Shown: positions 1 through 64,000 of the stretch, one piece after another
How the letters are laid out: each line of letters starts with the position of its first letter
Numbering within the stretch: position 1 is the first letter of the stretch
NCBI GenBank assembly: GCA_029569255.1
Contig: JAKQUO010000048.1
Span: 81,055 to 145,054, forward strand
DNA length: 64,000 bases
Reading direction: 5' to 3'
Source: Acidobacteriota bacterium
GTDB taxonomy: Bacteria; Acidobacteriota; Aminicenantia; Aminicenantales; Saccharicenantaceae
Notes under the pieces: generated by a model
The model's input: only the letters and a program-made list of their open reading frames with translations
Told to the model about the DNA's origin: nothing
Database searches by the model: none
Program-made: the position numbers and the translations under genes

Positions 1-1
1 C

Positions 2-211
2 GCCCCCGAGCCCTTGCCCTCCGCCCTTCTCAAGAAGCTGTCCCCGCGTGAGCGGGCGGCCCTGACGCTCTGGGCCAACGAAGGCTTGACGGCCAAGGAC
101 ATCTCGGCGGTCCTGGCCTGCTCGGCCTCGACGGCCCGGGTCTTCCTTTTCAACGCCCGCCGCAAGATCAAGGCCCTGCTGGAGAACGCCCATGTTTTGC
201 AGAACGGCTGA
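2..211 (+). CDS. RNA polymerase sigma factor, C-terminal part (region 4-like HTH), truncated by window start
   Basis: Open frame from the window edge; LSPRERAALTLWANEGLTAKDISAVLACSASTARVFLFNARRKIK resembles sigma-70 region 4; followed by an anti-sigma-like gene. Confidence 0.7.
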   Translation, partial: APEPLPSALLKKLSPRERAALTLWANEGLTAKDISAVLACSASTARVFLFNARRKIKALLENAHVLQNG

Positions 212-647
212 CCTTCTTCATGCCGCCCTGCCCCTGCGGCCCTTCCGGGACTGGCTCATCCGGAGCCACATGGAGGGCTGTCCGCGCTGCCAGGCCCGGC
301 TCCTCAGCCGGGAAGAGGCGCGAGGGCTTCTCGTCGCCCCGGACCGGGCGGGAGACGCGCGGGGCCTCTGGCCGAGGATCGCCGCGGAACGGGAGCGTTC
401 GGGGCGCGTTCCGGAAACGCCCCGGGCCGCCGGCGCCGCGTGGCGGGCGGTGGCCGTCTCGGCCTTGGCCCTGGTCATCGCGGTCACCGGCTTGTGGGTC
501 CTCCGCGAGACCGAAACGCCGGCCGCGGCCGCGCCCGACCGCTTCGAGATCAGCTATGTCAACGTGGGCGGCGCGCCCGCCCAAACGTTCGTCTATCAGC
601 CGCAGGGCTCGGACTCGGTCTTCGTCTGGGCCCAAAAAACCCCATGA
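192..647 (+). CDS. Anti-sigma-factor-like membrane protein
   Basis: HMEGCPRCQARL zinc-finger-like motif, one TM segment (AVAVSALALVIAVTGLWVL); overlaps the sigma gene. Confidence 0.6.
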   Translation: MFCRTADLLHAALPLRPFRDWLIRSHMEGCPRCQARLLSREEARGLLVAPDRAGDARGLWPRIAAERERSGRVPETPRAAGAAWRAVAVSALALVIAVTGLWVLRETETPAAAAPDRFEISYVNVGGAPAQTFVYQPQGSDSVFVWAQKTP

Positions 648-658
648 GGAGGGTGGTG

Positions 659-2308
659 ATGAATAAGCGACATTGGAGCCTTTTCGCGGGAACGCTCCTC
701 GCCGTCGGCGTCCTGGCCGCGTTCGCCGCGGCCGAGCCGCCTCAAACCTCATCGTCCCCCGTGACCGCGTTCGCGCTGACGATGAGGATCCTCGAAGGAT
801 CGCGAGAGGCGGCGCCCGCGCCGGCCAAACCCGTCACGTCCTCCTATCTGAAGTTCATGAGCTTCTCCAATTACGAGCTCGAGGAGGACGTCAAGGCCGA
901 CCAGCAGATCAAGAAGGTCTACGGCCTCGAGGACCTCGGCCTGATCGCCACCGCGGACCTGGGCTGGGAGAAAGGGAAGAACGACAAGGCCCTGTACATG
1001 TTCCGGCTGAACGGCCAGGAATACCTGCTCATCGTCACCCCCGGCCGGCGCCCCGAAAAGAACCAGTTCCGGATCGAGGTCTGGGAGCAGAGCCGCGACC
1101 GGCGGGCCAACCTCTTGGACACGGAATTTTCGCTCCCGGCGAAGGCCGCGGCTGTCTTCGGCTTCGAGAACACGGAGCAGAAGCCCTACTTCATCACCCT
1201 CAGGGTCGAGCGCTGGGTCGGCGATCCGGCCGCGGCCGCCGCCAGGCCCGCGGGCGGAACGGTCGGCGGGGTCGTCGGGGGCGTGATCAGGGCCGGCGCC
1301 GACAAGGTCAAGCCGCCCCAGCTCATCAAGGAGGTCCCGGCGGTCTATCCCGAGGAGGCCAGGAAAGCCGGCGTCCAGGGCGTCGTCATCATGGAAGCGA
1401 CGACCGACACCTACGGCCGGGTCGCGAGCGTCAAGATCCTCCGGGGCATCCCCCTTCTCGACCAGGCGGCCCTGGACGCCCTCAAACAGTGGGTCTACGA
1501 GCCCATGGTCATCGACGGCAAGCCCCAGCCGGTCACATTCACGGTAACGATGAGGTTCCAGCTCGACGATAAGAAAAAGCCCCAGGTCGAAGGCGGCGTC
1601 AGCGGCGGCGTCGCCGGGGGAGTCCAGGGCGGGGTCGAAGGTGGCGTCGAGGGGGGTGTCGTCGGCGGCGTCGCCGGAGGCGCCGTTCAATTCGAAGGCG
1701 GCGCCGTCCGGGCCGTCGGCAAGGTCCAGCCGCCCAAGCTCGTCATGTCGGTCCAGCCGGTCTACCCGAAAATCGCCAAGCAGGCCCACGTCGAGGGCGT
1801 GGTCATCCTCGAGGCCAAGACCGACGAGCAGGGCGACGTCATCGAAACGCGCGTCCTGCGCTCGATCCCGCTGCTCGACCAGGCCGCGATCGACGCCGTC
1901 AGGCGGTGGAAATACGAGCCCCTGGTCATCGACGGCAAACCGCACAAGGCCGTTTTCACCGTGACCGTCAGGTTCACCCTCGATGAACCCGAACACAGGG
2001 CCGCCGACAAGTTCGCCGAAGGGGCCGTCAAAGCCACCGGCGACATCAAGCCGCCCGCTCTGCTCAAGGAAGTCCAGCCGGTCTACCCTGAGGTCGCCCG
2101 CCAGGCCGGCGTCGAGGGAGTGGTCATCCTCAGCGTCAAGACCGACGAGACCGGCAAGGTCGTGGAAACGATGGTCCTGCGCTCGATCCCTCTCCTCGAC
2201 CAGGCCGCCATCGACGCGGTCCGCCAGTGGGTCTACGAGCCGTTCGTCCACGAGGGCAAAGCCCGGCCCATCGTGTTCACGGTGACCGTCCGCTTCCAGC
2301 TCAAGTAG
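659..2308 (+). CDS. Secreted/periplasmic protein with three tandem TonB C-terminal-like domains
   Basis: Signal peptide (MNKRHWSLFAGTLLAVGVLAAFAAA); three repeats of VxPVYPexArxAgVeGVVILexxTDexGxVxxxxVLRSIPLLDQAAxDAvrqWxYEPxVxxGKpxpVxFTVTvRF; Gly-Val rich linkers. Confidence 0.85.
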   Translation: MNKRHWSLFAGTLLAVGVLAAFAAAEPPQTSSSPVTAFALTMRILEGSREAAPAPAKPVTSSYLKFMSFSNYELEEDVKADQQIKKVYGLEDLGLIATADLGWEKGKNDKALYMFRLNGQEYLLIVTPGRRPEKNQFRIEVWEQSRDRRANLLDTEFSLPAKAAAVFGFENTEQKPYFITLRVERWVGDPAAAAARPAGGTVGGVVGGVIRAGADKVKPPQLIKEVPAVYPEEARKAGVQGVVIMEATTDTYGRVASVKILRGIPLLDQAALDALKQWVYEPMVIDGKPQPVTFTVTMRFQLDDKKKPQVEGGVSGGVAGGVQGGVEGGVEGGVVGGVAGGAVQFEGGAVRAVGKVQPPKLVMSVQPVYPKIAKQAHVEGVVILEAKTDEQGDVIETRVLRSIPLLDQAAIDAVRRWKYEPLVIDGKPHKAVFTVTVRFTLDEPEHRAADKFAEGAVKATGDIKPPALLKEVQPVYPEVARQAGVEGVVILSVKTDETGKVVETMVLRSIPLLDQAAIDAVRQWVYEPFVHEGKARPIVFTVTVRFQLK

Positions 2309-2317
2309 GGGAGAGCG

Positions 2318-3112
2318 TCAGCCCAGCTTCGAGTAGTCGAGCTCCGAGCCCAGGAGGCTGTGCGGGATGAGGAAGATGACGAGCGTCACGAGCGACGCGG
2401 CGACGACGAAGGGCCGGGCCGGCTTCCCCTTGCGCCCGGCGGCCAGGGCGACGATCCAGAAGAGGAAGGCGATGAGCGTCTTGTTGTCGGTCAGGTCGGT
2501 CCCGAGCGGGAACCCGGCCCAGGCGACGCCGAAGGCGAACTTCTGCATGAGCGGGCCGAGGATGAAGCCGCCGAGAAAGAGCAGCCCGACCGCCCAGAGG
2601 ACGAGCCGCCGCGGGTTCCTCTTCCTGTCGAGGGCCGCGAGGCCGGCCGCCGTGGAGAAGAGCATGCCGGCGAACATCACCAGGACGTGGGGGACGACGA
2701 TCCAGCCGGGGACCGGGTCCTTGAAGCGGAGGATGACGGGCTCGCGTCCGCCGATCACGGCCCGGCCCGCCCCTTCCCCGACGGCGACCCGGTAGGCGAC
2801 CTTGCCGGCCGCCGGCTGCCGGGGCAGGCGGCCGACCAGCCGGTCGCCCTCCCGGGCGAGCGGCAGCCTCTCCCAGGCGTCGCCCGTCGGGTAGCGCTTC
2901 CATTCGATCCAGCCCTCGAGCGGCGCCGGCGCGGGCACGGCCACCTCGGCGTCGGCCGTCGTCTCGGCGCTCCGGGGCAGCTTGTACCGGACCTCCGTCC
3001 CGCCGACGGCGGCCCGGCCCTTCAACGGATAGGTCGGGCCGGTCAGCCGCTGATGGACGAGCGAGGCCAAGGTGAGGAGGACGGCCAGGGCCCAGAGGAG
3101 TCCCTTGCGCAT
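2318..3112 (-). CDS. Hypothetical membrane protein
   Basis: Coding-like ORF with N-terminal TM and 4-5 predicted TM segments in the C-terminal half. Confidence 0.6.
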   Translation of the reverse strand: MRKGLLWALAVLLTLASLVHQRLTGPTYPLKGRAAVGGTEVRYKLPRSAETTADAEVAVPAPAPLEGWIEWKRYPTGDAWERLPLAREGDRLVGRLPRQPAAGKVAYRVAVGEGAGRAVIGGREPVILRFKDPVPGWIVVPHVLVMFAGMLFSTAAGLAALDRKRNPRRLVLWAVGLLFLGGFILGPLMQKFAFGVAWAGFPLGTDLTDNKTLIAFLFWIVALAAGRKGKPARPFVVAASLVTLVIFLIPHSLLGSELDYSKLG

Positions 3113-3118
3113 GGCGGG

Positions 3119-3808
3119 CTAGTCCTTGACCTCGATCGAGCCCAGGACGGCCGATCCCCTGACGGTCAGGACCTCGGCCGCCGGCTCGCTCGGGGCCTTC
3201 CTGCGGCTCTCGACGGAGCCGAGGACGGGCGTCCCCTCCAGGACGACCTGCCATTCGCGCGGGACATGGACCTCGACGCTCCCGAAGACGGCCGACAGCG
3301 CCAGCTCGGCCTGCCCGCCGGCGAGCCGGGCCCCGCGGAGGTCGATCTCGGCCGCGCCGAAGACGACTTCGGCCGCGCCGCCCCGGAAGCTCTGCGACAC
3401 GACCTTTCGGCTCGTCCCGGAGAAGACCTGCTTGATGTTCAGGTCGTCGGCCGTCGATTCCGAGGCCGACTGTCTGTCCGGATGCCAGGCCGGCCGGAGC
3501 AGGACCCAGAGGCCGGCCCCGATGATGGCCAGCGGCCAGACGAAGTGCCAGAGGGCCCGGTCGAAGACCCGCAGGCGGATGAGCAGGAAGAAGGCGCCGA
3601 AGAGGATGAAGAAGGCCCCCGCCCCGACGTTCCTGAAATTGTTGCTGAGAAGGATGGAGACGCCGATGAGGATGAAGATCGCCGGCCAGTAGCGGCCGAC
3701 GAAGTCCCCGAAGACGATCCGGCCCATCTGGTCCAGGAGGAACAGGACCCCGAGGAAGATGAGAAGGATGCCCCAGAAGATGCGGCCCTGCGTCTTTTGC
3801 GCGCTCAT
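3119..3808 (-). CDS. LiaI/LiaF-type membrane protein (cell wall-active antibiotic response-like)
   Basis: Four short hydrophobic helices followed by a C-terminal beta-repeat domain (VFSGTSRKVVSQSFRGGAAEVVFGAAEIDLRGA...). Confidence 0.65.
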   Translation of the reverse strand: MSAQKTQGRIFWGILLIFLGVLFLLDQMGRIVFGDFVGRYWPAIFILIGVSILLSNNFRNVGAGAFFILFGAFFLLIRLRVFDRALWHFVWPLAIIGAGLWVLLRPAWHPDRQSASESTADDLNIKQVFSGTSRKVVSQSFRGGAAEVVFGAAEIDLRGARLAGGQAELALSAVFGSVEVHVPREWQVVLEGTPVLGSVESRRKAPSEPAAEVLTVRGSAVLGSIEVKD

Positions 3809-3987
3809 GTGTTCCCTCCGTTCGGGCTTAGGATACCACAGCCCCTCGGCCCCCGCAAAAACGGGCCTCTCCGCGACCCCGGTCCCCCCTCTCCCGCGGC
3901 GGCGATGGGCGTCGCCCCGGCGGTCCCCGCTGTCGGAGGAGGGGGAGCGCGCGGCTGGGCGAGCGAAGCCCGGGTCGAGGCGCGCGC

Positions 3988-4800
3988 TCAGAGCCGGCGG
4001 ACGTTCATGCCGCCGCTCACCTCGATCACGGCCCCGGTCGAGAAGGCGAAGTCGCCCCGGGCCAGCGCGGCCACGGCCCGGCCGACGTCCTCGGGCCGCC
4101 CCCAGCGGCCCTGGGGAACGAGGCCCTCGGCGATGAGCCGGTCGTATCTCTTCTTCACCCCGGCGGTCATGTCCGTGGCGATGATGCCCGGCCGGACCTC
4201 GTAGACGCCGATGCCCTTCGCGGCCAGGGCGTCGGCGAAGACCGTGGCCGCCATGCTCAGGGCCGCCTTCGAAATGCAGTACTCGGCCCGCGAGGCCGAG
4301 GAGACGGCGGCCGAGATGGAGGTGATGAAGACGATGGCCGGGGCGGGGCCGTTCTCGAGGGGCTTCTGGGCGAGCATCCGTTTCGCCGCGTTCTGGCTCA
4401 GGAAGAACGGCCCCCGGGCGTTCGTCGAGAGGAGCCGGTCGTAGCTCGCGGGGCCCGTCTCCAGGACGCCGACGCGCTCGGCCGGGGCGACCCCGGCGTT
4501 GTTGACCAGGACGTCGATCCGGCCGCACACCCCGGCCGCGGCGTCGAGCATCCGGTCGTGGTCCTCGATCCTGGCGATGTCCCCGGCGACGGGCAGGAAC
4601 CGGCCGCCGAGCTCGCGGACGCGCTCCTTGACCTCGAAGAGGCCCTTCCTCCGGTCCCCCGGCTCGAAGACGATGTCGATGCCGACGACGTCGAAGCCCT
4701 CGCGGGCCAGGGCCAGGACGATCCCCCGGCCGATGCCTCGCCCGGCCCCGGTGACGACGGCGGCGGGGCGTGAGCCGCGCGGTTTCTTGGGCACGATCAT
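3988..4800 (-). CDS. SDR-family oxidoreductase (3-oxoacyl-ACP reductase-like)
   Basis: TGAGRGIGRGI cofactor motif, NNAGVA, YCISKAAL (YxxxK). Confidence 0.9.
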   Translation of the reverse strand: MIVPKKPRGSRPAAVVTGAGRGIGRGIVLALAREGFDVVGIDIVFEPGDRRKGLFEVKERVRELGGRFLPVAGDIARIEDHDRMLDAAAGVCGRIDVLVNNAGVAPAERVGVLETGPASYDRLLSTNARGPFFLSQNAAKRMLAQKPLENGPAPAIVFITSISAAVSSASRAEYCISKAALSMAATVFADALAAKGIGVYEVRPGIIATDMTAGVKKRYDRLIAEGLVPQGRWGRPEDVGRAVAALARGDFAFSTGAVIEVSGGMNVRRL

Positions 4801-6815
4801 TCCTCCTCGGCGACGATGCGGTCGTTGCGGAAGTCGTCCCAGACGGTCTCGAACCAGGCCTCGGCCGGAGGGACGGGCCGGACCGGGACCCAGCGCTTTT
4901 CGGGCCGGCCCCGGCCGCCGAGGCGGACCTCCAGGATGTTCCGCCCGACGAAGTCGTCCGGTCCGGCGAGCGAGAAGGCCCAGCGCCCGCCGAGGCGCGG
5001 GTGGGGGGGCTCGCCGGCCGGGTCGGGCACGAGATAGGAGCCCCGGCTCTTACCGCCCCGGTCGAGGTACTCGGCGATGGCCTCGAGGTAGACGGCGTGG
5101 GTCAGGGCCAGGTCGAGGGACTTGAAGGCCCGGGGCAGGTCGCGGGGCGAAGCGGCCCGGAGCCCGCGGCGGGCCCGGAGCCACAGCCCGCGGGCTGCGT
5201 CTTTCCCCGCCCTGACGGCGGCGGCGTCCCGGACGACCGCGCCGCAGGCGGACATCCGCCGCCGGACCTCGGCGAGGCAGGCGGCGGGGTCGAGCGAGCC
5301 CGCTTGTTCCCGGCCCAGCATGGCCTCGGCCAGCTCCCGCCTGGCCCGGACGAGCGGGCCGGCGGCCCGGGCGAACGCGGCGTCGGAGAGAGGCCGGCCG
5401 GCCCGGCGGCGGGCGATGAACAGGGCCGCCCGGGCGCCGCCGACCTGCCCGGCGTTGAGGGCCGAGCCGCCCGGCCGGGTGACGCCGTGGGTGCCGCAGA
5501 CCTCGCCGACCGGGAAGAGCCCGCGGACGTTCGACTCCCACCAGACCGAGGCCCTGAAGCCGCCGTTGTTGTGCTGGGCGCAGACGGCGATCTCCAGCGG
5601 CTCGCGGGCGAGATCGATCCCGTGCGCCCGGTAGAGGGCGACGGCCGGCGGGTTCATCTTCCTCAGCCGGGCGATGGGCGTGGCCATGAGCGCGCCCGAC
5701 CGCTCGAGATAGGCGAAGGCCTCGGGGCCGAGGAGCGCCGGCGCGAACGGCGCCAACCGGCCGTCGCCGCGGGGGTCGGCGCGGAAGTCGAGGAAGACGC
5801 GCCGCCCCTTGACGACCGTCTCCTCGTGGACGAGGACGTCGATGAGCGACGAGCCGCCGCCCCGGGCCTTGCGCGGGTCGAACGGCCACTGGTAGCCCTT
5901 GAGGAAGACGGCCGTGGCCAGCGCGCCCATGTCGGGGAAGTAGTCGTTGAGGAACTCGCGCTCGTCGCCGCCCCGCGCGTCCGTCGAGACGTAGCGGGGG
6001 ACGGCCTGCTGGTAGGCGCCGGAGACGTTCCAGCGGAACTTGGTCGAGGCCAGGCCGAACTGGGACTCGGTCAGGTTGTGGGCCGTGGCGCCGGCCTCGA
6101 AGAGCAGGCCGTGGGACCCGGTCTGGCTCTCCGGGTAGACCGAGTGCTCGTACAGGCCGCCGGGGCCGCCCGTGGCGGCGATGACGTTCACGGCGTTGAA
6201 GAGGATGAAACCGCGCTCCCGCGAGCCGAGCCCGGCCCGGTCGAGGGCGACGGCCCCGAGGACCCGGCGGCGGACGCCCCGCCCCCCGGCGAGGAGCGCG
6301 ATGGCCTCGTGGCCGTCGAAGACGCGGACCCGGCGGCGCCGGCACTCGGCGAGGAGCTTCTCGAACATCATCCTCGAGGTCAGCGGCCCGGCCGAGGTGG
6401 CCCGCTGGCGCGGGTCGTGGTCGGTCTTGTAGCCGACGTAGGCGCCGAAGCGGTCGTGGGGGAAGGGGACGCCCAGGGCGACGAGGTGGAAGAAGGCCTC
6501 GAGCGAGCCCTGGGCCTCGGCCAGGGCGATGTCGCCGTGCGCCGAGCCGCCCGCCGCCAGGTCGCGGGCCATTTCGGCCGCGGAGTCGGGCCGGTCGCCG
6601 GAGAGCGAGAGCTTGTAGTAGGTCTGTTTGTCCGAGCCGGACTCGGCCGAGGCGCCGGCCCCCAGGCGCGATGTGACCACCGCGACGTCGGCCTGCCCGT
6701 GCTCATGGAGGCGGACGGCGGCGTTGAGGCCGGCCGCGCCGCTGCCGATGACGAGGGTGTTGAGGGAGTGGAGCGGATAGGTCCGCCCGCCGATCCGGAC
6801 GCGGCTCGTCCTCAT
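4797..6815 (-). CDS. FAD-binding protein, fumarate reductase/succinate dehydrogenase flavoprotein-like
   Basis: NTLVIGSGAAGLNAAVRLHEHG dinucleotide-binding motif, ATGGPGGLYEHS, GEVCGTHGVTRPGGSALNAGQVGG; ATGA overlap with the SDR gene. Confidence 0.85.
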   Translation of the reverse strand: MRTSRVRIGGRTYPLHSLNTLVIGSGAAGLNAAVRLHEHGQADVAVVTSRLGAGASAESGSDKQTYYKLSLSGDRPDSAAEMARDLAAGGSAHGDIALAEAQGSLEAFFHLVALGVPFPHDRFGAYVGYKTDHDPRQRATSAGPLTSRMMFEKLLAECRRRRVRVFDGHEAIALLAGGRGVRRRVLGAVALDRAGLGSRERGFILFNAVNVIAATGGPGGLYEHSVYPESQTGSHGLLFEAGATAHNLTESQFGLASTKFRWNVSGAYQQAVPRYVSTDARGGDEREFLNDYFPDMGALATAVFLKGYQWPFDPRKARGGGSSLIDVLVHEETVVKGRRVFLDFRADPRGDGRLAPFAPALLGPEAFAYLERSGALMATPIARLRKMNPPAVALYRAHGIDLAREPLEIAVCAQHNNGGFRASVWWESNVRGLFPVGEVCGTHGVTRPGGSALNAGQVGGARAALFIARRRAGRPLSDAAFARAAGPLVRARRELAEAMLGREQAGSLDPAACLAEVRRRMSACGAVVRDAAAVRAGKDAARGLWLRARRGLRAASPRDLPRAFKSLDLALTHAVYLEAIAEYLDRGGKSRGSYLVPDPAGEPPHPRLGGRWAFSLAGPDDFVGRNILEVRLGGRGRPEKRWVPVRPVPPAEAWFETVWDDFRNDRIVAEEE

Positions 6816-8164
6816 GGGGCCTGGCCTCCTTTCCGGGCCGACGCGGCGGCGCTCTTGTAGAGCGGGTCCCGGACGACGCAGCCCACCGGTTCCTGGCGGC
6901 GGAGGAGGTCCGAGCAGAGCGAGCAGGTCGTACAGACCTTCCCGGGATCGAACCGGCCCTCGCGGACGAGGTCGGCGGCGAAGTCCGGGTAGGCCAGCGC
7001 GCCCCGTCCGAAACCGATAACGGCGGTCCGCCCGGCGGCGACCATGGCCGCGCCGACGCCGGGGGCGAAGGCCCGGAGCCAGGAGTAGCCGGCGCCGACG
7101 ACGGCGATTCGGGGCGAGGCGAGCTGGATCTCCGAGGCGATCCGCAGATGGCGGGCCACGCCCTCGAGCGGGTGCTCGTCCGGGACGGGCCCGCCCGGGA
7201 CCGGCCGGTCGAAGGGCCGGCCGAAGTGGGGCTTCCAGGCCGGGACGCCGAGCGACAGGGCCAGGACGCGGACGCCCGCCTCGGCCAGCCCGGCCACGAG
7301 GGCCTTGGGCTCGTCGAGGTCGACGTTCCCGGGCGCGTCGGGGTCCATGCCGAAGCCGAAGGGGAAGGGGACGAGGTCGGCCGCCGATAGCCGCGAGGTC
7401 ACGATCAGGCTGGGCGTCTCGCCGCGGACGCGCCCGACCGTCTCGAGGAGGAAGCGGGCCCGGTTCGCGAACGGCCCGCCGTAGCGGCTGTCCTCGCGGC
7501 CGTGGGCGGCCAGGATCTCGGAGACGAGATAGCCGTGGCAGGCCTTGATGTCGACGCCGTCGAAGCCGGCCGCCGCGGCCAGGTCGGCCGCCTCGACGAA
7601 GTCGTCCCGGATCGCGTCGAGCTCGTCGTCGGGAACGAGGGGGTAGTCGGCCGGCAGGCCGAGGAGCGGGTCGAGGTGGGGATTGTGCTGCACGATCCGC
7701 GGCCGCGGCGTCCCCTCCGGCTTGGCGAAGCGGCCGGAGTCCGTCAGCTGGAGGACGAGGAGCGGCCGGTGGCCCGGGCCCCATTCCGCGGCGGCCGCGG
7801 CCCGCGTCTCCTCGGCCAGCCGGGCGAAGGCGCCGACGGTGCTCCCGGTGAGCCGGAGCTGGCGCGGGTTGGAGCGCCCGTCGGGGCGGACGGCCGCCGC
7901 CTCGATCCAGATGAGGCCGGCGCCCCCGGCGGCGTAGCGGCGGTAGCGGCGCCGGGTCCGCTCGGACGGCCCGCCCGACGCGTCGGCGTCCGCTCCCTCC
8001 ATCGGGAGGACGGCCAGGCGGTTGGGGACCGTGCGGCCCGCGACGACGGCCCTTTCGGCGAGGATGGAGGGATCGTCTTCATAGGGGATATCGAGCCCGA
8101 GGCGGCCGGCCTCGGCGAGCAGGCTCCCGGCCGAGCGGAGGCGGAACCGGGCGTGCGCGGCCAT
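6812..8164 (-). CDS. NADH:flavin oxidoreductase / old yellow enzyme family with C-terminal Cys cluster
   Basis: GFDGVDIKACHGYLVSEILA, GGPFANRARFLLETV; CTTCSLCSDLLRRQEPVGCVVRDP Fe-S-like cysteines. Confidence 0.85.
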   Translation of the reverse strand: MAAHARFRLRSAGSLLAEAGRLGLDIPYEDDPSILAERAVVAGRTVPNRLAVLPMEGADADASGGPSERTRRRYRRYAAGGAGLIWIEAAAVRPDGRSNPRQLRLTGSTVGAFARLAEETRAAAAAEWGPGHRPLLVLQLTDSGRFAKPEGTPRPRIVQHNPHLDPLLGLPADYPLVPDDELDAIRDDFVEAADLAAAAGFDGVDIKACHGYLVSEILAAHGREDSRYGGPFANRARFLLETVGRVRGETPSLIVTSRLSAADLVPFPFGFGMDPDAPGNVDLDEPKALVAGLAEAGVRVLALSLGVPAWKPHFGRPFDRPVPGGPVPDEHPLEGVARHLRIASEIQLASPRIAVVGAGYSWLRAFAPGVGAAMVAAGRTAVIGFGRGALAYPDFAADLVREGRFDPGKVCTTCSLCSDLLRRQEPVGCVVRDPLYKSAAASARKGGQAP

Positions 8165-8170
8165 GGCCGG

Positions 8171-9166
8171 TCACGCCGCCGTCCCGCCGGCGACGCGCCG
8201 GACGGCCCGGATGTCGCGCCTGACCCGGCCTTCGCAGACGGCCGGCCAGCGGTCCCGCGGCAGGGGAGAGAGCTTGCCCGCGTCGCGGAGAGACCGTGTC
8301 CGGGCCGCGAGCCCGAGGAGCCGGACGAGCTCGGGGACCGCGAGGTCGGGGAAGCGGGCCAGGAACTCCGGGTCGTGGACGGGGATCCGGAAATCGCCGC
8401 CGTGGTCCTCGACCGTCAGGGCGATGCCGGGATGGGCGGCGCCGAGGGCCTCGATGATCGCGGCCAGGTCGACGACGCCCTTGCCGGCCTCGGCGGTGAA
8501 GGACACGAAGCCGTCCTCCGTGAGCAGGAGCCCGCCGTCCTTGATGTGGGTCGTCACGGTCCAGGGGAGGAGGCGGCGCGCCGCCAGGACGGGGTCCTCG
8601 AGCATGGTCAGGAGGTTCATGGTGTCGAGGCAGACGCCCAGGTACTCGCCGGGGGCCGCGTCGCACATGTCGAAGAGGCGGAGGAGCTCGAACGAGGTGA
8701 ACTCGAAGTGGGTCTCGATGGCCAGGACGACGCCGAAGTCGCGGAGCATCGGCCTCTGGGCCCGCAGGGCCGCGGCCGCGGCCCGGAGGAACTCGTCCGT
8801 CGACGGAGACTCCTTCCGCCAGCGCATCAGGCCGCCCGAGCAGGACCGGACCGTGGCCGCGCCGGCGTGGAAGGCCTGCTCGGCCGCCCGGCGGTTCGTG
8901 GCCGCGATGTCCCTGGGCCCGCCCGTGGCGAGATCGAGGGGGATGTGCTCGCCGCCGCCCCACTCGACGTAGAGGCGGTTCTCCTCGGCGAAGCTGCGGA
9001 CCTCGCGGAGGAAGGTCTTGTCCACGGCCGTCCCCGGCGGGACGTTGATCTCGGAGAACTGGACCCCGTCGGCCTCGTTGAGCACCGCCCACTCGAGGAG
9101 CTCGAAGGGGCTGAGGTCGAGGGGCTTGAGGCTGTAGCTGTCGACGCCGACCTTGAATTCTCTCAT
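8171..9166 (-). CDS. Sugar phosphate isomerase/epimerase-like TIM barrel
   Basis: MREFKVGVDSYSLKPLDLSPFELLEWAVLNEADGVQFSE; LAIETHFEFTSFELL; CLDTMNLLTMLEDP. Confidence 0.75.
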   Translation of the reverse strand: MREFKVGVDSYSLKPLDLSPFELLEWAVLNEADGVQFSEINVPPGTAVDKTFLREVRSFAEENRLYVEWGGGEHIPLDLATGGPRDIAATNRRAAEQAFHAGAATVRSCSGGLMRWRKESPSTDEFLRAAAAALRAQRPMLRDFGVVLAIETHFEFTSFELLRLFDMCDAAPGEYLGVCLDTMNLLTMLEDPVLAARRLLPWTVTTHIKDGGLLLTEDGFVSFTAEAGKGVVDLAAIIEALGAAHPGIALTVEDHGGDFRIPVHDPEFLARFPDLAVPELVRLLGLAARTRSLRDAGKLSPLPRDRWPAVCEGRVRRDIRAVRRVAGGTAA

Positions 9167-9223
9167 GGCCCCGTCCGGCGGCCTTATCATATCAGCAAGG
9201 CCCGCCTCTTGAACAGCCCCGGG

Positions 9224-9350
9224 CCGAGGCGCGTGTCGGGACATGTACCGCCCCGGTACGTGTCCCGCATGTCTGAACGGCGACACGTACCGGGAGGACA
9301 TGTCCCCGTTTGCCGGCCCATCCGACCCACACAACATGGAAGAGAACCTG
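9224..9350. repeat. REP-B element copy 1
   Basis: Shares CGAGGCGCGTGTCGGGACATGTACCGCCCCGGTACGTGTCCCG and TTTGCCGGCCCATCYGACCCACACAACRTGGMAGAGAACC with 30884-30977. Confidence 0.85.
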
Positions 9351-9437
9351 CTTCCCCGGCGCGCCGCCCCGCGCCGCTCCGCGGTGCGGCCGGGACGTCT
9401 TGCAAACGCGGCCTGGTTGGGATATCCTCTCGTAATC

Positions 9438-10154
9438 GTGAAGAAGGCGGCGCGCGCGCTCACGCTCATGCTGGCTGTCCTGGCCGCGTCCGGCGGCGGA
9501 GCCTGGGCCCAGTCCTCGATCGTCGGCCAGATCGCCGGCGACACGGCGGCCTCGGAGAAGCTCAACTTCGGGCTGAAGTTCGGCTTCGACTGCGGCCGGC
9601 TCCGGGGCCTCGGCCAGGGCGACCGGCTGGGCGCCTTCAGCTTCGGCCTGGCGGCCAGGATCAAGCTGGGCCCGAGGCTCTTCCTGACTCCCGAGCTCGG
9701 CCTGTTCTCGCGCAAAGGGGCGACCGGGATCCCGTTCGTCACGACCGGCGACCCGGCCCTCGACCCCATCTTCGCCGATCCGGCCAAGTCGGCCGTCGTC
9801 CTGGATTACCTGGAGGCCCCGGTCCGGCTCATGTACCGGCTCGGGCGCTTCGAGCTCGGCGGCGGCCTTTTCGCCGGCGCCCTGACCTCGGCCGGCGAGC
9901 GCTTCCGGGCCGAGCCCGGGACGGGCCGGGAGCTCCTCCACGTCCGCGACGCCGCGGCGTCCTTCAAGAAAGCCAACTACGGGGTCCTCCTCGAGGCCGC
10001 CTGGATCATCACCATGCCGCGCCGCGGGGCGGGGCTCATCTTCCACGTCCGCTATCAGGGGGGGCTGGCCGATATCGCCAGGGACCCGGCCGGGGCCGGT
10101 CCGGTCCGGACGGAGGGCTTCCAGATCGCCCTCAGCTTCCCCTTCATCCGCTGA
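9438..10154 (+). CDS. Outer-membrane beta-barrel protein (PorT/OmpX-like)
   Basis: GTG start, signal peptide ending AWAQ, amphipathic beta-strands, terminal aromatic ...LSFPFIR. Confidence 0.65.
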   Translation: MKKAARALTLMLAVLAASGGGAWAQSSIVGQIAGDTAASEKLNFGLKFGFDCGRLRGLGQGDRLGAFSFGLAARIKLGPRLFLTPELGLFSRKGATGIPFVTTGDPALDPIFADPAKSAVVLDYLEAPVRLMYRLGRFELGGGLFAGALTSAGERFRAEPGTGRELLHVRDAAASFKKANYGVLLEAAWIITMPRRGAGLIFHVRYQGGLADIARDPAGAGPVRTEGFQIALSFPFIR

Positions 10155-10170
10155 CCCGAGGAGGACCGAG

Positions 10171-10797
10171 ATGCTCGCCGCCATGCAGGAGGCCCTGATC
10201 GCGGGGAAGAAGGCCGAGGTCGAATCGCTCGTCGACGGGGCCCTGGCCGGAGGTGTCGCCGCGGCCCGGATCCTGGACGAAGGGCTCATCCCCGGCATGG
10301 AGCGCCTCGGCGAGCAGTTCAAGAGGAACGAGGTCTTCATCCCCGAGGTCCTGGTCGCCGCCCGGGCCATGCAGGCCGGGCTGGCCAAGCTCGAGCCGCA
10401 CTTGGCCAAGGCCGGGGTCAAGCCCCGCGGCATCGTCGTCATCGGCACGGTCAAGGGCGACCTCCACGACATCGGCAAGAACCTCGTGGCCATGATGCTC
10501 CGCGGCAACGGCTTCAAGATCGTCGATCTCGGCGTCGACGTCGCGCCCGAAAAGTACCTCGACGCGGCCCGGGCCAGCGGCGCCGGGGCCATCGCCCTCT
10601 CGGCCCTGCTGACGACGACCATGGTCCAGATGAAGAACGTCGTCGAGGCCGTGAAGAAGGCCGGCCTGGCCGTCCCCGTGGTCGTCGGCGGGGCCCCCGT
10701 CACCCGCGACTACGCCGACCGGATCGGGGCCGACGGCTTCGCCCCCGACGCCGCCTCGGCCGTCGAAGAGATCGGCCGGATCATCGCCGCCCGATGA
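10171..10797 (+). CDS. Methyltransferase cognate corrinoid protein (B12-binding)
   Basis: GTVKGDLHDIGKNLVAMMLRGNGFKIVDLGVDV (DxHxxG B12-binding motif), GGAPVTRDYADRIGADGFAPDA. Confidence 0.92.
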   Translation: MLAAMQEALIAGKKAEVESLVDGALAGGVAAARILDEGLIPGMERLGEQFKRNEVFIPEVLVAARAMQAGLAKLEPHLAKAGVKPRGIVVIGTVKGDLHDIGKNLVAMMLRGNGFKIVDLGVDVAPEKYLDAARASGAGAIALSALLTTTMVQMKNVVEAVKKAGLAVPVVVGGAPVTRDYADRIGADGFAPDAASAVEEIGRIIAAR

Positions 10798-11810
10798 CCT
10801 CGCGCGAGCTCGTCGTCGACACCCTCGAGTTCCGCGGCCCGGCCCGCGTCCCCCGCCAGCTCTGGACCCTGCCCTGGGCCGAGATGACCTGGCCGGCGGA
10901 GCTGGCCGCGCTCCGGGCGCGCTTCCCCGACGACATCGTCAGCTCGCCGGCCTTCCTGCGGGAGCCGCCGCGGACGGAGGGCGAGGAGTACGAGCCGGGG
11001 GTCTTCGTCGACGAGTGGGGCTGCCGCTTCGAGAACGCGCAGAGGGGCATCATCGGCCAGGTCAAGGAGCCCCGGCTCCGGGACTGGTCCGGCCTCGACG
11101 GGCTCCGCGTCCCCCGGGAGCGGCTGACCGTCGATCTCGCCGAGGTCGACGGCTTCTGCGCCGCCTCGGGCGCTTTCGTCCTGGCCAAGACGGGGGCCCG
11201 GCCGTTCGAGCTTCTCCAGTCCCTGCGCGGCCCGGAGAACCTCTACGTCGACCTGGCCGAGCGGCCCAAGGGCCTCTTCCGCCTGATCGATGCGGTCCAC
11301 GCCTTTTTCAGGGAGGAGATGGAGCTCTGGGCCTCGACCGAGGTCGACGCCCTCGTCTTCGCCGACGATTGGGGCGGGCAGACGGGGCTGCTCGTCGCGC
11401 CGGGCCTGTGGCGCGAGCTCTTCAAGCCGCTCTACCGGGAGTACGTCGAGATCGCCCACCGCAACGGCAAGTACGCCTTCATGCACTCCGACGGCCATAT
11501 CGCCGCCATCCTGCCGGACCTCGTCGAGATCGGCCTCGACGCCCTCAACGCCCAGATCTTCTGCATGGACGTGGCCGAGATCGGCCGCCGCTTCGCCGGG
11601 AAGCTCACCTTCTGGGGCGAGGTCGACCGCCAGCGGCTGCTGCCCTCCGGCACCCCGGCCGAGGTCGCCGCGGCGGTCGGGGAGGTCCACCGGGCCCTCT
11701 GGCGCGGGGGCGGGGCGATCGCCCAGTGCGAGTTCGGCCCCGGGGCCCGGCCGGAGAACGTGGCCGCGGTCTTCGAGGCCTGGGAGGCTTTGACCCGACC
11801 GGCGATGTGA
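10794..11810 (+). CDS. Uroporphyrinogen-decarboxylase family methyltransferase
   Basis: UroD-fold motifs (DDWGGQTGLLVAPGLWRELFKPLYREYVEIAHRNGKYAFMHSDGHIAAILPDLVEIGLDALNAQ); ATGA overlap with the corrinoid protein. Confidence 0.88.
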   Translation: MTSRELVVDTLEFRGPARVPRQLWTLPWAEMTWPAELAALRARFPDDIVSSPAFLREPPRTEGEEYEPGVFVDEWGCRFENAQRGIIGQVKEPRLRDWSGLDGLRVPRERLTVDLAEVDGFCAASGAFVLAKTGARPFELLQSLRGPENLYVDLAERPKGLFRLIDAVHAFFREEMELWASTEVDALVFADDWGGQTGLLVAPGLWRELFKPLYREYVEIAHRNGKYAFMHSDGHIAAILPDLVEIGLDALNAQIFCMDVAEIGRRFAGKLTFWGEVDRQRLLPSGTPAEVAAAVGEVHRALWRGGGAIAQCEFGPGARPENVAAVFEAWEALTRPAM

Positions 11811-11868
11811 TATAATCGGAACGGAACTGTGTCATAGCAAGCGGGCCTTGCGGCCCGAGGAGGTCGTA

Positions 11869-12774
11869 ATGAAAAGGATGCTCATCGCTCTCACGGCCGC
11901 AGCGCTCGCGGGCGCTCTGGCGGCGGCCCCCGCCGCGGCGGCGGATGTTCAGAAGGTCCAGAGCATCTGGCAGGCCGCGCCCATGACCATCGACGGCGTC
12001 GCCCAGGAGTGGGACACTTCCGAGCCCGTCACGGACGACGGCTCCGGGGTCCAGTACGCCCTGAGGAACGACGGCCGCAACCTCTACATCATCATGGTCT
12101 TCCGCGCCCCCCAGCCCGGCTCGGGCTCGCGCGTCTCCTCCAAGTCGACCCTCGATTACACGGGCATGAAGATCTACTTCGCCGCCGGGGGCAAGAAGGC
12201 CAAGGACCACGGCGTCCTCTTCCAGAAGAAGCAGTACACGGCCGAGGCCCTCATCGCCAACATGGAGAAGCGGGGCCAGGCCGTGAGCGAGGCCGAGAAG
12301 GCCGAGATCCGCAAGAAGCCGACCCACATCGTTTTCACCGAGGAGGTCATCAGGCCGAAGAAGGCCCCCGCCGCCGTCGAGCTCGCGGGCGGACAGATCG
12401 ACTCGCCGATGTACCGGCAGATCGACAAGGGCCCCCTGACCGTCTGCGAGTTCCGCGTTCCCCTCGCCTTGATCCGGGCGGCCGGCGGCGCGCGGTCGGG
12501 CGACCCGATCATGTCCGGCGACCCGATCATGCTCGGCTTCGAGTGGGGCGGCATAACCCAGCAGATCATGCGCGACATGATGGCCGGCCGGGCCGACCAG
12601 AGCGTCAGCGCCAGAGACCGGGGCGTTTCAGCCGAAGGCGGCTGGCGGGACTCCAGCGGCGATTCGGGCGGCGAGATCGGGGGCATGGGCGGCGGGGTCG
12701 GCGAGATGGGCCGCAGCTCCCGTTACCCGAAGCACTCCTTCTGGGTCGCGGCCGCCCTGGCGGCGGGAAACTGA
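11869..12774 (+). CDS. Secreted protein with carbohydrate-binding family 9-like fold
   Basis: RBS-like GAGG upstream, signal peptide ending AAAAD; IDGVAQEWDTSEPVTDDGSGVQYALRNDGRNLYIIMVF is typical of CBM9-like domains. Confidence 0.65.
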   Translation: MKRMLIALTAAALAGALAAAPAAAADVQKVQSIWQAAPMTIDGVAQEWDTSEPVTDDGSGVQYALRNDGRNLYIIMVFRAPQPGSGSRVSSKSTLDYTGMKIYFAAGGKKAKDHGVLFQKKQYTAEALIANMEKRGQAVSEAEKAEIRKKPTHIVFTEEVIRPKKAPAAVELAGGQIDSPMYRQIDKGPLTVCEFRVPLALIRAAGGARSGDPIMSGDPIMLGFEWGGITQQIMRDMMAGRADQSVSARDRGVSAEGGWRDSSGDSGGEIGGMGGGVGEMGRSSRYPKHSFWVAAALAAGN

Positions 12775-12778
12775 CAGA

Positions 12779-13684
12779 TCAGGGGTTGGCCGCGAGCCAG
12801 GCCCCGGCGAAGGCCAGGGCCACGGCCAGCGCTTTCCAGCCCGTCAGCCGCTCGCGCAGGAAGATCGCGGCGATGACGACGATGAAGATCGAATTGAGCT
12901 GGCTGAGGATCGCCGCGACCGAGGCCGGGGCGTACTTCATCCCGCCCGTCCACAGGAGCAGGGAGAGGTAGGAGCCGAAGAAGGCCGCGGGGACCAGGGC
13001 TTTCCAGTTGCGGCGGTCGAAGAGCGGGCCGACGACGGCCCTTCTCGACTTGAGGGCCGGGACGAGAAGGGCCAGGGCGGCCGTCCCCCCGGCCATCCTG
13101 ACGAGCGTGGCCCAGTAGACCGAGACCGTTCCCAGCACCGGCTTGACCATGACGATCCCCAGCGCCGTGAAGAACATGGCCGCGACGCCGTAGGCGATGC
13201 CGGCGGCGAGCTCCCGGGGATCGAGCTTCTCGGCCTTCCCCTCTTTCGAGACCGTCAGGACCGCCGAGACGACGAGCCCGGCCCCGGCGAGCTGGATGAG
13301 CGTCAGGCGCTCGCCGAGAAAGGCGAACGACAAGACGATGACGAAGGGGCTGTAGAAGCAGTCGACGACGGCCGTCAGGCTGGCCCCGAGCCGGTTGAGG
13401 GCGTTGAAGAAGAGCGTGTCGGAGACGGCGATGCCGAGGACGCCGCTCAGGACGAGAAGGCCCGTCGTCGCGGCCGGGACGGCCGGCGCGAGCGGCTCCC
13501 CGAGGAGAACGAGCGTCGGGACGAGCAGGGCCAATCCGAGGACGTTCTTGCCCAGGTTCAGGGCGACGGGGTGGACCGTGCGGCCGCTGACGCGGAAGAG
13601 GACGACGGCCACGGCCCAGGCGAGGCCCGAGGCCAGGGCGAGCGACTCGCCGAGGAAGCGGACGGAGGACGGCTGTCCGGACAT
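12779..13684 (-). CDS. EamA/DMT-family transporter
   Basis: Ten TM-like segments; LASGLAWAVAVVLFRVSG and second repeat AFFGSYLSLLLWTGGMKYAPASVAAILSQLNSIF. Confidence 0.85.
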   Translation of the reverse strand: MSGQPSSVRFLGESLALASGLAWAVAVVLFRVSGRTVHPVALNLGKNVLGLALLVPTLVLLGEPLAPAVPAATTGLLVLSGVLGIAVSDTLFFNALNRLGASLTAVVDCFYSPFVIVLSFAFLGERLTLIQLAGAGLVVSAVLTVSKEGKAEKLDPRELAAGIAYGVAAMFFTALGIVMVKPVLGTVSVYWATLVRMAGGTAALALLVPALKSRRAVVGPLFDRRNWKALVPAAFFGSYLSLLLWTGGMKYAPASVAAILSQLNSIFIVVIAAIFLRERLTGWKALAVALAFAGAWLAANP

Positions 13685-13772
13685 GGGCTCCCACCTATAG
13701 CAGAGTCGCCCGGGGGGCGTCAATGAGCGCCGGCCCGGGATCCCCGGGCCCGGAAGGCCGGGGGGGTTAGCC

Positions 13773-13840
13773 TTCAGGGGTGAGAAAAGTCATCGGAATA
13801 TCACCCCTGAAATAGCCTCGCGCGATGATTTCGGGGGTGA
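13773..13840. promoter_or_regulatory. Three-box inverted/direct repeat upstream of the PEP-CTERM-like gene
   Basis: TTCAGGGGTGA (13773-13783), TCACCCCTGAA (13801-13811), TTCGGGGGTGA (13830-13840), spaced 28-29 nt. Confidence 0.45.
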
Positions 13841-13873
13841 GGCGCCGGCCTACGATGGCGGCGGAGGACATCC

Positions 13874-14107
13874 ATGAAAAAAGCGGCAGGGATCCTTGGC
13901 ATGGGATTGGCGGGCGCGTCGTTGCTGGCCTGGGTCGCGTCTTCGGCCGCCGGGGCTTCGCTCGAAGGCCCGCGCCGGGGAGGCGGCAGGAACAGGCCCG
14001 GGAATCCGACCTACTCGGTCGCCGAGCCCGCCTCGGTCGCCCTTCTCGGGGCCGGGCTGGTCGTCCTGGGCCTCTACGCCAAGAAGAAGAACGGCAAGAA
14101 GAGCTGA
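13874..14107 (+). CDS. Small PEP-CTERM sorting-domain protein
   Basis: Signal peptide; C-terminus AEPASVALLGAGLVVLGLYAKKKNGKKS = PEP-like motif + TM + basic tail. Confidence 0.75.
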   Translation: MKKAAGILGMGLAGASLLAWVASSAAGASLEGPRRGGGRNRPGNPTYSVAEPASVALLGAGLVVLGLYAKKKNGKKS

Positions 14108-14281
14108 GCCCCGAGCCCGGCCGGTCTCGCGGGGCGGCCGGCTGAAGGCTCGTCAACTCCCTCTCCTCCTGGGGGGTCGTTTCTCCGAACGCCCCCCCCT
14201 TTTTTTCTCCGCGGCGAATCCCGGCCCCGGTTTGACCGGCGTCGCGGGGGCGTGCTATAACCGCCCCGGAGGAGACGCGCG

Positions 14282-15874
14282 ATGAGCAAACCGAGAACCC
14301 TGTCCTTTCTCGTCCTCGGGCTGGCCGTCCTGGCCCTGTCGTTCCCGCCGCCCTCCCCGGCGCCGGGCGCCCCGGCGGACGCGCCTCCCGGCTTCGACTC
14401 GTGCACGAGCATCCTGGTCGGGCGGGGGGCCTCCGTCGACGGCTCGACCATGACCTCCCACTCGTGCGATTCCGGGACCGACCGGACCTGGATGGCCATC
14501 GTCCCCAACGCCCGGCACAAGCCGGGGGAGACGGCCAAGGTCTATCACGAGTCCAAGCGGACCAAGGGCCCCAACGACCCCGACCGCCTGGAGACGGGCG
14601 AGATCCCCCAGGTGGCCGAGACCTACGCCTACCTCGACGCCGCCTACCCGATCATGAACGAGCACCAGCTGGCCATCGGCGAGACGACCATCGGCAGCCG
14701 CCGCGAGCTCGTGAGCGACAAGGGCCTCATCGACGCGCCCGAGCTCTACCGCCTGGTCCTCGAGCGGGCCCGGACGGCCCGCGAGGCCATCCGCGTCGCC
14801 GACGAGCTGACCAGGGCCCACGGCTACAACGACTGGGGCGAGTGCCTCACCTTCGCCGACCCCAGGGAGGTCTGGCACTTCGAGATCCACGGCCCGGGCA
14901 AGGGCCGGATCGGGGCGGTCTGGGCGGCCCAGCGCGTCCCCGACGACGAGATCGGCGTCTCGGCCAACGCCGGGCGCATCCGCGAGATCGACCTGGCCAA
15001 CCCCGAGTTCTTCATGGCCTCGGGGAACGTCCACGCGCTGGCCGAGGAGATGGGCTTCTGGTCCAAGGCGAGCGGAAAGCCCTTCGAGTTCTGCTATGCC
15101 TACAATCCGGACTCCCGGACGAGCCTGTACTGCCGCCGACGCGAGTGGCGGGTGCTGAGCCTGCTCGCCCCCTCGCTCCGGCTCAATCCCGAGTCCGAGA
15201 ATTTCCCCTTCTCGGTCAAGCCCGAGAAGAAGGTCGGCGTCGCCGACGTCCTGGCCATCTTCCGCGACACCTACGCCGGGACCGAGTACGACATGACCCG
15301 GACGCTGACCGCGGTCAACCGCAAGGGGGAGACGGTCAAGAGCCCCGTGGCGACGCCGTTCATGAACGCCGACACGCTGGCCCTCTTCCGCCTGAAGCGG
15401 GAGCGGACGATCTGCTCGCCGGCCGCGACCTACCTCCAGGTCACCCAGTCGCGCGAGGGGCTGCCCGGCCCGATCGGCGGCGTCGTCTGGCTCGGCTACG
15501 ACAACCCGGCCGCGACGCCCCACGTGCCCATCTACATCGGCATCGCCCAAATGCCGGCCTCTTACATGGTCGACGGCCGCTGGGCCTTCAGCCGGGACTG
15601 CGCCTGGTGGGCCTTCCGGACCGTCAGCCGGCTGGCCAACTTCCGCTGGCAGGAGATGTCGCAGGACGTCCAGAAGGTCTGGAAGGGGATCGAGGACAAG
15701 GCCTTCGCCGGCCAGGCCGCGTTCGAGGCGGAGGCCCTGGCCCTCTACAAGAAGGACCCCCGCAAGGCCCGCGACCTCCTGACGAAATACTCGCACGACC
15801 TGGCCAACGGCGCCGTCGCCGCCTACTGGAAGCTCCTCGACGACCTCTGGCTCAAGTACTCCGGGTCCTTCTGA
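14282..15874 (+). CDS. C69-family dipeptidase-like protein
   Basis: Signal peptide, then DSCTSILVGRGASVDGSTMTSHSCDSG; stop overlaps the ATG of the adjacent REP-A (TGATG). Confidence 0.8.
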   Translation: MSKPRTLSFLVLGLAVLALSFPPPSPAPGAPADAPPGFDSCTSILVGRGASVDGSTMTSHSCDSGTDRTWMAIVPNARHKPGETAKVYHESKRTKGPNDPDRLETGEIPQVAETYAYLDAAYPIMNEHQLAIGETTIGSRRELVSDKGLIDAPELYRLVLERARTAREAIRVADELTRAHGYNDWGECLTFADPREVWHFEIHGPGKGRIGAVWAAQRVPDDEIGVSANAGRIREIDLANPEFFMASGNVHALAEEMGFWSKASGKPFEFCYAYNPDSRTSLYCRRREWRVLSLLAPSLRLNPESENFPFSVKPEKKVGVADVLAIFRDTYAGTEYDMTRTLTAVNRKGETVKSPVATPFMNADTLALFRLKRERTICSPAATYLQVTQSREGLPGPIGGVVWLGYDNPAATPHVPIYIGIAQMPASYMVDGRWAFSRDCAWWAFRTVSRLANFRWQEMSQDVQKVWKGIEDKAFAGQAAFEAEALALYKKDPRKARDLLTKYSHDLANGAVAAYWKLLDDLWLKYSGSF

Positions 15875-15898
15875 TGGGGGACATGATACCCGTTTCCC
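15874..15898 (+). repeat. REP-A, left arm (REPIN 1)
   Basis: ATGGGGGACATGATACCCGTTTCCC; inverted partner at 15951-15975. Confidence 0.9.
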
Positions 15899-15950
15899 CA
15901 TTTCGGGCGGATCTGATGCCGCGTGGCGAACGGACAGTAGAGAAGGAATA

Positions 15951-15975
15951 GGGAAACGGGTATCGTGTCCCCCAT
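15951..15975 (-). repeat. REP-A, right arm (REPIN 1)
   Basis: GGGAAACGGGTATCGTGTCCCCCAT; contains the GTG start of the downstream symporter. Confidence 0.9.
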
Positions 15976-18079
15976 TTTCGGGCTGCACCCGCTCGACTTC
16001 GCCATCGTCCTCGTTTTCGTCGCCGCCGTCCTGTGGCTCGGCTGGCGGGCCTCGCGCAAGACCAAGACGGCCGAGGACTTCTACGTCGCCGGCCGCCGCC
16101 TGGGCAAGTTCTACCAGTTCTTCCTCAACCTGGGCACCTCGACCAACGCCGACCAGGCCATCGTCGTCTCCCGCGAGGTCTACCGCCAGGGCGTCGGCGG
16201 GATGTGGATCCAGTACCTCGTCCTCTTCCTGACCCCCTTCTACTGGTTCACCACGGCCTTCTTCCGCCGCGTCCGCCTGGTCACCATCGGCGACTTCTTC
16301 ACGGAGCGGTTCAAGAGCCGGTTCCTCGGCGCGGCCTTCGCCGTCTTCACCCTGTTCATGGCCTTCCTCGGCAACGGCGTCGGCTACATGGTCGCGGCCA
16401 AGACGATGATGGCCCTGACGCCCAAGCCCGCCGCGCGCTACACCGTCGAGGAGCGCCGGGCCGTCGACCTCTTCGAGGAGTACCGGGCCCTCCGGGCCCG
16501 CTCCGAGCGCGGGGAGCTCGCCCCGGCCGAGTCGGCGCGCCTGGCCGAGCTCGTCGAGCGGGAGAAGAAGGGCGAGCTGCGGGCCTTCGTCTCCTACACG
16601 GACGCGGTCTCGATCTACCTCGTCTACACGGTCATCGTGGCCGTCTACACGATGATGGGCGGCTTCCTGGCCGCGGCCATCACCGACGTCATCCAGGGGT
16701 TCCTGCTGACGGCCTTCTCGCTCCTGCTCATCCCCATCGCCCTCCACCGCGTCGGCGGGTTCGCCGGGCTCCACGCCGCCGTCCCCGATTTCATGTTCAA
16801 GCTCTTCGGCTCGGCGGCGACGAGCGAGTACGCCTGGTACACCATCCTGGCCATGGCCCTGGCGAACCTCGTCTCCATCATCGCCGTGGCCACCGGCATG
16901 CAGACGGCCGGCTCGGCCAGGAACGAGATGACCGCCCGGGTCGGCATGATCGGGGGCATGTTCTTCAAGCGCGTCATCATGATCTTCTGGGCCCTGACCG
17001 GCCTCCTGGCCATCGCCCTCTACGCCGGCCGGCTCCACGATCCCGACCTCATCTGGGGCCGCATGACCATGGACCTGCTCTTCCCCGGCGCCATCGGCCT
17101 GATGATGGCCGGGATCCTCTCGGCCAAGATGTCCAGCCTGGCCGGGTCGAGCGTCTCCTACTCGGCCCTCTTCATCCGCAACCTCTACCAGCCCTTCGTC
17201 AAGCCCAAGTCGGACCGCCACCTGATCCGGGTCGGGCGGGCCGCCATCGGCGCGACCCTGCTCGGCGGCGTGGGCGCGGCCCTGTTCATCGGCAACCTGC
17301 TCGACTTGTTCAAGTACTTCATCTCCCTGCCGGCCATCTTCGGCGCGGCCATCTGGCTGGGCTTCCTGTGGCGCCGCGTGACCCGGGCCGCGGTCATCGC
17401 CCAGGTCGTCGTCTGCTTCGCCGTCTACGCCCTCGTCCCCAACGTCTTCCAGTCGCTCGAGTGGGCCCGGACGCGGCCCTCGTTCCTGCGGGAAACGCGG
17501 GCCCGGATCGTCAACATCACCACCCGGGCCGTCGAGGAGGACGTCGCGGCGGGGCGCGCGGCCGCGGTCGGGGAGGTCATCCGCAAGGAGCACCGCAACC
17601 CGCCCGAGGGCATCTTCTACGAGAAGGTCGCCCGGAGCGACCCCCGGGACCCGGATTCGCCCAAGGTCGGGATCGGCCGGTTCCACGCCGAGCTCTGGAT
17701 CCTCGGCTGGTGCGGGGTCGATTTCACGGGCTTCTCCAAGGCCCAGCTGAGCGCCGTCCGCTTCGGCTTCGACGCTCTGTTCCCGTTCGTCCTGCTCTTC
17801 TTGCTGAGCGCCGTGACCCGGCCCGTGCCCAAGGCCGACCTCGACCGCTTCTTCGCCCGCGTCCACACGCCCGTCCAGCCGACGCCAGAGGAGGAGGAGC
17901 GGGCCCTGCGGCGCGCCGTCGAGCGCTACGAGGAGATCGAGTCGCGCAAGCTCAAGGCGGGGTCGAACTGGGAGATCATGAAGCCTCGGCTAGTCGATGT
18001 CCTCGGCTTCGCCGGCTGCTGGGCCCTCGTCGGGGTCGTCGTCCTGCTCCTCTGGCTCGTGGTAAAATGGGGGACATGA
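15965..18079 (+). CDS. Sodium:solute symporter family protein
   Basis: AEDFYVAGRRLGKFYQFFLNLGTSTNADQAIV, multiple TM segments; start (MSPI) and stop (WGT*) lie in REP-A sequence. Confidence 0.85.
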   Translation: MSPIFGLHPLDFAIVLVFVAAVLWLGWRASRKTKTAEDFYVAGRRLGKFYQFFLNLGTSTNADQAIVVSREVYRQGVGGMWIQYLVLFLTPFYWFTTAFFRRVRLVTIGDFFTERFKSRFLGAAFAVFTLFMAFLGNGVGYMVAAKTMMALTPKPAARYTVEERRAVDLFEEYRALRARSERGELAPAESARLAELVEREKKGELRAFVSYTDAVSIYLVYTVIVAVYTMMGGFLAAAITDVIQGFLLTAFSLLLIPIALHRVGGFAGLHAAVPDFMFKLFGSAATSEYAWYTILAMALANLVSIIAVATGMQTAGSARNEMTARVGMIGGMFFKRVIMIFWALTGLLAIALYAGRLHDPDLIWGRMTMDLLFPGAIGLMMAGILSAKMSSLAGSSVSYSALFIRNLYQPFVKPKSDRHLIRVGRAAIGATLLGGVGAALFIGNLLDLFKYFISLPAIFGAAIWLGFLWRRVTRAAVIAQVVVCFAVYALVPNVFQSLEWARTRPSFLRETRARIVNITTRAVEEDVAAGRAAAVGEVIRKEHRNPPEGIFYEKVARSDPRDPDSPKVGIGRFHAELWILGWCGVDFTGFSKAQLSAVRFGFDALFPFVLLFLLSAVTRPVPKADLDRFFARVHTPVQPTPEEEERALRRAVERYEEIESRKLKAGSNWEIMKPRLVDVLGFAGCWALVGVVVLLLWLVVKWGT

Positions 18080-18083
18080 TCCC
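18067..18083 (+). repeat. REP-A, left arm (partial/variant)
   Basis: ATGGGGGACATGATCCC; contains the symporter stop codon. Confidence 0.75.
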
Positions 18084-18141
18084 TTCGGGGACCGCGACGG
18101 ATTCCGTATTTCCTGGCCGCCCGGCCTATCAACGTGAGAGA

Positions 18142-18225
18142 GAAGAAGACGCGTTGGCGACGGTTGCCTCTTTGGATCAGGTGATGCGGACACCCGGGGA
18201 CGACAGCCCGCGCGAATCTCGGCAT
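18142..18225 (-). pseudogene. RAYT N-terminal remnant
   Basis: MPRFARAVVPGCPHHLIQRGNRRQRVFF matches the N-terminal HUH motif region of RAYT; no C-terminal domain; bracketed by inverted REP-A copies. Confidence 0.8.
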
Positions 18226-18290
18226 GATCGACCTCCTGCAATAGAGAGGACGATTGGAGCGGGGCGTTTTTTTTCAGCGGCGGAAAAATC

Positions 18291-18315
18291 AGGAAACAGG
18301 TATCATGTCCCCCAT
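18291..18315 (-). repeat. REP-A, right arm
   Basis: AGGAAACAGGTATCATGTCCCCCAT. Confidence 0.85.
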
Positions 18316-18337
18316 TCAGCGAAGGCCGGCGCTCTTG

Positions 18338-19378
18338 TCATGCTCCGCTCCTCTCCTCGAAGCGACCGGCCAGCTGGCCGCAGGCCGCAGCGATGTCGCT
18401 GCCCTTGGACAGCCGCACGGTCGTCCCGACCCTGCGCTCCTCGAGCCAGCGCTTGAAGCGCGAGAGGTCGGCGTCCGTCGGGGTCTTGAACTCGAGCCCC
18501 TCGACGGGGCTGTAGGCGATGAGGTTGACCTTGGCCCGGAGGCGCCGGGCGATCGCGGCCAGGCCGTCGGCGTCGTCGAGCGCATCGTTGAGGCCGGCGA
18601 GGAGACAGTATTCGAGTGTGATCATCCGGCCGCCCGAGCGGACGTAGCCCTCGGCCGCCCGGACGACCGCGTCGAGCGGGAAGCGCCGGTTGATGGGCAT
18701 GAGCCGGTCGCGGAGACGGTCGGTCACGGCGTGGATGGAGAGCGAGACGTTGATCTGGATATCGAGTGCGGAGAGCCGGGGGAAGGCGTCGGCGAATCCG
18801 GCCGTCGAGACGGTGATGCGCCGGGCCGCGACGGCCATGCCCTCGGGGGCGTTCATGATGCGGACGGCCTTCTCCACGTGGGCCCAGTTGTCGAGGGGCT
18901 CGCCCATGCCCATGAAGACGTAGTTGGTCGGCTCGCGGCCGAGCGCGGAACGGACATGGACGGCCTGGCCGACGATCTCGGACGGACGGAGGTCGCGCCG
19001 GAAGCCGCGGCGGCCGCTGGCGCAGAAGGCGCAGGCGAACTTGCAGCCGACCTGGGTCGAGAGGCAGACCGTCAGGCGGCGGCCGGCGGGGATGATCACG
19101 GTCTCGACGTGCTCGCCGTCGCCGAGCCGGAAGAGGAGCTTGGTCGTGCCGTCTCCGGACGACCGCGTGTCGGCGACCTCGAGCCCGGCGAACGTGAACC
19201 GCGCGGCGAGCCTCTCCCGGAGCGCCTTTCCCAAGGTCGTGATGGCCTCGAACGCCGCCGCCCGCTTCTTGTAGAGCCCCTCGAAGATCTGGACCGCCCG
19301 GTAGCGCCGTTCCCCGAGCTTCTCGAGCTCGTCCTGGAGCTCGCGAAGCGTCAGGTCGCGGACATCAATGGGGGACAT
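18338..19378 (-). CDS. rlmN: 23S rRNA (adenine(2503)-C(2))-methyltransferase RlmN
   Basis: CAFCASGRRGFRRDLRPSEIVGQ radical-SAM Cx3Cx2C, NYVFMGMGEPLDNW, ITVSTAGFADAFPRL; start codon lies in REP-A. Confidence 0.95.
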   Translation of the reverse strand: MSPIDVRDLTLRELQDELEKLGERRYRAVQIFEGLYKKRAAAFEAITTLGKALRERLAARFTFAGLEVADTRSSGDGTTKLLFRLGDGEHVETVIIPAGRRLTVCLSTQVGCKFACAFCASGRRGFRRDLRPSEIVGQAVHVRSALGREPTNYVFMGMGEPLDNWAHVEKAVRIMNAPEGMAVAARRITVSTAGFADAFPRLSALDIQINVSLSIHAVTDRLRDRLMPINRRFPLDAVVRAAEGYVRSGGRMITLEYCLLAGLNDALDDADGLAAIARRLRAKVNLIAYSPVEGLEFKTPTDADLSRFKRWLEERRVGTTVRLSKGSDIAAACGQLAGRFEERSGA

Positions 19379-19392
19379 GATACCTGTTACCC
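19368..19392 (+). repeat. REP-A, left arm (REPIN 2)
   Basis: ATGGGGGACATGATACCTGTTACCC; its complement provides the rlmN ATG. Confidence 0.9.
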
Positions 19393-19470
19393 GATTCTAT
19401 CACAGGTGAGGAGATCTCCGCCGGGGGTCCGCCGGGGGTCTCCCTCCGCGCCGCGGGCGCTTCGGAAATG

Positions 19471-19495
19471 GGGAAACGGGTATCATGTCCCCCAT
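19471..19495 (-). repeat. REP-A, right arm (REPIN 2)
   Basis: GGGAAACGGGTATCATGTCCCCCAT; its complement provides the stop codon of the TrmA-like gene. Confidence 0.9.
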
Positions 19496-20766
19496 TTTAG
19501 GATCGCCAGGGTCTCGATGTGGGGGGTGTGGGGGAAGAAGTCGTAGACGCGGAGCGCCTCGAGCTCGTAGGCCCCGAGGAGCGCCTTCAGGTCGCGGGCC
19601 AGCGTCGCCGGGTTGCAGGACAGGTAGAGCAGCAGCGGCACGGGCGCGGCAACCAGCCCGGCGACGACCGCCGGCGCAAGGCCCCGCCGCGGCGGGTCGG
19701 CGACGACCACCCCCGGCCCCCGGCCCAGGATCTCCTCCAGCCACTCCTCGGCCGTCCCCTCGCAGACGGCGAAGTTGCCGACGCCGTTGAGGGCCAGGTT
19801 CCTCTTCAGGAAGCCGATGTTCCCCGGGTCCGGCTCGACGCCGAAGACCTCGCGGGCCCGCGCGGCCAGCGGGATCCCGAACGTCCCCACCCCGCAGTAG
19901 AGGTCGGCCACCGTCTCTCCGGCCCTCGCCGCGGCGGCCGCGGCGACGTCGTCGAAGACCCGCTCGAGGATGCCGACGTTGGCCTGGAAGAACGACCGGG
20001 CGCCGGCGCGGAAGGTCCGGCCGCCGACGGTCTCCTCGAGGAAGTCCCGGCCGAAGAGCCGCTCGTCCCGGCGGCGCTTGCCGTCGAAGACGGACGCGAC
20101 CGCCCCGGCCAGGGCGAGTTCCTTCCGCGCCCCGGCCAGGGCCTCGCCGAGAGCCGCCTTCTCCGCCTCCGAGGCCAGGTCGAGCGCGACGAGCGAGTCG
20201 CCGCGCGTCCGGCTGGTCCGAACCTCGATCGCCTCGACCGAGCGGAACGGCCCGGCCTCGATCGTCTCCCGCAGGCGGGCCAGCAGGCCGTTCACCCGCT
20301 CCGGGACGAGGTAGCAGCGGTCGACGGGCACGAACGAGGCCCGCTCGCCCGGCTCGTGATAGACGAGCTCGGCCCGCCCGGCCTCGCTCCACCGGACCCG
20401 GAGCCGGATCCGGTTCCGGTACCCCCAGCTCTCGGGCGAAGCCGTGACCGGCGGCGGGCCGCAAGGGCGCCGGAGCTCCCGGCCCATGATCTCCGCGACC
20501 TGGCCGCGCTTGACCTCGAGCTCGAGCCCGTCGTCCATGTCCTGGTAGGGGGAGCAGGCGAGGTAATGGCCGCACCTCGGCGCGACCCGCCGCGGCGAGG
20601 GCTCGACGACCGCCACGGTCCGCGCCTCGGCGTAGCTCCTCCTGTCCCTGACGACCTCGACCTCGACCGTCTCCCCGGGCAGGCCGGCGTCGGTGAAGAC
20701 GACCTTGCCGCCGGCGAGCCCCAGCCGCCGGCCCGGGTAGACGATCTTGTCGACGCGGATCCGCAT
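19483..20766 (-). CDS. TrmA/RumA-family RNA (uracil-5-)-methyltransferase
   Basis: TRAM-like N-terminus, VADLYCGVGTFGIPLA, VVADPPRRGL, LLYLSCNPATLARDL; ends ...ETLAILK-WGT*. Confidence 0.9.
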   Translation of the reverse strand: MRIRVDKIVYPGRRLGLAGGKVVFTDAGLPGETVEVEVVRDRRSYAEARTVAVVEPSPRRVAPRCGHYLACSPYQDMDDGLELEVKRGQVAEIMGRELRRPCGPPPVTASPESWGYRNRIRLRVRWSEAGRAELVYHEPGERASFVPVDRCYLVPERVNGLLARLRETIEAGPFRSVEAIEVRTSRTRGDSLVALDLASEAEKAALGEALAGARKELALAGAVASVFDGKRRRDERLFGRDFLEETVGGRTFRAGARSFFQANVGILERVFDDVAAAAAARAGETVADLYCGVGTFGIPLAARAREVFGVEPDPGNIGFLKRNLALNGVGNFAVCEGTAEEWLEEILGRGPGVVVADPPRRGLAPAVVAGLVAAPVPLLLYLSCNPATLARDLKALLGAYELEALRVYDFFPHTPHIETLAILKWGT

Positions 20767-20791
20767 GCGGCCGCTCTCTCGGCTCTCCGCC

Positions 20792-22033
20792 CTACCGCGA
20801 CGGGTAGCCCGGGTAGTCGCGGAGACCGACGACGGCGCCCCGGGCGCTCCAGGAGAAGTCCATCTCCGAGGGGAGGCGCCAGGTCTCGTAGCATTTCATC
20901 AAGGCCTTGTCCAGCCCCTCGACGACCAGGCGCTTCGCCCCGGGCGTTTGGACGCTCAACCGCCGCGCGCCCGGCCCTTCGACGGCCCGGACGAGCTCGG
21001 CCGGGAACTCCCGGACCTCCGGCATCGAGTCCTGCATGCCGTTGACGCACAGGGTCTGGCTGGCCGCGGCCTCCAGGCCGCAGAGCGGCCGGGCCCCGGC
21101 GACGCCGACATCGGCGATCGACCTCCAGAGCTTGTTCATGGGCTCGTCGTCGGGGACGCCGTAGCTGCGGCGCGCGCCGTCGGAGAGCTCGGCCCACAGG
21201 CCCGAGGTCCGGCTCTCGCACCGGACGACCCCTTTTTCGAACTCGTAGCGGACGACCGGCCCGCGGTCCTCCTCCGAGGCGTGGCTCACGAGGAACAGGA
21301 TCTCGACGCCCTCCTCGGTCCGGACCCGCGCCGCCGCCGTGTCGAAGTTCTCGATGGCGTTGGCCCTGTAGAGCTCGGCCTCGACCTCGGCCGGCCGGGC
21401 GCTCGTCTCCGGCTCCTTCCCCAGGATATAGAACATGTTGTGGAGGTCGTGGGCCATGGCGTTCTGGGCCGGGCTGTCGAGGACCCAGGCGCCCTCGGCG
21501 TCGGTTCTCTTCCCGGCCCAGTCGTTTCGCTCGTAGTAGGCCGTGTCGCGGGGCCAGAGGTAGAGGCACTTGAACCGCTTGGGCGCGCCGAAGAGCCCGG
21601 CCCGGATGTCCTCTTTCAAGGCCTGGACGGCCGGGCTGAACGACCACTGGTAGCCGACGGCCACCCAGCGCCCCGCCGCCCGCTCGGCCTCGATGGCGTT
21701 GCGGACCTCCTGGACCGTCCCGGCCGCCGGCTTCTCGCAGAGGACGTGGCTGCCCTTGGCCAGGGCGAAGGCCGTCTGCGGCATGTGGAGGTGGATGGGC
21801 GTCGACAGGACGGCCAGGTCCGCCCGCCGGTTCCTGTAGAAGTCCTGGAGGCTGATGAAGCAGGGCACGCCCATGGCCCGCATCTCGACGTACTGCGGGC
21901 AGCGGTTGGGCTGCGGGTCGACCGCCCCGACGATCCGGAACAGGCCCGCGTCCTTCTTCCCGAGAAGCGCCTGGAGGTAGACGGCGCCCATTCCGCCGAT
22001 GCCGACGAGGACCAGGGATGCGGGTTCGCCCAT
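20792..22033 (-). CDS. Gfo/Idh/MocA-family oxidoreductase
   Basis: VLVGIGGMGAVYLQALLG Rossmann motif; ALAKGSHVLCEKPAAGTVQEV. Confidence 0.9.
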   Translation of the reverse strand: MGEPASLVLVGIGGMGAVYLQALLGKKDAGLFRIVGAVDPQPNRCPQYVEMRAMGVPCFISLQDFYRNRRADLAVLSTPIHLHMPQTAFALAKGSHVLCEKPAAGTVQEVRNAIEAERAAGRWVAVGYQWSFSPAVQALKEDIRAGLFGAPKRFKCLYLWPRDTAYYERNDWAGKRTDAEGAWVLDSPAQNAMAHDLHNMFYILGKEPETSARPAEVEAELYRANAIENFDTAAARVRTEEGVEILFLVSHASEEDRGPVVRYEFEKGVVRCESRTSGLWAELSDGARRSYGVPDDEPMNKLWRSIADVGVAGARPLCGLEAAASQTLCVNGMQDSMPEVREFPAELVRAVEGPGARRLSVQTPGAKRLVVEGLDKALMKCYETWRLPSEMDFSWSARGAVVGLRDYPGYPSR

Positions 22034-22048
22034 CTCGGCTCCTTCAGG

Positions 22049-23188
22049 TCAATATTGGCACAGTTTGGCGTGCTCGTCCAACAGGGCCATGAAGTTGTCG
22101 TACTTCGCGCCCACGGCGACGCTGTGGCTCGAGCCGAGGATGAACCGGCCGCCCGGCTTGGCGCAGGCCATGGCCCGGCGGACGTCGGCCCGGACGTCCC
22201 CGGGCGTCCCCCCGACGAGGTTCTCGACTGCGACGCCGCCCCAGAGGGCCATCCGGTCGCCGTGCGTCCTCTTGACGCGGCAGATGTCCATGCCCGCCGT
22301 GGGCTGGATGGACTGGTAGGCGTCGAAGCCGATCTCGACGAAGAAGTCGAGGAGGAGGCCGATGTTGCCGCAGCTGTGCTTGAGGATCTTCTTGCCGTGC
22401 TTCGCCTTGACGTTCCGGGCCCGCTCCTTGTTGGCCTCGAGGAAGAGGTCGCGGAACATGGCCGGCCCGATGAGGGGGCCCGTCTTGAAGCCGAGGTCCT
22501 CGGCCCACATCACGGCGTCCGAATCGGGGTGGATCATGATCTCGTCGGCCAGGTTCTGCTCCCGGACGAGGAGCCGCGTCGCCGCCCGGACCGCCTCGGG
22601 GTTGGCGGCGAGCTCGTAGAGGCCGCGCTCCATGCCGCCGAGCAGGACGATGCCGACCGACCCGCCCGACGGGCCGCAGATGTACTTCTCCCCCTTGAGC
22701 GCCCGGACGACGGCGTCGAGGATCCGCCAGGACCGCTCGTCGCGCCGCGGCGGCTCGGGCTCCTTCTCGAACTCGGCCGCGGTGAAGACGCGCCGGTCGC
22801 GGACGGGGTCGTGGACGCAGGTGATGTCCTGGGTCGCCTCGGACAGCTTGTAGATCCGGCCCTCGCGGTCCTCCCATGTCGTCGGGTCGATCCGCCGCGG
22901 CGGGGGAGGCCCGTCCTCGGGCGCGAGCTCCCACGTCGCCATGGGGAAGGTGACGATGTCGAGGGGCAGCTTCCGGTGCAGGGCGATGTGGTCCTCGAGC
23001 CAGCTCGCCGCGACCTCGCCGGCCCGCCCCTCCCAGAAGGCGATCTGCGACCTGGCCTTGGCCCGGAGGTAGGTCTCGTGGCCGAGGACGCGCTCGACCG
23101 TGTCGAAATCGACGGCGAACTCGGCGTAGGGGACGCGGTCGGGGACCCGGCCCTCCAGGACCGCCGCGACCCGCTCCTTCGGGGTCAT
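22049..23188 (-). CDS. Uroporphyrinogen-decarboxylase family protein
   Basis: MTPKERVAAVLEGRVPDRVPYAEFAVD; KILKHSCGNIGLLLDFFVEIGFDAYQSIQPTAGMD. Confidence 0.88.
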   Translation of the reverse strand: MTPKERVAAVLEGRVPDRVPYAEFAVDFDTVERVLGHETYLRAKARSQIAFWEGRAGEVAASWLEDHIALHRKLPLDIVTFPMATWELAPEDGPPPPRRIDPTTWEDREGRIYKLSEATQDITCVHDPVRDRRVFTAAEFEKEPEPPRRDERSWRILDAVVRALKGEKYICGPSGGSVGIVLLGGMERGLYELAANPEAVRAATRLLVREQNLADEIMIHPDSDAVMWAEDLGFKTGPLIGPAMFRDLFLEANKERARNVKAKHGKKILKHSCGNIGLLLDFFVEIGFDAYQSIQPTAGMDICRVKRTHGDRMALWGGVAVENLVGGTPGDVRADVRRAMACAKPGGRFILGSSHSVAVGAKYDNFMALLDEHAKLCQY

Positions 23189-25692
23189 CCTTTCCCCGCC
23201 CTCCGCTCGAGGAGGTCGGTCTCGCGGAACGACTTCGTCCGCCTGTCGACGCGGAGCGTCTTGATCTCGAAGCCCCCGAGCCGGACCGCCGCCTTGGCGC
23301 CGAGGGCCGGGACCTTGACCGTGACCCGCCGCGGCGCCCCCGTGGGCTCGAAGAGCCGGACGACCGCGTCCCGGCCGTCCTCGGACCGCTTGAAGGCGGC
23401 GAGCTCGACGGCCTCGCCCTCGACCACGACGCCGGGGAGCGAGCGCTTCCGGCCCCGGCCGCCCGGCGGGAAATAGGCCAGGGCGTAGGGCGCCTCGTTG
23501 CGGGCGAGGGCCTCGCGGCCGATCCGCTCCAGGCGCTCGGCCGACGGGCCGCCGTCGAGCCAGAACCGGAACGTCCGTTCGCCGACGTCCTGGCGCGCGA
23601 CGAACCGGTCCCCGGCCACGGCCAGCCTGTCCTCCCACGTGTCGGCGGCGTAGGCGGGCGAGCGGAGGAGCGTCAGGCGCAGCTCGGCGCCGTTCCAGTC
23701 CGAGCCGTAGGTGCCGTCGTTGGCCACCGTCAGGGCCAGGCCGTCTTCGGCCGAGGCCAGGGCCAGCCACTTCTGGGCCACGGCCTCGTCGCCGTTGGAG
23801 GGCAGCTCGTCGGCGCCGTAGGCGACCTGGCCGAGGAACCGCGGCGCGCGCAGCTTCGGCGCGAGGCCGAGCTTGAGCATGGCGTCCCGCTCGGCCCAGA
23901 ACACCCGGACCCCGACCTCGATCTCCGTCCCCCGCTTGGGGACCTTGTAGTGGAAGAGCAGGCGCGAGGCGCCGTAGGCGAAGACGGCCTCGACGACGGT
24001 CCGGACAGGGCCGTCCTCGACGACGCGGACCGGGGCGAGGACGCCGTCGCGGAGGCCGCAGAAGCGGGCCGTTTCCTCGGGCGTGGCCGGCTTGAACGTC
24101 CCTTCGAGGGCCCGGAAGGCGCGGACCTTCATGCCCCAGGGATCGGCGTTGTCGCGGATGACGAGCGGGATGAAGGCGCCCGGGGCGAGCAGGTCCGCGC
24201 CGCCGGCCCGGTAGGCGTCGAGGAGCCCGGTCCGGACCCCGACCGACGCGACGAGGTCGGCCGTGGCCACGGTGATGGCGCCGCTCTCCTCGGCGGCCGC
24301 CGGCTTGGGCCTTTCGGCGGCGCGCTCGAGCCGGCACGAGAAGCGGGTCAGCCGGTTGGCCGGGAGCTCCGCTTCGAAGACGACGCGCTTGCGCCACTCG
24401 ACGCTGAGGTTGCTCTCCTCCTTCTCGAGCTGGACCGGGAGCTCGCGGCCGCCCGGCCCGAAGAGGCGGGGGACCCAGAAGCCCCCCTCCGTGTTCGGCT
24501 CCCAGGGCTCGAACTCGCACTCGACGAGCGTCCGCAGGGCCTGGCCGTGGGGATTGAAGACGAAGAGGGGGACTTCGCCGGCCGCGGCCCTGGGCTCGCC
24601 GGCGGCCAGGGCGAAGAAGGCCCGGGCCTTGACCCGCGACAGGATCTCGAGCCCGTGGCCGATGGTCCGCAGGGCGCCGTCCTCGCCCGACGGGATGGCC
24701 GAGCCGGGCAGGATGTCGTGGAACTCGACGAAGGCCAGGTCGCGCATGGCCTCTTCGAACTCCTCGCGGGGGTAGGCCATGAGCCCCTGGACCCAGGCCG
24801 CGGCGGCCATCTTCTCGGCCGAGTAGAGCTCGTTCTCGAGCCGGCGGTGTCCCTGCTTGACCCGGGCCATGGACGTGTAGCAGCCGACGGCCCAGGGGTT
24901 GAGGTCCTTCTCGCGGCGGGGGAGGGAGGGCCGTTCGGCCTCGAGCTCGCGGAAATAGTCGTCGGGCGTCGAGTGGACGAGTTCGAGGCCGCGGCGCTCT
25001 CTCCGCAGCGCCTCGAGGCCGGCCAAGTCCCGCCGTGACGGCCCGCCGCCGTGGTCGCCGACGCCCCAGAGGTGGATGGCCAGGCCGCCGTCCGGGTTCT
25101 CGGCCAGCCAGGCCTCCAGCCGGGCCCGCTCTTTGCCGCCGGGCGAGCAGTAGTGGGCCGAGGCCCGGTTGGCCAGGACCTCGGAGCCGTCGTAGCCGAC
25201 CCAGACGAACTCGTCCCGGGGCAGGGGGCACTGCGAGTCGCCGGGCCGGCAGCAGAGATAGGCCGTGTAACCGCTCTTGGCCAAGATCTGGACCAGGCCC
25301 CGGGTGTGGCCGAAGGGGTCGAGGTTGACCGCCGTCCGCGGCTCGACGCCGAACTTGTCCTTGAAATACCGGCGCCCGAGGAGGATCTGGCGGACGAACG
25401 ACTCGCCGCTCGGCATGTTGCAGTCGGGCTGGACGTGCCAGCCGCCCATGACGTGCCACTTCTTCCGCCGGACCAGAGCCTTGATGCGGCGGAAGAGCGC
25501 CGGCTCGTGCTCCTCGACCCACCGGTAGAGGACGGCCTCGTTGTGGCAGAAGACGAAATCGCCGCGCTTTTCGCAGAACTCGGCCGCCTGCCGGAACGTG
25601 GACAGGGCCTCGCCGGCCCCCTCCGGCCACTCCCACAGCCAGACCGGGTCGATGTGGGCGTTGGCGACGAGATGGATCCTTCGCTTGGCCAT
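23185..25692 (-). CDS. GH38-type alpha-mannosidase
   Basis: HLVANAHIDPVWLWEWPEG, WHVMGGWHVQPDCNMPSGESFVRQILLG, VNLDPFGHTRGLVQIL. Confidence 0.93.
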   Translation of the reverse strand: MAKRRIHLVANAHIDPVWLWEWPEGAGEALSTFRQAAEFCEKRGDFVFCHNEAVLYRWVEEHEPALFRRIKALVRRKKWHVMGGWHVQPDCNMPSGESFVRQILLGRRYFKDKFGVEPRTAVNLDPFGHTRGLVQILAKSGYTAYLCCRPGDSQCPLPRDEFVWVGYDGSEVLANRASAHYCSPGGKERARLEAWLAENPDGGLAIHLWGVGDHGGGPSRRDLAGLEALRRERRGLELVHSTPDDYFRELEAERPSLPRREKDLNPWAVGCYTSMARVKQGHRRLENELYSAEKMAAAAWVQGLMAYPREEFEEAMRDLAFVEFHDILPGSAIPSGEDGALRTIGHGLEILSRVKARAFFALAAGEPRAAAGEVPLFVFNPHGQALRTLVECEFEPWEPNTEGGFWVPRLFGPGGRELPVQLEKEESNLSVEWRKRVVFEAELPANRLTRFSCRLERAAERPKPAAAEESGAITVATADLVASVGVRTGLLDAYRAGGADLLAPGAFIPLVIRDNADPWGMKVRAFRALEGTFKPATPEETARFCGLRDGVLAPVRVVEDGPVRTVVEAVFAYGASRLLFHYKVPKRGTEIEVGVRVFWAERDAMLKLGLAPKLRAPRFLGQVAYGADELPSNGDEAVAQKWLALASAEDGLALTVANDGTYGSDWNGAELRLTLLRSPAYAADTWEDRLAVAGDRFVARQDVGERTFRFWLDGGPSAERLERIGREALARNEAPYALAYFPPGGRGRKRSLPGVVVEGEAVELAAFKRSEDGRDAVVRLFEPTGAPRRVTVKVPALGAKAAVRLGGFEIKTLRVDRRTKSFRETDLLERRAGKG

Positions 25693-25924
25693 GGCCACCT
25701 CTCTCGGGGGATGACGGCGCGGACCCGGGGTCGAGGGCGGCCGCGCCTCCTCGGCCGGGATTATATGTGCGGGATAGCCCCGAAAGCAAACCGTCCGGCG
25801 CCCGCCGGCCCCCGCCCTCAACGGACGGGGAGCGCGGGGGGCGGCATCCCTCGCCGTCTCGGAGCGGGAACTCGGAGATGGGAGAAGGGCCAAGAAAACG
25901 GGGCGTTCTTGCGAGGGGCCCGGC

Positions 25925-26125
25925 TCAGGCCCGGGAAGGGCCGCGGAGGAGGCGGGCCGGCAGGGTGATGATGGCTCCGATGAGATCGAAGACCGCTTTG
26001 ACCGTGACGCCGAGGAGCCGGAGCGGCAGGAGCAGGAGCCAGACGAACGGATAGAGGACCAGGGCCAACAGGGCGATCGGCCAGCAGATCACGAGCAGGA
26101 TGAGCCAAAGAAGGAATTTGGTCAT
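25925..26125 (-). CDS. Small hydrophobic membrane protein (66 aa)
   Basis: MTKFLLWLILLVICWPIALLALVLYPFVWLLLLPLRLLGV...; coding-like composition. Confidence 0.5.
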   Translation of the reverse strand: MTKFLLWLILLVICWPIALLALVLYPFVWLLLLPLRLLGVTVKAVFDLIGAIITLPARLLRGPSRA

Positions 26126-26248
26126 CGTCGGCCTCCTCGCCTGGATATACGGACGGCCGCACGCCAAGGTTCCCTGGATCGGCGGCGCGCAGCTCGATTC
26201 GCTCGGTCGCCCGGGACCGGAGCGTCGATCGGCCTGTCGAGCCGGGTG

Positions 26249-27289
26249 TCACCGGAACGGGGGCCGGCCGAAGGCGTCGCGGGCCTCGCGCAGGGCGACG
26301 ACGTGGCTTGGCTCGCAGTCGTAGGCCACGACGCCGCAGCCGAAGAGGAGCCCCGGCTGTCCGGCCGCCGCCTCGAGGACCCGCCGGGCCTCGGCCCGGA
26401 CGGCGTCCGGCGGCCCGGCATGGACGAGCCGGGCGTCCACCGAGGCCCGCAGGGCCCGCTGCTCGGCCCGGCACCGCCTCAGGAACAGCCCCAGGTCGGC
26501 GCCGGCGTCGCAGAGGAGCTGAGGCGCCCCGGTCCGGAGGAGGTCCTCGAGGATGGCCGTCGTGTCGCCGCCGACGATGAGCGGCGTCAGGCGCGCTCCC
26601 GCCCGGCGCAGGGCGGGGACGACGGCGTCGCGGTAGGCCGGCAGGACGAACTCGCGGAAGACCCGGGGCGAGGCCGCCGCCGGCGAGGCCTTGGAATCGA
26701 AGAGGACCGGCTCGACCCCGCGCTCGAGGAAGGCCGCCCCGAAGTCCGCGGCGGTCCGGGCCGCCCAGTCCATGAGCCCGCGGACAAAGGCCGGGTCCTC
26801 GACCGTCGCCACGAGGAGCGCTTCCGACCCGGCCACGGCCGAGGCCAGCGAGAACGGCCCGGTCACGGCGCCGCGGACGACGAGGTCGCGGCCCCGCGCC
26901 TTACGGAGCCGGGCCGCCGTCTCCAGGAAGAGCGGCAGGCGTCCGTCTTGGGCCGGGTCGATCCGCCCGAGCTTCCGGAGGTCGCCGGGCCCGCGGACGA
27001 GCGGCGCCGCCACCGCCGGGACGTCCGGGCCGGCCCCGAAGAAGCGGACCTCGCAGCCGGCCGCCTCGGCCTCGACGTTGTAGACGTCGAGCCCGACCGT
27101 GAGCGCGTCGGGGTCGTAGAGGGCGAGCTCCCTCTCCAGGGCCTCGCCGAGGAGGCCGGCGTCGCGGCAGACCTCGGACGGGGACCGGCCGACGAGGCGG
27201 GCCTTGTGCTCGTAGACGGCCGGGACGAAGGGGACCTTGTCGGCGGGCTCGAGCGCCAGGGTCCGCTCGAGCCTCTCGCGCTTGGTCAT
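26249..27289 (-). CDS. Uroporphyrinogen-decarboxylase family protein
   Basis: MTKRERLERTLALEPADKVPFVPAVYEHKARL; GAVTGPFSLASAVAGSEALL; PLIVGGDTTAILEDLLRTGAPQLLCDA. Confidence 0.88.
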   Translation of the reverse strand: MTKRERLERTLALEPADKVPFVPAVYEHKARLVGRSPSEVCRDAGLLGEALERELALYDPDALTVGLDVYNVEAEAAGCEVRFFGAGPDVPAVAAPLVRGPGDLRKLGRIDPAQDGRLPLFLETAARLRKARGRDLVVRGAVTGPFSLASAVAGSEALLVATVEDPAFVRGLMDWAARTAADFGAAFLERGVEPVLFDSKASPAAASPRVFREFVLPAYRDAVVPALRRAGARLTPLIVGGDTTAILEDLLRTGAPQLLCDAGADLGLFLRRCRAEQRALRASVDARLVHAGPPDAVRAEARRVLEAAAGQPGLLFGCGVVAYDCEPSHVVALREARDAFGRPPFR

Positions 27290-27295
27290 CCACGG

Positions 27296-27934
27296 TCAGA
27301 TGAAGACGGTGGCCAGGGTGTAGACGGCGAAACCGATCAGCGCCAGCCCGAGAGCGAAGAGGATCCTGCGGAAGGTCTCCTGCTTGATGCGCTGGTGCCG
27401 GGAGCTGATGAACCGGACGAGGCCCATGTACCAGCCGAACGAGGTCAGGCCGACCACGACGGCGAAGGCCACGGCCGTCCAGGTGCCGTAGCGGACCAGG
27501 TTATGGCCGAGGAGGTTATGCCCGGTGACGACCCCGGCCACGAAGATCCAGTACATGTAGAGGGTCGGGTTGGTGAGGTAGAGGAGCATGACGCCCAGGA
27601 TCGGCTTGGGCGCGGCCGAGGGGACGCTGTTCCGGTCCTGGGGGATCTCGAAGGTCTTGGAATCGATGATGAGCTTGCGGGCCAGCAGGAAGATGACGAC
27701 GGCCGCGACGAGCTTCAGGACCGACATGGAATAGGCCGGCAGGCGGAGCTTGATCCTGAAGAACCCGGCCAGGGCGACGAAGCAGAAGACGGCGTCGAAG
27801 AAGGAGGCGGTCGCGCCGGCCAGGACGCCGTGGAGGAAGTCGCGCTTGAGGGCCTGGGAGGCGACGAAGAAGTTGATCGGGCCGAGGGGGACGGAGGCCA
27901 TGAGGCCGAAGAAGATCCCTAGCAGAGCGAACAT
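27296..27934 (-). CDS. LysE-family translocator
   Basis: GIFFGLMASVPLGPINFFVASQALKRDFLHGVLAGATASFFDAVFC. Confidence 0.8.
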   Translation of the reverse strand: MFALLGIFFGLMASVPLGPINFFVASQALKRDFLHGVLAGATASFFDAVFCFVALAGFFRIKLRLPAYSMSVLKLVAAVVIFLLARKLIIDSKTFEIPQDRNSVPSAAPKPILGVMLLYLTNPTLYMYWIFVAGVVTGHNLLGHNLVRYGTWTAVAFAVVVGLTSFGWYMGLVRFISSRHQRIKQETFRRILFALGLALIGFAVYTLATVFI

Positions 27935-28029
27935 CTCGCCGGGAGTGTAGCGGAAACCCCGGCCGGGAGTCAATCACCGGAGCCGGGCATCGGGAGGGGG
28001 GCGGGGGCGGGACGGCGGCCGCGGCCGCC

Positions 28030-28275
28030 TCACATCTTGGCGATGCTGGCGGCCTCGTCGCCGGAGTCCTCCTCGGACTCGAGCTCGATGCCGAGGAGCT
28101 TGGCCGTCCCCTCGTAGACCATCTTCAGCGACTTCTTGGACTCCTGGAGCTCGGCCAGGCGCTTCCGGACCTTTTGGAGTTCCTTCTCGACTTCCTCGTC
28201 GAGATGCTCCAGCTGGTGCTTCACCTCGGCCATCGTCTTCTTGTAGAGGTCCTCTTGTTCCTTGCTCAGAGCCAT
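28030..28275 (-). CDS. Hypothetical coiled-coil protein (81 aa)
   Basis: Charged heptad-like composition; located between LysE and the receiver-TonB gene. Confidence 0.5.
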   Translation of the reverse strand: MALSKEQEDLYKKTMAEVKHQLEHLDEEVEKELQKVRKRLAELQESKKSLKMVYEGTAKLLGIELESEEDSGDEAASIAKM

Positions 28276-28305
28276 GCGAAACTCCTTCCCGCCGGATTAT
28301 ACCAT

Positions 28306-30300
28306 CTATTCCGAGGCGCCGGAATCGCTTTTCTCGGCCTTGAAAGCGATGACGAACGGCTTCCAGACCTTGACGGCGACGCCGTCCTTGCGGGCCGGCT
28401 CGAACTTCCACTTCCTCACGGCGGCCTCGGCCGCCTTGCCCAGGCCCATGTCGTCCTGGATGCCCTTGAGGATGCCGGTGTCGACGACGTTGCCCTTCTC
28501 GTCGATCAGGGCGTTGACGGTGATCGAGCCTTCGAGGCCGCGCGCCTGGGCGCCCTGGGGATAGACCGGGTTGACCTTCTTGGTCAGGGCCGGCGGGCTG
28601 GTCACCGAGCCCAGATCGACCAGGTCGCCTTCCTTGACGGGGGGAGCGGCCGGCGGCGAGGCGACCGCGGCGGGCGGCTCGGCTTCCGTCCTGGCCGCCG
28701 GGGGCTGGGCCTCGGCCTTCGCCGCGGCCGCGTTGCCGTCCCGCTCGCTCGCCGGCGGGGTCAGGGCGAGGACGCCGGCCGGGACGACGGGATCGACGAT
28801 CCCTTCGGCCACGGGGGGGGCCTCGGCCGCCTTGGCGGCGGGCTTGGGCTTCGGTTTGGCCGGAGCGGGCTCGACGACGGGCGGCAGGGTTTCGACGGGC
28901 GGCGGGGCCGGGACTTCGATCGCGGGCACGGCCCGGGAAGCGCTCGGGACCGGAACTGGCCTGGGCGCGGGCTTGGGCCTCAGGACGAGGAAGGCGGCCG
29001 CGGCGACGGCCACGACGCCGACGGCCGCGAAGACGAGCTTCGGGAGGCCTTTCTTCTCCTTCCCCTCGCCGATGTGTTCGAAGATCTCCCGGTGCTGGAA
29101 GATGTCGCCGGAGGGGGTCGGGGAGACCTCGGGGATCTTGACTTCGGTCCGGACGGGCTCCCGCATGGCCGGCTCGGGGCGGGCGGGCTCGGCCCCCCGG
29201 GGCTCGCGCCTGGCCGGCTCGGGCCTCGGCGTCTCCGCCGGGCGGGCCGGCTTCACCGGGGCCGCCGGCATGACCGGCCGCGCCGGGGCCTGGGCCTTCG
29301 GCGGGTCCGGGGGCGCCTGAGGCTTCGGCTTCGCGGGGGTGAAGAAGGGCGAGATGTCGGAGCCCGGGTCGCCGGGCGTCAACGTGTTCCTGGCGGCCGG
29401 CCCGGGCACGGCGGGCCCGGATTCCGGGGCCGGCGCCGGGGCGGGCTTGGGCCTTTCGGCGGCGGGTTTGGCGGCCGCGGGCTTCTCGGCCTCCGGGGCC
29501 GGGGGCGGCGGCGCGGGCGCGGGGGGCCGGGGCGCGGGCCGGGGGGCCTTGACCTTGTCTTTCTCGATCTCGAACCCGGCCAGGGCCGACTTGAGGAACT
29601 GATCGATGTCGGCGCTCTCGCTGCCGTTGCCGTTGCCGCCGCCCGTCCGCTCGGCGGGCCTCTTCGCCTCGGGGACGGGCCGGGCCGCGACCGTCTTGAG
29701 AAGATCGTCCGCGAGCGACTCGAACCTGGCCTCCGCGGGCGTCTCGCGCCGGGCCGGGGCGGGGGCGGACTTCCGCAGCTTGGGGATCTCCCGGGCCAGC
29801 TTGTCGATGTCGGCCGGGATCGAGAACAGGTCCTCGTCGGACCTGGGCTTATCGCGCTTCGACGCGTCGGCCGTGACGGGCTCGGGCCGGACGGGCCGGG
29901 CCCGCTCCGGCTCTTGCCTCGGCTCGGGCTTGCCCAGGACGGCCTCGATCGAGCTCAGAAGCTCGGCCACCTTGAGCGGCTTCTCGAAGTATTCCGACGC
30001 GCCGTAGGTCCGCAGGGCCTCGGTCCGATAGACGCGGTCCTTGTAGACCCCGGTCATGATGAAGACGGTGGCCTGGGAGTTGCGCTCCGAGGTGATGCGC
30101 TGGCAGAGCTCGAAGCCGTGGACCTTCGGCAGCATGGCTTCCATGAGGACCAGGTCGGGGGACTCCTTGTTGTACCTGTCCCAGCCCGCCTGGCCGTCGG
30201 TCGCCGTGACCACCTCGTACCCCTCCTTGGCCAGGGTCCCCTGGAGGGAGGCCAGCGAGTTCTGATCGTAGTCGATGACGAGGATCTTTTTCATGCCCAT
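28306..30300 (-). CDS. Receiver domain - Pro/Ala-rich linker - TM - TonB C-terminal domain fusion
   Basis: N-term MKKILVIDYDQNSL...PDLVLMEAMLPKV...IMTG...YFEKPLK; TM LVFAAVGVVAVAAAAFLVL; C-term VTSPPALTKKVNPVYPQGAQARGLEGSITVNALIDEKGNV... Confidence 0.88.
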   Translation of the reverse strand: MGMKKILVIDYDQNSLASLQGTLAKEGYEVVTATDGQAGWDRYNKESPDLVLMEAMLPKVHGFELCQRITSERNSQATVFIMTGVYKDRVYRTEALRTYGASEYFEKPLKVAELLSSIEAVLGKPEPRQEPERARPVRPEPVTADASKRDKPRSDEDLFSIPADIDKLAREIPKLRKSAPAPARRETPAEARFESLADDLLKTVAARPVPEAKRPAERTGGGNGNGSESADIDQFLKSALAGFEIEKDKVKAPRPAPRPPAPAPPPPAPEAEKPAAAKPAAERPKPAPAPAPESGPAVPGPAARNTLTPGDPGSDISPFFTPAKPKPQAPPDPPKAQAPARPVMPAAPVKPARPAETPRPEPARREPRGAEPARPEPAMREPVRTEVKIPEVSPTPSGDIFQHREIFEHIGEGKEKKGLPKLVFAAVGVVAVAAAAFLVLRPKPAPRPVPVPSASRAVPAIEVPAPPPVETLPPVVEPAPAKPKPKPAAKAAEAPPVAEGIVDPVVPAGVLALTPPASERDGNAAAAKAEAQPPAARTEAEPPAAVASPPAAPPVKEGDLVDLGSVTSPPALTKKVNPVYPQGAQARGLEGSITVNALIDEKGNVVDTGILKGIQDDMGLGKAAEAAVRKWKFEPARKDGVAVKVWKPFVIAFKAEKSDSGASE

Positions 30301-30599
30301 CTCTTGCCGCGTCGCGCCGCCTTACGACCGGCCTTCCCGTCGCCGGAACGGGCCGGCGGACGGTCCTTCGGACAGCGCTCTCGTTCGCATGGACCCATTT
30401 TTTCCTCACCCCCCGGCCGGGTCAATCACCCCTCAAGGTGAATACCGGGATGATTTCCCCCCCCCACCCCGGGGGGACCGGCCCCTCGGGGGGCGCCCCG
30501 AGGGCCCTCGCCGCCTCGCCTCATCCGCCGGGGAGGCCGACGAGGGACCTCGGGTGTCGTCTCCGCTCGCTGCGGTGAAACGTCACGCCGTCCCGGGGC

Positions 30600-30640
30600 C
30601 TGAAAACGGGACATGTCCTTGCACGTGTCCCGGGCTTTCA
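30600..30640. repeat. REP-B-like hairpin
   Basis: CTGAAAACGGGACATGTCCTTGCACGTGTCCCGGGCTTTCAG, imperfect inverted repeat. Confidence 0.6.
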
Positions 30641-30833
30641 GACACCGAGGCCGGCTAGTTCACCGCTTGATGCTCACTCCGACGACACCTTCGGCCCCTT
30701 CTTCCGTCGGCCTCCCATGGCCGGGCGGCCGAGCTCGCTCGAGGTGATGCCTCATGATAAAAGCGCGGCGGCCGGTCGAGCGCCGGGAGCGGCGGGCTGA
30801 ACCGCCGGGGCGCGGGCGCGTAATCATCAATCA

Positions 30834-30977
30834 GGTTCTCTTCCATTTTCTGTGGGTGGCTATGGGATCGGTTGCCAGGTGCTCGAGGCGCGTGTCGGGA
30901 CATGTACCGCCCCGGTACGTGTCCCGTGGGCCTCCCATTTGCCGGCCCATCTGACCCACACAACGTGGCAGAGAACC
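30834..30977. repeat. REP-B element copy 2, with outer inverted arms
   Basis: Core as copy 1; GGTTCTCTTCCATTTTCTGTGGGT near 30834 is an imperfect inverted match to ACCCACACAACGTGGCAGAGAACC at the right end. Confidence 0.75.
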
Positions 30978-31002
30978 ATCAATCATAAGAAAGGAGGAGG
31001 AC

Positions 31003-31896
31003 ATGGACGGGACGAGAACGCGCGGTTTGGGCTGGATCCCGGACTTCCCCGATTTCCGGGACTACACCGAGGCGACGCCCGATGTCCGCGACGCGCTCGC
31101 GCCGACGGGGCTCGGCGCCGCCGCCCGCGGCCGTCCGGGCCCGCCGCGGCTCGCCGCCGCCGTCGACCTCCGGCCCTGGGCCTCGCCCGTCGAGGACCAG
31201 GGCGCTCTCGGCTCCTGCACGGCCCAGGCCGGCGCCGGGGTCATCGAGTATTACGAGCGCAAGGCCTTCGGGCGCCACATCGACGCCTCGCGCCTGTTCC
31301 TCTACAAGGCGACCCGGAACCTCATGAAGGCCAAGGGCGACTCGGGCGCCTTCCTCCGGACGACCATGGGGGCCATGGTGCTCTTCGGCGTCCCGCCCGA
31401 GAAGTACTGGCCCTATTCCGACGCCGGGGAGGCGTTCGACCGCGAGCCGCCCGCCTTCTGCTACGCCTTCGCCCAGAGCTACAGGACGCTCCTCTATTAC
31501 CGCCACGACCCGGCCGGGGCCGACCGGTCCGACGTCCTCGACCGGCTGAAGGCCCATCTCGCCGCCGGGCACCCGGCCATGTTCGGCTTCACCGTCTACA
31601 GCTCGATCGACCAGGCCGAGGCGACCGGCCGCATCCCGGTCCCGCACGGCCGCGAGCGCGTCGAGGGCGGCCACGCCGTCGTGGCCATGGGCTACGACGA
31701 CGCCATGGCCATCGCCAACGCCGCCGGGGGCGAGGCCTGCCGCGGCGCCCTGCTCGTCCGCAACTCCTGGGGCAAGGGCTGGGGCGAGGCGGGCTACGGC
31801 TGGCTGCCCTACGCCTACGTCCTGCGGGGACTGGCCGAGGACTTCTGGTCGGTGCTGAAGAAGGACTGGATCGACACCGGCGAGTTCAAGCTCTGA
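31003..31896 (+). CDS. C1 (papain)-family cysteine peptidase
   Basis: VDLRPWASPVEDQGALGSCTAQAGAGVIEY; GGHAVVAMGYDD; LLVRNSWGKGWGEAGYGWLPYAYV. Confidence 0.9.
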   Translation: MDGTRTRGLGWIPDFPDFRDYTEATPDVRDALAPTGLGAAARGRPGPPRLAAAVDLRPWASPVEDQGALGSCTAQAGAGVIEYYERKAFGRHIDASRLFLYKATRNLMKAKGDSGAFLRTTMGAMVLFGVPPEKYWPYSDAGEAFDREPPAFCYAFAQSYRTLLYYRHDPAGADRSDVLDRLKAHLAAGHPAMFGFTVYSSIDQAEATGRIPVPHGRERVEGGHAVVAMGYDDAMAIANAAGGEACRGALLVRNSWGKGWGEAGYGWLPYAYVLRGLAEDFWSVLKKDWIDTGEFKL

Positions 31897-31906
31897 GGCG
31901 GGCGCC

Positions 31907-33655
31907 TCACTTCGCCGCGCGGTCTTCGATGAGGACCTGGAGGACCTCCATCTCGTCGGCGTCGAACCAGATCTTGGAGCACGACAGGCACTTGTCGACC
32001 GGCACGAAGTACTGGTAGTTGTACGGCCGGGCGACCATCCGGTAGCCGCAGCTCGGGCAGGGGACGCCCGCGTCCAGGGCGGCCTCGATCTTCTGTCTCT
32101 TCAAAGGATTGAGGGTGACCTTGTCCCGGAAGGCCCGGGCCTTGGCGACGAGGGCCTCGGAGAAGGCGAGCTCGCGGCGGGCGACGATCCGGTCGACCGA
32201 GGCGGCGTCGACCAGGCGGCCGCGGCACCGTCCGCAGACGCGGACGGCGACGCCTTCGTAGAACGCCTCGGCCAGGGGGACGCGGCAGCGCGGGCAGAGG
32301 TTCTCCCGGCCCGGCGACAGGGGCTTCTTGCGGGCCAAGTTGAAAAGGGCCGTCCGGACCTGAGGGAACTCGCGGGCCCGGGCCTCGATCCCTTCCTGGG
32401 TGTTCTTCACCCGCATCGCCGGCGAGAAGCGCGGCCGGCAGAGGAGCTCGGGAACGGTGAACGGGCCCTCCCAGGGCCCGTCCCCGGCGCCGGCCAGCAT
32501 CCAGACCCGGGCCTCGTCCCCGGCGGCCGGCGGCGCGTCCCCGGCCCCGGGCGCGGCCGGGAAGAGCTCCAGCTGCTCCGTCCGCTGCTCCTCGTAGGAC
32601 CGGAGGACGCCGCGGGCGTCGGCCCGGGCCTTGTCCTCCGCCCACACGGCGTGGGCGATGGCCGGGGGCTTCTTGCGGACCATGGCCGCGAGGAGGCCGA
32701 TCCGCTTCATGAGCGGCGGGTGGGAGCTGAGGATCCGGCCGGCCAGGGTGTCCGGAGTGTCGCGGGCGTCCGGCCGGACGATGAAGAGGGGCGCGTAGCT
32801 CAGCGGGAAATCCCCGACGAAGGAGTTCTTGACGTGGGCCTTGTAGATGATCCGGGCCAAGGCCTCGGGGGCCCGGCTGAGCTCGACCGCGGCCGCGTCG
32901 GCCAAGAGCTCGCGCTCGCGGCTGACGAGCATGCTCAGCAGGCGCATGACCAGGGCCGAGACGGCCACGGCGGCGTAGAACAGGACGGGGGGGAAGCCGG
33001 GGCCCGTCCTGCGGCCGGCGGGGGGGCAGTCGGCCCGGTCGTCGGTCTCGGGCTCAAGGGCGTCCTTGAGCTTCTCGAACAGGTGGGCCAGGGAGCAGAC
33101 GAGGGTCAGGTAGAAGGCGTCGCCGCGGGCGATGTGGGCCAGCTCGTGGGCGGCCACGGCCTGGAGCTCGTCCCGCGTGCCCTCGGCCAGGAGCCCCTCG
33201 GTCACGGCCACGGCCGGCGTCCCGTCCTCCTCGATGACGGCCAGGGAGTTGACGGCGAACGAGGGCAGGACGTAGGCGTTGACCCGGGGCAGGCCGGCGG
33301 CGATGCGGATCTCGTCGACGGTGTTGAGGAGCTGGAGATGGTAGCGGTCGGAAGCGTCCGGCGTTTGGGCCTGGAGACGCTTGAGGATGAAGCGCGGGCC
33401 GTTCTTCCGGGCGTCCAGGAAGTGCAGGGCGGCCGTGACGACGGCCACGGCCAGATCGGCCAGGAGGAAGCGCGGCCAGAAGCCGGGCGCGGAGAGAAGG
33501 CCGCCGCGGAAGGCGAGGCCGAAGGTGGCCAGCAGGGCCAGCCCGATGAGCCCGAAGCCGACGAAGTGGAAGGCGAGGACCGCCCCGAAGAGGGGGAGGC
33601 TGCGCCGCCGTTGGCGCCTCTGGACCTCGTAGAAGTCGCGCGGCCGTGTCGCCAT
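31907..33655 (-). CDS. M48-family metalloprotease with C-terminal zinc-ribbon domains
   Basis: AVAAHELAHIARGD (HExxH); C-terminal CPRCRVPL...CGRCRGRLVD and CPSCGYRMV...CLSCSKIWFDADEMEVL. Confidence 0.88.
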   Translation of the reverse strand: MATRPRDFYEVQRRQRRRSLPLFGAVLAFHFVGFGLIGLALLATFGLAFRGGLLSAPGFWPRFLLADLAVAVVTAALHFLDARKNGPRFILKRLQAQTPDASDRYHLQLLNTVDEIRIAAGLPRVNAYVLPSFAVNSLAVIEEDGTPAVAVTEGLLAEGTRDELQAVAAHELAHIARGDAFYLTLVCSLAHLFEKLKDALEPETDDRADCPPAGRRTGPGFPPVLFYAAVAVSALVMRLLSMLVSRERELLADAAAVELSRAPEALARIIYKAHVKNSFVGDFPLSYAPLFIVRPDARDTPDTLAGRILSSHPPLMKRIGLLAAMVRKKPPAIAHAVWAEDKARADARGVLRSYEEQRTEQLELFPAAPGAGDAPPAAGDEARVWMLAGAGDGPWEGPFTVPELLCRPRFSPAMRVKNTQEGIEARAREFPQVRTALFNLARKKPLSPGRENLCPRCRVPLAEAFYEGVAVRVCGRCRGRLVDAASVDRIVARRELAFSEALVAKARAFRDKVTLNPLKRQKIEAALDAGVPCPSCGYRMVARPYNYQYFVPVDKCLSCSKIWFDADEMEVLQVLIEDRAAK

Positions 33656-33701
33656 GTCCGCCGGGAATCATAACGGAATCCCGGCCCGCCGGTCAATTGA
33701 A

Positions 33702-33734
33702 GAAAGGGGACACACACGGTGTGTGTCCCCTTTC
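33702..33734. repeat. REP-C hairpin, left flank of RAYT
   Basis: GAAAGGGGACACACACGGTGTGTGTCCCCTTTC, perfect palindrome about the central base. Confidence 0.92.
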
Positions 33735-33785
33735 CGATTTCAATGAGAATCCTCGATGAGAACGAGCGTCTATATAGATGCCCCC

Positions 33786-34391
33786 ATGCCCCGAACAGCC
33801 AGATTGGTCATCCCTGATGTGCCGCATCACATCATTCAGCGTGGAAACCGCAGGCAACCCGTGTTTTTTACGGATGAGGATAGGAAGTTCTATCTAACAC
33901 TGCTGCTCAAATGGAGTAACATAGCCCGGCTATCCATTTGGGCTTATTGCCTGATGGAGAACCACGTGCACTGCGTAGGCGTTCCGCATCTCCCGACAAG
34001 TCTGGTTATGACCTTTGCCCAAGTGCATAGGCGATACTCTTCCGTCATCAATAAGCGCTATGGCTGGCGGGGCTATCTCTGGCAGGGCCGGTTCCTTTCC
34101 TATCCGATGGACGAGGCCTATCTTTACAGGGGCATTCGTTATGTTGAATTGAATCCAGTCCGGGCGGGACTCGTACCAACGGCCGCAGATTATCCTTGGT
34201 CAAGCGCCCGGGCCCACATCTTCGGAGAGGAGAGCATGATCCTAGGCCGAAATCCTTTGGGAATGTCAGGCGTGGAATGGGCAAAATACCTTGCCGAAGG
34301 GAACCAAAAGGTCGAAGCCGAGGTCTTCAGAGAATGTGCTCGGTCTGAGCGGCCCTTGGGCGGCGAAGCTTTCCTGAAAAGGTTTAGATAA
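33786..34391 (+). CDS. REP-associated tyrosine transposase (RAYT, Y1/HUH)
   Basis: MPRTARLVIPDVPHHIIQRGNRRQPVFF; NHVHCVGVP; YVELNPVRAGLV; flanked on both sides by REP-C hairpins. Confidence 0.92.
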   Translation: MPRTARLVIPDVPHHIIQRGNRRQPVFFTDEDRKFYLTLLLKWSNIARLSIWAYCLMENHVHCVGVPHLPTSLVMTFAQVHRRYSSVINKRYGWRGYLWQGRFLSYPMDEAYLYRGIRYVELNPVRAGLVPTAADYPWSSARAHIFGEESMILGRNPLGMSGVEWAKYLAEGNQKVEAEVFRECARSERPLGGEAFLKRFR

Positions 34392-34416
34392 GGGGACACA
34401 CACCGTGTGTGTCCCC
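34392..34416. repeat. REP-C hairpin, right flank of RAYT
   Basis: GGGGACACACACCGTGTGTGTCCCC immediately after the RAYT TAA stop. Confidence 0.92.
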
Positions 34417-34484
34417 TTTCTTTGGTTGACCTGGGGTGGCGGCGGACGTATAGTGGAGGGACTTCCCGCTTTCAGGAGGCCGCC

Positions 34485-37400
34485 GTGAAGAGACCCCACT
34501 GCCGTTCCGAAGCCCGCGCGTTCGCCCTGGCCGCTCTCGCCGCCGTCTCGCTGGCCGCCGGCGCCGCGCCGCTCGCGGCCGTCGACACGTTCGACACGAG
34601 GATGCTGACCCAGCCGGCCGTCTCGGCCGAGCGGATCGCCTTCGTCTACGCCAACGACATCTGGACGGCCGACCTCGAGGGCCGGGACGTCCGGCGCCTG
34701 ACCTCGGACGTCGGCGCGGAGACGGCGCCGGCCTTCTCTCCCGACGGCCGCCTCGTCGCCTTCAGCGGCCAGTACGACGGCAACACCGACGTCTACGTCG
34801 TCCCGGCCGGGGGCGGCGTCCCCAAGCGCCTGACCTGGCACCCGGCGGCCGACATCGTCCAGGGCTTCACGCCCGACGGACGGTCCGTGCTCTTCACCTC
34901 GTCCCGGTTCTCCGACAACCGCTCCTACTCCCAGCTCTTCACCGTGCCCGTCGCGGGCGGCGAGGCGACCATGCTCAATGTCCCCTACGCCTTCAAGGCC
35001 GCCGTCTCGCCCGACGGGCGCTCGATCGCCTACAACCCCTTCCCGGAGGCCTTCACCCAGTGGAAGCACTACCGCGGCGGCCGCTTCTCGCGGATCTGGA
35101 TCTTCGACAACGCGGCCGAGTCCGTCGTCAAGGTGCCCCAGCCGGAGGGCCGGTCCAACGACGTCGACCCGATGTGGTTCGGCCCGCGGATCGTCTTCCG
35201 CTCCGACCGCGACGGCGAGTTCAACCTCTACGCCTACGACCTCGCCTCCAAGTCGGTCAAGCGGCTGACCGAGTTCAAGGACTTCCCGGTCCTGTCCGCT
35301 TCCGGCGGCGCGGGCAAGGTCGTCTTCGAGCAGGCCGGGGCGCTCCACCTCTACGACGTGGCCGGCGGCACGTCCAGGCGCCTGACCATCGGCATCGCCA
35401 CCGACCTCCCCGAGCTCCGCGAGCGCTTCGCCAAGGGCTCGCAGTGGGTCCGCGGCGGGTCCGTCTCGCCGGCGGGCGCCCGGGCCGCCCTCGAGTTCAG
35501 GGGCGAGATCGTCACCGTGCCGGCCGAGAAGGGCGATCCCCGCAACCTCACCCAGACGCCCGGCGTCCACGAGCGCCACCCGGCCTGGTCGCCCGACGGC
35601 GCGTCCATCGCCTACTTCTCCGACGCCTCGGGCGAGTACGAGCTCCACGTCGCCGCCCAGGACGGCAAGGGGGCCGTGAGACGGTACAAGCTCGGCGGGG
35701 CCGGCTTCTACGGCTCGCCGACCTGGTCCCCGGACAGCCGCAAGATCGCCTTCAGCGACAACTCCCTGACCCTCTTCTGGATCGACCTCGCGACCGGCGC
35801 GGTCAAGAAGATCGCCTCCGAGGCCCTCTATCAGACGGGCGGCCAGGCCGAGATGCGGTCCGACTGGAGCCCCGACTCCAAGTGGATCGCCTACACCCTG
35901 GGCACGCCGACCTTCTTCCGCCGCGTCCACGTCTATTCGCTCGACCAGGACAGGTCCTATCCCGTCACCGACGGCCTGAGCAGCGTCGAGGAGCCGACCT
36001 TCGACGCCGAGGGCAAGCACCTCTGGTTCCTGGCCTCGACGGACGCCGGCCCCGTCGCCCAGTGGTTCGACATGTCGAACTCCGACCTGCGGCTGACGTC
36101 GTCCCTCTACCTGGCCGTGCTGCGCAAGGACCTGCCCAATCCGCTGGCCAAGGAGAGCGACGAGGAGAAGCCCAAGGAGGAAAAGAAGGAGCCCGACAAG
36201 CCGGCGGCGAAGCCGGGCGCGCCGGCCCCGGCGGCCGTCCGCATCGACTTCGACGGCCTGGAGAACCGCATCGTCACGGCGCCCATCCCGGCCGGGGTCT
36301 ACAACAACCTCGCCGCCGGCGACGGCGGCAAGCTCTTCTACCGCAAGGTCGATCCGCCCCCGACCCCGACCTCGGGCGGCCAGGGCGAGTCGTCCATCCG
36401 CGTCTACGACCTGGCCAGCCGCAAGGACGAGGCCTTCGGGCCGGCCTGCGACGGCTTCGAGCTCTCGGCCGACCGGAAGAAGATCCTCCTCGCCTCCCGC
36501 GGCGCCTGGTCGATCATCCCGGCCGCCGGCAAGCCCGAGCCGGGCAAGGGCCGGCTCGACCTCGACGCCGTCAGCGTCCGGGTCGTCCCCGAGGCCGAGT
36601 GGAAGCAGATCTTCGACGAGGCCTGGCGGATCAACCGCGACTATTTCTACGACCCGGGCATGCACGGCGCCGACTGGAAGGCCGTCAAGGCCAAGTACGC
36701 CGCCTTCCTGCCGCACCTGGCCTGCCGGGCCGACCTCAACCGGCTCATCCAGTGGATGTGCTCCGAGCTCGGCGTCGGCCATCACCGCGTCGGCGGCGGC
36801 GACACGCCGGCCCAGCCGGCCCGGGTCCCCGGCGGCCTGCTCGGCGCCGACTACGCCGTCGAGAACGGCCGCTACCGGTTCAAGAAGGTCTTCGGCGGGC
36901 TCAACTGGACGCCCGAGCTGCGGGCCCCGCTGGGCGAGCCCGGCGCCGAGGTCCGGGCCGGGGAATACCTCCTGGCCGTCGAGGGCCGCGACCTCGTCCC
37001 GCCCGAAGACCTGTTCGCGCGGTTCGAGGCCACGGCCGGCAAGATCGTCGAGGTCACGGTCGGGCCCGACCCGAACGGCGCGGGCGCGCGGACGATCAAG
37101 GTCGTGCCCGTCGCCGACGAGGGGGCGCTGCGCAACCGCGACTGGGTCGAGGGCAACGTCCGCAAGGTCCGGGAAGCGACGAACGGCCGCGTCGCCTACG
37201 TCTACGTCCCCAACACCTCGACGCTCGGCCACGTCTATTTCAAGCGCTACTTCTTCCCCCAGGCCGACAAGGAGGCCGTCATCGTCGACGAGCGCTTCAA
37301 CGGGGGCGGGCTGGTCGCCGACTACTACCTCGACTGGCTGCGCAAGCCCGTCTCGGCCTACTGGGCCATGCGCTACGGCGCGGACCTCAAGACCCCGAGC

Positions 37401-37793
37401 GCCTCGATCCAGGGCCCCAAGGTCATGATCATCAACGAGTCGGCCGGCTCGGGCGGCGACCTCCTGCCCTACATGTGGCGGAAGTTCGGGGCGGGGAAGC
37501 TCGTCGGCACCGCGACCTGGGGCGGCCTGGTCGGGACGCTGGGATTCCCCGTGCTCATGGACGGCGGCAGCGTCACGGCGCCCAACCTGGCCTTCTGGGA
37601 CGTCGGCGAGGGCTTCGGCATCGAGAACGTCGGCGTCCCGCCCGACATCGAGGTCGAGCAGACGCCCAGGGACGTCATCGCCGGACGCGACCCGCAGCTC
37701 GAGGCGGCCATCAAGGTCGCGATGGACGAGCTCGAGGCCAACCCCCCGGCGAAGCCCAAGCGCCCGCCCTACCCGGTGAGGGTCAAGAAATAA
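34485..37793 (+). CDS. Tricorn-like protease / S41-PDZ beta-propeller peptidase
   Basis: Beta-propeller repeats (FSPDGRLVAFSGQYDGNTDVY...), PDZ-like region, VIVDERFNGGGLVADYYLDWL, MIINESAGSGGDLLPYMWRK. Confidence 0.92.
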   Translation: MKRPHCRSEARAFALAALAAVSLAAGAAPLAAVDTFDTRMLTQPAVSAERIAFVYANDIWTADLEGRDVRRLTSDVGAETAPAFSPDGRLVAFSGQYDGNTDVYVVPAGGGVPKRLTWHPAADIVQGFTPDGRSVLFTSSRFSDNRSYSQLFTVPVAGGEATMLNVPYAFKAAVSPDGRSIAYNPFPEAFTQWKHYRGGRFSRIWIFDNAAESVVKVPQPEGRSNDVDPMWFGPRIVFRSDRDGEFNLYAYDLASKSVKRLTEFKDFPVLSASGGAGKVVFEQAGALHLYDVAGGTSRRLTIGIATDLPELRERFAKGSQWVRGGSVSPAGARAALEFRGEIVTVPAEKGDPRNLTQTPGVHERHPAWSPDGASIAYFSDASGEYELHVAAQDGKGAVRRYKLGGAGFYGSPTWSPDSRKIAFSDNSLTLFWIDLATGAVKKIASEALYQTGGQAEMRSDWSPDSKWIAYTLGTPTFFRRVHVYSLDQDRSYPVTDGLSSVEEPTFDAEGKHLWFLASTDAGPVAQWFDMSNSDLRLTSSLYLAVLRKDLPNPLAKESDEEKPKEEKKEPDKPAAKPGAPAPAAVRIDFDGLENRIVTAPIPAGVYNNLAAGDGGKLFYRKVDPPPTPTSGGQGESSIRVYDLASRKDEAFGPACDGFELSADRKKILLASRGAWSIIPAAGKPEPGKGRLDLDAVSVRVVPEAEWKQIFDEAWRINRDYFYDPGMHGADWKAVKAKYAAFLPHLACRADLNRLIQWMCSELGVGHHRVGGGDTPAQPARVPGGLLGADYAVENGRYRFKKVFGGLNWTPELRAPLGEPGAEVRAGEYLLAVEGRDLVPPEDLFARFEATAGKIVEVTVGPDPNGAGARTIKVVPVADEGALRNRDWVEGNVRKVREATNGRVAYVYVPNTSTLGHVYFKRYFFPQADKEAVIVDERFNGGGLVADYYLDWLRKPVSAYWAMRYGADLKTPSASIQGPKVMIINESAGSGGDLLPYMWRKFGAGKLVGTATWGGLVGTLGFPVLMDGGSVTAPNLAFWDVGEGFGIENVGVPPDIEVEQTPRDVIAGRDPQLEAAIKVAMDELEANPPAKPKRPPYPVRVKK

Positions 37794-37835
37794 GAACGGG
37801 GGCGAGGTCCCCGACCCGCGACTAATATAGAAGAC

Positions 37836-38741
37836 ATGAAGTATCGCGTTCTCGGCCGCACCGGCCTCACGGTCTCGGTCGTCGGCCTCGGCACCTGGCA
37901 GCTCGGCGGCGAGTGGGGCAAGACCTTCACCCAGGCCGAGGCCGACGCCATCCTCGACAAGGCCGCCGAGTGCGGCGTCAACCTCATCGACACGGCCGAG
38001 TGCTACGGCGACCACGCGGCCGAGCGCCTCGTCGGCGACTATCTCTCCCGCCGCGAGCGCGACCGCTGGATCGTGGCCACCAAGTTCGGCCACGCCTTCA
38101 GGGGCTTCATGGACCGGGCCGACCGCTTCAAGCCGGAGGAGGTCAGGGCCCAGCTCATCGCCTCGCTGCGGGCCCTGCGGACCGACCGCATCGACATCTA
38201 CCAGTTCCACTCGGGGCCGGACGAGGCCTTCCTCGACGACGGCCTCCAGGCCGTGCTCGAGGAGGCCCGCCGGGCCGGCATGGTCCGCAACCTCGGCGTG
38301 TCCATCCGCGGCGAGGGGAGCGACGTCCAGGCGCGGGAGGCCTTCGGCCGCGGCTTCGGCGTCCTCCAGGTCGTCTACAACCGCCTCGACGCCCGGGCCG
38401 AGTCGGCCGTTTTCCCCCACGCCCGCCGCTTCGGCCTGGGCGTCATCGGCCGGGTCCCGCTCGCGAGCGGCCTCCTCAGCGGCAAGTACGGGGCCCTCGA
38501 CACGTTCGGCCCGGACGACTACCGCTCGACGCTGGGGCAAGAGGAGGTCGCCCGCCGCGTCCGCGAGGCCGAGCGGCTGGCCGGCGGGGACCCGCCGCTC
38601 GGGGTCAGCCGGGCCCGCTGGGCCCTGGCCTGGTGCCTGCGCGACCCCGTCGTGGCCGCGGTCATCCCCGGGGCCAAGACGCCGGAGCAGGCGGCCGAGA
38701 ACGCCTCGGCGGCCGACCTACTTTCCGGCCGCATCCCCTGA
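37836..38741 (+). CDS. Aldo/keto reductase
   Basis: MKYRVLGRTGLTVSVVGLGTWQLGGEW; LIDTAECYGDHAAERLVGDYL; IYQFHSGPDEAFLDDGLQAVLEEARRAG. Confidence 0.92.
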   Translation: MKYRVLGRTGLTVSVVGLGTWQLGGEWGKTFTQAEADAILDKAAECGVNLIDTAECYGDHAAERLVGDYLSRRERDRWIVATKFGHAFRGFMDRADRFKPEEVRAQLIASLRALRTDRIDIYQFHSGPDEAFLDDGLQAVLEEARRAGMVRNLGVSIRGEGSDVQAREAFGRGFGVLQVVYNRLDARAESAVFPHARRFGLGVIGRVPLASGLLSGKYGALDTFGPDDYRSTLGQEEVARRVREAERLAGGDPPLGVSRARWALAWCLRDPVVAAVIPGAKTPEQAAENASAADLLSGRIP

Positions 38742-39605
38742 GCCGGGCCCGAGGCACTCGTTCCGGAACCTCGCGGCGAACTCGTCCACGTCCTTCGGCG
38801 AGAGGACCGTCCTCTTCTCGGCCAGATAGGCGTTGAGAATCCGGTTGAAGCAGGACTGGAAGCGGAGGCGGTCGGTCTTGCCCCTCACGTCGACGGCCGG
38901 CTCGTCGTAGAGCCGGACCGAGATGAGGTCCTCGCGGTCCTGGGCCAGGCTGTAGACGTAGCTGGCCGCGGCGACGCAGCTTTCGGTCGCGCCCTCGAGG
39001 TCCTCGTGGGGATTGAGGTCGAAGGGCCTGTCGAGGAGGGCCAGGCCGAGCAGGCCGATGGGCGTGAGCTCGCGCGAATAGAAGAACTCGTCGCCTTCCA
39101 TGCGCTGGGACTGGATGCCGCCGTCGCAGGCGCTGCCCTCCTCCCAGGCCCGGACGAGGCCGAGCCAGGAGCCGGACTTCCGGAGAAGCAGGATGGTGTC
39201 GATGTCGGCCTCCTCGCCGGCGTTGAAGGTGACCGAGAGGATGTAGGTCTCGGCCCCGCCGGTCTGGGGCCCGGCCCAGGCGGAGTAGGCGAAGAAGGGC
39301 GCCCGCTTCGTCATCGGGTCCTCCTCGTACTCGGTCACCCACCAGCCGGGCTGGGCCTCCCACTGGAGGCAGTCGTAGCGCGTCTTGAACGCCGCCAGGT
39401 CCAGCTGGCCCTCGCCGGAGCGGTACAGGGCGTTGACCGCGGCCGGGTGGACGGCCACGCCCCGGAAGGTGAACTCGCCGGGGACGTCCTCGGGGACGGG
39501 GGCCTTGCAGGCGGCCAGGCCGGCCGCGAGGGCCAGCAGGAGAAGGGGGGCCAAGACGGGAGAGGTCGGAAGGGCGGCCGCGGTCCGGCGGTTCGGTGTC
39601 GTCAT
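38718..39605 (-). CDS. Hypothetical lipoprotein
   Basis: Signal peptide with lipobox LALAAGLAAC; overlaps the 3' end of the AKR gene convergently. Confidence 0.65.
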   Translation of the reverse strand: MTTPNRRTAAALPTSPVLAPLLLLALAAGLAACKAPVPEDVPGEFTFRGVAVHPAAVNALYRSGEGQLDLAAFKTRYDCLQWEAQPGWWVTEYEEDPMTKRAPFFAYSAWAGPQTGGAETYILSVTFNAGEEADIDTILLLRKSGSWLGLVRAWEEGSACDGGIQSQRMEGDEFFYSRELTPIGLLGLALLDRPFDLNPHEDLEGATESCVAAASYVYSLAQDREDLISVRLYDEPAVDVRGKTDRLRFQSCFNRILNAYLAEKRTVLSPKDVDEFAARFRNECLGPGSGDAAGK

Positions 39606-39767
39606 CGTCCAGCTCCTTTTCATCTTTAGACGCCCGGACGGCGCGCCATCTTCCCCTCCCGCCGGGGCCGGGCCGCGCCCCCTCCCCCCGCGAGGGAACT
39701 TTTTCGGGCGTCCCCCCGTCATTACTCGAAACGAGATGTGTTCGCTCAAGCCCGAACGGAGGCGGAA

Positions 39768-41990
39768 TTGAAGAAGCTCCCGGCTCTCACGGCCCTCGGG
39801 GCCCTCGGCCCGATCCTCCTCGCCGCGGCCGCCTTCGCGGCCGCCCAGACGAGGCCCGCGCCCGCCGCGGACCGGCTCGCCGAGACCGGGCCGCCCCTGC
39901 CCTTGACGGCGACCCCGCCGAAGATCGACGGCGTCCTCGACGACGAGGCCTGGCGGACGGGCCTCAAGTTCGACGGCTTCAAGACCTTCAAGCCCGACTA
40001 TGGCAAGGACGCCAGCCAGCGGACCGAGGCCTGGATCGCCTGCGACGCCTCGAACCTCTATTTCGCCTTCCGCTGCCACGACAGCGAACCGGCCAAGGTC
40101 AAGGCGGCCATCAGCAAGCGCGACGCCATCTTCCAGGACGACCTCGTCTTCGTCATCCTCGACCCCTTCAACGATCAGCAGAGCGGCTTCTCCTTCATCG
40201 TCAACCCCCTCGGCATCCAGGGCGACGGCATGGTCAACGTCCAGGGGAATCTCGAGCTGTCCTTCGACGCGGTCTGGTACAGCGCCGGCAAGATCGACGA
40301 CCAGGGCTGGACGGTCGAGGCCCGCGTCCCGCTGCAGAGCCTCCGCTTTCCCGGCCGCAAGGTCATGACCTGGCGCGTGATATTCGTCCGCTTCTTCACC
40401 CGGACTTCCGAGCAGGTCAGCTTCCCGCCCCTGGACCCCGAATACGGCTCGATCCTGGGCCAGGCCCAGCCCTTCCAGGTCTCGGGGCTCAAGTGGAAGC
40501 GCGTGGCCGAGCTGCTGCCCGCCTTCACTTTCGGCCGGACCCAGGAGGCGACGGAGGCGAGCGGAGGACGGCCCGTCCGGGACAGGGCCCTCGACATCGG
40601 CGACTTCAGCCTGACCGGCAAGATCGGGTTGACCTCGGAGCTGACCCTCGACGGCGCCTACAACCCCGACTTCAGCCAGGTCGAGGCCGACGCCGGCCAG
40701 GTCGACTTCAACCAGCGCTACTCGCTCTATTACGAGGAAAAGAGGCCCTTCTTCCTGGAGCGCAGCGACCTCTGGCAGTTCGGCGGCGCGGTCGAGGAGG
40801 GGCCCCTGCAGTCGGTCGTCTACACCCGGACCATCGTCGACCCGGACTTCGGCTTCCGGCTGACCGGCAAGGTGACGCCCCGCGACACCGTGGCCGCGAT
40901 CTACGCCCGGGACAACCTGCCCGGAGACCCGGTCGACCCCAGGCCCGACGTCATGATCGCCCGCTACAAGCACTCGCTCAGGGATGACGCCTACGTCGGC
41001 GCCTTCTACACGGGCCGCGAGGCCGGGAGCTCCTACAACCGGGTCGGCGGCCTCGACGGCCGGTTCCGGCTGAGCCCCCGGAACACGGTTTCCTTCCATC
41101 TTTTCGGCTCGCTGACCAAGGCCCCGGACGCCGGTCCGGTCGACCGGGACCACGCCCTGGGGCTGGACTACCGCTTCAGCAACCGCAAGTGGGAGCTCGA
41201 CCTCGGCTACCAGGACATCTCGAAGGACTTCCGGATCGACACCGGCTTCGTCTACCGGACGGGCTTGCGGCGGCTGTCCGCGTTCGCCATGCACGGCATC
41301 TACCCGAAGTCGAAGCTCTTCCAGAAGATCGAGCCGTTCTACTGGGGCTACCATCTCTACGACACCGGTTACGGCATGTGGGAGACCCTCAACCTCTTCG
41401 CCCTGCGATTCCGTCTGCCGCGGAACACGATGTTCCGGATCGACACGCTGCTCGCCAACGAGGTCTACGCCGGCCGGATGTTCGACATCAGCGGGATCGG
41501 GATGCAGGGCGAGACCCAGATCGCCAAGTCCCTCTACCTCCAGCTCTTCGGCCGCCGGACCGGGCGCGCCTTCTACGACCCGGACGACCCGTACCAGGGG
41601 TGCGGATGGCGGGCCATGGGCGCGGTCGTCTACCAGCCCGTGACGCAGCTCGACTTCACCCTGTCGCTGACCTACATGGACTTCACCCGCAAGCTCGACC
41701 GGGCCAAGATCTACGACTACCTCATCGTCCGCAGCCGCAACACGTTCCAGATCAACAAGTACCTCTTCGTCCGGGGCATCGTCGAGTACAACGACTTCCA
41801 CAAGCGGATGACCCTCGACGGCCTGGTCTCGTTCACCTACATCCCGGGCACGGTCGTCCACCTGGGCTACGGGTCGGCCCTGGAGAAGCGGGAGTGGGAC
41901 GGGGGGCTGCCGGGGTTCGCCCCGAGCGCCCGGTTCCACGAGATGAAGCGCGGCTTCTTCTTCAAGGTCAGCTACCTCCACAGGTTCTGA
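39768..41990 (+). CDS. CBM9-like / DUF5916-type outer-membrane protein
   Basis: TTG start after GGAGG; PKIDGVLDDEAWRTGLKFDGFKTFKPDYGKDASQRTEAWIACDASNLYFAFRCHDSEP; NPDFSQVEADAGQVDFNQRYSLYYEEKRPFFLE; beta-barrel C-terminus. Confidence 0.88.
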   Translation: MKKLPALTALGALGPILLAAAAFAAAQTRPAPAADRLAETGPPLPLTATPPKIDGVLDDEAWRTGLKFDGFKTFKPDYGKDASQRTEAWIACDASNLYFAFRCHDSEPAKVKAAISKRDAIFQDDLVFVILDPFNDQQSGFSFIVNPLGIQGDGMVNVQGNLELSFDAVWYSAGKIDDQGWTVEARVPLQSLRFPGRKVMTWRVIFVRFFTRTSEQVSFPPLDPEYGSILGQAQPFQVSGLKWKRVAELLPAFTFGRTQEATEASGGRPVRDRALDIGDFSLTGKIGLTSELTLDGAYNPDFSQVEADAGQVDFNQRYSLYYEEKRPFFLERSDLWQFGGAVEEGPLQSVVYTRTIVDPDFGFRLTGKVTPRDTVAAIYARDNLPGDPVDPRPDVMIARYKHSLRDDAYVGAFYTGREAGSSYNRVGGLDGRFRLSPRNTVSFHLFGSLTKAPDAGPVDRDHALGLDYRFSNRKWELDLGYQDISKDFRIDTGFVYRTGLRRLSAFAMHGIYPKSKLFQKIEPFYWGYHLYDTGYGMWETLNLFALRFRLPRNTMFRIDTLLANEVYAGRMFDISGIGMQGETQIAKSLYLQLFGRRTGRAFYDPDDPYQGCGWRAMGAVVYQPVTQLDFTLSLTYMDFTRKLDRAKIYDYLIVRSRNTFQINKYLFVRGIVEYNDFHKRMTLDGLVSFTYIPGTVVHLGYGSALEKREWDGGLPGFAPSARFHEMKRGFFFKVSYLHRF

Positions 41991-42061
41991 GGGGGGCGAC
42001 TCGGCCCGCGCCGGCCCGGCCGGGCTTTGATTCCGCGGCGGCGGGCGGGTATAGTAGCCTT

Positions 42062-43321
42062 GTGCCTTCCCCGACCGGCCCCGGCCCCAAGCTGACGCTC
42101 TTCGACGCCGTCAACATCTCCCTGGGCTCCATCATCGGCGCCGGCATCTTCGTCATCCTCGGGGCCGCCGCCGCCGTGGCCGGGCCGGCGCTCATCCTGT
42201 CGGTCCTCATCGCAGCCGCCGTCTCGCTCCTGACCGGATTCACGACGGCCGAGCTCAGCCGCCGGTACCCCCGGAGCGGCGGCGTGTACGTCTTCGTCCG
42301 CGAGACCTTTTCCGTCTTCCCCGGCTTCCTCGTCGGCTGGGTCTGGCTGTTCTCGAACGTGGTCGGCGGGGCGACCGTCGCCGTCGGCTTCGGGCATTAT
42401 CTGACCTACTTCGTCCCCGGCCTGCCGACGGCCGTGGGCATCGTCGCCGTCGTGGCCTTCACGGTGGCCGTCCACCTGGCCGGGGCCAAGGAGTCGAGCC
42501 GGTTCAACAACGTCCTCGTCCTGGCCAAGGTCGCCGTCCTGATGTTCTTCGCCGCGGCCGCGTTCCTCCATTTCCGGGGCGCGAACCTGCGGCCGTTCGC
42601 GCCGTTCGGCTTGCGGGGCGCCTGGGCGGGGGCGGCGACCATCTTCTTCGCCTACGCCGGCTTCGCCCGGGTGGCCATCGTCGCCGACGAGATCGAGGAG
42701 CCGCGAAAGAACGTGCCCCGGGCGACCCTGCTGTCGATCTTCATCTCGACGCTCATCTACCTTCTCGTCGCCGCCGCGGCGGTCGGCGCGGCCGGTTACA
42801 AGCTCCTGGCGGGGTCGGGGTCGCCGCTGGCCGACGCGATGGCCGGCGTGGGCCTGAGCTCCGGCGCGCGCCTCGTCGCCCTGGGAGGCCTGGCGGCGAC
42901 GGGGACGGTCGCCCTGGCCTCGGTCCTGGGCATCTCCCGGCTGGCCATGGTCATGGCCGGCGACGGGGAGCTGCCGGCCTTCGTCGGCCGGGTCGGCGGG
43001 AGAGCGTCCGTTCCCCGGAACGCCGTCGTGATCGGGGGAGCGGCCATGCTGGTCCTGGCCTTCGCCTCGGACCTGCCCCACATCGCCTACATCAGCAGCT
43101 TCTCGCTCCTCCTTTATTACGCGGCCCTCAACGTCAGCGGGCTGAAGGCCCTCAGGGGAGGGGCGCGGGTCGCGACCGCTTTCGGCCTGGCCAGCTGCGT
43201 CGTCCTGATGGCCAGCCTGCCGCGGTTGTCCTGGATCGTCGGCGCGGCGGTCGTGGCGGCCGGCGCTCTCTTCTACGCGGCCGGCCGGGCCGGCCGGCCC
43301 GGGCGCCCAGGTTCCTCTTGA
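42062..43321 (+). CDS. APC-family amino acid permease
   Basis: LTLFDAVNISLGSIIGAGIFVILGAAAAVAGPALILS, multiple TM segments. Confidence 0.88.
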   Translation: MPSPTGPGPKLTLFDAVNISLGSIIGAGIFVILGAAAAVAGPALILSVLIAAAVSLLTGFTTAELSRRYPRSGGVYVFVRETFSVFPGFLVGWVWLFSNVVGGATVAVGFGHYLTYFVPGLPTAVGIVAVVAFTVAVHLAGAKESSRFNNVLVLAKVAVLMFFAAAAFLHFRGANLRPFAPFGLRGAWAGAATIFFAYAGFARVAIVADEIEEPRKNVPRATLLSIFISTLIYLLVAAAAVGAAGYKLLAGSGSPLADAMAGVGLSSGARLVALGGLAATGTVALASVLGISRLAMVMAGDGELPAFVGRVGGRASVPRNAVVIGGAAMLVLAFASDLPHIAYISSFSLLLYYAALNVSGLKALRGGARVATAFGLASCVVLMASLPRLSWIVGAAVVAAGALFYAAGRAGRPGRPGSS

Positions 43322-43372
43322 GCGTTTCGAGTGAGCCGCCCGGGGACGGGCCTTGATGTAAAATAGGCGGTG

Positions 43373-46300
43373 ATGGAAAAGACGCCGGGACAAGGAGCCC
43401 GGCCGCGGGCCGGGGCGCGGGCGCGGTTCGAGGCCTGGCTCGAGGCCCGGGCCGAGAACGTGCCGCGCGTCGCCTATCCGCCCGGGCTGCCCATCGCGGC
43501 CAAGGCCGCGGAGATCGTCGAGGCCCTGCGCTCGCCGCGCCGCCGCGTCCTCATCGTCGCGGGCGAGACCGGCTGCGGCAAGAGCACCCAGATCCCGAAG
43601 ATGTGCCTCGAGGCGGGGCGGGGCGTCCGCGGGCGCGTCGGCGTCACCCAGCCGCGCCGGATCGCGGCCGTGACCATCGCCCACCGCATCGCCGAGGAGC
43701 TGGGCGAGCCGCTGGGCCGGTCGGTCGGGTACAAGATCCGCTTCCAGGACCGGACGCACCGGGACAACTACGTCAAGGTCATGACCGACGGCATCCTGCT
43801 CGCCGAGACGCAGGGCGACCGCGGCCTCCACGAGTACGACACCATCGTCATCGACGAGGCCCACGAGCGCTCCCTCAACATCGACTTCCTGCTCGGCATC
43901 ATGCGCCGGCTCCTGGACGAGCGGCCGGACTTGAAGCTCGTCATCACCTCGGCCACGCTCGACACGGAGAAGTTCTCCAAGGCCTTCAAGAACGCGCCGG
44001 TCATCGAGGTCAGCGGGCGGATGTTCCCGGTCGAGGTCGAGTACCGCGTCCCCGGCGAGGAGGAGGCCGAGGACAGGGACTACGTCGGCCAGGCCGTCGA
44101 GGCCGTCGAGTACCTGCGGCGGGAGAAGCCGCCGGGCGACGCGCTGGTCTTCATGCCGACCGAGCAGGACATCCTGGAAACGTGCCGGATGCTGGAGGGG
44201 CGGAAGTGGCCGGCGGTCAAGGTGCTGCCGCTGTTCTCGAGGCTGCCGGCGGGGGAGCAGCGGCTCGTCTACACGGTCGCGCAGCCGAAGATCGTCGTGG
44301 CCACGAACGTCGCCGAGACGTCGCTGACCATCCCGGGGATCCGCTACGTGGTCGACACGGGCGTGGCGCGGATCGCCCGGTACCAGCCGGGGACGCGCAT
44401 CAACAGCCTGCCCATATCGCCCATCTCCCGGGCCTCGGCCGACCAGCGGAAGGGGCGGTGCGGGCGGGTCAAGGCGGGGCTGTGCGTCCGGCTCTACAGC
44501 GAGGACGATTACGAGAGGCGCGACGAGTTCACCTCGCCGGAGATCCTGCGGTCGGACCTGGCCGAGGTCGTCCTGAGGATGCTGGACCTCGGGCTGGGCG
44601 ACCCGCTCGAGTTCCCGTTCATCGACAGGCCGGCGGCCAAGGCCGTCCACGACGGCTACGACACGCTCGTCGAGCTCGGGGCGGTGCGGAAGACGGGGCG
44701 GGGGAGCGGCCCGGCCCCGGCCTCGAGGTGGGAGCTCACGGACAAGGGGCGAGCCATGGCCCGGATCCAGCTCGACCCGCGGATCTCGCGCATGCTGCTC
44801 GAGGCGGGCGAGGAACGCTGCCTCCCCGAGGTCGCGGTGCTGGCGGCGGCGCTGAGCATCCGCGACCCGAGGGAGCGGCCGCCGGAGAAGGCCCAGCAGG
44901 CCGACGCCGTCCACGCCGCGTTCAAGCACCCCGATTCCGACTTCCTGGTCCTGCTCAACATTTGGAATCGCTATCACGGCGATTTCGAGAAGCTCGGCTC
45001 GCTCGTCCAGAAGCGCCGCTTCTGCCGCGAGAACTTCCTGTCGTTCCCGCGCATGCGCGAGTGGACCTACCTCCACGCGGAGATCGGAAACGCCTTGAGA
45101 GAGCTGGAGATGGGTCAGGCGGCGGGGCGGGGAAGGAGGCCTCGTCGGGGCCGGGCCGTAGATAGGGGCCACGCGGAGAGAGAAGGGGGGAAGGGAAATA
45201 GGGAAATAGGTATTGTGTCCCCGATTTTGCACGCGGACATATCGCCGGCGCTTTACGGGGCCATCCACCGGTCCGTCCTCAGCGGCTATCTCTCGAACAT
45301 CGCCGTCCACAAAGAGAAGAACGCCTACGCGGGGGCCAAGAACCGCGAGCTCCTGCTCTGGCCCGGCTCGGTCCTGTGGGGCAAGGGCGCCGGCTGGATC
45401 GTCTCGACCGAGGTCGTCCGGACCTCGCGCCTCTTCGCCCGCACGGCCGCCCGCATCGACCCGGCCTGGCTCGAACGCCTCGGCGGCCCGCTCTGCAAGC
45501 GCTCCTACTCCGAAGCCGCCTGGGACCGGGCCCGCGGCGAGGTCACGGCCAAGGAGCGGGTCACGCTTTTCGGGCTGGAGATCGTCCGCGACCGCCGCGT
45601 CTCCTACGCCCGCGTCAACCCGGCCGAGGCCCACGGGATCTTCGTCATGAGCGGCCTCGTCGGTGGCGAGATCGACGACCCGCCGCCCTTCCTCGTCCAC
45701 AACCTGGCCCTCCAGCGCCGGGTCGAGGCGATGGAGGAGAAGCTTCGCCGCCGCGACATCCTCGTGGCCGAGACCGAGATCGCCAGGTTCTACTCGGAGA
45801 AGCTCCCCGGCATTCACGACGTGCGCTCGCTGCGCAAGCTCCTCCGCGACGTCGGCGACCGGGGCGGCGACGACGCGTTCCTGCGCCTCGAGGAGGAGGC
45901 CCTCCTCAACTATCGCCCGGAGGAGGGGACAGTCTCGGCCTTCCCGGACACGGTCGAGGTGTCCGGCCGCCCCTACCGCGCCGTCTACAGGTTCGCGCCG
46001 GGGGAGGAGGACGACGGCGTCACGCTGACCGTGCCGCCCGAGCTGCTGAGCGCCATCCCGCCGGACCGGCTCGAGTGGGGCGTCGCCGGGCAGTTCGCGG
46101 AGAAGATCGCCGCGCTCATCAAGGGCCTGCCCAAGCGCTACCGCAAGCTCCTCGTCCCGGTGGGGGAGAAGGCCGAGACGATCGCCCGCGAGATGCCCCG
46201 GGCGCCCGAGGAGACGCCGCTCTTCAAGGCCGTGGCCGAGTTCGTCAAGCGCCGCTTCGGGGTCGAGGTCCCGGCCCGCGAGTGGGCCTTGGCCGACGTG

Positions 46301-47575
46301 CCGCGCCACCTGCGCCTGCGCGTCGCCGTGACCGATCCCGCGACGGGGAGGGTCATCGACGCCGGGCGCGACGTCGAGCTGCTGCGGAAGAAGCTGGGCG
46401 CGGCCGACGAGGCGCCGTCCAAGGTCGAATCGCCGGCCTGGAAAGAGGCCCAGCGGACGTGGGAGAGGGACGGGATCGAGGAGTGGAGCTTCGGCGACTT
46501 GCCCGTGAAGGTCGCCGTCGGCACCTCGCTCACGGCCTACCCGGGGCTGAAAATGGGGGACATGATACCCGTTTCCCGGATTTCGGCCGGAGCCGGGGCC
46601 CCCGCGCCAGGCCCAACCGGGGGCGGGGCCGCGCCGGGCGCGACGGTCGCCGTGCGGCTTTTCCCGACCCGGGCCGAGGCCGAGGCGTCGCACAGGAAAG
46701 GCGTCCGGGCCCTTCTCATGCGCAAGTTCGCCAAGGAGCTGGCCTTCGTCCGGCGCTACCACAGGATCCCGGCCGAGCTCGACCGGGCGGCGCTCTTCTT
46801 CGGCGGCCGCGAGGCGGTCGAGGCGGCCATCGAGGAGGCCCTGGCCCGCGACGTCTTCGAGCGTGACATCCGGGCCCAGGCCGAATACAAGGCCTACGAG
46901 ACCGAGGTCGGCCGGACGCTCTTCGAAAAGGGCCACGCCCTGACCCAGACCGTCGTCAAGATCGTCGGGCTCAACGCCAGGCTGCGGGCCGGGCTCGCGG
47001 CGGCGGGCGGCGGGGGGAGCGGGGGAGGGGCCGGCGGGGCCGCCCCCAAGCTCAGCCTCTACGAGCTCAGCCGCCTCAAAGCCAAGGTCAAGCCCGAGTA
47101 CCTCGACGCCATCGCCGCCGACCTCGAACGCCTCGTCCCGCGCGACTTCCTCTCCGTCTATCCGCTCTCGCGCCTCGCCCGCGTCCCCCGCTACCTCGAG
47201 GGGCTCGAGATCCGCCTCGGCCGGGCCCGCGTCGATCCCGACAAGGACAGGGCCAAGGCCGCCCAGCTCGAGCGCTACGCCTTCGAGCTCGCCCGCCTCG
47301 AGGCCGACCTGGCCAAGAGAACGGGGGCACGATCTTCATTGCCCGGCTCCGGGCCGCGCTCGACGGCGAGCGAGACGGGGCGCGCTTCTTTCCCTCCGAA
47401 TAGGGAAATAGGTATCATGTCCCCCATTTCGGCCGCGGTCGACGAGCTGCGCTGGATGCTCGAGGAGTTCAAGCTCTCGCTCTTCGCGCCCGAGATCAGG
47501 ACCGCCTTTCCCATCTCGGCCGTCCGCCTGGCCCGCAAGATCGCCGAGATCGACGCGCTTCAAATCGTCGCGTAA
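43373..47575 (+). CDS. hrpA: ATP-dependent RNA helicase HrpA-like, with three in-frame REP-A insertions
   Basis: GETGCGKSTQIPKMCLEAG, DEAH, TNVAETSLTIPGIRYVVDTG, QRKGRCGRVKAG; C-terminal HrpA domain. REP-A-encoded peptides REIGIVSPI, MGDMIPVS and REIGIMSPI are embedded. Confidence 0.92.
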   Translation: MEKTPGQGARPRAGARARFEAWLEARAENVPRVAYPPGLPIAAKAAEIVEALRSPRRRVLIVAGETGCGKSTQIPKMCLEAGRGVRGRVGVTQPRRIAAVTIAHRIAEELGEPLGRSVGYKIRFQDRTHRDNYVKVMTDGILLAETQGDRGLHEYDTIVIDEAHERSLNIDFLLGIMRRLLDERPDLKLVITSATLDTEKFSKAFKNAPVIEVSGRMFPVEVEYRVPGEEEAEDRDYVGQAVEAVEYLRREKPPGDALVFMPTEQDILETCRMLEGRKWPAVKVLPLFSRLPAGEQRLVYTVAQPKIVVATNVAETSLTIPGIRYVVDTGVARIARYQPGTRINSLPISPISRASADQRKGRCGRVKAGLCVRLYSEDDYERRDEFTSPEILRSDLAEVVLRMLDLGLGDPLEFPFIDRPAAKAVHDGYDTLVELGAVRKTGRGSGPAPASRWELTDKGRAMARIQLDPRISRMLLEAGEERCLPEVAVLAAALSIRDPRERPPEKAQQADAVHAAFKHPDSDFLVLLNIWNRYHGDFEKLGSLVQKRRFCRENFLSFPRMREWTYLHAEIGNALRELEMGQAAGRGRRPRRGRAVDRGHAEREGGKGNREIGIVSPILHADISPALYGAIHRSVLSGYLSNIAVHKEKNAYAGAKNRELLLWPGSVLWGKGAGWIVSTEVVRTSRLFARTAARIDPAWLERLGGPLCKRSYSEAAWDRARGEVTAKERVTLFGLEIVRDRRVSYARVNPAEAHGIFVMSGLVGGEIDDPPPFLVHNLALQRRVEAMEEKLRRRDILVAETEIARFYSEKLPGIHDVRSLRKLLRDVGDRGGDDAFLRLEEEALLNYRPEEGTVSAFPDTVEVSGRPYRAVYRFAPGEEDDGVTLTVPPELLSAIPPDRLEWGVAGQFAEKIAALIKGLPKRYRKLLVPVGEKAETIAREMPRAPEETPLFKAVAEFVKRRFGVEVPAREWALADVPRHLRLRVAVTDPATGRVIDAGRDVELLRKKLGAADEAPSKVESPAWKEAQRTWERDGIEEWSFGDLPVKVAVGTSLTAYPGLKMGDMIPVSRISAGAGAPAPGPTGGGAAPGATVAVRLFPTRAEAEASHRKGVRALLMRKFAKELAFVRRYHRIPAELDRAALFFGGREAVEAAIEEALARDVFERDIRAQAEYKAYETEVGRTLFEKGHALTQTVVKIVGLNARLRAGLAAAGGGGSGGGAGGAAPKLSLYELSRLKAKVKPEYLDAIAADLERLVPRDFLSVYPLSRLARVPRYLEGLEIRLGRARVDPDKDRAKAAQLERYAFELARLEADLAKRTGARSSLPGSGPRSTASETGRASFPPNREIGIMSPISAAVDELRWMLEEFKLSLFAPEIRTAFPISAVRLARKIAEIDALQIVA
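45201..45225 (-). repeat. REP-A inside hrpA (copy a)
   Basis: GGGAAATAGGTATTGTGTCCCCGAT, translated in frame as REIGIVSP(I). Confidence 0.85.
46553..46577 (+). repeat. REP-A inside hrpA (copy b)
   Basis: ATGGGGGACATGATACCCGTTTCCC, translated in frame as MGDMIPVS. Confidence 0.92.
47403..47427 (-). repeat. REP-A inside hrpA (copy c)
   Basis: GGGAAATAGGTATCATGTCCCCCAT, translated in frame as REIGIMSP(I). Confidence 0.92.
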
Positions 47576-47955
47576 CCGAATTCGGCGAAGTGCGGATCGT
47601 AGGCGAAGGCCGTCTGCATGCCTGCCCGCCGCATGACCTCGAAGCTGGCGCAGTCGACCAGGCTCAAGCCGCGCCTCCCCGCCGCCAGCAGGGCGGCCAC
47701 CGCCGCCGCATGGATGTCGCGCGTCACCCACACCACCTTCAGCACCGGCACGATGTCTTTTTCGAACTCGTGCACGGCCCCGGGCCCGAACCGCCTCATC
47801 AGGACAGCCGCAGTTTCGACGAGGATATAGTTGTGGCAAACAGGGAATTCTCCCCGGTCCCTCAGCCATTCCCAGGACCCCTTGGCCGCCGCATGCCGCT
47901 CATCGTCCCGGTCGAGGACCGCTATGAGGGCGCTGGTGTCGACGAACACGCTCAT
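47560..47955 (-). CDS. PIN-domain toxin (VapC-like)
   Basis: MSVFVDTSALIAVLDRDDERH; NYILVETAAVLMRRFG; GLSLVDCASFEVMRRAGMQTAFAYDPHFAEFGY. Confidence 0.9.
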   Translation of the reverse strand: MSVFVDTSALIAVLDRDDERHAAAKGSWEWLRDRGEFPVCHNYILVETAAVLMRRFGPGAVHEFEKDIVPVLKVVWVTRDIHAAAVAALLAAGRRGLSLVDCASFEVMRRAGMQTAFAYDPHFAEFGYATI

Positions 47956-48401
47956 CGGGCTTTCCCTTTGCCGTCCTGCCGTTCCCGGCGCCTGTTCCGT
48001 GCCCCGGGCCCTGCGCCCGAGCCACCCTGGGCCCCGCTTTGCCCGGCTGTCTCGTTTTCGGCGTCACCGGCGTCGCCAGGTTCCCCCCAAGCATAGCGGT
48101 CATGCTCGATGGACAGATTCGGCAAGCCCGAAGAGAACCTTCCCGCCGCAGCTACAGCTCGGGCCCAGAGTTCCTTCTTGTCGACGATGCCCGCGAACGG
48201 ATCGTGGCCGTATTCGGAGTTCTTCTCGGCGATGCGCGCCAAGCCCAGGCGCCGGTCCTCTCCCTCAGTGCGCCGCCGCAGCTCCCGAAGGCAAAGCCGG
48301 ACGACCTCGGCGCCCGAGACCTTCCTTCGCCGGCTCTCCGCCTCGACCCACTTTTTGTCCTTATCCGACAGCGAAACGAGCATTCGGACCATACGTGCCA
48401 T
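47952..48401 (-). CDS. RHH-type antitoxin (VapB-like) with long C-terminal extension
   Basis: MVRMLVSLSDKDKKWVEAESRRRKVSGAEVVRLCLRELRRR; ATGA overlap with the PIN gene. Confidence 0.8.
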   Translation of the reverse strand: MARMVRMLVSLSDKDKKWVEAESRRRKVSGAEVVRLCLRELRRRTEGEDRRLGLARIAEKNSEYGHDPFAGIVDKKELWARAVAAAGRFSSGLPNLSIEHDRYAWGEPGDAGDAENETAGQSGAQGGSGAGPGARNRRRERQDGKGKAR

Positions 48402-48413
48402 GGAGACCTCCGC

Positions 48414-48455
48414 GGATATATATCGAATATATATCGCAAGTGATATGATGTCAAG
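48414..48455. promoter_or_regulatory. AT-rich repeat / putative operator between the TA operon and LOG gene
   Basis: GGATATATATCGAATATATATCGCAAGTGATATGATG with direct repeat ATATATATCG in a GC-rich genome, between divergent genes. Confidence 0.55.
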
Positions 48456-48494
48456 CTGAAAAAAGGGGTATTCGTTTTATGGTAAAATCGCAGC

Positions 48495-49730
48495 ATGCCC
48501 AAAGATCCCGATCTTCCCGCCAAGAACCACGACGTCGACACGCCGTCCTGCTCCGTGCCAGCATCCCCTTCCTCTCCGTCCGCTCCGTCCTCTCCTTCCT
48601 CGCCGCCCGCGAGCGGCCCCCGTGCCGCCCCTCCCGCGGATTCCCGGGCCGGCGCGCCCAGCGGTGTGCGCCGAGCGCCCTCCGACTGGGCCGCGGCCCG
48701 CGACGCCGCCATCGACGACTTCCTCTCCCGCTTCGCCTCGGACTGCGCCGACCGCGACGTCCTGGCCGACCTCATGGTCGCCATCACCCGCCTGGCCCGC
48801 GACGGCGCCCACCGCGGCGACCTCAAGCTCCTGACCAACGCCTTCAAGGAGCTGCGCTACGCCTTCAAGGTCTTCGCCCCCTACCACGGCGTCCGCAAGG
48901 TTTCGGTCTTCGGCTCGGCCCGCACCCCGGCCGACCACCCCGAGTTCCTCCAGGCCGTCGACTTCGCGCGGCGCATGCGCGAGCGCCGGTGGATGATCAT
49001 CACCGGGGCCGGCGACGGCATCATGGGCGCCGCCCAGCGCGGGGCCGGGCGCAGCGGCTCCTTCGGCGTGGCCATCCGCCTGCCCCACGAGCAGAGGACC
49101 AACCCCGTCATCGCCGACGACCCCAAGCTCGTCAACTTCAAGTACTTCTTCACCCGCAAGATCCTCTTCCTCAAGGAGGCCTCGGCCGTGGCCCTCTTCC
49201 CCGGCGGCTTCGGCACCCAGGACGAGGGCTTCGAGGCCCTGACCATGATCCAGACGGGCAAGACCAACCTCATGCCCCTGGTCATGATCGACGCGCCCGG
49301 CGGCACCTACTGGCAGCACTGGCGGACCTACATCAAGGCCGAGCTCGTCCTCAACGGCATGATCGACGACGACGACCTGGGCCTGTTCAAGCTGACCGAC
49401 GACCTCGACGAGGCCGTGGAGGAGATCACCGGCTTCTACCGCCGCTACCACTCGATGCGCTACGTCGGGCCGCTCCTGATGTTGCGGCTGAATTCGCCGC
49501 TTTCGCCCGAAGCGCTCGAGCGCCTCAACGACACCTACGCCTCGGCCCTGCTGAGCGGGGGCCGCATCGAGCAGCATCTCACCCCGCTCGAAGGGGAAGG
49601 GGAGGAGGCCGAGCGCCCCGAGCTCCCGCGCCTGACCCTGGCCTTCAACCACAGGAGCATCGCCACGCTCCGCCGCCTGGTCGACGACGTCAATAATTGG
49701 GCATTTCCGGGAGGTATTCATAATCAGTAG
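48495..49730 (+). CDS. LOG-family (TIGR00730-like) Rossmann nucleotide-binding protein
   Basis: KVSVFGSARTPADHPEFLQAVDFARRMRERRWMIITGAGDGIMGAAQRGAGRSGSFGVAIRLPHEQ; ALFPGGFGTQDEGFEALTMIQTGK. Confidence 0.9.
   Translation: MPKDPDLPAKNHDVDTPSCSVPASPSSPSAPSSPSSPPASGPRAAPPADSRAGAPSGVRRAPSDWAAARDAAIDDFLSRFASDCADRDVLADLMVAITRLARDGAHRGDLKLLTNAFKELRYAFKVFAPYHGVRKVSVFGSARTPADHPEFLQAVDFARRMRERRWMIITGAGDGIMGAAQRGAGRSGSFGVAIRLPHEQRTNPVIADDPKLVNFKYFFTRKILFLKEASAVALFPGGFGTQDEGFEALTMIQTGKTNLMPLVMIDAPGGTYWQHWRTYIKAELVLNGMIDDDDLGLFKLTDDLDEAVEEITGFYRRYHSMRYVGPLLMLRLNSPLSPEALERLNDTYASALLSGGRIEQHLTPLEGEGEEAERPELPRLTLAFNHRSIATLRRLVDDVNNWAFPGGIHNQ
49666..49701 (+). repeat. 36-bp direct repeat, left copy (LOG 3' end)
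   Basis: CGCTCCGCCGCCTGGTCGACGACGTCAATAATTGGG; 35/36 identical to 52141-52176. Confidence 0.92.
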
Positions 49731-49989
49731 CCGCGCCTGGTCCGTCGAATACCTCTTATATGCTTCAACGGCATACGCCCGAGCCTGGCAATAGTCGCCG
49801 TCCGCAACCGCTTTCTGGGCGCAAACCGCCGAAGGATACGGCCGGCTCGCTCGATCCGGCATCACCCCGAGGCATCAGCGCCTGGGCCTCGACAATGAGG
49901 CCCCAGGCTTGGGCGTTTTTGACGAAGTCGGCCGGCGACGTCAGCCGCTACTGCGGCTTTGAAGGAGGCGCGTTCTGCTCATTAACGGG

Positions 49990-50409
49990 CTATCCTTCCG
50001 CCTCGTCAGGCGGCTTGTCCGAAACCGCTTTCTTCGAATCGGTCGTGAGCCCGCCGATCAACGCGAGGATCAGCCCGATGATCGTTCCATAGCCGCCGAC
50101 CTGGAGCTCCAAGCCCATCTGGCGCGCCTCCCCTTTCGTGATCGGGCCGAGGATCTTGATGAACAGCAAGAGCAGGCCACCGAGCGACGATATGACGGCA
50201 ATGACCCTGGCCCGTTCTTTGACGGCCAGATAGCCGATCAGCATGGCCAGGCCGGCCAGCGGCACGAGCCAGAGCAGCGCACCATCGAAATCCTTGTCGG
50301 TCGCCAGTTGGATGCCGGTGATATCGACGTTGCAAGCCCTGACCCAGGGGAGAAAAAAGCAAATGATGATCAGGATGCCGCCGGCCGGAATAAGAATTCT
50401 CTTGTTCAT
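49990..50409 (-). CDS. Hypothetical four-TM membrane protein
   Basis: MNKRILIPAGGILIIICFFLPWVRACNVDITGIQLA..., several TM helices. Confidence 0.65.
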   Translation of the reverse strand: MNKRILIPAGGILIIICFFLPWVRACNVDITGIQLATDKDFDGALLWLVPLAGLAMLIGYLAVKERARVIAVISSLGGLLLLFIKILGPITKGEARQMGLELQVGGYGTIIGLILALIGGLTTDSKKAVSDKPPDEAEG

Positions 50410-50446
50410 GAGGCTCCTCCTCGGCCCGTCTTGGGGCCTGCGACGG

Positions 50447-51955
50447 TCAATATTTCAGAGTGCCCGGGTCGGTCGTCCCCGTTGGCCTGTCGATGGCGGA
50501 AAGCACCTTGCTGGCCACCGAATTAGAGATGTCCGCTATCATAGTGTTGGTGACGCTTACCTCGTCCGCCAGCGTCTGCCGGGCCTGCAACAGGGTGACG
50601 ACGTCGTTGTCCAGGATGACGCTGTCGATCGGGTGCCTCATGCGGACGTTGGTAGCGAAAACGACCTTGTCGCCCGCTTCCTGAACGATCGGCTCTTCGA
50701 GGACGACGCGGCCGGTCTTGACGGCGATGACCTTGACGCTGCCTCCGATATGAAGCGTGTAGCCGTCCCTGACTATATCGAAGTACATCGGGGCCTGCCG
50801 ATATTCCGTTCTTGTCTTTTGGCGGCCCTTGGAATCCGTGTAGGGGACCTCGAAGGAGAATTCGTAGGTCGCCGAAGCATTTTCGAAGGTTCGGCCCGGC
50901 CGGGAATGACGGACCTGGTTCAGCTTGCCGAAGACGAGATAATCTACGCCCTCGAGTTTCAGGGGGGAGCTCAGGCTCTCGTTGAGTTGCCCTTCCGAGA
51001 TACGTTGCTCCCGGGCCACGGTCGAGAGCTCGTCCCGGTCAATCGTACGGATGAATTGGCTTCCGTTCGCCGAAACCCGGCTCTTTACGCCGTCCATAAT
51101 GACATCGGCCAGGGCCATGCCAGCTATGTTCACGCCCGTGATATTGTCGAAGCGGACAAAGGCGACACGGACCGTGGCCATCTCCTTCGCGACTGCGGCC
51201 TTTTTCCTGACATCGGAGAACTCCGCTTCGATGGCTTGAGCCTTGCTGAGATCCTCATAGGCCTTGCGATAATAGCCGGCGTCCAGGAAGTACGAGCCGA
51301 GCGCGTAGTAAATGGCCGCCGCTTTCTGTCTAGCGTCTTTATAATTGGGCCTAGCCGTGCACGATTCAAGATAGAGATCGGCGGCCCTTCGGAAAGAGGA
51401 TCCTGATTCCGATTCAGCGCCCATGCAATAATTAGACTCAGCGATCTTATCCAGGCAGTCCTTGTAGGGTGTTTTTAGGTTGAGGGCCGCTTTGTACTCA
51501 ACGATGGCCTTCGAATAATTGCGAGAATCGAAGTATCCCTCGGCGGATTGATACCGGAGTTCCGCGGCCGATTCGCTGACATCAGCCATCGTAGATCGGA
51601 AGTCGATAGTCACGAAATTCAAGGGGACGTAGGCCCGCAGCCTGGACGTGAAGGCCTCCAGCTCGCGGAATTGCGCTATGGCCCCTTCAAGGTTGCCGTT
51701 GGCCCGATACTGCTCGGCCAGGCCGAGCTTTTGTTCATAGGCCTGTTTGGCAATCTCGGCGAGCTTGTCTTTGGTCTTTACGCTCTTCGGCTTCTTGCCG
51801 AGAGAGCCAAGATAGGACAGGGCCGCATTGTAGAAGTCCCCTTTGGCGACCGCCTTGTCCCCGGACTTGGCCAAGGCGCCGGCACTCTGGCCGGCGGCCG
51901 TCAGTGAGCCGATCACCAAGAACGAGACGACCGCACAGGCGACATAACGTTTCAT
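50447..51955 (-). CDS. TPR-repeat protein with CsgG-like domain
   Basis: Signal peptide; TPR-like repeats; VRVAFVRFDNITGVNIAGMALADVIMDGVKSRVSANGSQFIRTIDRDELSTVAREQ resembles CsgG/curli-assembly domains. Confidence 0.7.
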   Translation of the reverse strand: MKRYVACAVVSFLVIGSLTAAGQSAGALAKSGDKAVAKGDFYNAALSYLGSLGKKPKSVKTKDKLAEIAKQAYEQKLGLAEQYRANGNLEGAIAQFRELEAFTSRLRAYVPLNFVTIDFRSTMADVSESAAELRYQSAEGYFDSRNYSKAIVEYKAALNLKTPYKDCLDKIAESNYCMGAESESGSSFRRAADLYLESCTARPNYKDARQKAAAIYYALGSYFLDAGYYRKAYEDLSKAQAIEAEFSDVRKKAAVAKEMATVRVAFVRFDNITGVNIAGMALADVIMDGVKSRVSANGSQFIRTIDRDELSTVAREQRISEGQLNESLSSPLKLEGVDYLVFGKLNQVRHSRPGRTFENASATYEFSFEVPYTDSKGRQKTRTEYRQAPMYFDIVRDGYTLHIGGSVKVIAVKTGRVVLEEPIVQEAGDKVVFATNVRMRHPIDSVILDNDVVTLLQARQTLADEVSVTNTMIADISNSVASKVLSAIDRPTGTTDPGTLKY

Positions 51956-52140
51956 TGGATCCTTCCTCCTTTGGCAGCTAAGTTTTTAGTGGGGAATGGC
52001 GCACAAATAGAACAGATATGGAATCACGCCTGCCATCTATCTATGTAGACAGGAATGAAGCCGCTTTGTCCCGCCACGGGATAATTTTGGACTGGGAGTA
52101 GGATAGCGGGCCGCCAGCGGAGGGGAAGGGCGCCGGGAAC

Positions 52141-52176
52141 CGCTCCGCCGCCTGGTCGACGACGTCAATCATTGGG
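52141..52176 (+). repeat. 36-bp direct repeat, right copy, running into REP-A
   Basis: CGCTCCGCCGCCTGGTCGACGACGTCAATCATTGGG followed by GGACATGATACTCATTCCC. Confidence 0.92.
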
Positions 52177-52264
52177 GGACATGATACTCATTCCCCCACT
52201 GTTTCGATTGCGCCAGGGCGGCAGGCGCCGCGGTAAACAGGGGGATAGGGATCATATCCCTCAT
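52171..52264. repeat. Degenerate REP-A inverted pair (REPIN 3)
   Basis: ATTGGGGGACATGATACTCATTCCC (52171-) and GGGGGATAGGGATCATATCCCTCAT (52240-52264). Confidence 0.75.
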
Positions 52265-52499
52265 TCAGGGCTGGAGAGTGCGCCCCCGAAATCCTTCCTA
52301 ATCCCATCCTCAATGTAGACCCGCGAATCAGGGTTTTGTCCCATCCTGACCGTGCCCTCATCATCGCCGTGATCCCATGCCGGCTTCACGAACAGCCATT
52401 CGATCGGGAAGCAAGCCAAGCCCGGGCCGAAACCGGCCAACGAAAATTGGCATTTACTTATCCCGGGTTCTTGGGTTATCATCCCACCCTGCCAAGGTC

Positions 52500-53093
52500 A
52501 TGGACCTCCAAGACGCTCTCACGGCCGGCCGTTTCTTCGACGAGGTCTCCCTGTCCGTCAAGAAGATCGTTTTCGCGAGTTTTCCCGGCCTCACGGAGGA
52601 GGAGAGGGAGGAGATCGACCAGGACGTCAAGCTCAAGCTCCTGAAGATGGCCGCCCGCGGGAAAAAGATCGCCAATCCCAGGTCTTACATTTGGAAGATG
52701 GTCTACTCGACGGCCCTCGATATCATCACCCGGCGGAGCCGGGCTCTCTGTCTCGACGATGTCGTCAAGACGCAGCGAACCGCCCTCGCCGCCCACGTCG
52801 ATACGCTCTCCCCCGAGCATCTCTTCGAGGAAAAGGAGCTCCTCTCGCTGGTCGAGGCGTCCATCGTCGCCCTGCCTCCGCGCCGGCAGACGGCCGTCCT
52901 CCTCCATCTCCAGGGCCTGGGCCTCGAGGAGATCGCTACCTACATCGGGGAAAGCCTGAACGCCGCCCGGCACCTCCTCTACCGCGGCCTCGACGCGGTC
53001 AAGCAGGAGCTCGAGGCCGCTTACGGCAAAGCCCGGCGCGACCGGGAGCGAGCCAAGGAACCCGGACCGCGCCTGGAATGGAAACGGACATGA
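52500..53093 (+). CDS. ECF-type RNA polymerase sigma factor
   Basis: Region 2-like ANPRSYIWKMVYSTALDIITRRSRA; region 4-like LPPRRQTAVLLHLQGLGLEEIATYIGESLNAARHLLYRGLDAVKQEL. Confidence 0.85.
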   Translation: MDLQDALTAGRFFDEVSLSVKKIVFASFPGLTEEEREEIDQDVKLKLLKMAARGKKIANPRSYIWKMVYSTALDIITRRSRALCLDDVVKTQRTALAAHVDTLSPEHLFEEKELLSLVEASIVALPPRRQTAVLLHLQGLGLEEIATYIGESLNAARHLLYRGLDAVKQELEAAYGKARRDRERAKEPGPRLEWKRT

Positions 53094-53785
53094 GCGGCAA
53101 TTGCCCCAAGGACAACGCGCTCGTCGCCCTGGCCATGAACGAGGCTGGGCCGAGCGCGGGCCAACGGCTGCTGCGTCACCTGGCCGTTTGCCCACGCTGC
53201 GCCATCCGTTTCCGCGTGCTCAGGGACCTTGGAAGGGATCTCGGCCCGGCCGTCGAGAGCTATATCGGCGCGGTCGACGCTTCGAAGGCCGGCGCGCTCC
53301 TGCGGCAGGCGGCGGCCCGAGAGCTCGACCGTCTTGACCCCTCGGCGTCCCTCTCAGCCCGGTTCTCGCGCGGGGCCCGCTCCCTTCGCTCGTTCGGCCT
53401 CGAGTTCGCCGGCGGCTTGCTGATCGCTCTTTTCATCGCCCTCGGGGCGGGCTACTTCGCCGTCTATCGGCCGTTCGTCCGGACGGGGGAGCGGAGCCCC
53501 TCGGCCAACCTGGAGCTCATCTCTCCCGCGGGCCGCCAGGCGCGCGTCCCCGGCGTCTTCCGCTGGTCCCCGGTTCTCCAGGCCGAGGATTACACGATCG
53601 AGGTGCGCGACGAATCGCTTGCCCGGGTCTTCCAGGGCTCGACCTATCTCGTCAACGAGCTTGTCTGCCCCGCGGAACTTCGCTCCAAGCTCGTCAGGGG
53701 GAAGACCTACCTCTGGACCGTCTCGGCCCATGACGAATCCGGGACGCTGCTGGCCTCGCGATCGGCCACGTTCGTCGTCGAATAG
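53090..53785 (+). CDS. Anti-sigma-factor-like transmembrane protein
   Basis: LRHLAVCPRCAIRFRVL motif, TM (GGLLIALFIALGAGYFAVY), C-terminal beta-sandwich-like domain; ATGA overlap with the sigma gene. Confidence 0.75.
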   Translation: MSGNCPKDNALVALAMNEAGPSAGQRLLRHLAVCPRCAIRFRVLRDLGRDLGPAVESYIGAVDASKAGALLRQAAARELDRLDPSASLSARFSRGARSLRSFGLEFAGGLLIALFIALGAGYFAVYRPFVRTGERSPSANLELISPAGRQARVPGVFRWSPVLQAEDYTIEVRDESLARVFQGSTYLVNELVCPAELRSKLVRGKTYLWTVSAHDESGTLLASRSATFVVE

Positions 53786-53792
53786 CCCGGCC

Positions 53793-56393
53793 TCACTCGT
53801 CGCCCGCCGTCCCGAGCAGGACGAAGGGGGCCCAATAGAAGGGGTTTCTCAGGCCCGCTTGGATCATCCTGGACTTCGTCCGGGCCAGCGCCTGAGCCGG
53901 ATTGTCGCCTTGGGCGAGGGACGAGTAGAACTTCCGCATGAACGACGCCGTCGTCCGGTCGTCGACGTTCCACAGGCTGACCAGGACGTTCCTCGCCCCG
54001 GCCGCCAGGAACGCGCCGCTCAGTCCTCTGAGCCCCTCGCCCTCGTGAAGACGGCCCAGCCCCGTTCCGCACCCGGACAGGACGACCAGCCGGGCGTCGA
54101 GCTCGAGCTCGGCCGCCTCGAGCGCGGTCAGGAAGCCGTCCTCGGCCCCGTCTTTCTCCGGGGCCAGCAGGAACGCGGACCTCCACCAGTTGGCGTCGTC
54201 TATGACCCCGTGCCCCGCGAAATGGATGAGGCCGAATCTCCTCAAGTCCGCGGACTTGACCCTCGCCTCCCGGGCCTGCCGGTCGAGGAGGACCGTCACG
54301 TCCGCCTCGGGAAAAAGCCGGGCCAGGGTCCGGACCTCCCGCTTCACGTGAGAAAGGGGAGGGAACATCTGTCTGCGGTATCTGGACCGATTGTCGCACG
54401 CGATCGCGCCCGAATTGCCGACGATCAGGACACCCGCCTCCGGTCCGTTCGACGGCCCCTGGCGCGGCGTCACCGCCTGCGTGGCCGAGGAGGCGTAGCT
54501 GATGACCCTGGATTCGCCCCAGAAGCCCGCCTCGGAGTTGCCCTTGGCTTCGGCCGCGGAGACAAGGGCCTCGAACGGCAGGTAGCGAAGGCGTCCTTCC
54601 GGGACGATGACGACACGGCGCGGCAGCTCCGCGAGCTTCGGGCCGAACGCCCCGAGAAGGCGGTCGAAAAGGATCTCGCCGGCGCGCTTTCCCGCGAAAT
54701 CACCACGGTTGCCGGGAAGGCGGAGGAAGCGAAGGTAACTCTCGGCCAAGTCCTCGATCTCGGAAGTCGCGCCCAGCCGGGCGCAGGCCAGGCCTTCCGC
54801 GGTCGCGAGAAAGGCGTACGCTTCCTTGGCGCCGAGGACATAGGATATGACGGCCGCGCCCTCCGCCAGCCTGGGCTTGACGCCGCCGAAATCGAGGGGG
54901 GCTATAAGCCGTCCGGCCGGGGCTTCCGCCCGGCGCGCATCCGAGGCCGCGCGCTCCTCCGCCAGGAGGGCGCCGTGATAATCCTCTTCGGCTTCCTCGA
55001 GGAGAGCGATCAGCTTCTGCTTCTCCTCCGGAGCAAGCCCGGGGTCCTGCAGCTTCAGCTGCGCGGAAGCGATCCGCCTCGCGGCCCCGGCCTTGGCCTG
55101 CCGCGTTTCGGGGCCCCCGGCCCCGAGGCCCCCGCGTTCCAAGGCCGGGGACAGGCGTGACAACGCCTTCAGCCTCTCCGCGCAGGCGAACGCCCTCTCG
55201 CCGAAACCCTCCCCGGGCGACCGCCCGTGCCTCGCGAGGAGGAGCCCGATCAGCGTCTCGTGGACCGGCGTCTTGTCCCTCAGGAAGCCGACGCGCGTGA
55301 TGCCGGTCGGCACGCTGGCTGCCCAACTCTCGACGAAGTCGATGGCGGCTTCGTGACGGCGGAAGGCCCGCTCCTCCTCCTCCTCCTCCTCCCGCGATCC
55401 CTCCAGGCGGGCCAGGCGGGACAATGCCTGCCAGACGAGTTCCCCAGATCCGGACCTCTCGGCGGCGGCAACGGCGGCCTCATACACGCGCTCCGCGGCC
55501 GTCGGCTCCGGTCCGCGCTCGGCGACCCCGCCGAGGACCAAGCCGATGAGCGACTCGGCCGCGGACCGGTCGGGAGACGACATCGCCCCTCTCCGTCCGG
55601 CCTCGACCACGAAATCCCGCAGAAACGCCGCGAACTCCCTGCGGCGCCGCGGCTCCCTCAGATCCTCCGATCGGAACTCCCTGAAGCCGCTGCCAGTCAC
55701 GATCCTGCTGTTCGCGGGCGGAACGGGGCGATGGAGCGTGCTTTCGCGCGAGACCCCGAGGCAATCCAGGGCCACGGAATCATCCGCCTCGAAAGAAAGG
55801 TGGTTGTAGCCGTCGAAGGCGGCGCGGCAATTCAGGAACAGGCTCCGGGCGACGTCGATGCGGCCGGCGTCGTTCGAGGAGACGCCGGTTGTCCGCTCGG
55901 CGCCGAAAACGACGACGTTGCGGATGACGGCCGAGCCGATATTGGTCCACCTGTCGTTGACGGAAAAGCCCACATTGCATCCGAAGACCGCGATATCCCG
56001 GGCTTCCCAGCGAACGTCCGGGCTGTCGCGCTGCTCGATGCCGACGTTGCTGCCCTTCAAGATGAACCCTTCGATCCTGGCCGCTGCCCTGACGACGAAG
56101 ATCGCGTCCCGCGCGGCGGGGTCGCCGCAGATCACGGCCCCGAAAAGGTTCCTCGACCTGACGACGATGGCCCGGGAGACGACGATGTTCCGTTCGAGAT
56201 AGACGCCGTCGTCGGCCAGGACGGTGTCTCCTTCGGCCGCCCGGGCCACCGCGGACTTGATCGTGGGGAAATCCTGGGGCACCCGGAGCGTCGCGGCCTC
56301 GAGCCGCCCCGCCCCGGTCATCAGGGCCAACGCCCCGAGGACCGCCAGTGAGGCAGCCCGGCGGGCCGGCCCTCGCTCATCTCCGGCCCGCAA
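53793..56393 (-). CDS. Secreted N-terminal beta-helix + C-terminal CHAT-domain protein
   Basis: Signal peptide; TLRVPQDFPTIKSAVARAAEGDTVLADDGVYLERNIVVSRAIVVRS (beta-helix type); CHAT motifs GLIHFAGHGVIDD and LVVLSGCGTGLGRLHEGEGLRGLSGAFLAAGARNVLVSLWNVDD. Confidence 0.9.
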   Translation of the reverse strand: MRAGDERGPARRAASLAVLGALALMTGAGRLEAATLRVPQDFPTIKSAVARAAEGDTVLADDGVYLERNIVVSRAIVVRSRNLFGAVICGDPAARDAIFVVRAAARIEGFILKGSNVGIEQRDSPDVRWEARDIAVFGCNVGFSVNDRWTNIGSAVIRNVVVFGAERTTGVSSNDAGRIDVARSLFLNCRAAFDGYNHLSFEADDSVALDCLGVSRESTLHRPVPPANSRIVTGSGFREFRSEDLREPRRRREFAAFLRDFVVEAGRRGAMSSPDRSAAESLIGLVLGGVAERGPEPTAAERVYEAAVAAAERSGSGELVWQALSRLARLEGSREEEEEEERAFRRHEAAIDFVESWAASVPTGITRVGFLRDKTPVHETLIGLLLARHGRSPGEGFGERAFACAERLKALSRLSPALERGGLGAGGPETRQAKAGAARRIASAQLKLQDPGLAPEEKQKLIALLEEAEEDYHGALLAEERAASDARRAEAPAGRLIAPLDFGGVKPRLAEGAAVISYVLGAKEAYAFLATAEGLACARLGATSEIEDLAESYLRFLRLPGNRGDFAGKRAGEILFDRLLGAFGPKLAELPRRVVIVPEGRLRYLPFEALVSAAEAKGNSEAGFWGESRVISYASSATQAVTPRQGPSNGPEAGVLIVGNSGAIACDNRSRYRRQMFPPLSHVKREVRTLARLFPEADVTVLLDRQAREARVKSADLRRFGLIHFAGHGVIDDANWWRSAFLLAPEKDGAEDGFLTALEAAELELDARLVVLSGCGTGLGRLHEGEGLRGLSGAFLAAGARNVLVSLWNVDDRTTASFMRKFYSSLAQGDNPAQALARTKSRMIQAGLRNPFYWAPFVLLGTAGDE

Positions 56394-57513
56394 CGCGCTC
56401 GACCTCCTTGAACGCCCTCATGATGTTCCCGCCCCACAACGACTCGACGTCGCTCTCGGCGTATCCCCGGCGCAGGGCCTCCCAAGTGAGATTGAAGATC
56501 TCGCTGACGTCCCGGCAGTCGGGAAGGCCGCCTTCTCCATCGAAGTCCGTGCCGATCCCGACCGATCCGGCGCCGGCCACTCTCCGCAGGTGATCGATGT
56601 GGTCCAAGGCGTCGGAGAGGCGGGCCGCGCGGCGGGCCGCGCCCCGCGCCGTCTGACGAACGAGGAGCCGGGGGACAAGGCAAACCTGGATCACGCCGCC
56701 CTTGGCGGCGAGCGCCCGGGCCATCGCGTCGGTCAGGTTCTCGGGGCGGTCGCAGAGCGCCCGGGCGGCGCCCCGGGACACGATCACGGGCGCCCGGCTT
56801 GCGGCCAGAACGTCGAAAAAGCTCTTCTCGGAGGCGTTGGCCAGGTCGATGATGATGCCGAGCCGGTTGCATTCGGCGACGACCAGGCGGCCGAACTCGC
56901 TCAAGCCCCGGTCGTCCGGGGCCCCGCGGCCGGCGGCGGCGTCGCAAATGAGATTGTCCCGGCCGCCGCAGAGCGTCAGCATCCGGACGCCGTGCGCGTG
57001 AAGGTCCGCCAGGACGGACAGGTCGCGGCCGAGGATGCAGCCGTTCTCGATCCCCAGGAAAAGCGCCCGCCGACCTTCCTTTTCAGCGCGGTAGGCGTCC
57101 TCCGGCGCCACGGCCAAGCTGACGAGGGCCGAGCGCTCATTGGCCAGGCCCGCGAGGGCTTCAACGGCCGAAAGGACCGATTCCCTCGCCGCGGCAAGAC
57201 CAAGACCCTCGGCCGTCGGCTCGACCTGGCGGACGGGGATGAGCAAGAAGGCCGCGTCCAAACCCCCGGCCTTCATCCGGAGAAGGTCGAACCGTCCGGA
57301 GGCCGGGCCGCGGCTTCTGGGCCGGCCCTCGGTTCTCCGGTCCGTCCCCAGGAGCTCGAGGGAGGCCCGGCAGGCCGAATCGACGGTCAGGATGCGGTCG
57401 TGGAACTCGCGGACGAGCTCGAGGGTCGAAGGGTCGGGGCCTTTGAGGCCGCAGGCCGCGAGGAGCCAGAAACCGGCCAGAGAGAAAGCGGCCGCCAGCT
57501 TCCCACCCGCCAT
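56377..57513 (-). CDS. M19 (membrane dipeptidase) family lipoprotein, probably catalytically inactive
   Basis: Lipobox LLAACG; M19-like FLGIENG, GIIIDLANAS, PVIVSRGAARAL, VGIGTDFDGEGGLPD; expected His ligands replaced. Confidence 0.82.
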   Translation of the reverse strand: MAGGKLAAAFSLAGFWLLAACGLKGPDPSTLELVREFHDRILTVDSACRASLELLGTDRRTEGRPRSRGPASGRFDLLRMKAGGLDAAFLLIPVRQVEPTAEGLGLAAARESVLSAVEALAGLANERSALVSLAVAPEDAYRAEKEGRRALFLGIENGCILGRDLSVLADLHAHGVRMLTLCGGRDNLICDAAAGRGAPDDRGLSEFGRLVVAECNRLGIIIDLANASEKSFFDVLAASRAPVIVSRGAARALCDRPENLTDAMARALAAKGGVIQVCLVPRLLVRQTARGAARRAARLSDALDHIDHLRRVAGAGSVGIGTDFDGEGGLPDCRDVSEIFNLTWEALRRGYAESDVESLWGGNIMRAFKEVERVAGRR

Positions 57514-57533
57514 GGCGGCAAAATCATATCATA

Positions 57534-57629
57534 AAAGGGGGACATGATACCTATTTCCCTATTAACGACGCTGCCGGCTGCCCGGATACAACCAGAGAAA
57601 TTGGGAAACGGGTATCATGTCCCCCTTTT
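57534..57629. repeat. REP-A inverted pair (REPIN 4)
   Basis: AAAGGGGGACATGATACCTATTTCCC and GGGAAACGGGTATCATGTCCCCCTTTT. Confidence 0.9.
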
Positions 57630-57639
57630 TCGGTCCCGG

Positions 57640-57850
57640 ACGGCCAGATCATGGACGTTCTGGGCCTCTTCGGCGGCGCCGAGGCCAGCAACGTCCGCTA
57701 CCCCGGATAGGCCCCCCTGCTCAACATCTACGAAGAGCCCCGCGGCGGGGACTTCGATTTCGTCAAGATCTGCTACCCTCTATCGGGTCCGCTTCGCGGC
57801 CACCAACTTCATGGGGAACGGGATTGGCTGGGCCAAAAAATGTCGCTGTC
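57640..57850 (+). pseudogene. Degraded coding remnant, product unknown
   Basis: Frame fragments GQIMDVLGLFGGAEASNVRYPG*APLLNIYEEPRGGDFDFVKI and LYRVRFAATNFMGN, with in-frame stop and frameshift. Confidence 0.4.
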
Positions 57851-57893
57851 CCCATTTTCCCTTGACAGTCTCTCTCCTCCTATTCTAATATCT

Positions 57894-57950
57894 GGACACT
57901 CTGGGTACCGGAGGGATGATTTCCCTCAGGTCTGCCCCCAGAGTGGGTCC
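57894..57950. repeat. Nested inverted repeat upstream of RAYT
   Basis: GGACACTCTGGG...CCCAGAGTGGGTCC enclosing CCGGAGGGATGATTTCCCTCAGG. Confidence 0.6.
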
Positions 57951-58022
57951 TGCTTTCCATGAGCAGACGCACCGGCGGCCTATCGGCGCTCCCCAGCGCT
58001 CAACGGCGGTAGCCTGAAGTCA

Positions 58023-58709
58023 ATGGCCAGATTAGCCCGTTGCACTGTCGCCGGCTACCCGCATCATGTCATGCAGCGAGGAAATTGCGAGCAACGGGTC
58101 TTTGAAGAAGAGGCCGACTATCGGCACTATCTTGATCTTCTTAAAGAGTGCTCGTCTCGATATCAGGTGGATATCTGGGCCTACTGCCTGATGCCGAATC
58201 ATGTCCACCTCATCTGCGTCCCCAAGAGCGGCGAAGGGTTGGCCCGAGCCAGCAACACACTGCATATGCGCTTCGCCCAGCACTTCAATAGCCGACGCTC
58301 ACTGCAGGGCCATCTCTGGCGGGCCCGATTCATGTCTTGCGTCCTGGATGAAGCCTGCGCCCTGGAAGAGATCCGTTTCGTCGAAAACAATCCTGTCCGC
58401 GCCGGTCGAGTCGCTTTGGCTGAAGAGTATCGCTGGTCAAGTGCCAGGGCCCATGTCCTGGGCGGATCCGATCCTGTCCTGTGTGATGGCTTTGCCCTGG
58501 CCCGAGAGATCGGCGACTGGCGCACTTACCTCCGAAGCCCCGGTGACCCGGCCCGGCTCCTTCTGGTCCGATCCTGCCTCAAGACGGGCCGTCCAGCCGG
58601 ACGGGTCGAATTCGTCCGCCAGCTCGAAAGCATCCTCGGCCGTCGTCTCAAAGCCTTGCCGCGGGGAAGACCCCGGAAAACAACCCGGATTCGATATCAA
58701 GATCGATAG
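58023..58709 (+). CDS. REP-associated tyrosine transposase (RAYT)
   Basis: [70 protein letters not shown]. Confidence 0.92.
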
Positions 58710-58720
58710 AGAGGTTCGTT

Positions 58721-59761
58721 ATGAAGAAGGCTCTCATCACCGGCATCACCGGCCAGGACGGATCTTATCTCACCGAGTTGCTCCTTTCCAAGGGCTATGA
58801 GGTCCATGGCATCATCCGGCGATCAAGCAGCTTCAACACGGGGCGGATCGATCATCTCTACGAAGACCCTCACGGACCGGATGTCCGTCTCCATCTGCAC
58901 TATGGCGACCTGACCAACTCGGAGCAGCTGACCTCGCTCATTTACAACATTTCACCAGACGAGATCTATAATCTCGGGGCCCAATCTCATGTCCGGGTCA
59001 GCTTCGACATGCCCGAATACACCGGCGATGTGACGGCCATCGGCACGACCCGGTTCCTTGAAGCCATCCGCCGCAGCGGCATCAAGACCCGGTTCTACCA
59101 GGCCTCGAGCTCGGAGATGTTCGGCGCCGCGGACCCTCCCCAGAACGAGAAGACGCCCTTTCGGCCCCGGAGCCCCTACGCCGCCGCCAAGCTCTATTCG
59201 TACTGGATGACGGTCAATTACCGCGAGGGCTACGGTCTCTGGGCCTCGAACGGCATTCTGTTCAATCACGAAAGCCCGCGGCGCGGCGAGACATTCGTCA
59301 CTCGCAAGATCACCAAGGCTATCGCCGCCATCCGGGCCGGCCAGCAGGACAAGCTGTTCCTCGGGAACCTCGATGCCAAACGGGACTGGGGTTTCGCCCC
59401 TGAATACGTCGAGGTCATGTGGAGGATGCTCCAACAGGACCTTGCGGACGACTTCGTTATCGGAACCGGAGAATCCCACTCGGTCCGCGAGTTCCTCGCG
59501 GCCGCTTTCGCCTACGCCGGATTGGATTGGTCCAAGTACGTGGAAATCGACACCAAGTATTTCCGCCCGACGGAGGTTGACAGCCTGAAGGCCGATTGCA
59601 GCCTGGCCAGCCAGAAATTGGGCTGGGAGGCCCGCGTCCTGTTCGACGATCTCGTCAAGATCATGGTCGACAATGATCTGGAGAGGGCTGGTCAGTCCGG
59701 CCCCGGGCTCGGCAAGAAGATCGTCCTCGACAAAGGCTTTGGCTGGATCAAGGGCGCCTGA
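58721..59761 (+). CDS. gmd: GDP-mannose 4,6-dehydratase
   Basis: [83 protein letters not shown]. Confidence 0.97.
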
Positions 59762-59768
59762 TAGGTGA

Positions 59769-60722
<954 letters not shown>

Positions 60723-60789
60723 CCTGTCGCCCATGCAAAAGAGAACGCCATACTTATGAGGTACGCCCAGCTCTTCTATGACTAGGGCT

Positions 60790-61199
60790 AGTTCCAAGCC
60801 CTTCTCTTCGGGTCCGATTTATGTCTTGCTTCCAATCCGAGCGTCCATGAGGAGGTCCGATTCATTGAGGCAAGTTTCGTATACGCCGGTCAGGCCGAAC
60901 GCGCCGAGGACTATCCGTGGTCGAGCGCCCGGGCTCACATGACCGGCGAAACTGATCCCGTCTTGACTGACGGGTTCTTTATGAACCGGGAGATCAGCGA
61001 CTGGAAGACCTGTCTCGAAGGGCGGGGCGACGAGGCCCTCCCGGCTCGTGTGCGCTCTTGCCTGAAGACTGTCCGTCAGGCCGGCGACTCCGAATTCGTA
61101 AAGAAGCTCGAGGGTATCCCCGGTCGCCGCTTGGAGGAGTTACCGAGATGCCGGCCGCGGAAGGCCCCCAAGTTCACTCATCGAGACGATCAGACATGA
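60790..61199 (+). pseudogene. Decayed RAYT (C-terminal portion recognisable, frameshifted 5' part)
   Basis: EEVRFIEASFVYAGQAERAEDYPWSSARAHMTGETDPVL...RSCLKTVRQAGDSEFVKKLEGIPGRRLEELPRCRPRKAPKF aligns by eye to the RAYT at 58023-58709. Confidence 0.85.
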
Positions 61200-62488
61200 G
61201 CTCCGCCATGCTGACACGGGCCATGGACTTCGTTGGCGCGAGAAGGGACTATGTCACGACCTTCGTCAGCACCATTATCATCCAGGCCTGCGGGGTTATC
61301 ACGGGGATCTTGACCGCCCGCTTGTTGGGCCCGGTCGGAAAAGGGGAGGTCGCAACGGTCCTCTGGCTCCCAAACCTGATGGTGTCGGTCGGAATCCTCG
61401 GGCTTCCCCAAGCGGCCGCGTTCCTGGTGAGCCGCCAACGCGATAGGGGAGACGCATTGACCGCCGTCGGCTTCTGGATCGCCCTGGCCTCTGGGGTGGT
61501 CCAGGCCGCTATCCTCTATCTGCTTGTCCCGTTGATCCTAGGCCCCCGGGCGGTCCATCTCGCCGGGATCAGCCGGCTGTTCCTGTTGTACATCCCGGTG
61601 GCATATTTCGGCCTGACGCTCCTGGGGATCGACCAGGGCCATCAGAAATTCGGCCGCTACAACCTCCTAAGGATGCTCCCTCCTCTCCTGTATGTCTTCG
61701 GCCTGGTCTTCCTCATCTTGGCCAAGAACGCCAACGTCACAAGCGTCCTGCTGGTCAACCTGGCGGCCCAGTTGATCGCGAGCGCCATCAGGGCCTGGGT
61801 CGCGGGGAAAAGGCTGTTCCACGTCCGTTGGCCGGCCATCCTGGAGTACGGCCGGGACATGTTCGAGCAGGGCTTTGTCTTCTTCTGGCCGGCGCTAGCC
61901 GGCATCGTCCTGATGAAGACGGATCTCGCCCTGCTGATCCATCTCGAGACGTCGGAGCAGCTGGGCTATTACACGGCGGCCATGGCCATCGCGATGGGCC
62001 AGACTGGCGTCTCAACGTCGCTCATCCAGGTGAGCTTTCCAAAGGTCTCCTCGATCTCCCGGCCCGAAGCCGTGACTATGCTGCGGCGGCATTTGGCCAA
62101 GTCGCTGGCCCCGATCGCCGGCATGGCGCTGATCGTGGCCCTCTTGTCTCCGTTCATCATCAAGTCCCTGTTCGGCCCCAGCTTCCTGCCCGCCCTCCCC
62201 ATAACCTATGTCCTGATTGCGGCCATATCGATCTGGGGGATTGGGCAGGTGCTGGAGAACGGTCTTCGGGCCATGGGCTACGGCGCTCCCGGCGCGTTGG
62301 CCAACGGGATCGGGATCCTGGTCCTGGCGGCGAGCTCGCTCGTTCTCGTGAAGCCCCTTCGGGGGCTGGGGATGGCGGTCTCCATGGGACTGGCGCTGTT
62401 GACCGCCGTCGGCATCCTGGGGATCTGCCTGCGCCGCGTTTCCCTCGAATGCGATCTAGAGGCGGTGGAGTCGACCCATGGCCGTTAA
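61196..62488 (+). CDS. Oligosaccharide flippase (Wzx/MATE-like)
   Basis: FVSTIIIQACGVITGILTARLLGPVGKGEVATVLWLPNLMVSVGILGLPQA; ~12 TM segments. Confidence 0.88.
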   Translation: MSSAMLTRAMDFVGARRDYVTTFVSTIIIQACGVITGILTARLLGPVGKGEVATVLWLPNLMVSVGILGLPQAAAFLVSRQRDRGDALTAVGFWIALASGVVQAAILYLLVPLILGPRAVHLAGISRLFLLYIPVAYFGLTLLGIDQGHQKFGRYNLLRMLPPLLYVFGLVFLILAKNANVTSVLLVNLAAQLIASAIRAWVAGKRLFHVRWPAILEYGRDMFEQGFVFFWPALAGIVLMKTDLALLIHLETSEQLGYYTAAMAIAMGQTGVSTSLIQVSFPKVSSISRPEAVTMLRRHLAKSLAPIAGMALIVALLSPFIIKSLFGPSFLPALPITYVLIAAISIWGIGQVLENGLRAMGYGAPGALANGIGILVLAASSLVLVKPLRGLGMAVSMGLALLTAVGILGICLRRVSLECDLEAVESTHGR

Positions 62489-62616
62489 GGATCCAGTGAC
62501 CTGGCTTCTATGGCGGGGTGTTTCCTGCTCTGTATTCTCCTGCTCAGGACTGTGGGAATATTAAACAGGGCACGATAGCTTTCTTTCGCTTCCTGGTGCT
62601 CAAGAATAAGAAGTTT

Positions 62617-63864
62617 ATGAAGAACAACTCAGGAATATCCATTCTCAAAAAGGGAAATGATAAAAACACAATTTTTTCTTTTTCCTTTGCATTGTGGATG
62701 GCTTCTGGCTATCCTCTACGTCAAATCTTAAGCAAAGAATCCAACACCTTGATACCTGGCATTTGTATGCTCTTGGCTGCCTATCTCTTTTTCATACTGA
62801 TATTAGGGGCAAGGCAGAAACTCAAGATCCACACATTTTCAAAAGCAGGCCGGATTAATATTGTACTCTGGGCAGTGTTCTTGGCACTGGGATTGCTCTC
62901 TAGTTTATTGGCAGGCCCCGAGTCTATTTTCTATCAAGGCACTTTGATTGCTGGTGCGATATTAACTTTTTCTGAATGCTATTTTGGACTGCTACCATTA
63001 AGGGCGGCCAGCCTAGTATGCCTGACGATGGTGATTCCTTTTAATTTCTTATGGCTGCTAGTTCGTTTGGGCCGTATCTGGTTTCCTGCTTATACTATTC
63101 GAAACTCGTCTTATGGTGTCATATCGCTTTCGAGTATTGCCGCAGTAAGTTATGTGATAAGGCGGCCTTATAATTTCATTGTCGAAGCAGCGATCTTGGT
63201 CTCCCTTCTTATAAATGGCCATAGGACCTCATTTCTGGCAGCACTTGCCTTCATTATGGTCCAAAACGCGTTTAGTCTAAAAAAAGCAAGGAAAAAGCGA
63301 AGCTTAAAGGGATTACTGATTGCTGGGGCTTGTCTGGTTGTAGTCGCTTCCTTTCGATACTATGAAAAGGCCACTCAATATGTCATTGATAATGTGCTCT
63401 TACTGAATGATGTTCATCGTGGCTACGCATCTGGATTTTCTAATCGAATAGAGATTTGGAAGATTGCCTTCCCTCTAATAACCGAAAAGCCCATCCTGGG
63501 CTGGGGATCACACGAAAACGAGAATATTGTTAGAGATAGAGAACCGACGGCAAGTTCTGCTCATAATGGAATATTGGCGAGTTTTATCGATTATGGAATC
63601 GTTGGAGGCAGCCTAGGGCTCCTCTTGATGGCGTTTCCCTTGATCTTAGCGGGTAAACGAGCTTGGTCAACGGGAGAGAAGGAGTTCGTTTTCATATCAG
63701 GGTATGGCATAGGCTATATAATTCTGTCCCTGGGAGAGAGATATTGGTTTAATGTTGGAAATCCGACTAGCCTTATGATGCTATATTTAATTTTTTATAC
63801 TCTAATAAAAACAAATAGGATGCAAGGTAGGGCAAACCTGACAACAATGATGGCTCATAGCTAG
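62617..63864 (+). CDS. O-antigen ligase/polymerase-like membrane protein
   Basis: Multi-TM; ERIEIWK-type region GFSNRIEIWKIAFPLITEKPILGWGSHENENIV...SSAHNGILASFIDYGIVGG; start could be as early as 62518. Confidence 0.82.
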   Translation: MKNNSGISILKKGNDKNTIFSFSFALWMASGYPLRQILSKESNTLIPGICMLLAAYLFFILILGARQKLKIHTFSKAGRINIVLWAVFLALGLLSSLLAGPESIFYQGTLIAGAILTFSECYFGLLPLRAASLVCLTMVIPFNFLWLLVRLGRIWFPAYTIRNSSYGVISLSSIAAVSYVIRRPYNFIVEAAILVSLLINGHRTSFLAALAFIMVQNAFSLKKARKKRSLKGLLIAGACLVVVASFRYYEKATQYVIDNVLLLNDVHRGYASGFSNRIEIWKIAFPLITEKPILGWGSHENENIVRDREPTASSAHNGILASFIDYGIVGGSLGLLLMAFPLILAGKRAWSTGEKEFVFISGYGIGYIILSLGERYWFNVGNPTSLMMLYLIFYTLIKTNRMQGRANLTTMMAHS

Positions 63865-64000
63865 TGTAGTGTCTCAATGACGGGTTTACAATGGGCGATT
63901 TTAGATAGAATCTGATCAACCCTCTTTACCCAGACAAAGGGTTTTGGTTCTCGATTATGAACACGGATATATTCTTTGATCGCCCTGATCAGGTCTGCTG
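63861..64000 (-). mobile_element. IS630-family-like transposase, C-terminal part, truncated by window end
   Basis: Reverse strand reads ...ADLIRAIKEYIRVHNREPKPFVWVKRVDQILSKIAHCKPVIETLH*, resembling the IS630 C-terminal KPFvWtk motif; absent from the supplied ORF track. Confidence 0.75.

Follow-up and report, generated by a model that had tools for sequence, protein, structure and literature searches.

The boundary between a family C69 peptidase gene and the sodium:solute symporter (SSF) gene downstream of it raises the question of how a gene begins when all of the sequence in front of it belongs to a repeat. In the window analyzed here (the whole 64,000-nt stretch of the studied genome, G000, of an uncultured bacterium), the junction between the two genes is a 102-bp inverted repeat, 15874-15975, whose arms are 93% complementary over 29 nt (15874-15902 and 15947-15975). 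The initial annotation had described an inverted pair of about 102 bp filling the entire intergenic region, with the peptidase stop codon overlapping its first base, and the coordinates bear out both statements: the A of the TGA at 15872-15874 is the first base of the left arm, ATGGGGGACATGATACC. It had further held that the symporter can start only at the GTG at 15965, within the right arm. This also stands, as the symporter frame contains a TAG at 15938-15940, after which GTG 15965 is the first ATG, GTG or TTG, and the next ATG (16202) is codon 80. The repeat very probably supplies the start codon of the symporter, whose closest relatives are found in Candidatus Aminicenantes (Acidobacteriota) MAGs. 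As donor of the peptidase stop the repeat was rejected: the peptidase C-terminus has the same length in repeat-free orthologues, so the stop is at its native position and is merely overlapped. Upstream of the peptidase gene, a short ORF (13874-14107) has a PEP-CTERM-like tail, VAEPASVALLGAGLVVLGLYAKKKNGKKS, at its end.

Table 1. Features of the junction, of related repeats and of genes with predicted starts in repeat arms (window positions unless prefixed)
Feature	Position	Strand	Remarks
Peptidase family C69 gene	14282..15874	+	Pfam PF03577, E 2.8e-69; native TGA 15872-15874 overlaps first base of repeat
Left arm of junction inverted repeat	15874..15904	+	
Spacer between junction arms	15905..15946	.	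Varies among congeners with repeat here
Right arm of junction inverted repeat	15947..15975	-	
Symporter GTG start codon in right arm (start from arm)	15965..15967	+	MSPI-FGL; use predicted from frame and homology
Sodium:solute symporter (SSF) gene	15965..18079	+	Pfam PF00474; start and stop codons both in repeat arms
Second family element	18066..18316	.	Symporter stop TGA 18077-18079; RAYT-like transposase N-terminal fragment
Third family element	19367..19496	.	rlmN ATG 19376-19378 (MSPI-DVRDL); uracil-5-methyltransferase TGA 19483-19485 (LKWGT*)
Start from arm, rlmN	19378		Native starts a few codons further upstream
Start from arm, FMN-reductase-like gene	C17:36477		MSPIKKKKK
Start from arm, HAD hydrolase	C27:40631		MSPIFAVIFDLDGTL
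Start from arm, aminotransferase-like gene (by eye)	C17:320210		MSPFDRIID; no Pfam match for 80 residues searched
Single arm in hrpA ORF, GGGGACACAATACC variant	45196..45228	-	NREIGIVSPI; similar insert in G003, none in G004
Single arm in hrpA ORF	46550..46583	+	In frame: KMGDMIPVSRIS
Single arm in hrpA ORF	47399..47429	-	In frame: NREIGIMSPIS; absent from G003
Intact repeat-transposase-repeat unit, sister family	33706..34416	+	Palindromes 33706-33730 and 34392-34416; Y1 ORF 33756-34391
Inverted pair of same family	57535..57627	.	About 400 bp upstream of Y1 transposase gene
Y1 (RAYT-like) transposase gene, candidate mobiliser	58023..58709	+	228 aa; PF01797, E 1e-10

The junction with and without the repeat

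Alignment of orthologous loci, obtained from a search of 60 relatives (genomes labelled G001-G012), has the outcome predicted in the initial annotation and reveals that the native symporter start is absent from G000 and present in the repeat-free G004, G005, G006 and G008. In G006 (TTCTAAATTGACGATCTTC), G004 (TTCTAAGTTGACG) and G008 (TTTTAGTAATGTCC) the peptidase stop is followed after 1-2 nt by a TTG or ATG start and ACG/TCC-ATC; the G005 junction is likewise repeat-free with a native start, but has an assembly gap just upstream. The native N-terminus of the orthologous symporters reads M-T-I/V-F-G-L, and in the search of 60 relatives homology to the symporter begins at residue 3 or 4, directly after the arm. 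Because the repeat-free orthologues start natively 1-2 nt after the peptidase stop, the repeat is judged to be an insertion, with the native symporter start lost in G000.

Among the junctions compared, this loss is confined to G000. A related repeat occupies the junction in G001, G002, G003, G007, G010 and G012, where the native ATG-AC start is kept just beyond the right edge, and in G011 a right arm stands ahead of the native ATG in a different context. Since six congeners with the repeat keep the native ATG, capture of the start appears derived and specific to the G000 species, and the insertion is probably older than the capture. Species differ in both spacer and arm variant at this junction, suggesting that arms have turned over or that repeats have re-inserted. 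In G001 (L089) the repeat has shrunk to a minimal palindrome, AAATGGGGGACATGTCCCCGAATT, apparently the product of an internal deletion.

Stop and start codons at other genes

The junction arms belong to a family with many copies. With up to two mismatches, the window has 14 copies of ATGGGGGACATGA where 1.07 would be expected, and the genome has 66 of GGGGACATGATACC as opposed to 4 of its reversed control; exact copies of TGGGGGACATGA number 33 in the genome and 0 for the reversed control. About 40 elements are present in G000, many of them inverted pairs of 70-284 bp in addition to single arms, and at least nine other genes appear to be ended or started by the same family.

Read inward, the arm gives AAA TGG GGG ACA TGA, and its A-rich edge often adds a TAA or TGA; an arm with this edge is able to close up to two of the three reading frames. 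Six genes end at the repeat's own TGA, mostly as KWGT*, namely the symporter, the uracil methyltransferase gene at 19483-20778 (identified by PF05958), IspG (GcpE), a hexapeptide acyltransferase, an HD-domain gene and C46:11963, and native C-terminal residues of the orthologues are missing in all six. The symporter itself ends KWGT* in G000, as opposed to a native NIR* in G002, G003 and G004.

Read outward, the arm is GGTATCATGTCCCCCAT, with an ATG (or GTG) and a Shine-Dalgarno-like AGG/GGG 4 nt upstream. The frame ATG TCC CCC ATT yields MSPI or MSPF, and the coding signal of five genes begins at the arm (Table 1). The Shine-Dalgarno duplex energy of the arm, -6.2 to -7.1 kcal/mol, is close to that of native genes (36 genes in the window have a median of -5.65). 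From frames and homology we infer that these starts are used. At C17:320210, the empty state is seen in G004 and G005, with the TGA of the upstream gene overlapping a native TTG start (TTGA; TTG AAA TAC GAT TTC GAC), and in G000 and G009 the gene starts from the arm as MSPFDRIIDRT. Similarly, the acyltransferase/HAD-hydrolase junction is a TGATG overlap without repeat in G008, and the HAD gene start lies inside a repeat arm in G000, G002, G003, G004, G005 and G012; in G004 and G005 a single 25-nt arm holds both the TAG of the upstream gene and, 3 nt from it, the ATG of the downstream gene. At two places, 19367-19496 (with rlmN, identified by PF21016/PF04055) and C27:40515-40647, a single element replaces boundary codons of two neighboring genes.

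Arms are also translated within proteins. The hrpA helicase ORF (43427-47575; DEAD, HA2, OB and DUF3418 domains) contains three single arms in frame, and its linkers vary among congeners, G003 and G002 having arms at some of these linkers and not at others. In two lipoprotein-like genes of G009 (loci L195 and L206), an arm is read as NRYHVPH close to the signal peptide.

Taken together, the peptidase/symporter junction is probably a non-autonomous, REPIN/MITE-like inverted repeat of TIR type that was inserted at a tight stop-start junction, an arm replacing the lost codons. The insertion, or a later small deletion, would remove the native stop or start and the arm would substitute for it, with the outcome that the upstream protein ends KWGT* or the downstream protein begins MSPI. 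At 15874-15975, the peptidase would keep its native stop and the symporter, its native ATG lost, would start at the GTG of the arm. The whole junction repeat folds far better than shuffles (z -7.4 as DNA; z -5.6 in RNA context), and in the mRNA the arm pair forms a long stem that rises from the peptidase stop and has GTG 15965 in its base. Symporter initiation would be expected to be coupled to peptidase translation: a ribosome terminating at 15872 would cover approximately 10 nt at the start of the left arm, which pair with the region of the GTG, and would open the base of the stem. The strong hairpin alone should hinder initiation at this GTG.

Position of the repeats and its possible meaning

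The expectation of the initial annotation that the repeats lie at gene ends throughout the genome is borne out, with repeat ends found at stop codons far above chance. Based on genes called with a home-made codon-usage caller trained on the window (5' ends are approximate), 20 of the 25 repeat ends that face a gene 3' end in G000, and 17 of 22 such ends in G009, lie from -13 to +6 nt from the stop, or 37 of 47 for the two pooled; the two genomes share some orthologous insertions, and the 47 ends are not fully independent. In an element-specific null, 20,000 simulations placed each element at a random position in the healed gap that it occupies, for gaps of at least 20 nt. Within 6 nt of a stop there are 19 of 26 ends against 2.6 expected, a number reached in 0 of the 20,000 simulations. 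In stretches of G002 and G003 that carry another arm variant, five of six intergenic 3'-facing ends follow the stop by 1-2 nt; the edge of the remaining one is duplicated. The idea that the stop triplet at the repeat edge is a target motif gained no support, its frequency being no higher than the column-composition prediction at either 3'- or 5'-facing ends.

This distribution could be the result of passive tolerance, whereby repeats insert anywhere and survive only at gene ends, the overlap with codons being a by-product without a role. Such an explanation competes only with a selected role and not with the anatomy of the repeat, and it has a considerable chance of being correct, if somewhat below even. 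The gaps are short where a gene 3' end flanks them (median 37.5 nt), the tails lost at KWGT* ends are small (about 3-14 residues), and the IspG domain is intact, its Pfam model being matched to the last position despite the repeat-derived stop. In addition, the A-rich edge alone explains the stop triplets at 5'-facing repeat ends (21 of 40, against a column-shuffle mean of 21.0). However, even in healed gaps of at least 60 nt, where 1.2 ends would be expected within 6 nt of the stop, 13 of 19 lie that close, and lack of room is thus insufficient as an explanation. Several stops, moreover, are at their native position with the repeat at or just after them (the C69 gene, C17:24255, C17:40014, C17:320085 and C41:23600).

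Alternatively, selection may maintain the hairpin, whose base holds a stop and whose right arm holds a start, as a device to couple or tune both genes, comparable to the E. coli REPs that lie within 15 nt of a stop codon. Consistent with selection, seven congeners have a repeat at the peptidase/symporter junction and six have one at the acyltransferase/HAD junction, with arm sequences that change, and lowered translation is attributed to stop-proximal REPs in E. coli (Liang et al. 2015, as cited in PMC12306157). Repeat-free congeners nevertheless manage without the repeat, and arm variants that differ between species fit re-insertion or gene conversion as well. A selected device is for the present unlikely. 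Slightly less likely again is its most far-reaching form, in which the repeat would be a portable stop-plus-start cassette, selected genus-wide as a translational coupling module whose start-hiding hairpin is opened by the terminating ribosome.

It is very improbable that the symporter starts at ATT 15974 or CTG 15983 and that the repeat supplies nothing. Both are possible non-standard starts, and native homology sets in with the codon that follows the arm. Starts at ATT are known but uncommon. The GTG is a standard start with a Shine-Dalgarno-like stretch upstream, and other, independent genes have the same MSPI frame with a standard ATG. An artefact of assembly or binning, by which repeats were misjoined in this metagenome-assembled 62-contig draft, is scarcely credible given that synteny of the window with three other genomes extends for approximately 45 kb and that independent assemblies carry repeats at the same junctions.

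If insertion with replacement of boundary codons is the correct reading, the orthologues offer before-and-after pictures of a selfish repeat that becomes hard to lose by taking start or stop codons, and this takeover may help explain the persistence of repeats at the same junctions. The KWGT* and MSPI termini would provide a recognizable signature for metaproteome searches, and starts inside repeats should not be automatically dismissed as misannotation.

Class, origin and relation to known elements

The initial annotation labelled the junction a REPIN composed of REPs, of which the inverted pair and the many copies are retained. As in REPINs, inverted units lie a short distance apart and have many genome copies; as in MITEs, the elements are short and non-coding, possess terminal inverted repeats and are present or absent at orthologous sites (empty in G004, G006, G008 and others). 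The classical REP hairpin was rejected for the individual arms: single arms fold no better than shuffles (z +0.49, -1.02 and -0.49; an imperfect 8-bp stem is possible), and neither a GTAG nor a CGTC tag is in the arm consensus, AAAATGGGGGACATGATACCYRTTTCCCNATTT. For these two reasons the best label appears to be TIR-type REPIN/MITE, and the elements resemble relatives of Y1-transposase elements. Variants with GGGGACAC fit the motif GGGGWSAS, and the main variant, GGGGACAT, departs from it at the last base. Inspection by eye of the sites compared shows no clean target-site duplication, a feature that Y1 elements would not be expected to produce.

Y1_Tnp is matched at four places in the genome, two of them in the window near related repeats (Table 1). 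Palindromes of a sister family, GGGGACACACAC(C/G)GTGTGTGTCCCC, flank one Y1 transposase ORF, the TAA of which touches the right palindrome, and this unit (33706-34416) is compact and apparently an intact mobile unit. The element at 18066-18316 encloses only the N-terminal ~41 codons of a RAYT-like transposase (minus strand, about 18103-18225), a fragment that was recognized by eye from MPRFARAVVPGCPHHLIQRGNRRQRVFF and resembles the copy at 33756; the fragment ORF has no Pfam match. A repeat-transposase-repeat unit that had undergone internal deletion would be expected to look like this; the intact flanked copy is of the sister repeat family. Tandem stubs of the repeat edge, such as TAATGGGGTAAAATGGGGGACATG, are found at L140, L141, L143, L154 (G009) and G003:C9 near 88533, and look as if newer repeats had entered the edges of older ones.

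That the repeat acts as gene punctuation, as first proposed, holds to the extent that several genes use its TGA or ATG; stop donation by repeats and REPs inside ORFs are already published. The passages of Di Nocera et al. (2013, PMC3733652) on GTAG REPs report that their termini often provide a TAG stop and that some lie inside ORFs, and many REPs at ORF N-termini are treated there as probably outside the true gene. Literature searches, mostly outside subscription journals, turned up no description of REPs or MITEs that donate start codons. What the present comparisons would add is start donation at several putative cases, with the lost native start evident from repeat-free orthologues, and the apparent replacement by one element of boundary codons of two neighboring genes at once.

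The TIR families of TIRtrons (TIRYT) are inverted repeats with GGGGWSAS around Y1 tyrosine transposases, dispersed singly and as dimers, and the acidobacterium Koribacter is among their hosts (PMC3733652). The elements studied here are similar in their single and dimer dispersal and, for the sister variants with GGGGACAC, in the motif, from which the main family departs at the last base; start donation is not described in the passages on TIRs. With REPs and REPINs associated with RAYT they share pairs of inverted units of ~30 nt close to gene 3' ends, but they are without the tag or a significant single-arm hairpin and appear to supply starts besides stops. Rickettsia palindromic elements (RPE) are mobile palindromes translated in frame inside proteins (PMC10969869), as the arms are in hrpA; their sequence is unrelated, and they are known for insertion inside ORFs, not for supplying boundary codons. 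Finally, E. coli REPs within 15 nt of the stop lower translation (Liang, Rudd and Deutscher 2015, as cited in PMC12306157) and likewise place a repeat hairpin directly after a stop. As characterized in that citation they act on the upstream gene, whereas here the putative downstream start is also within the hairpin.
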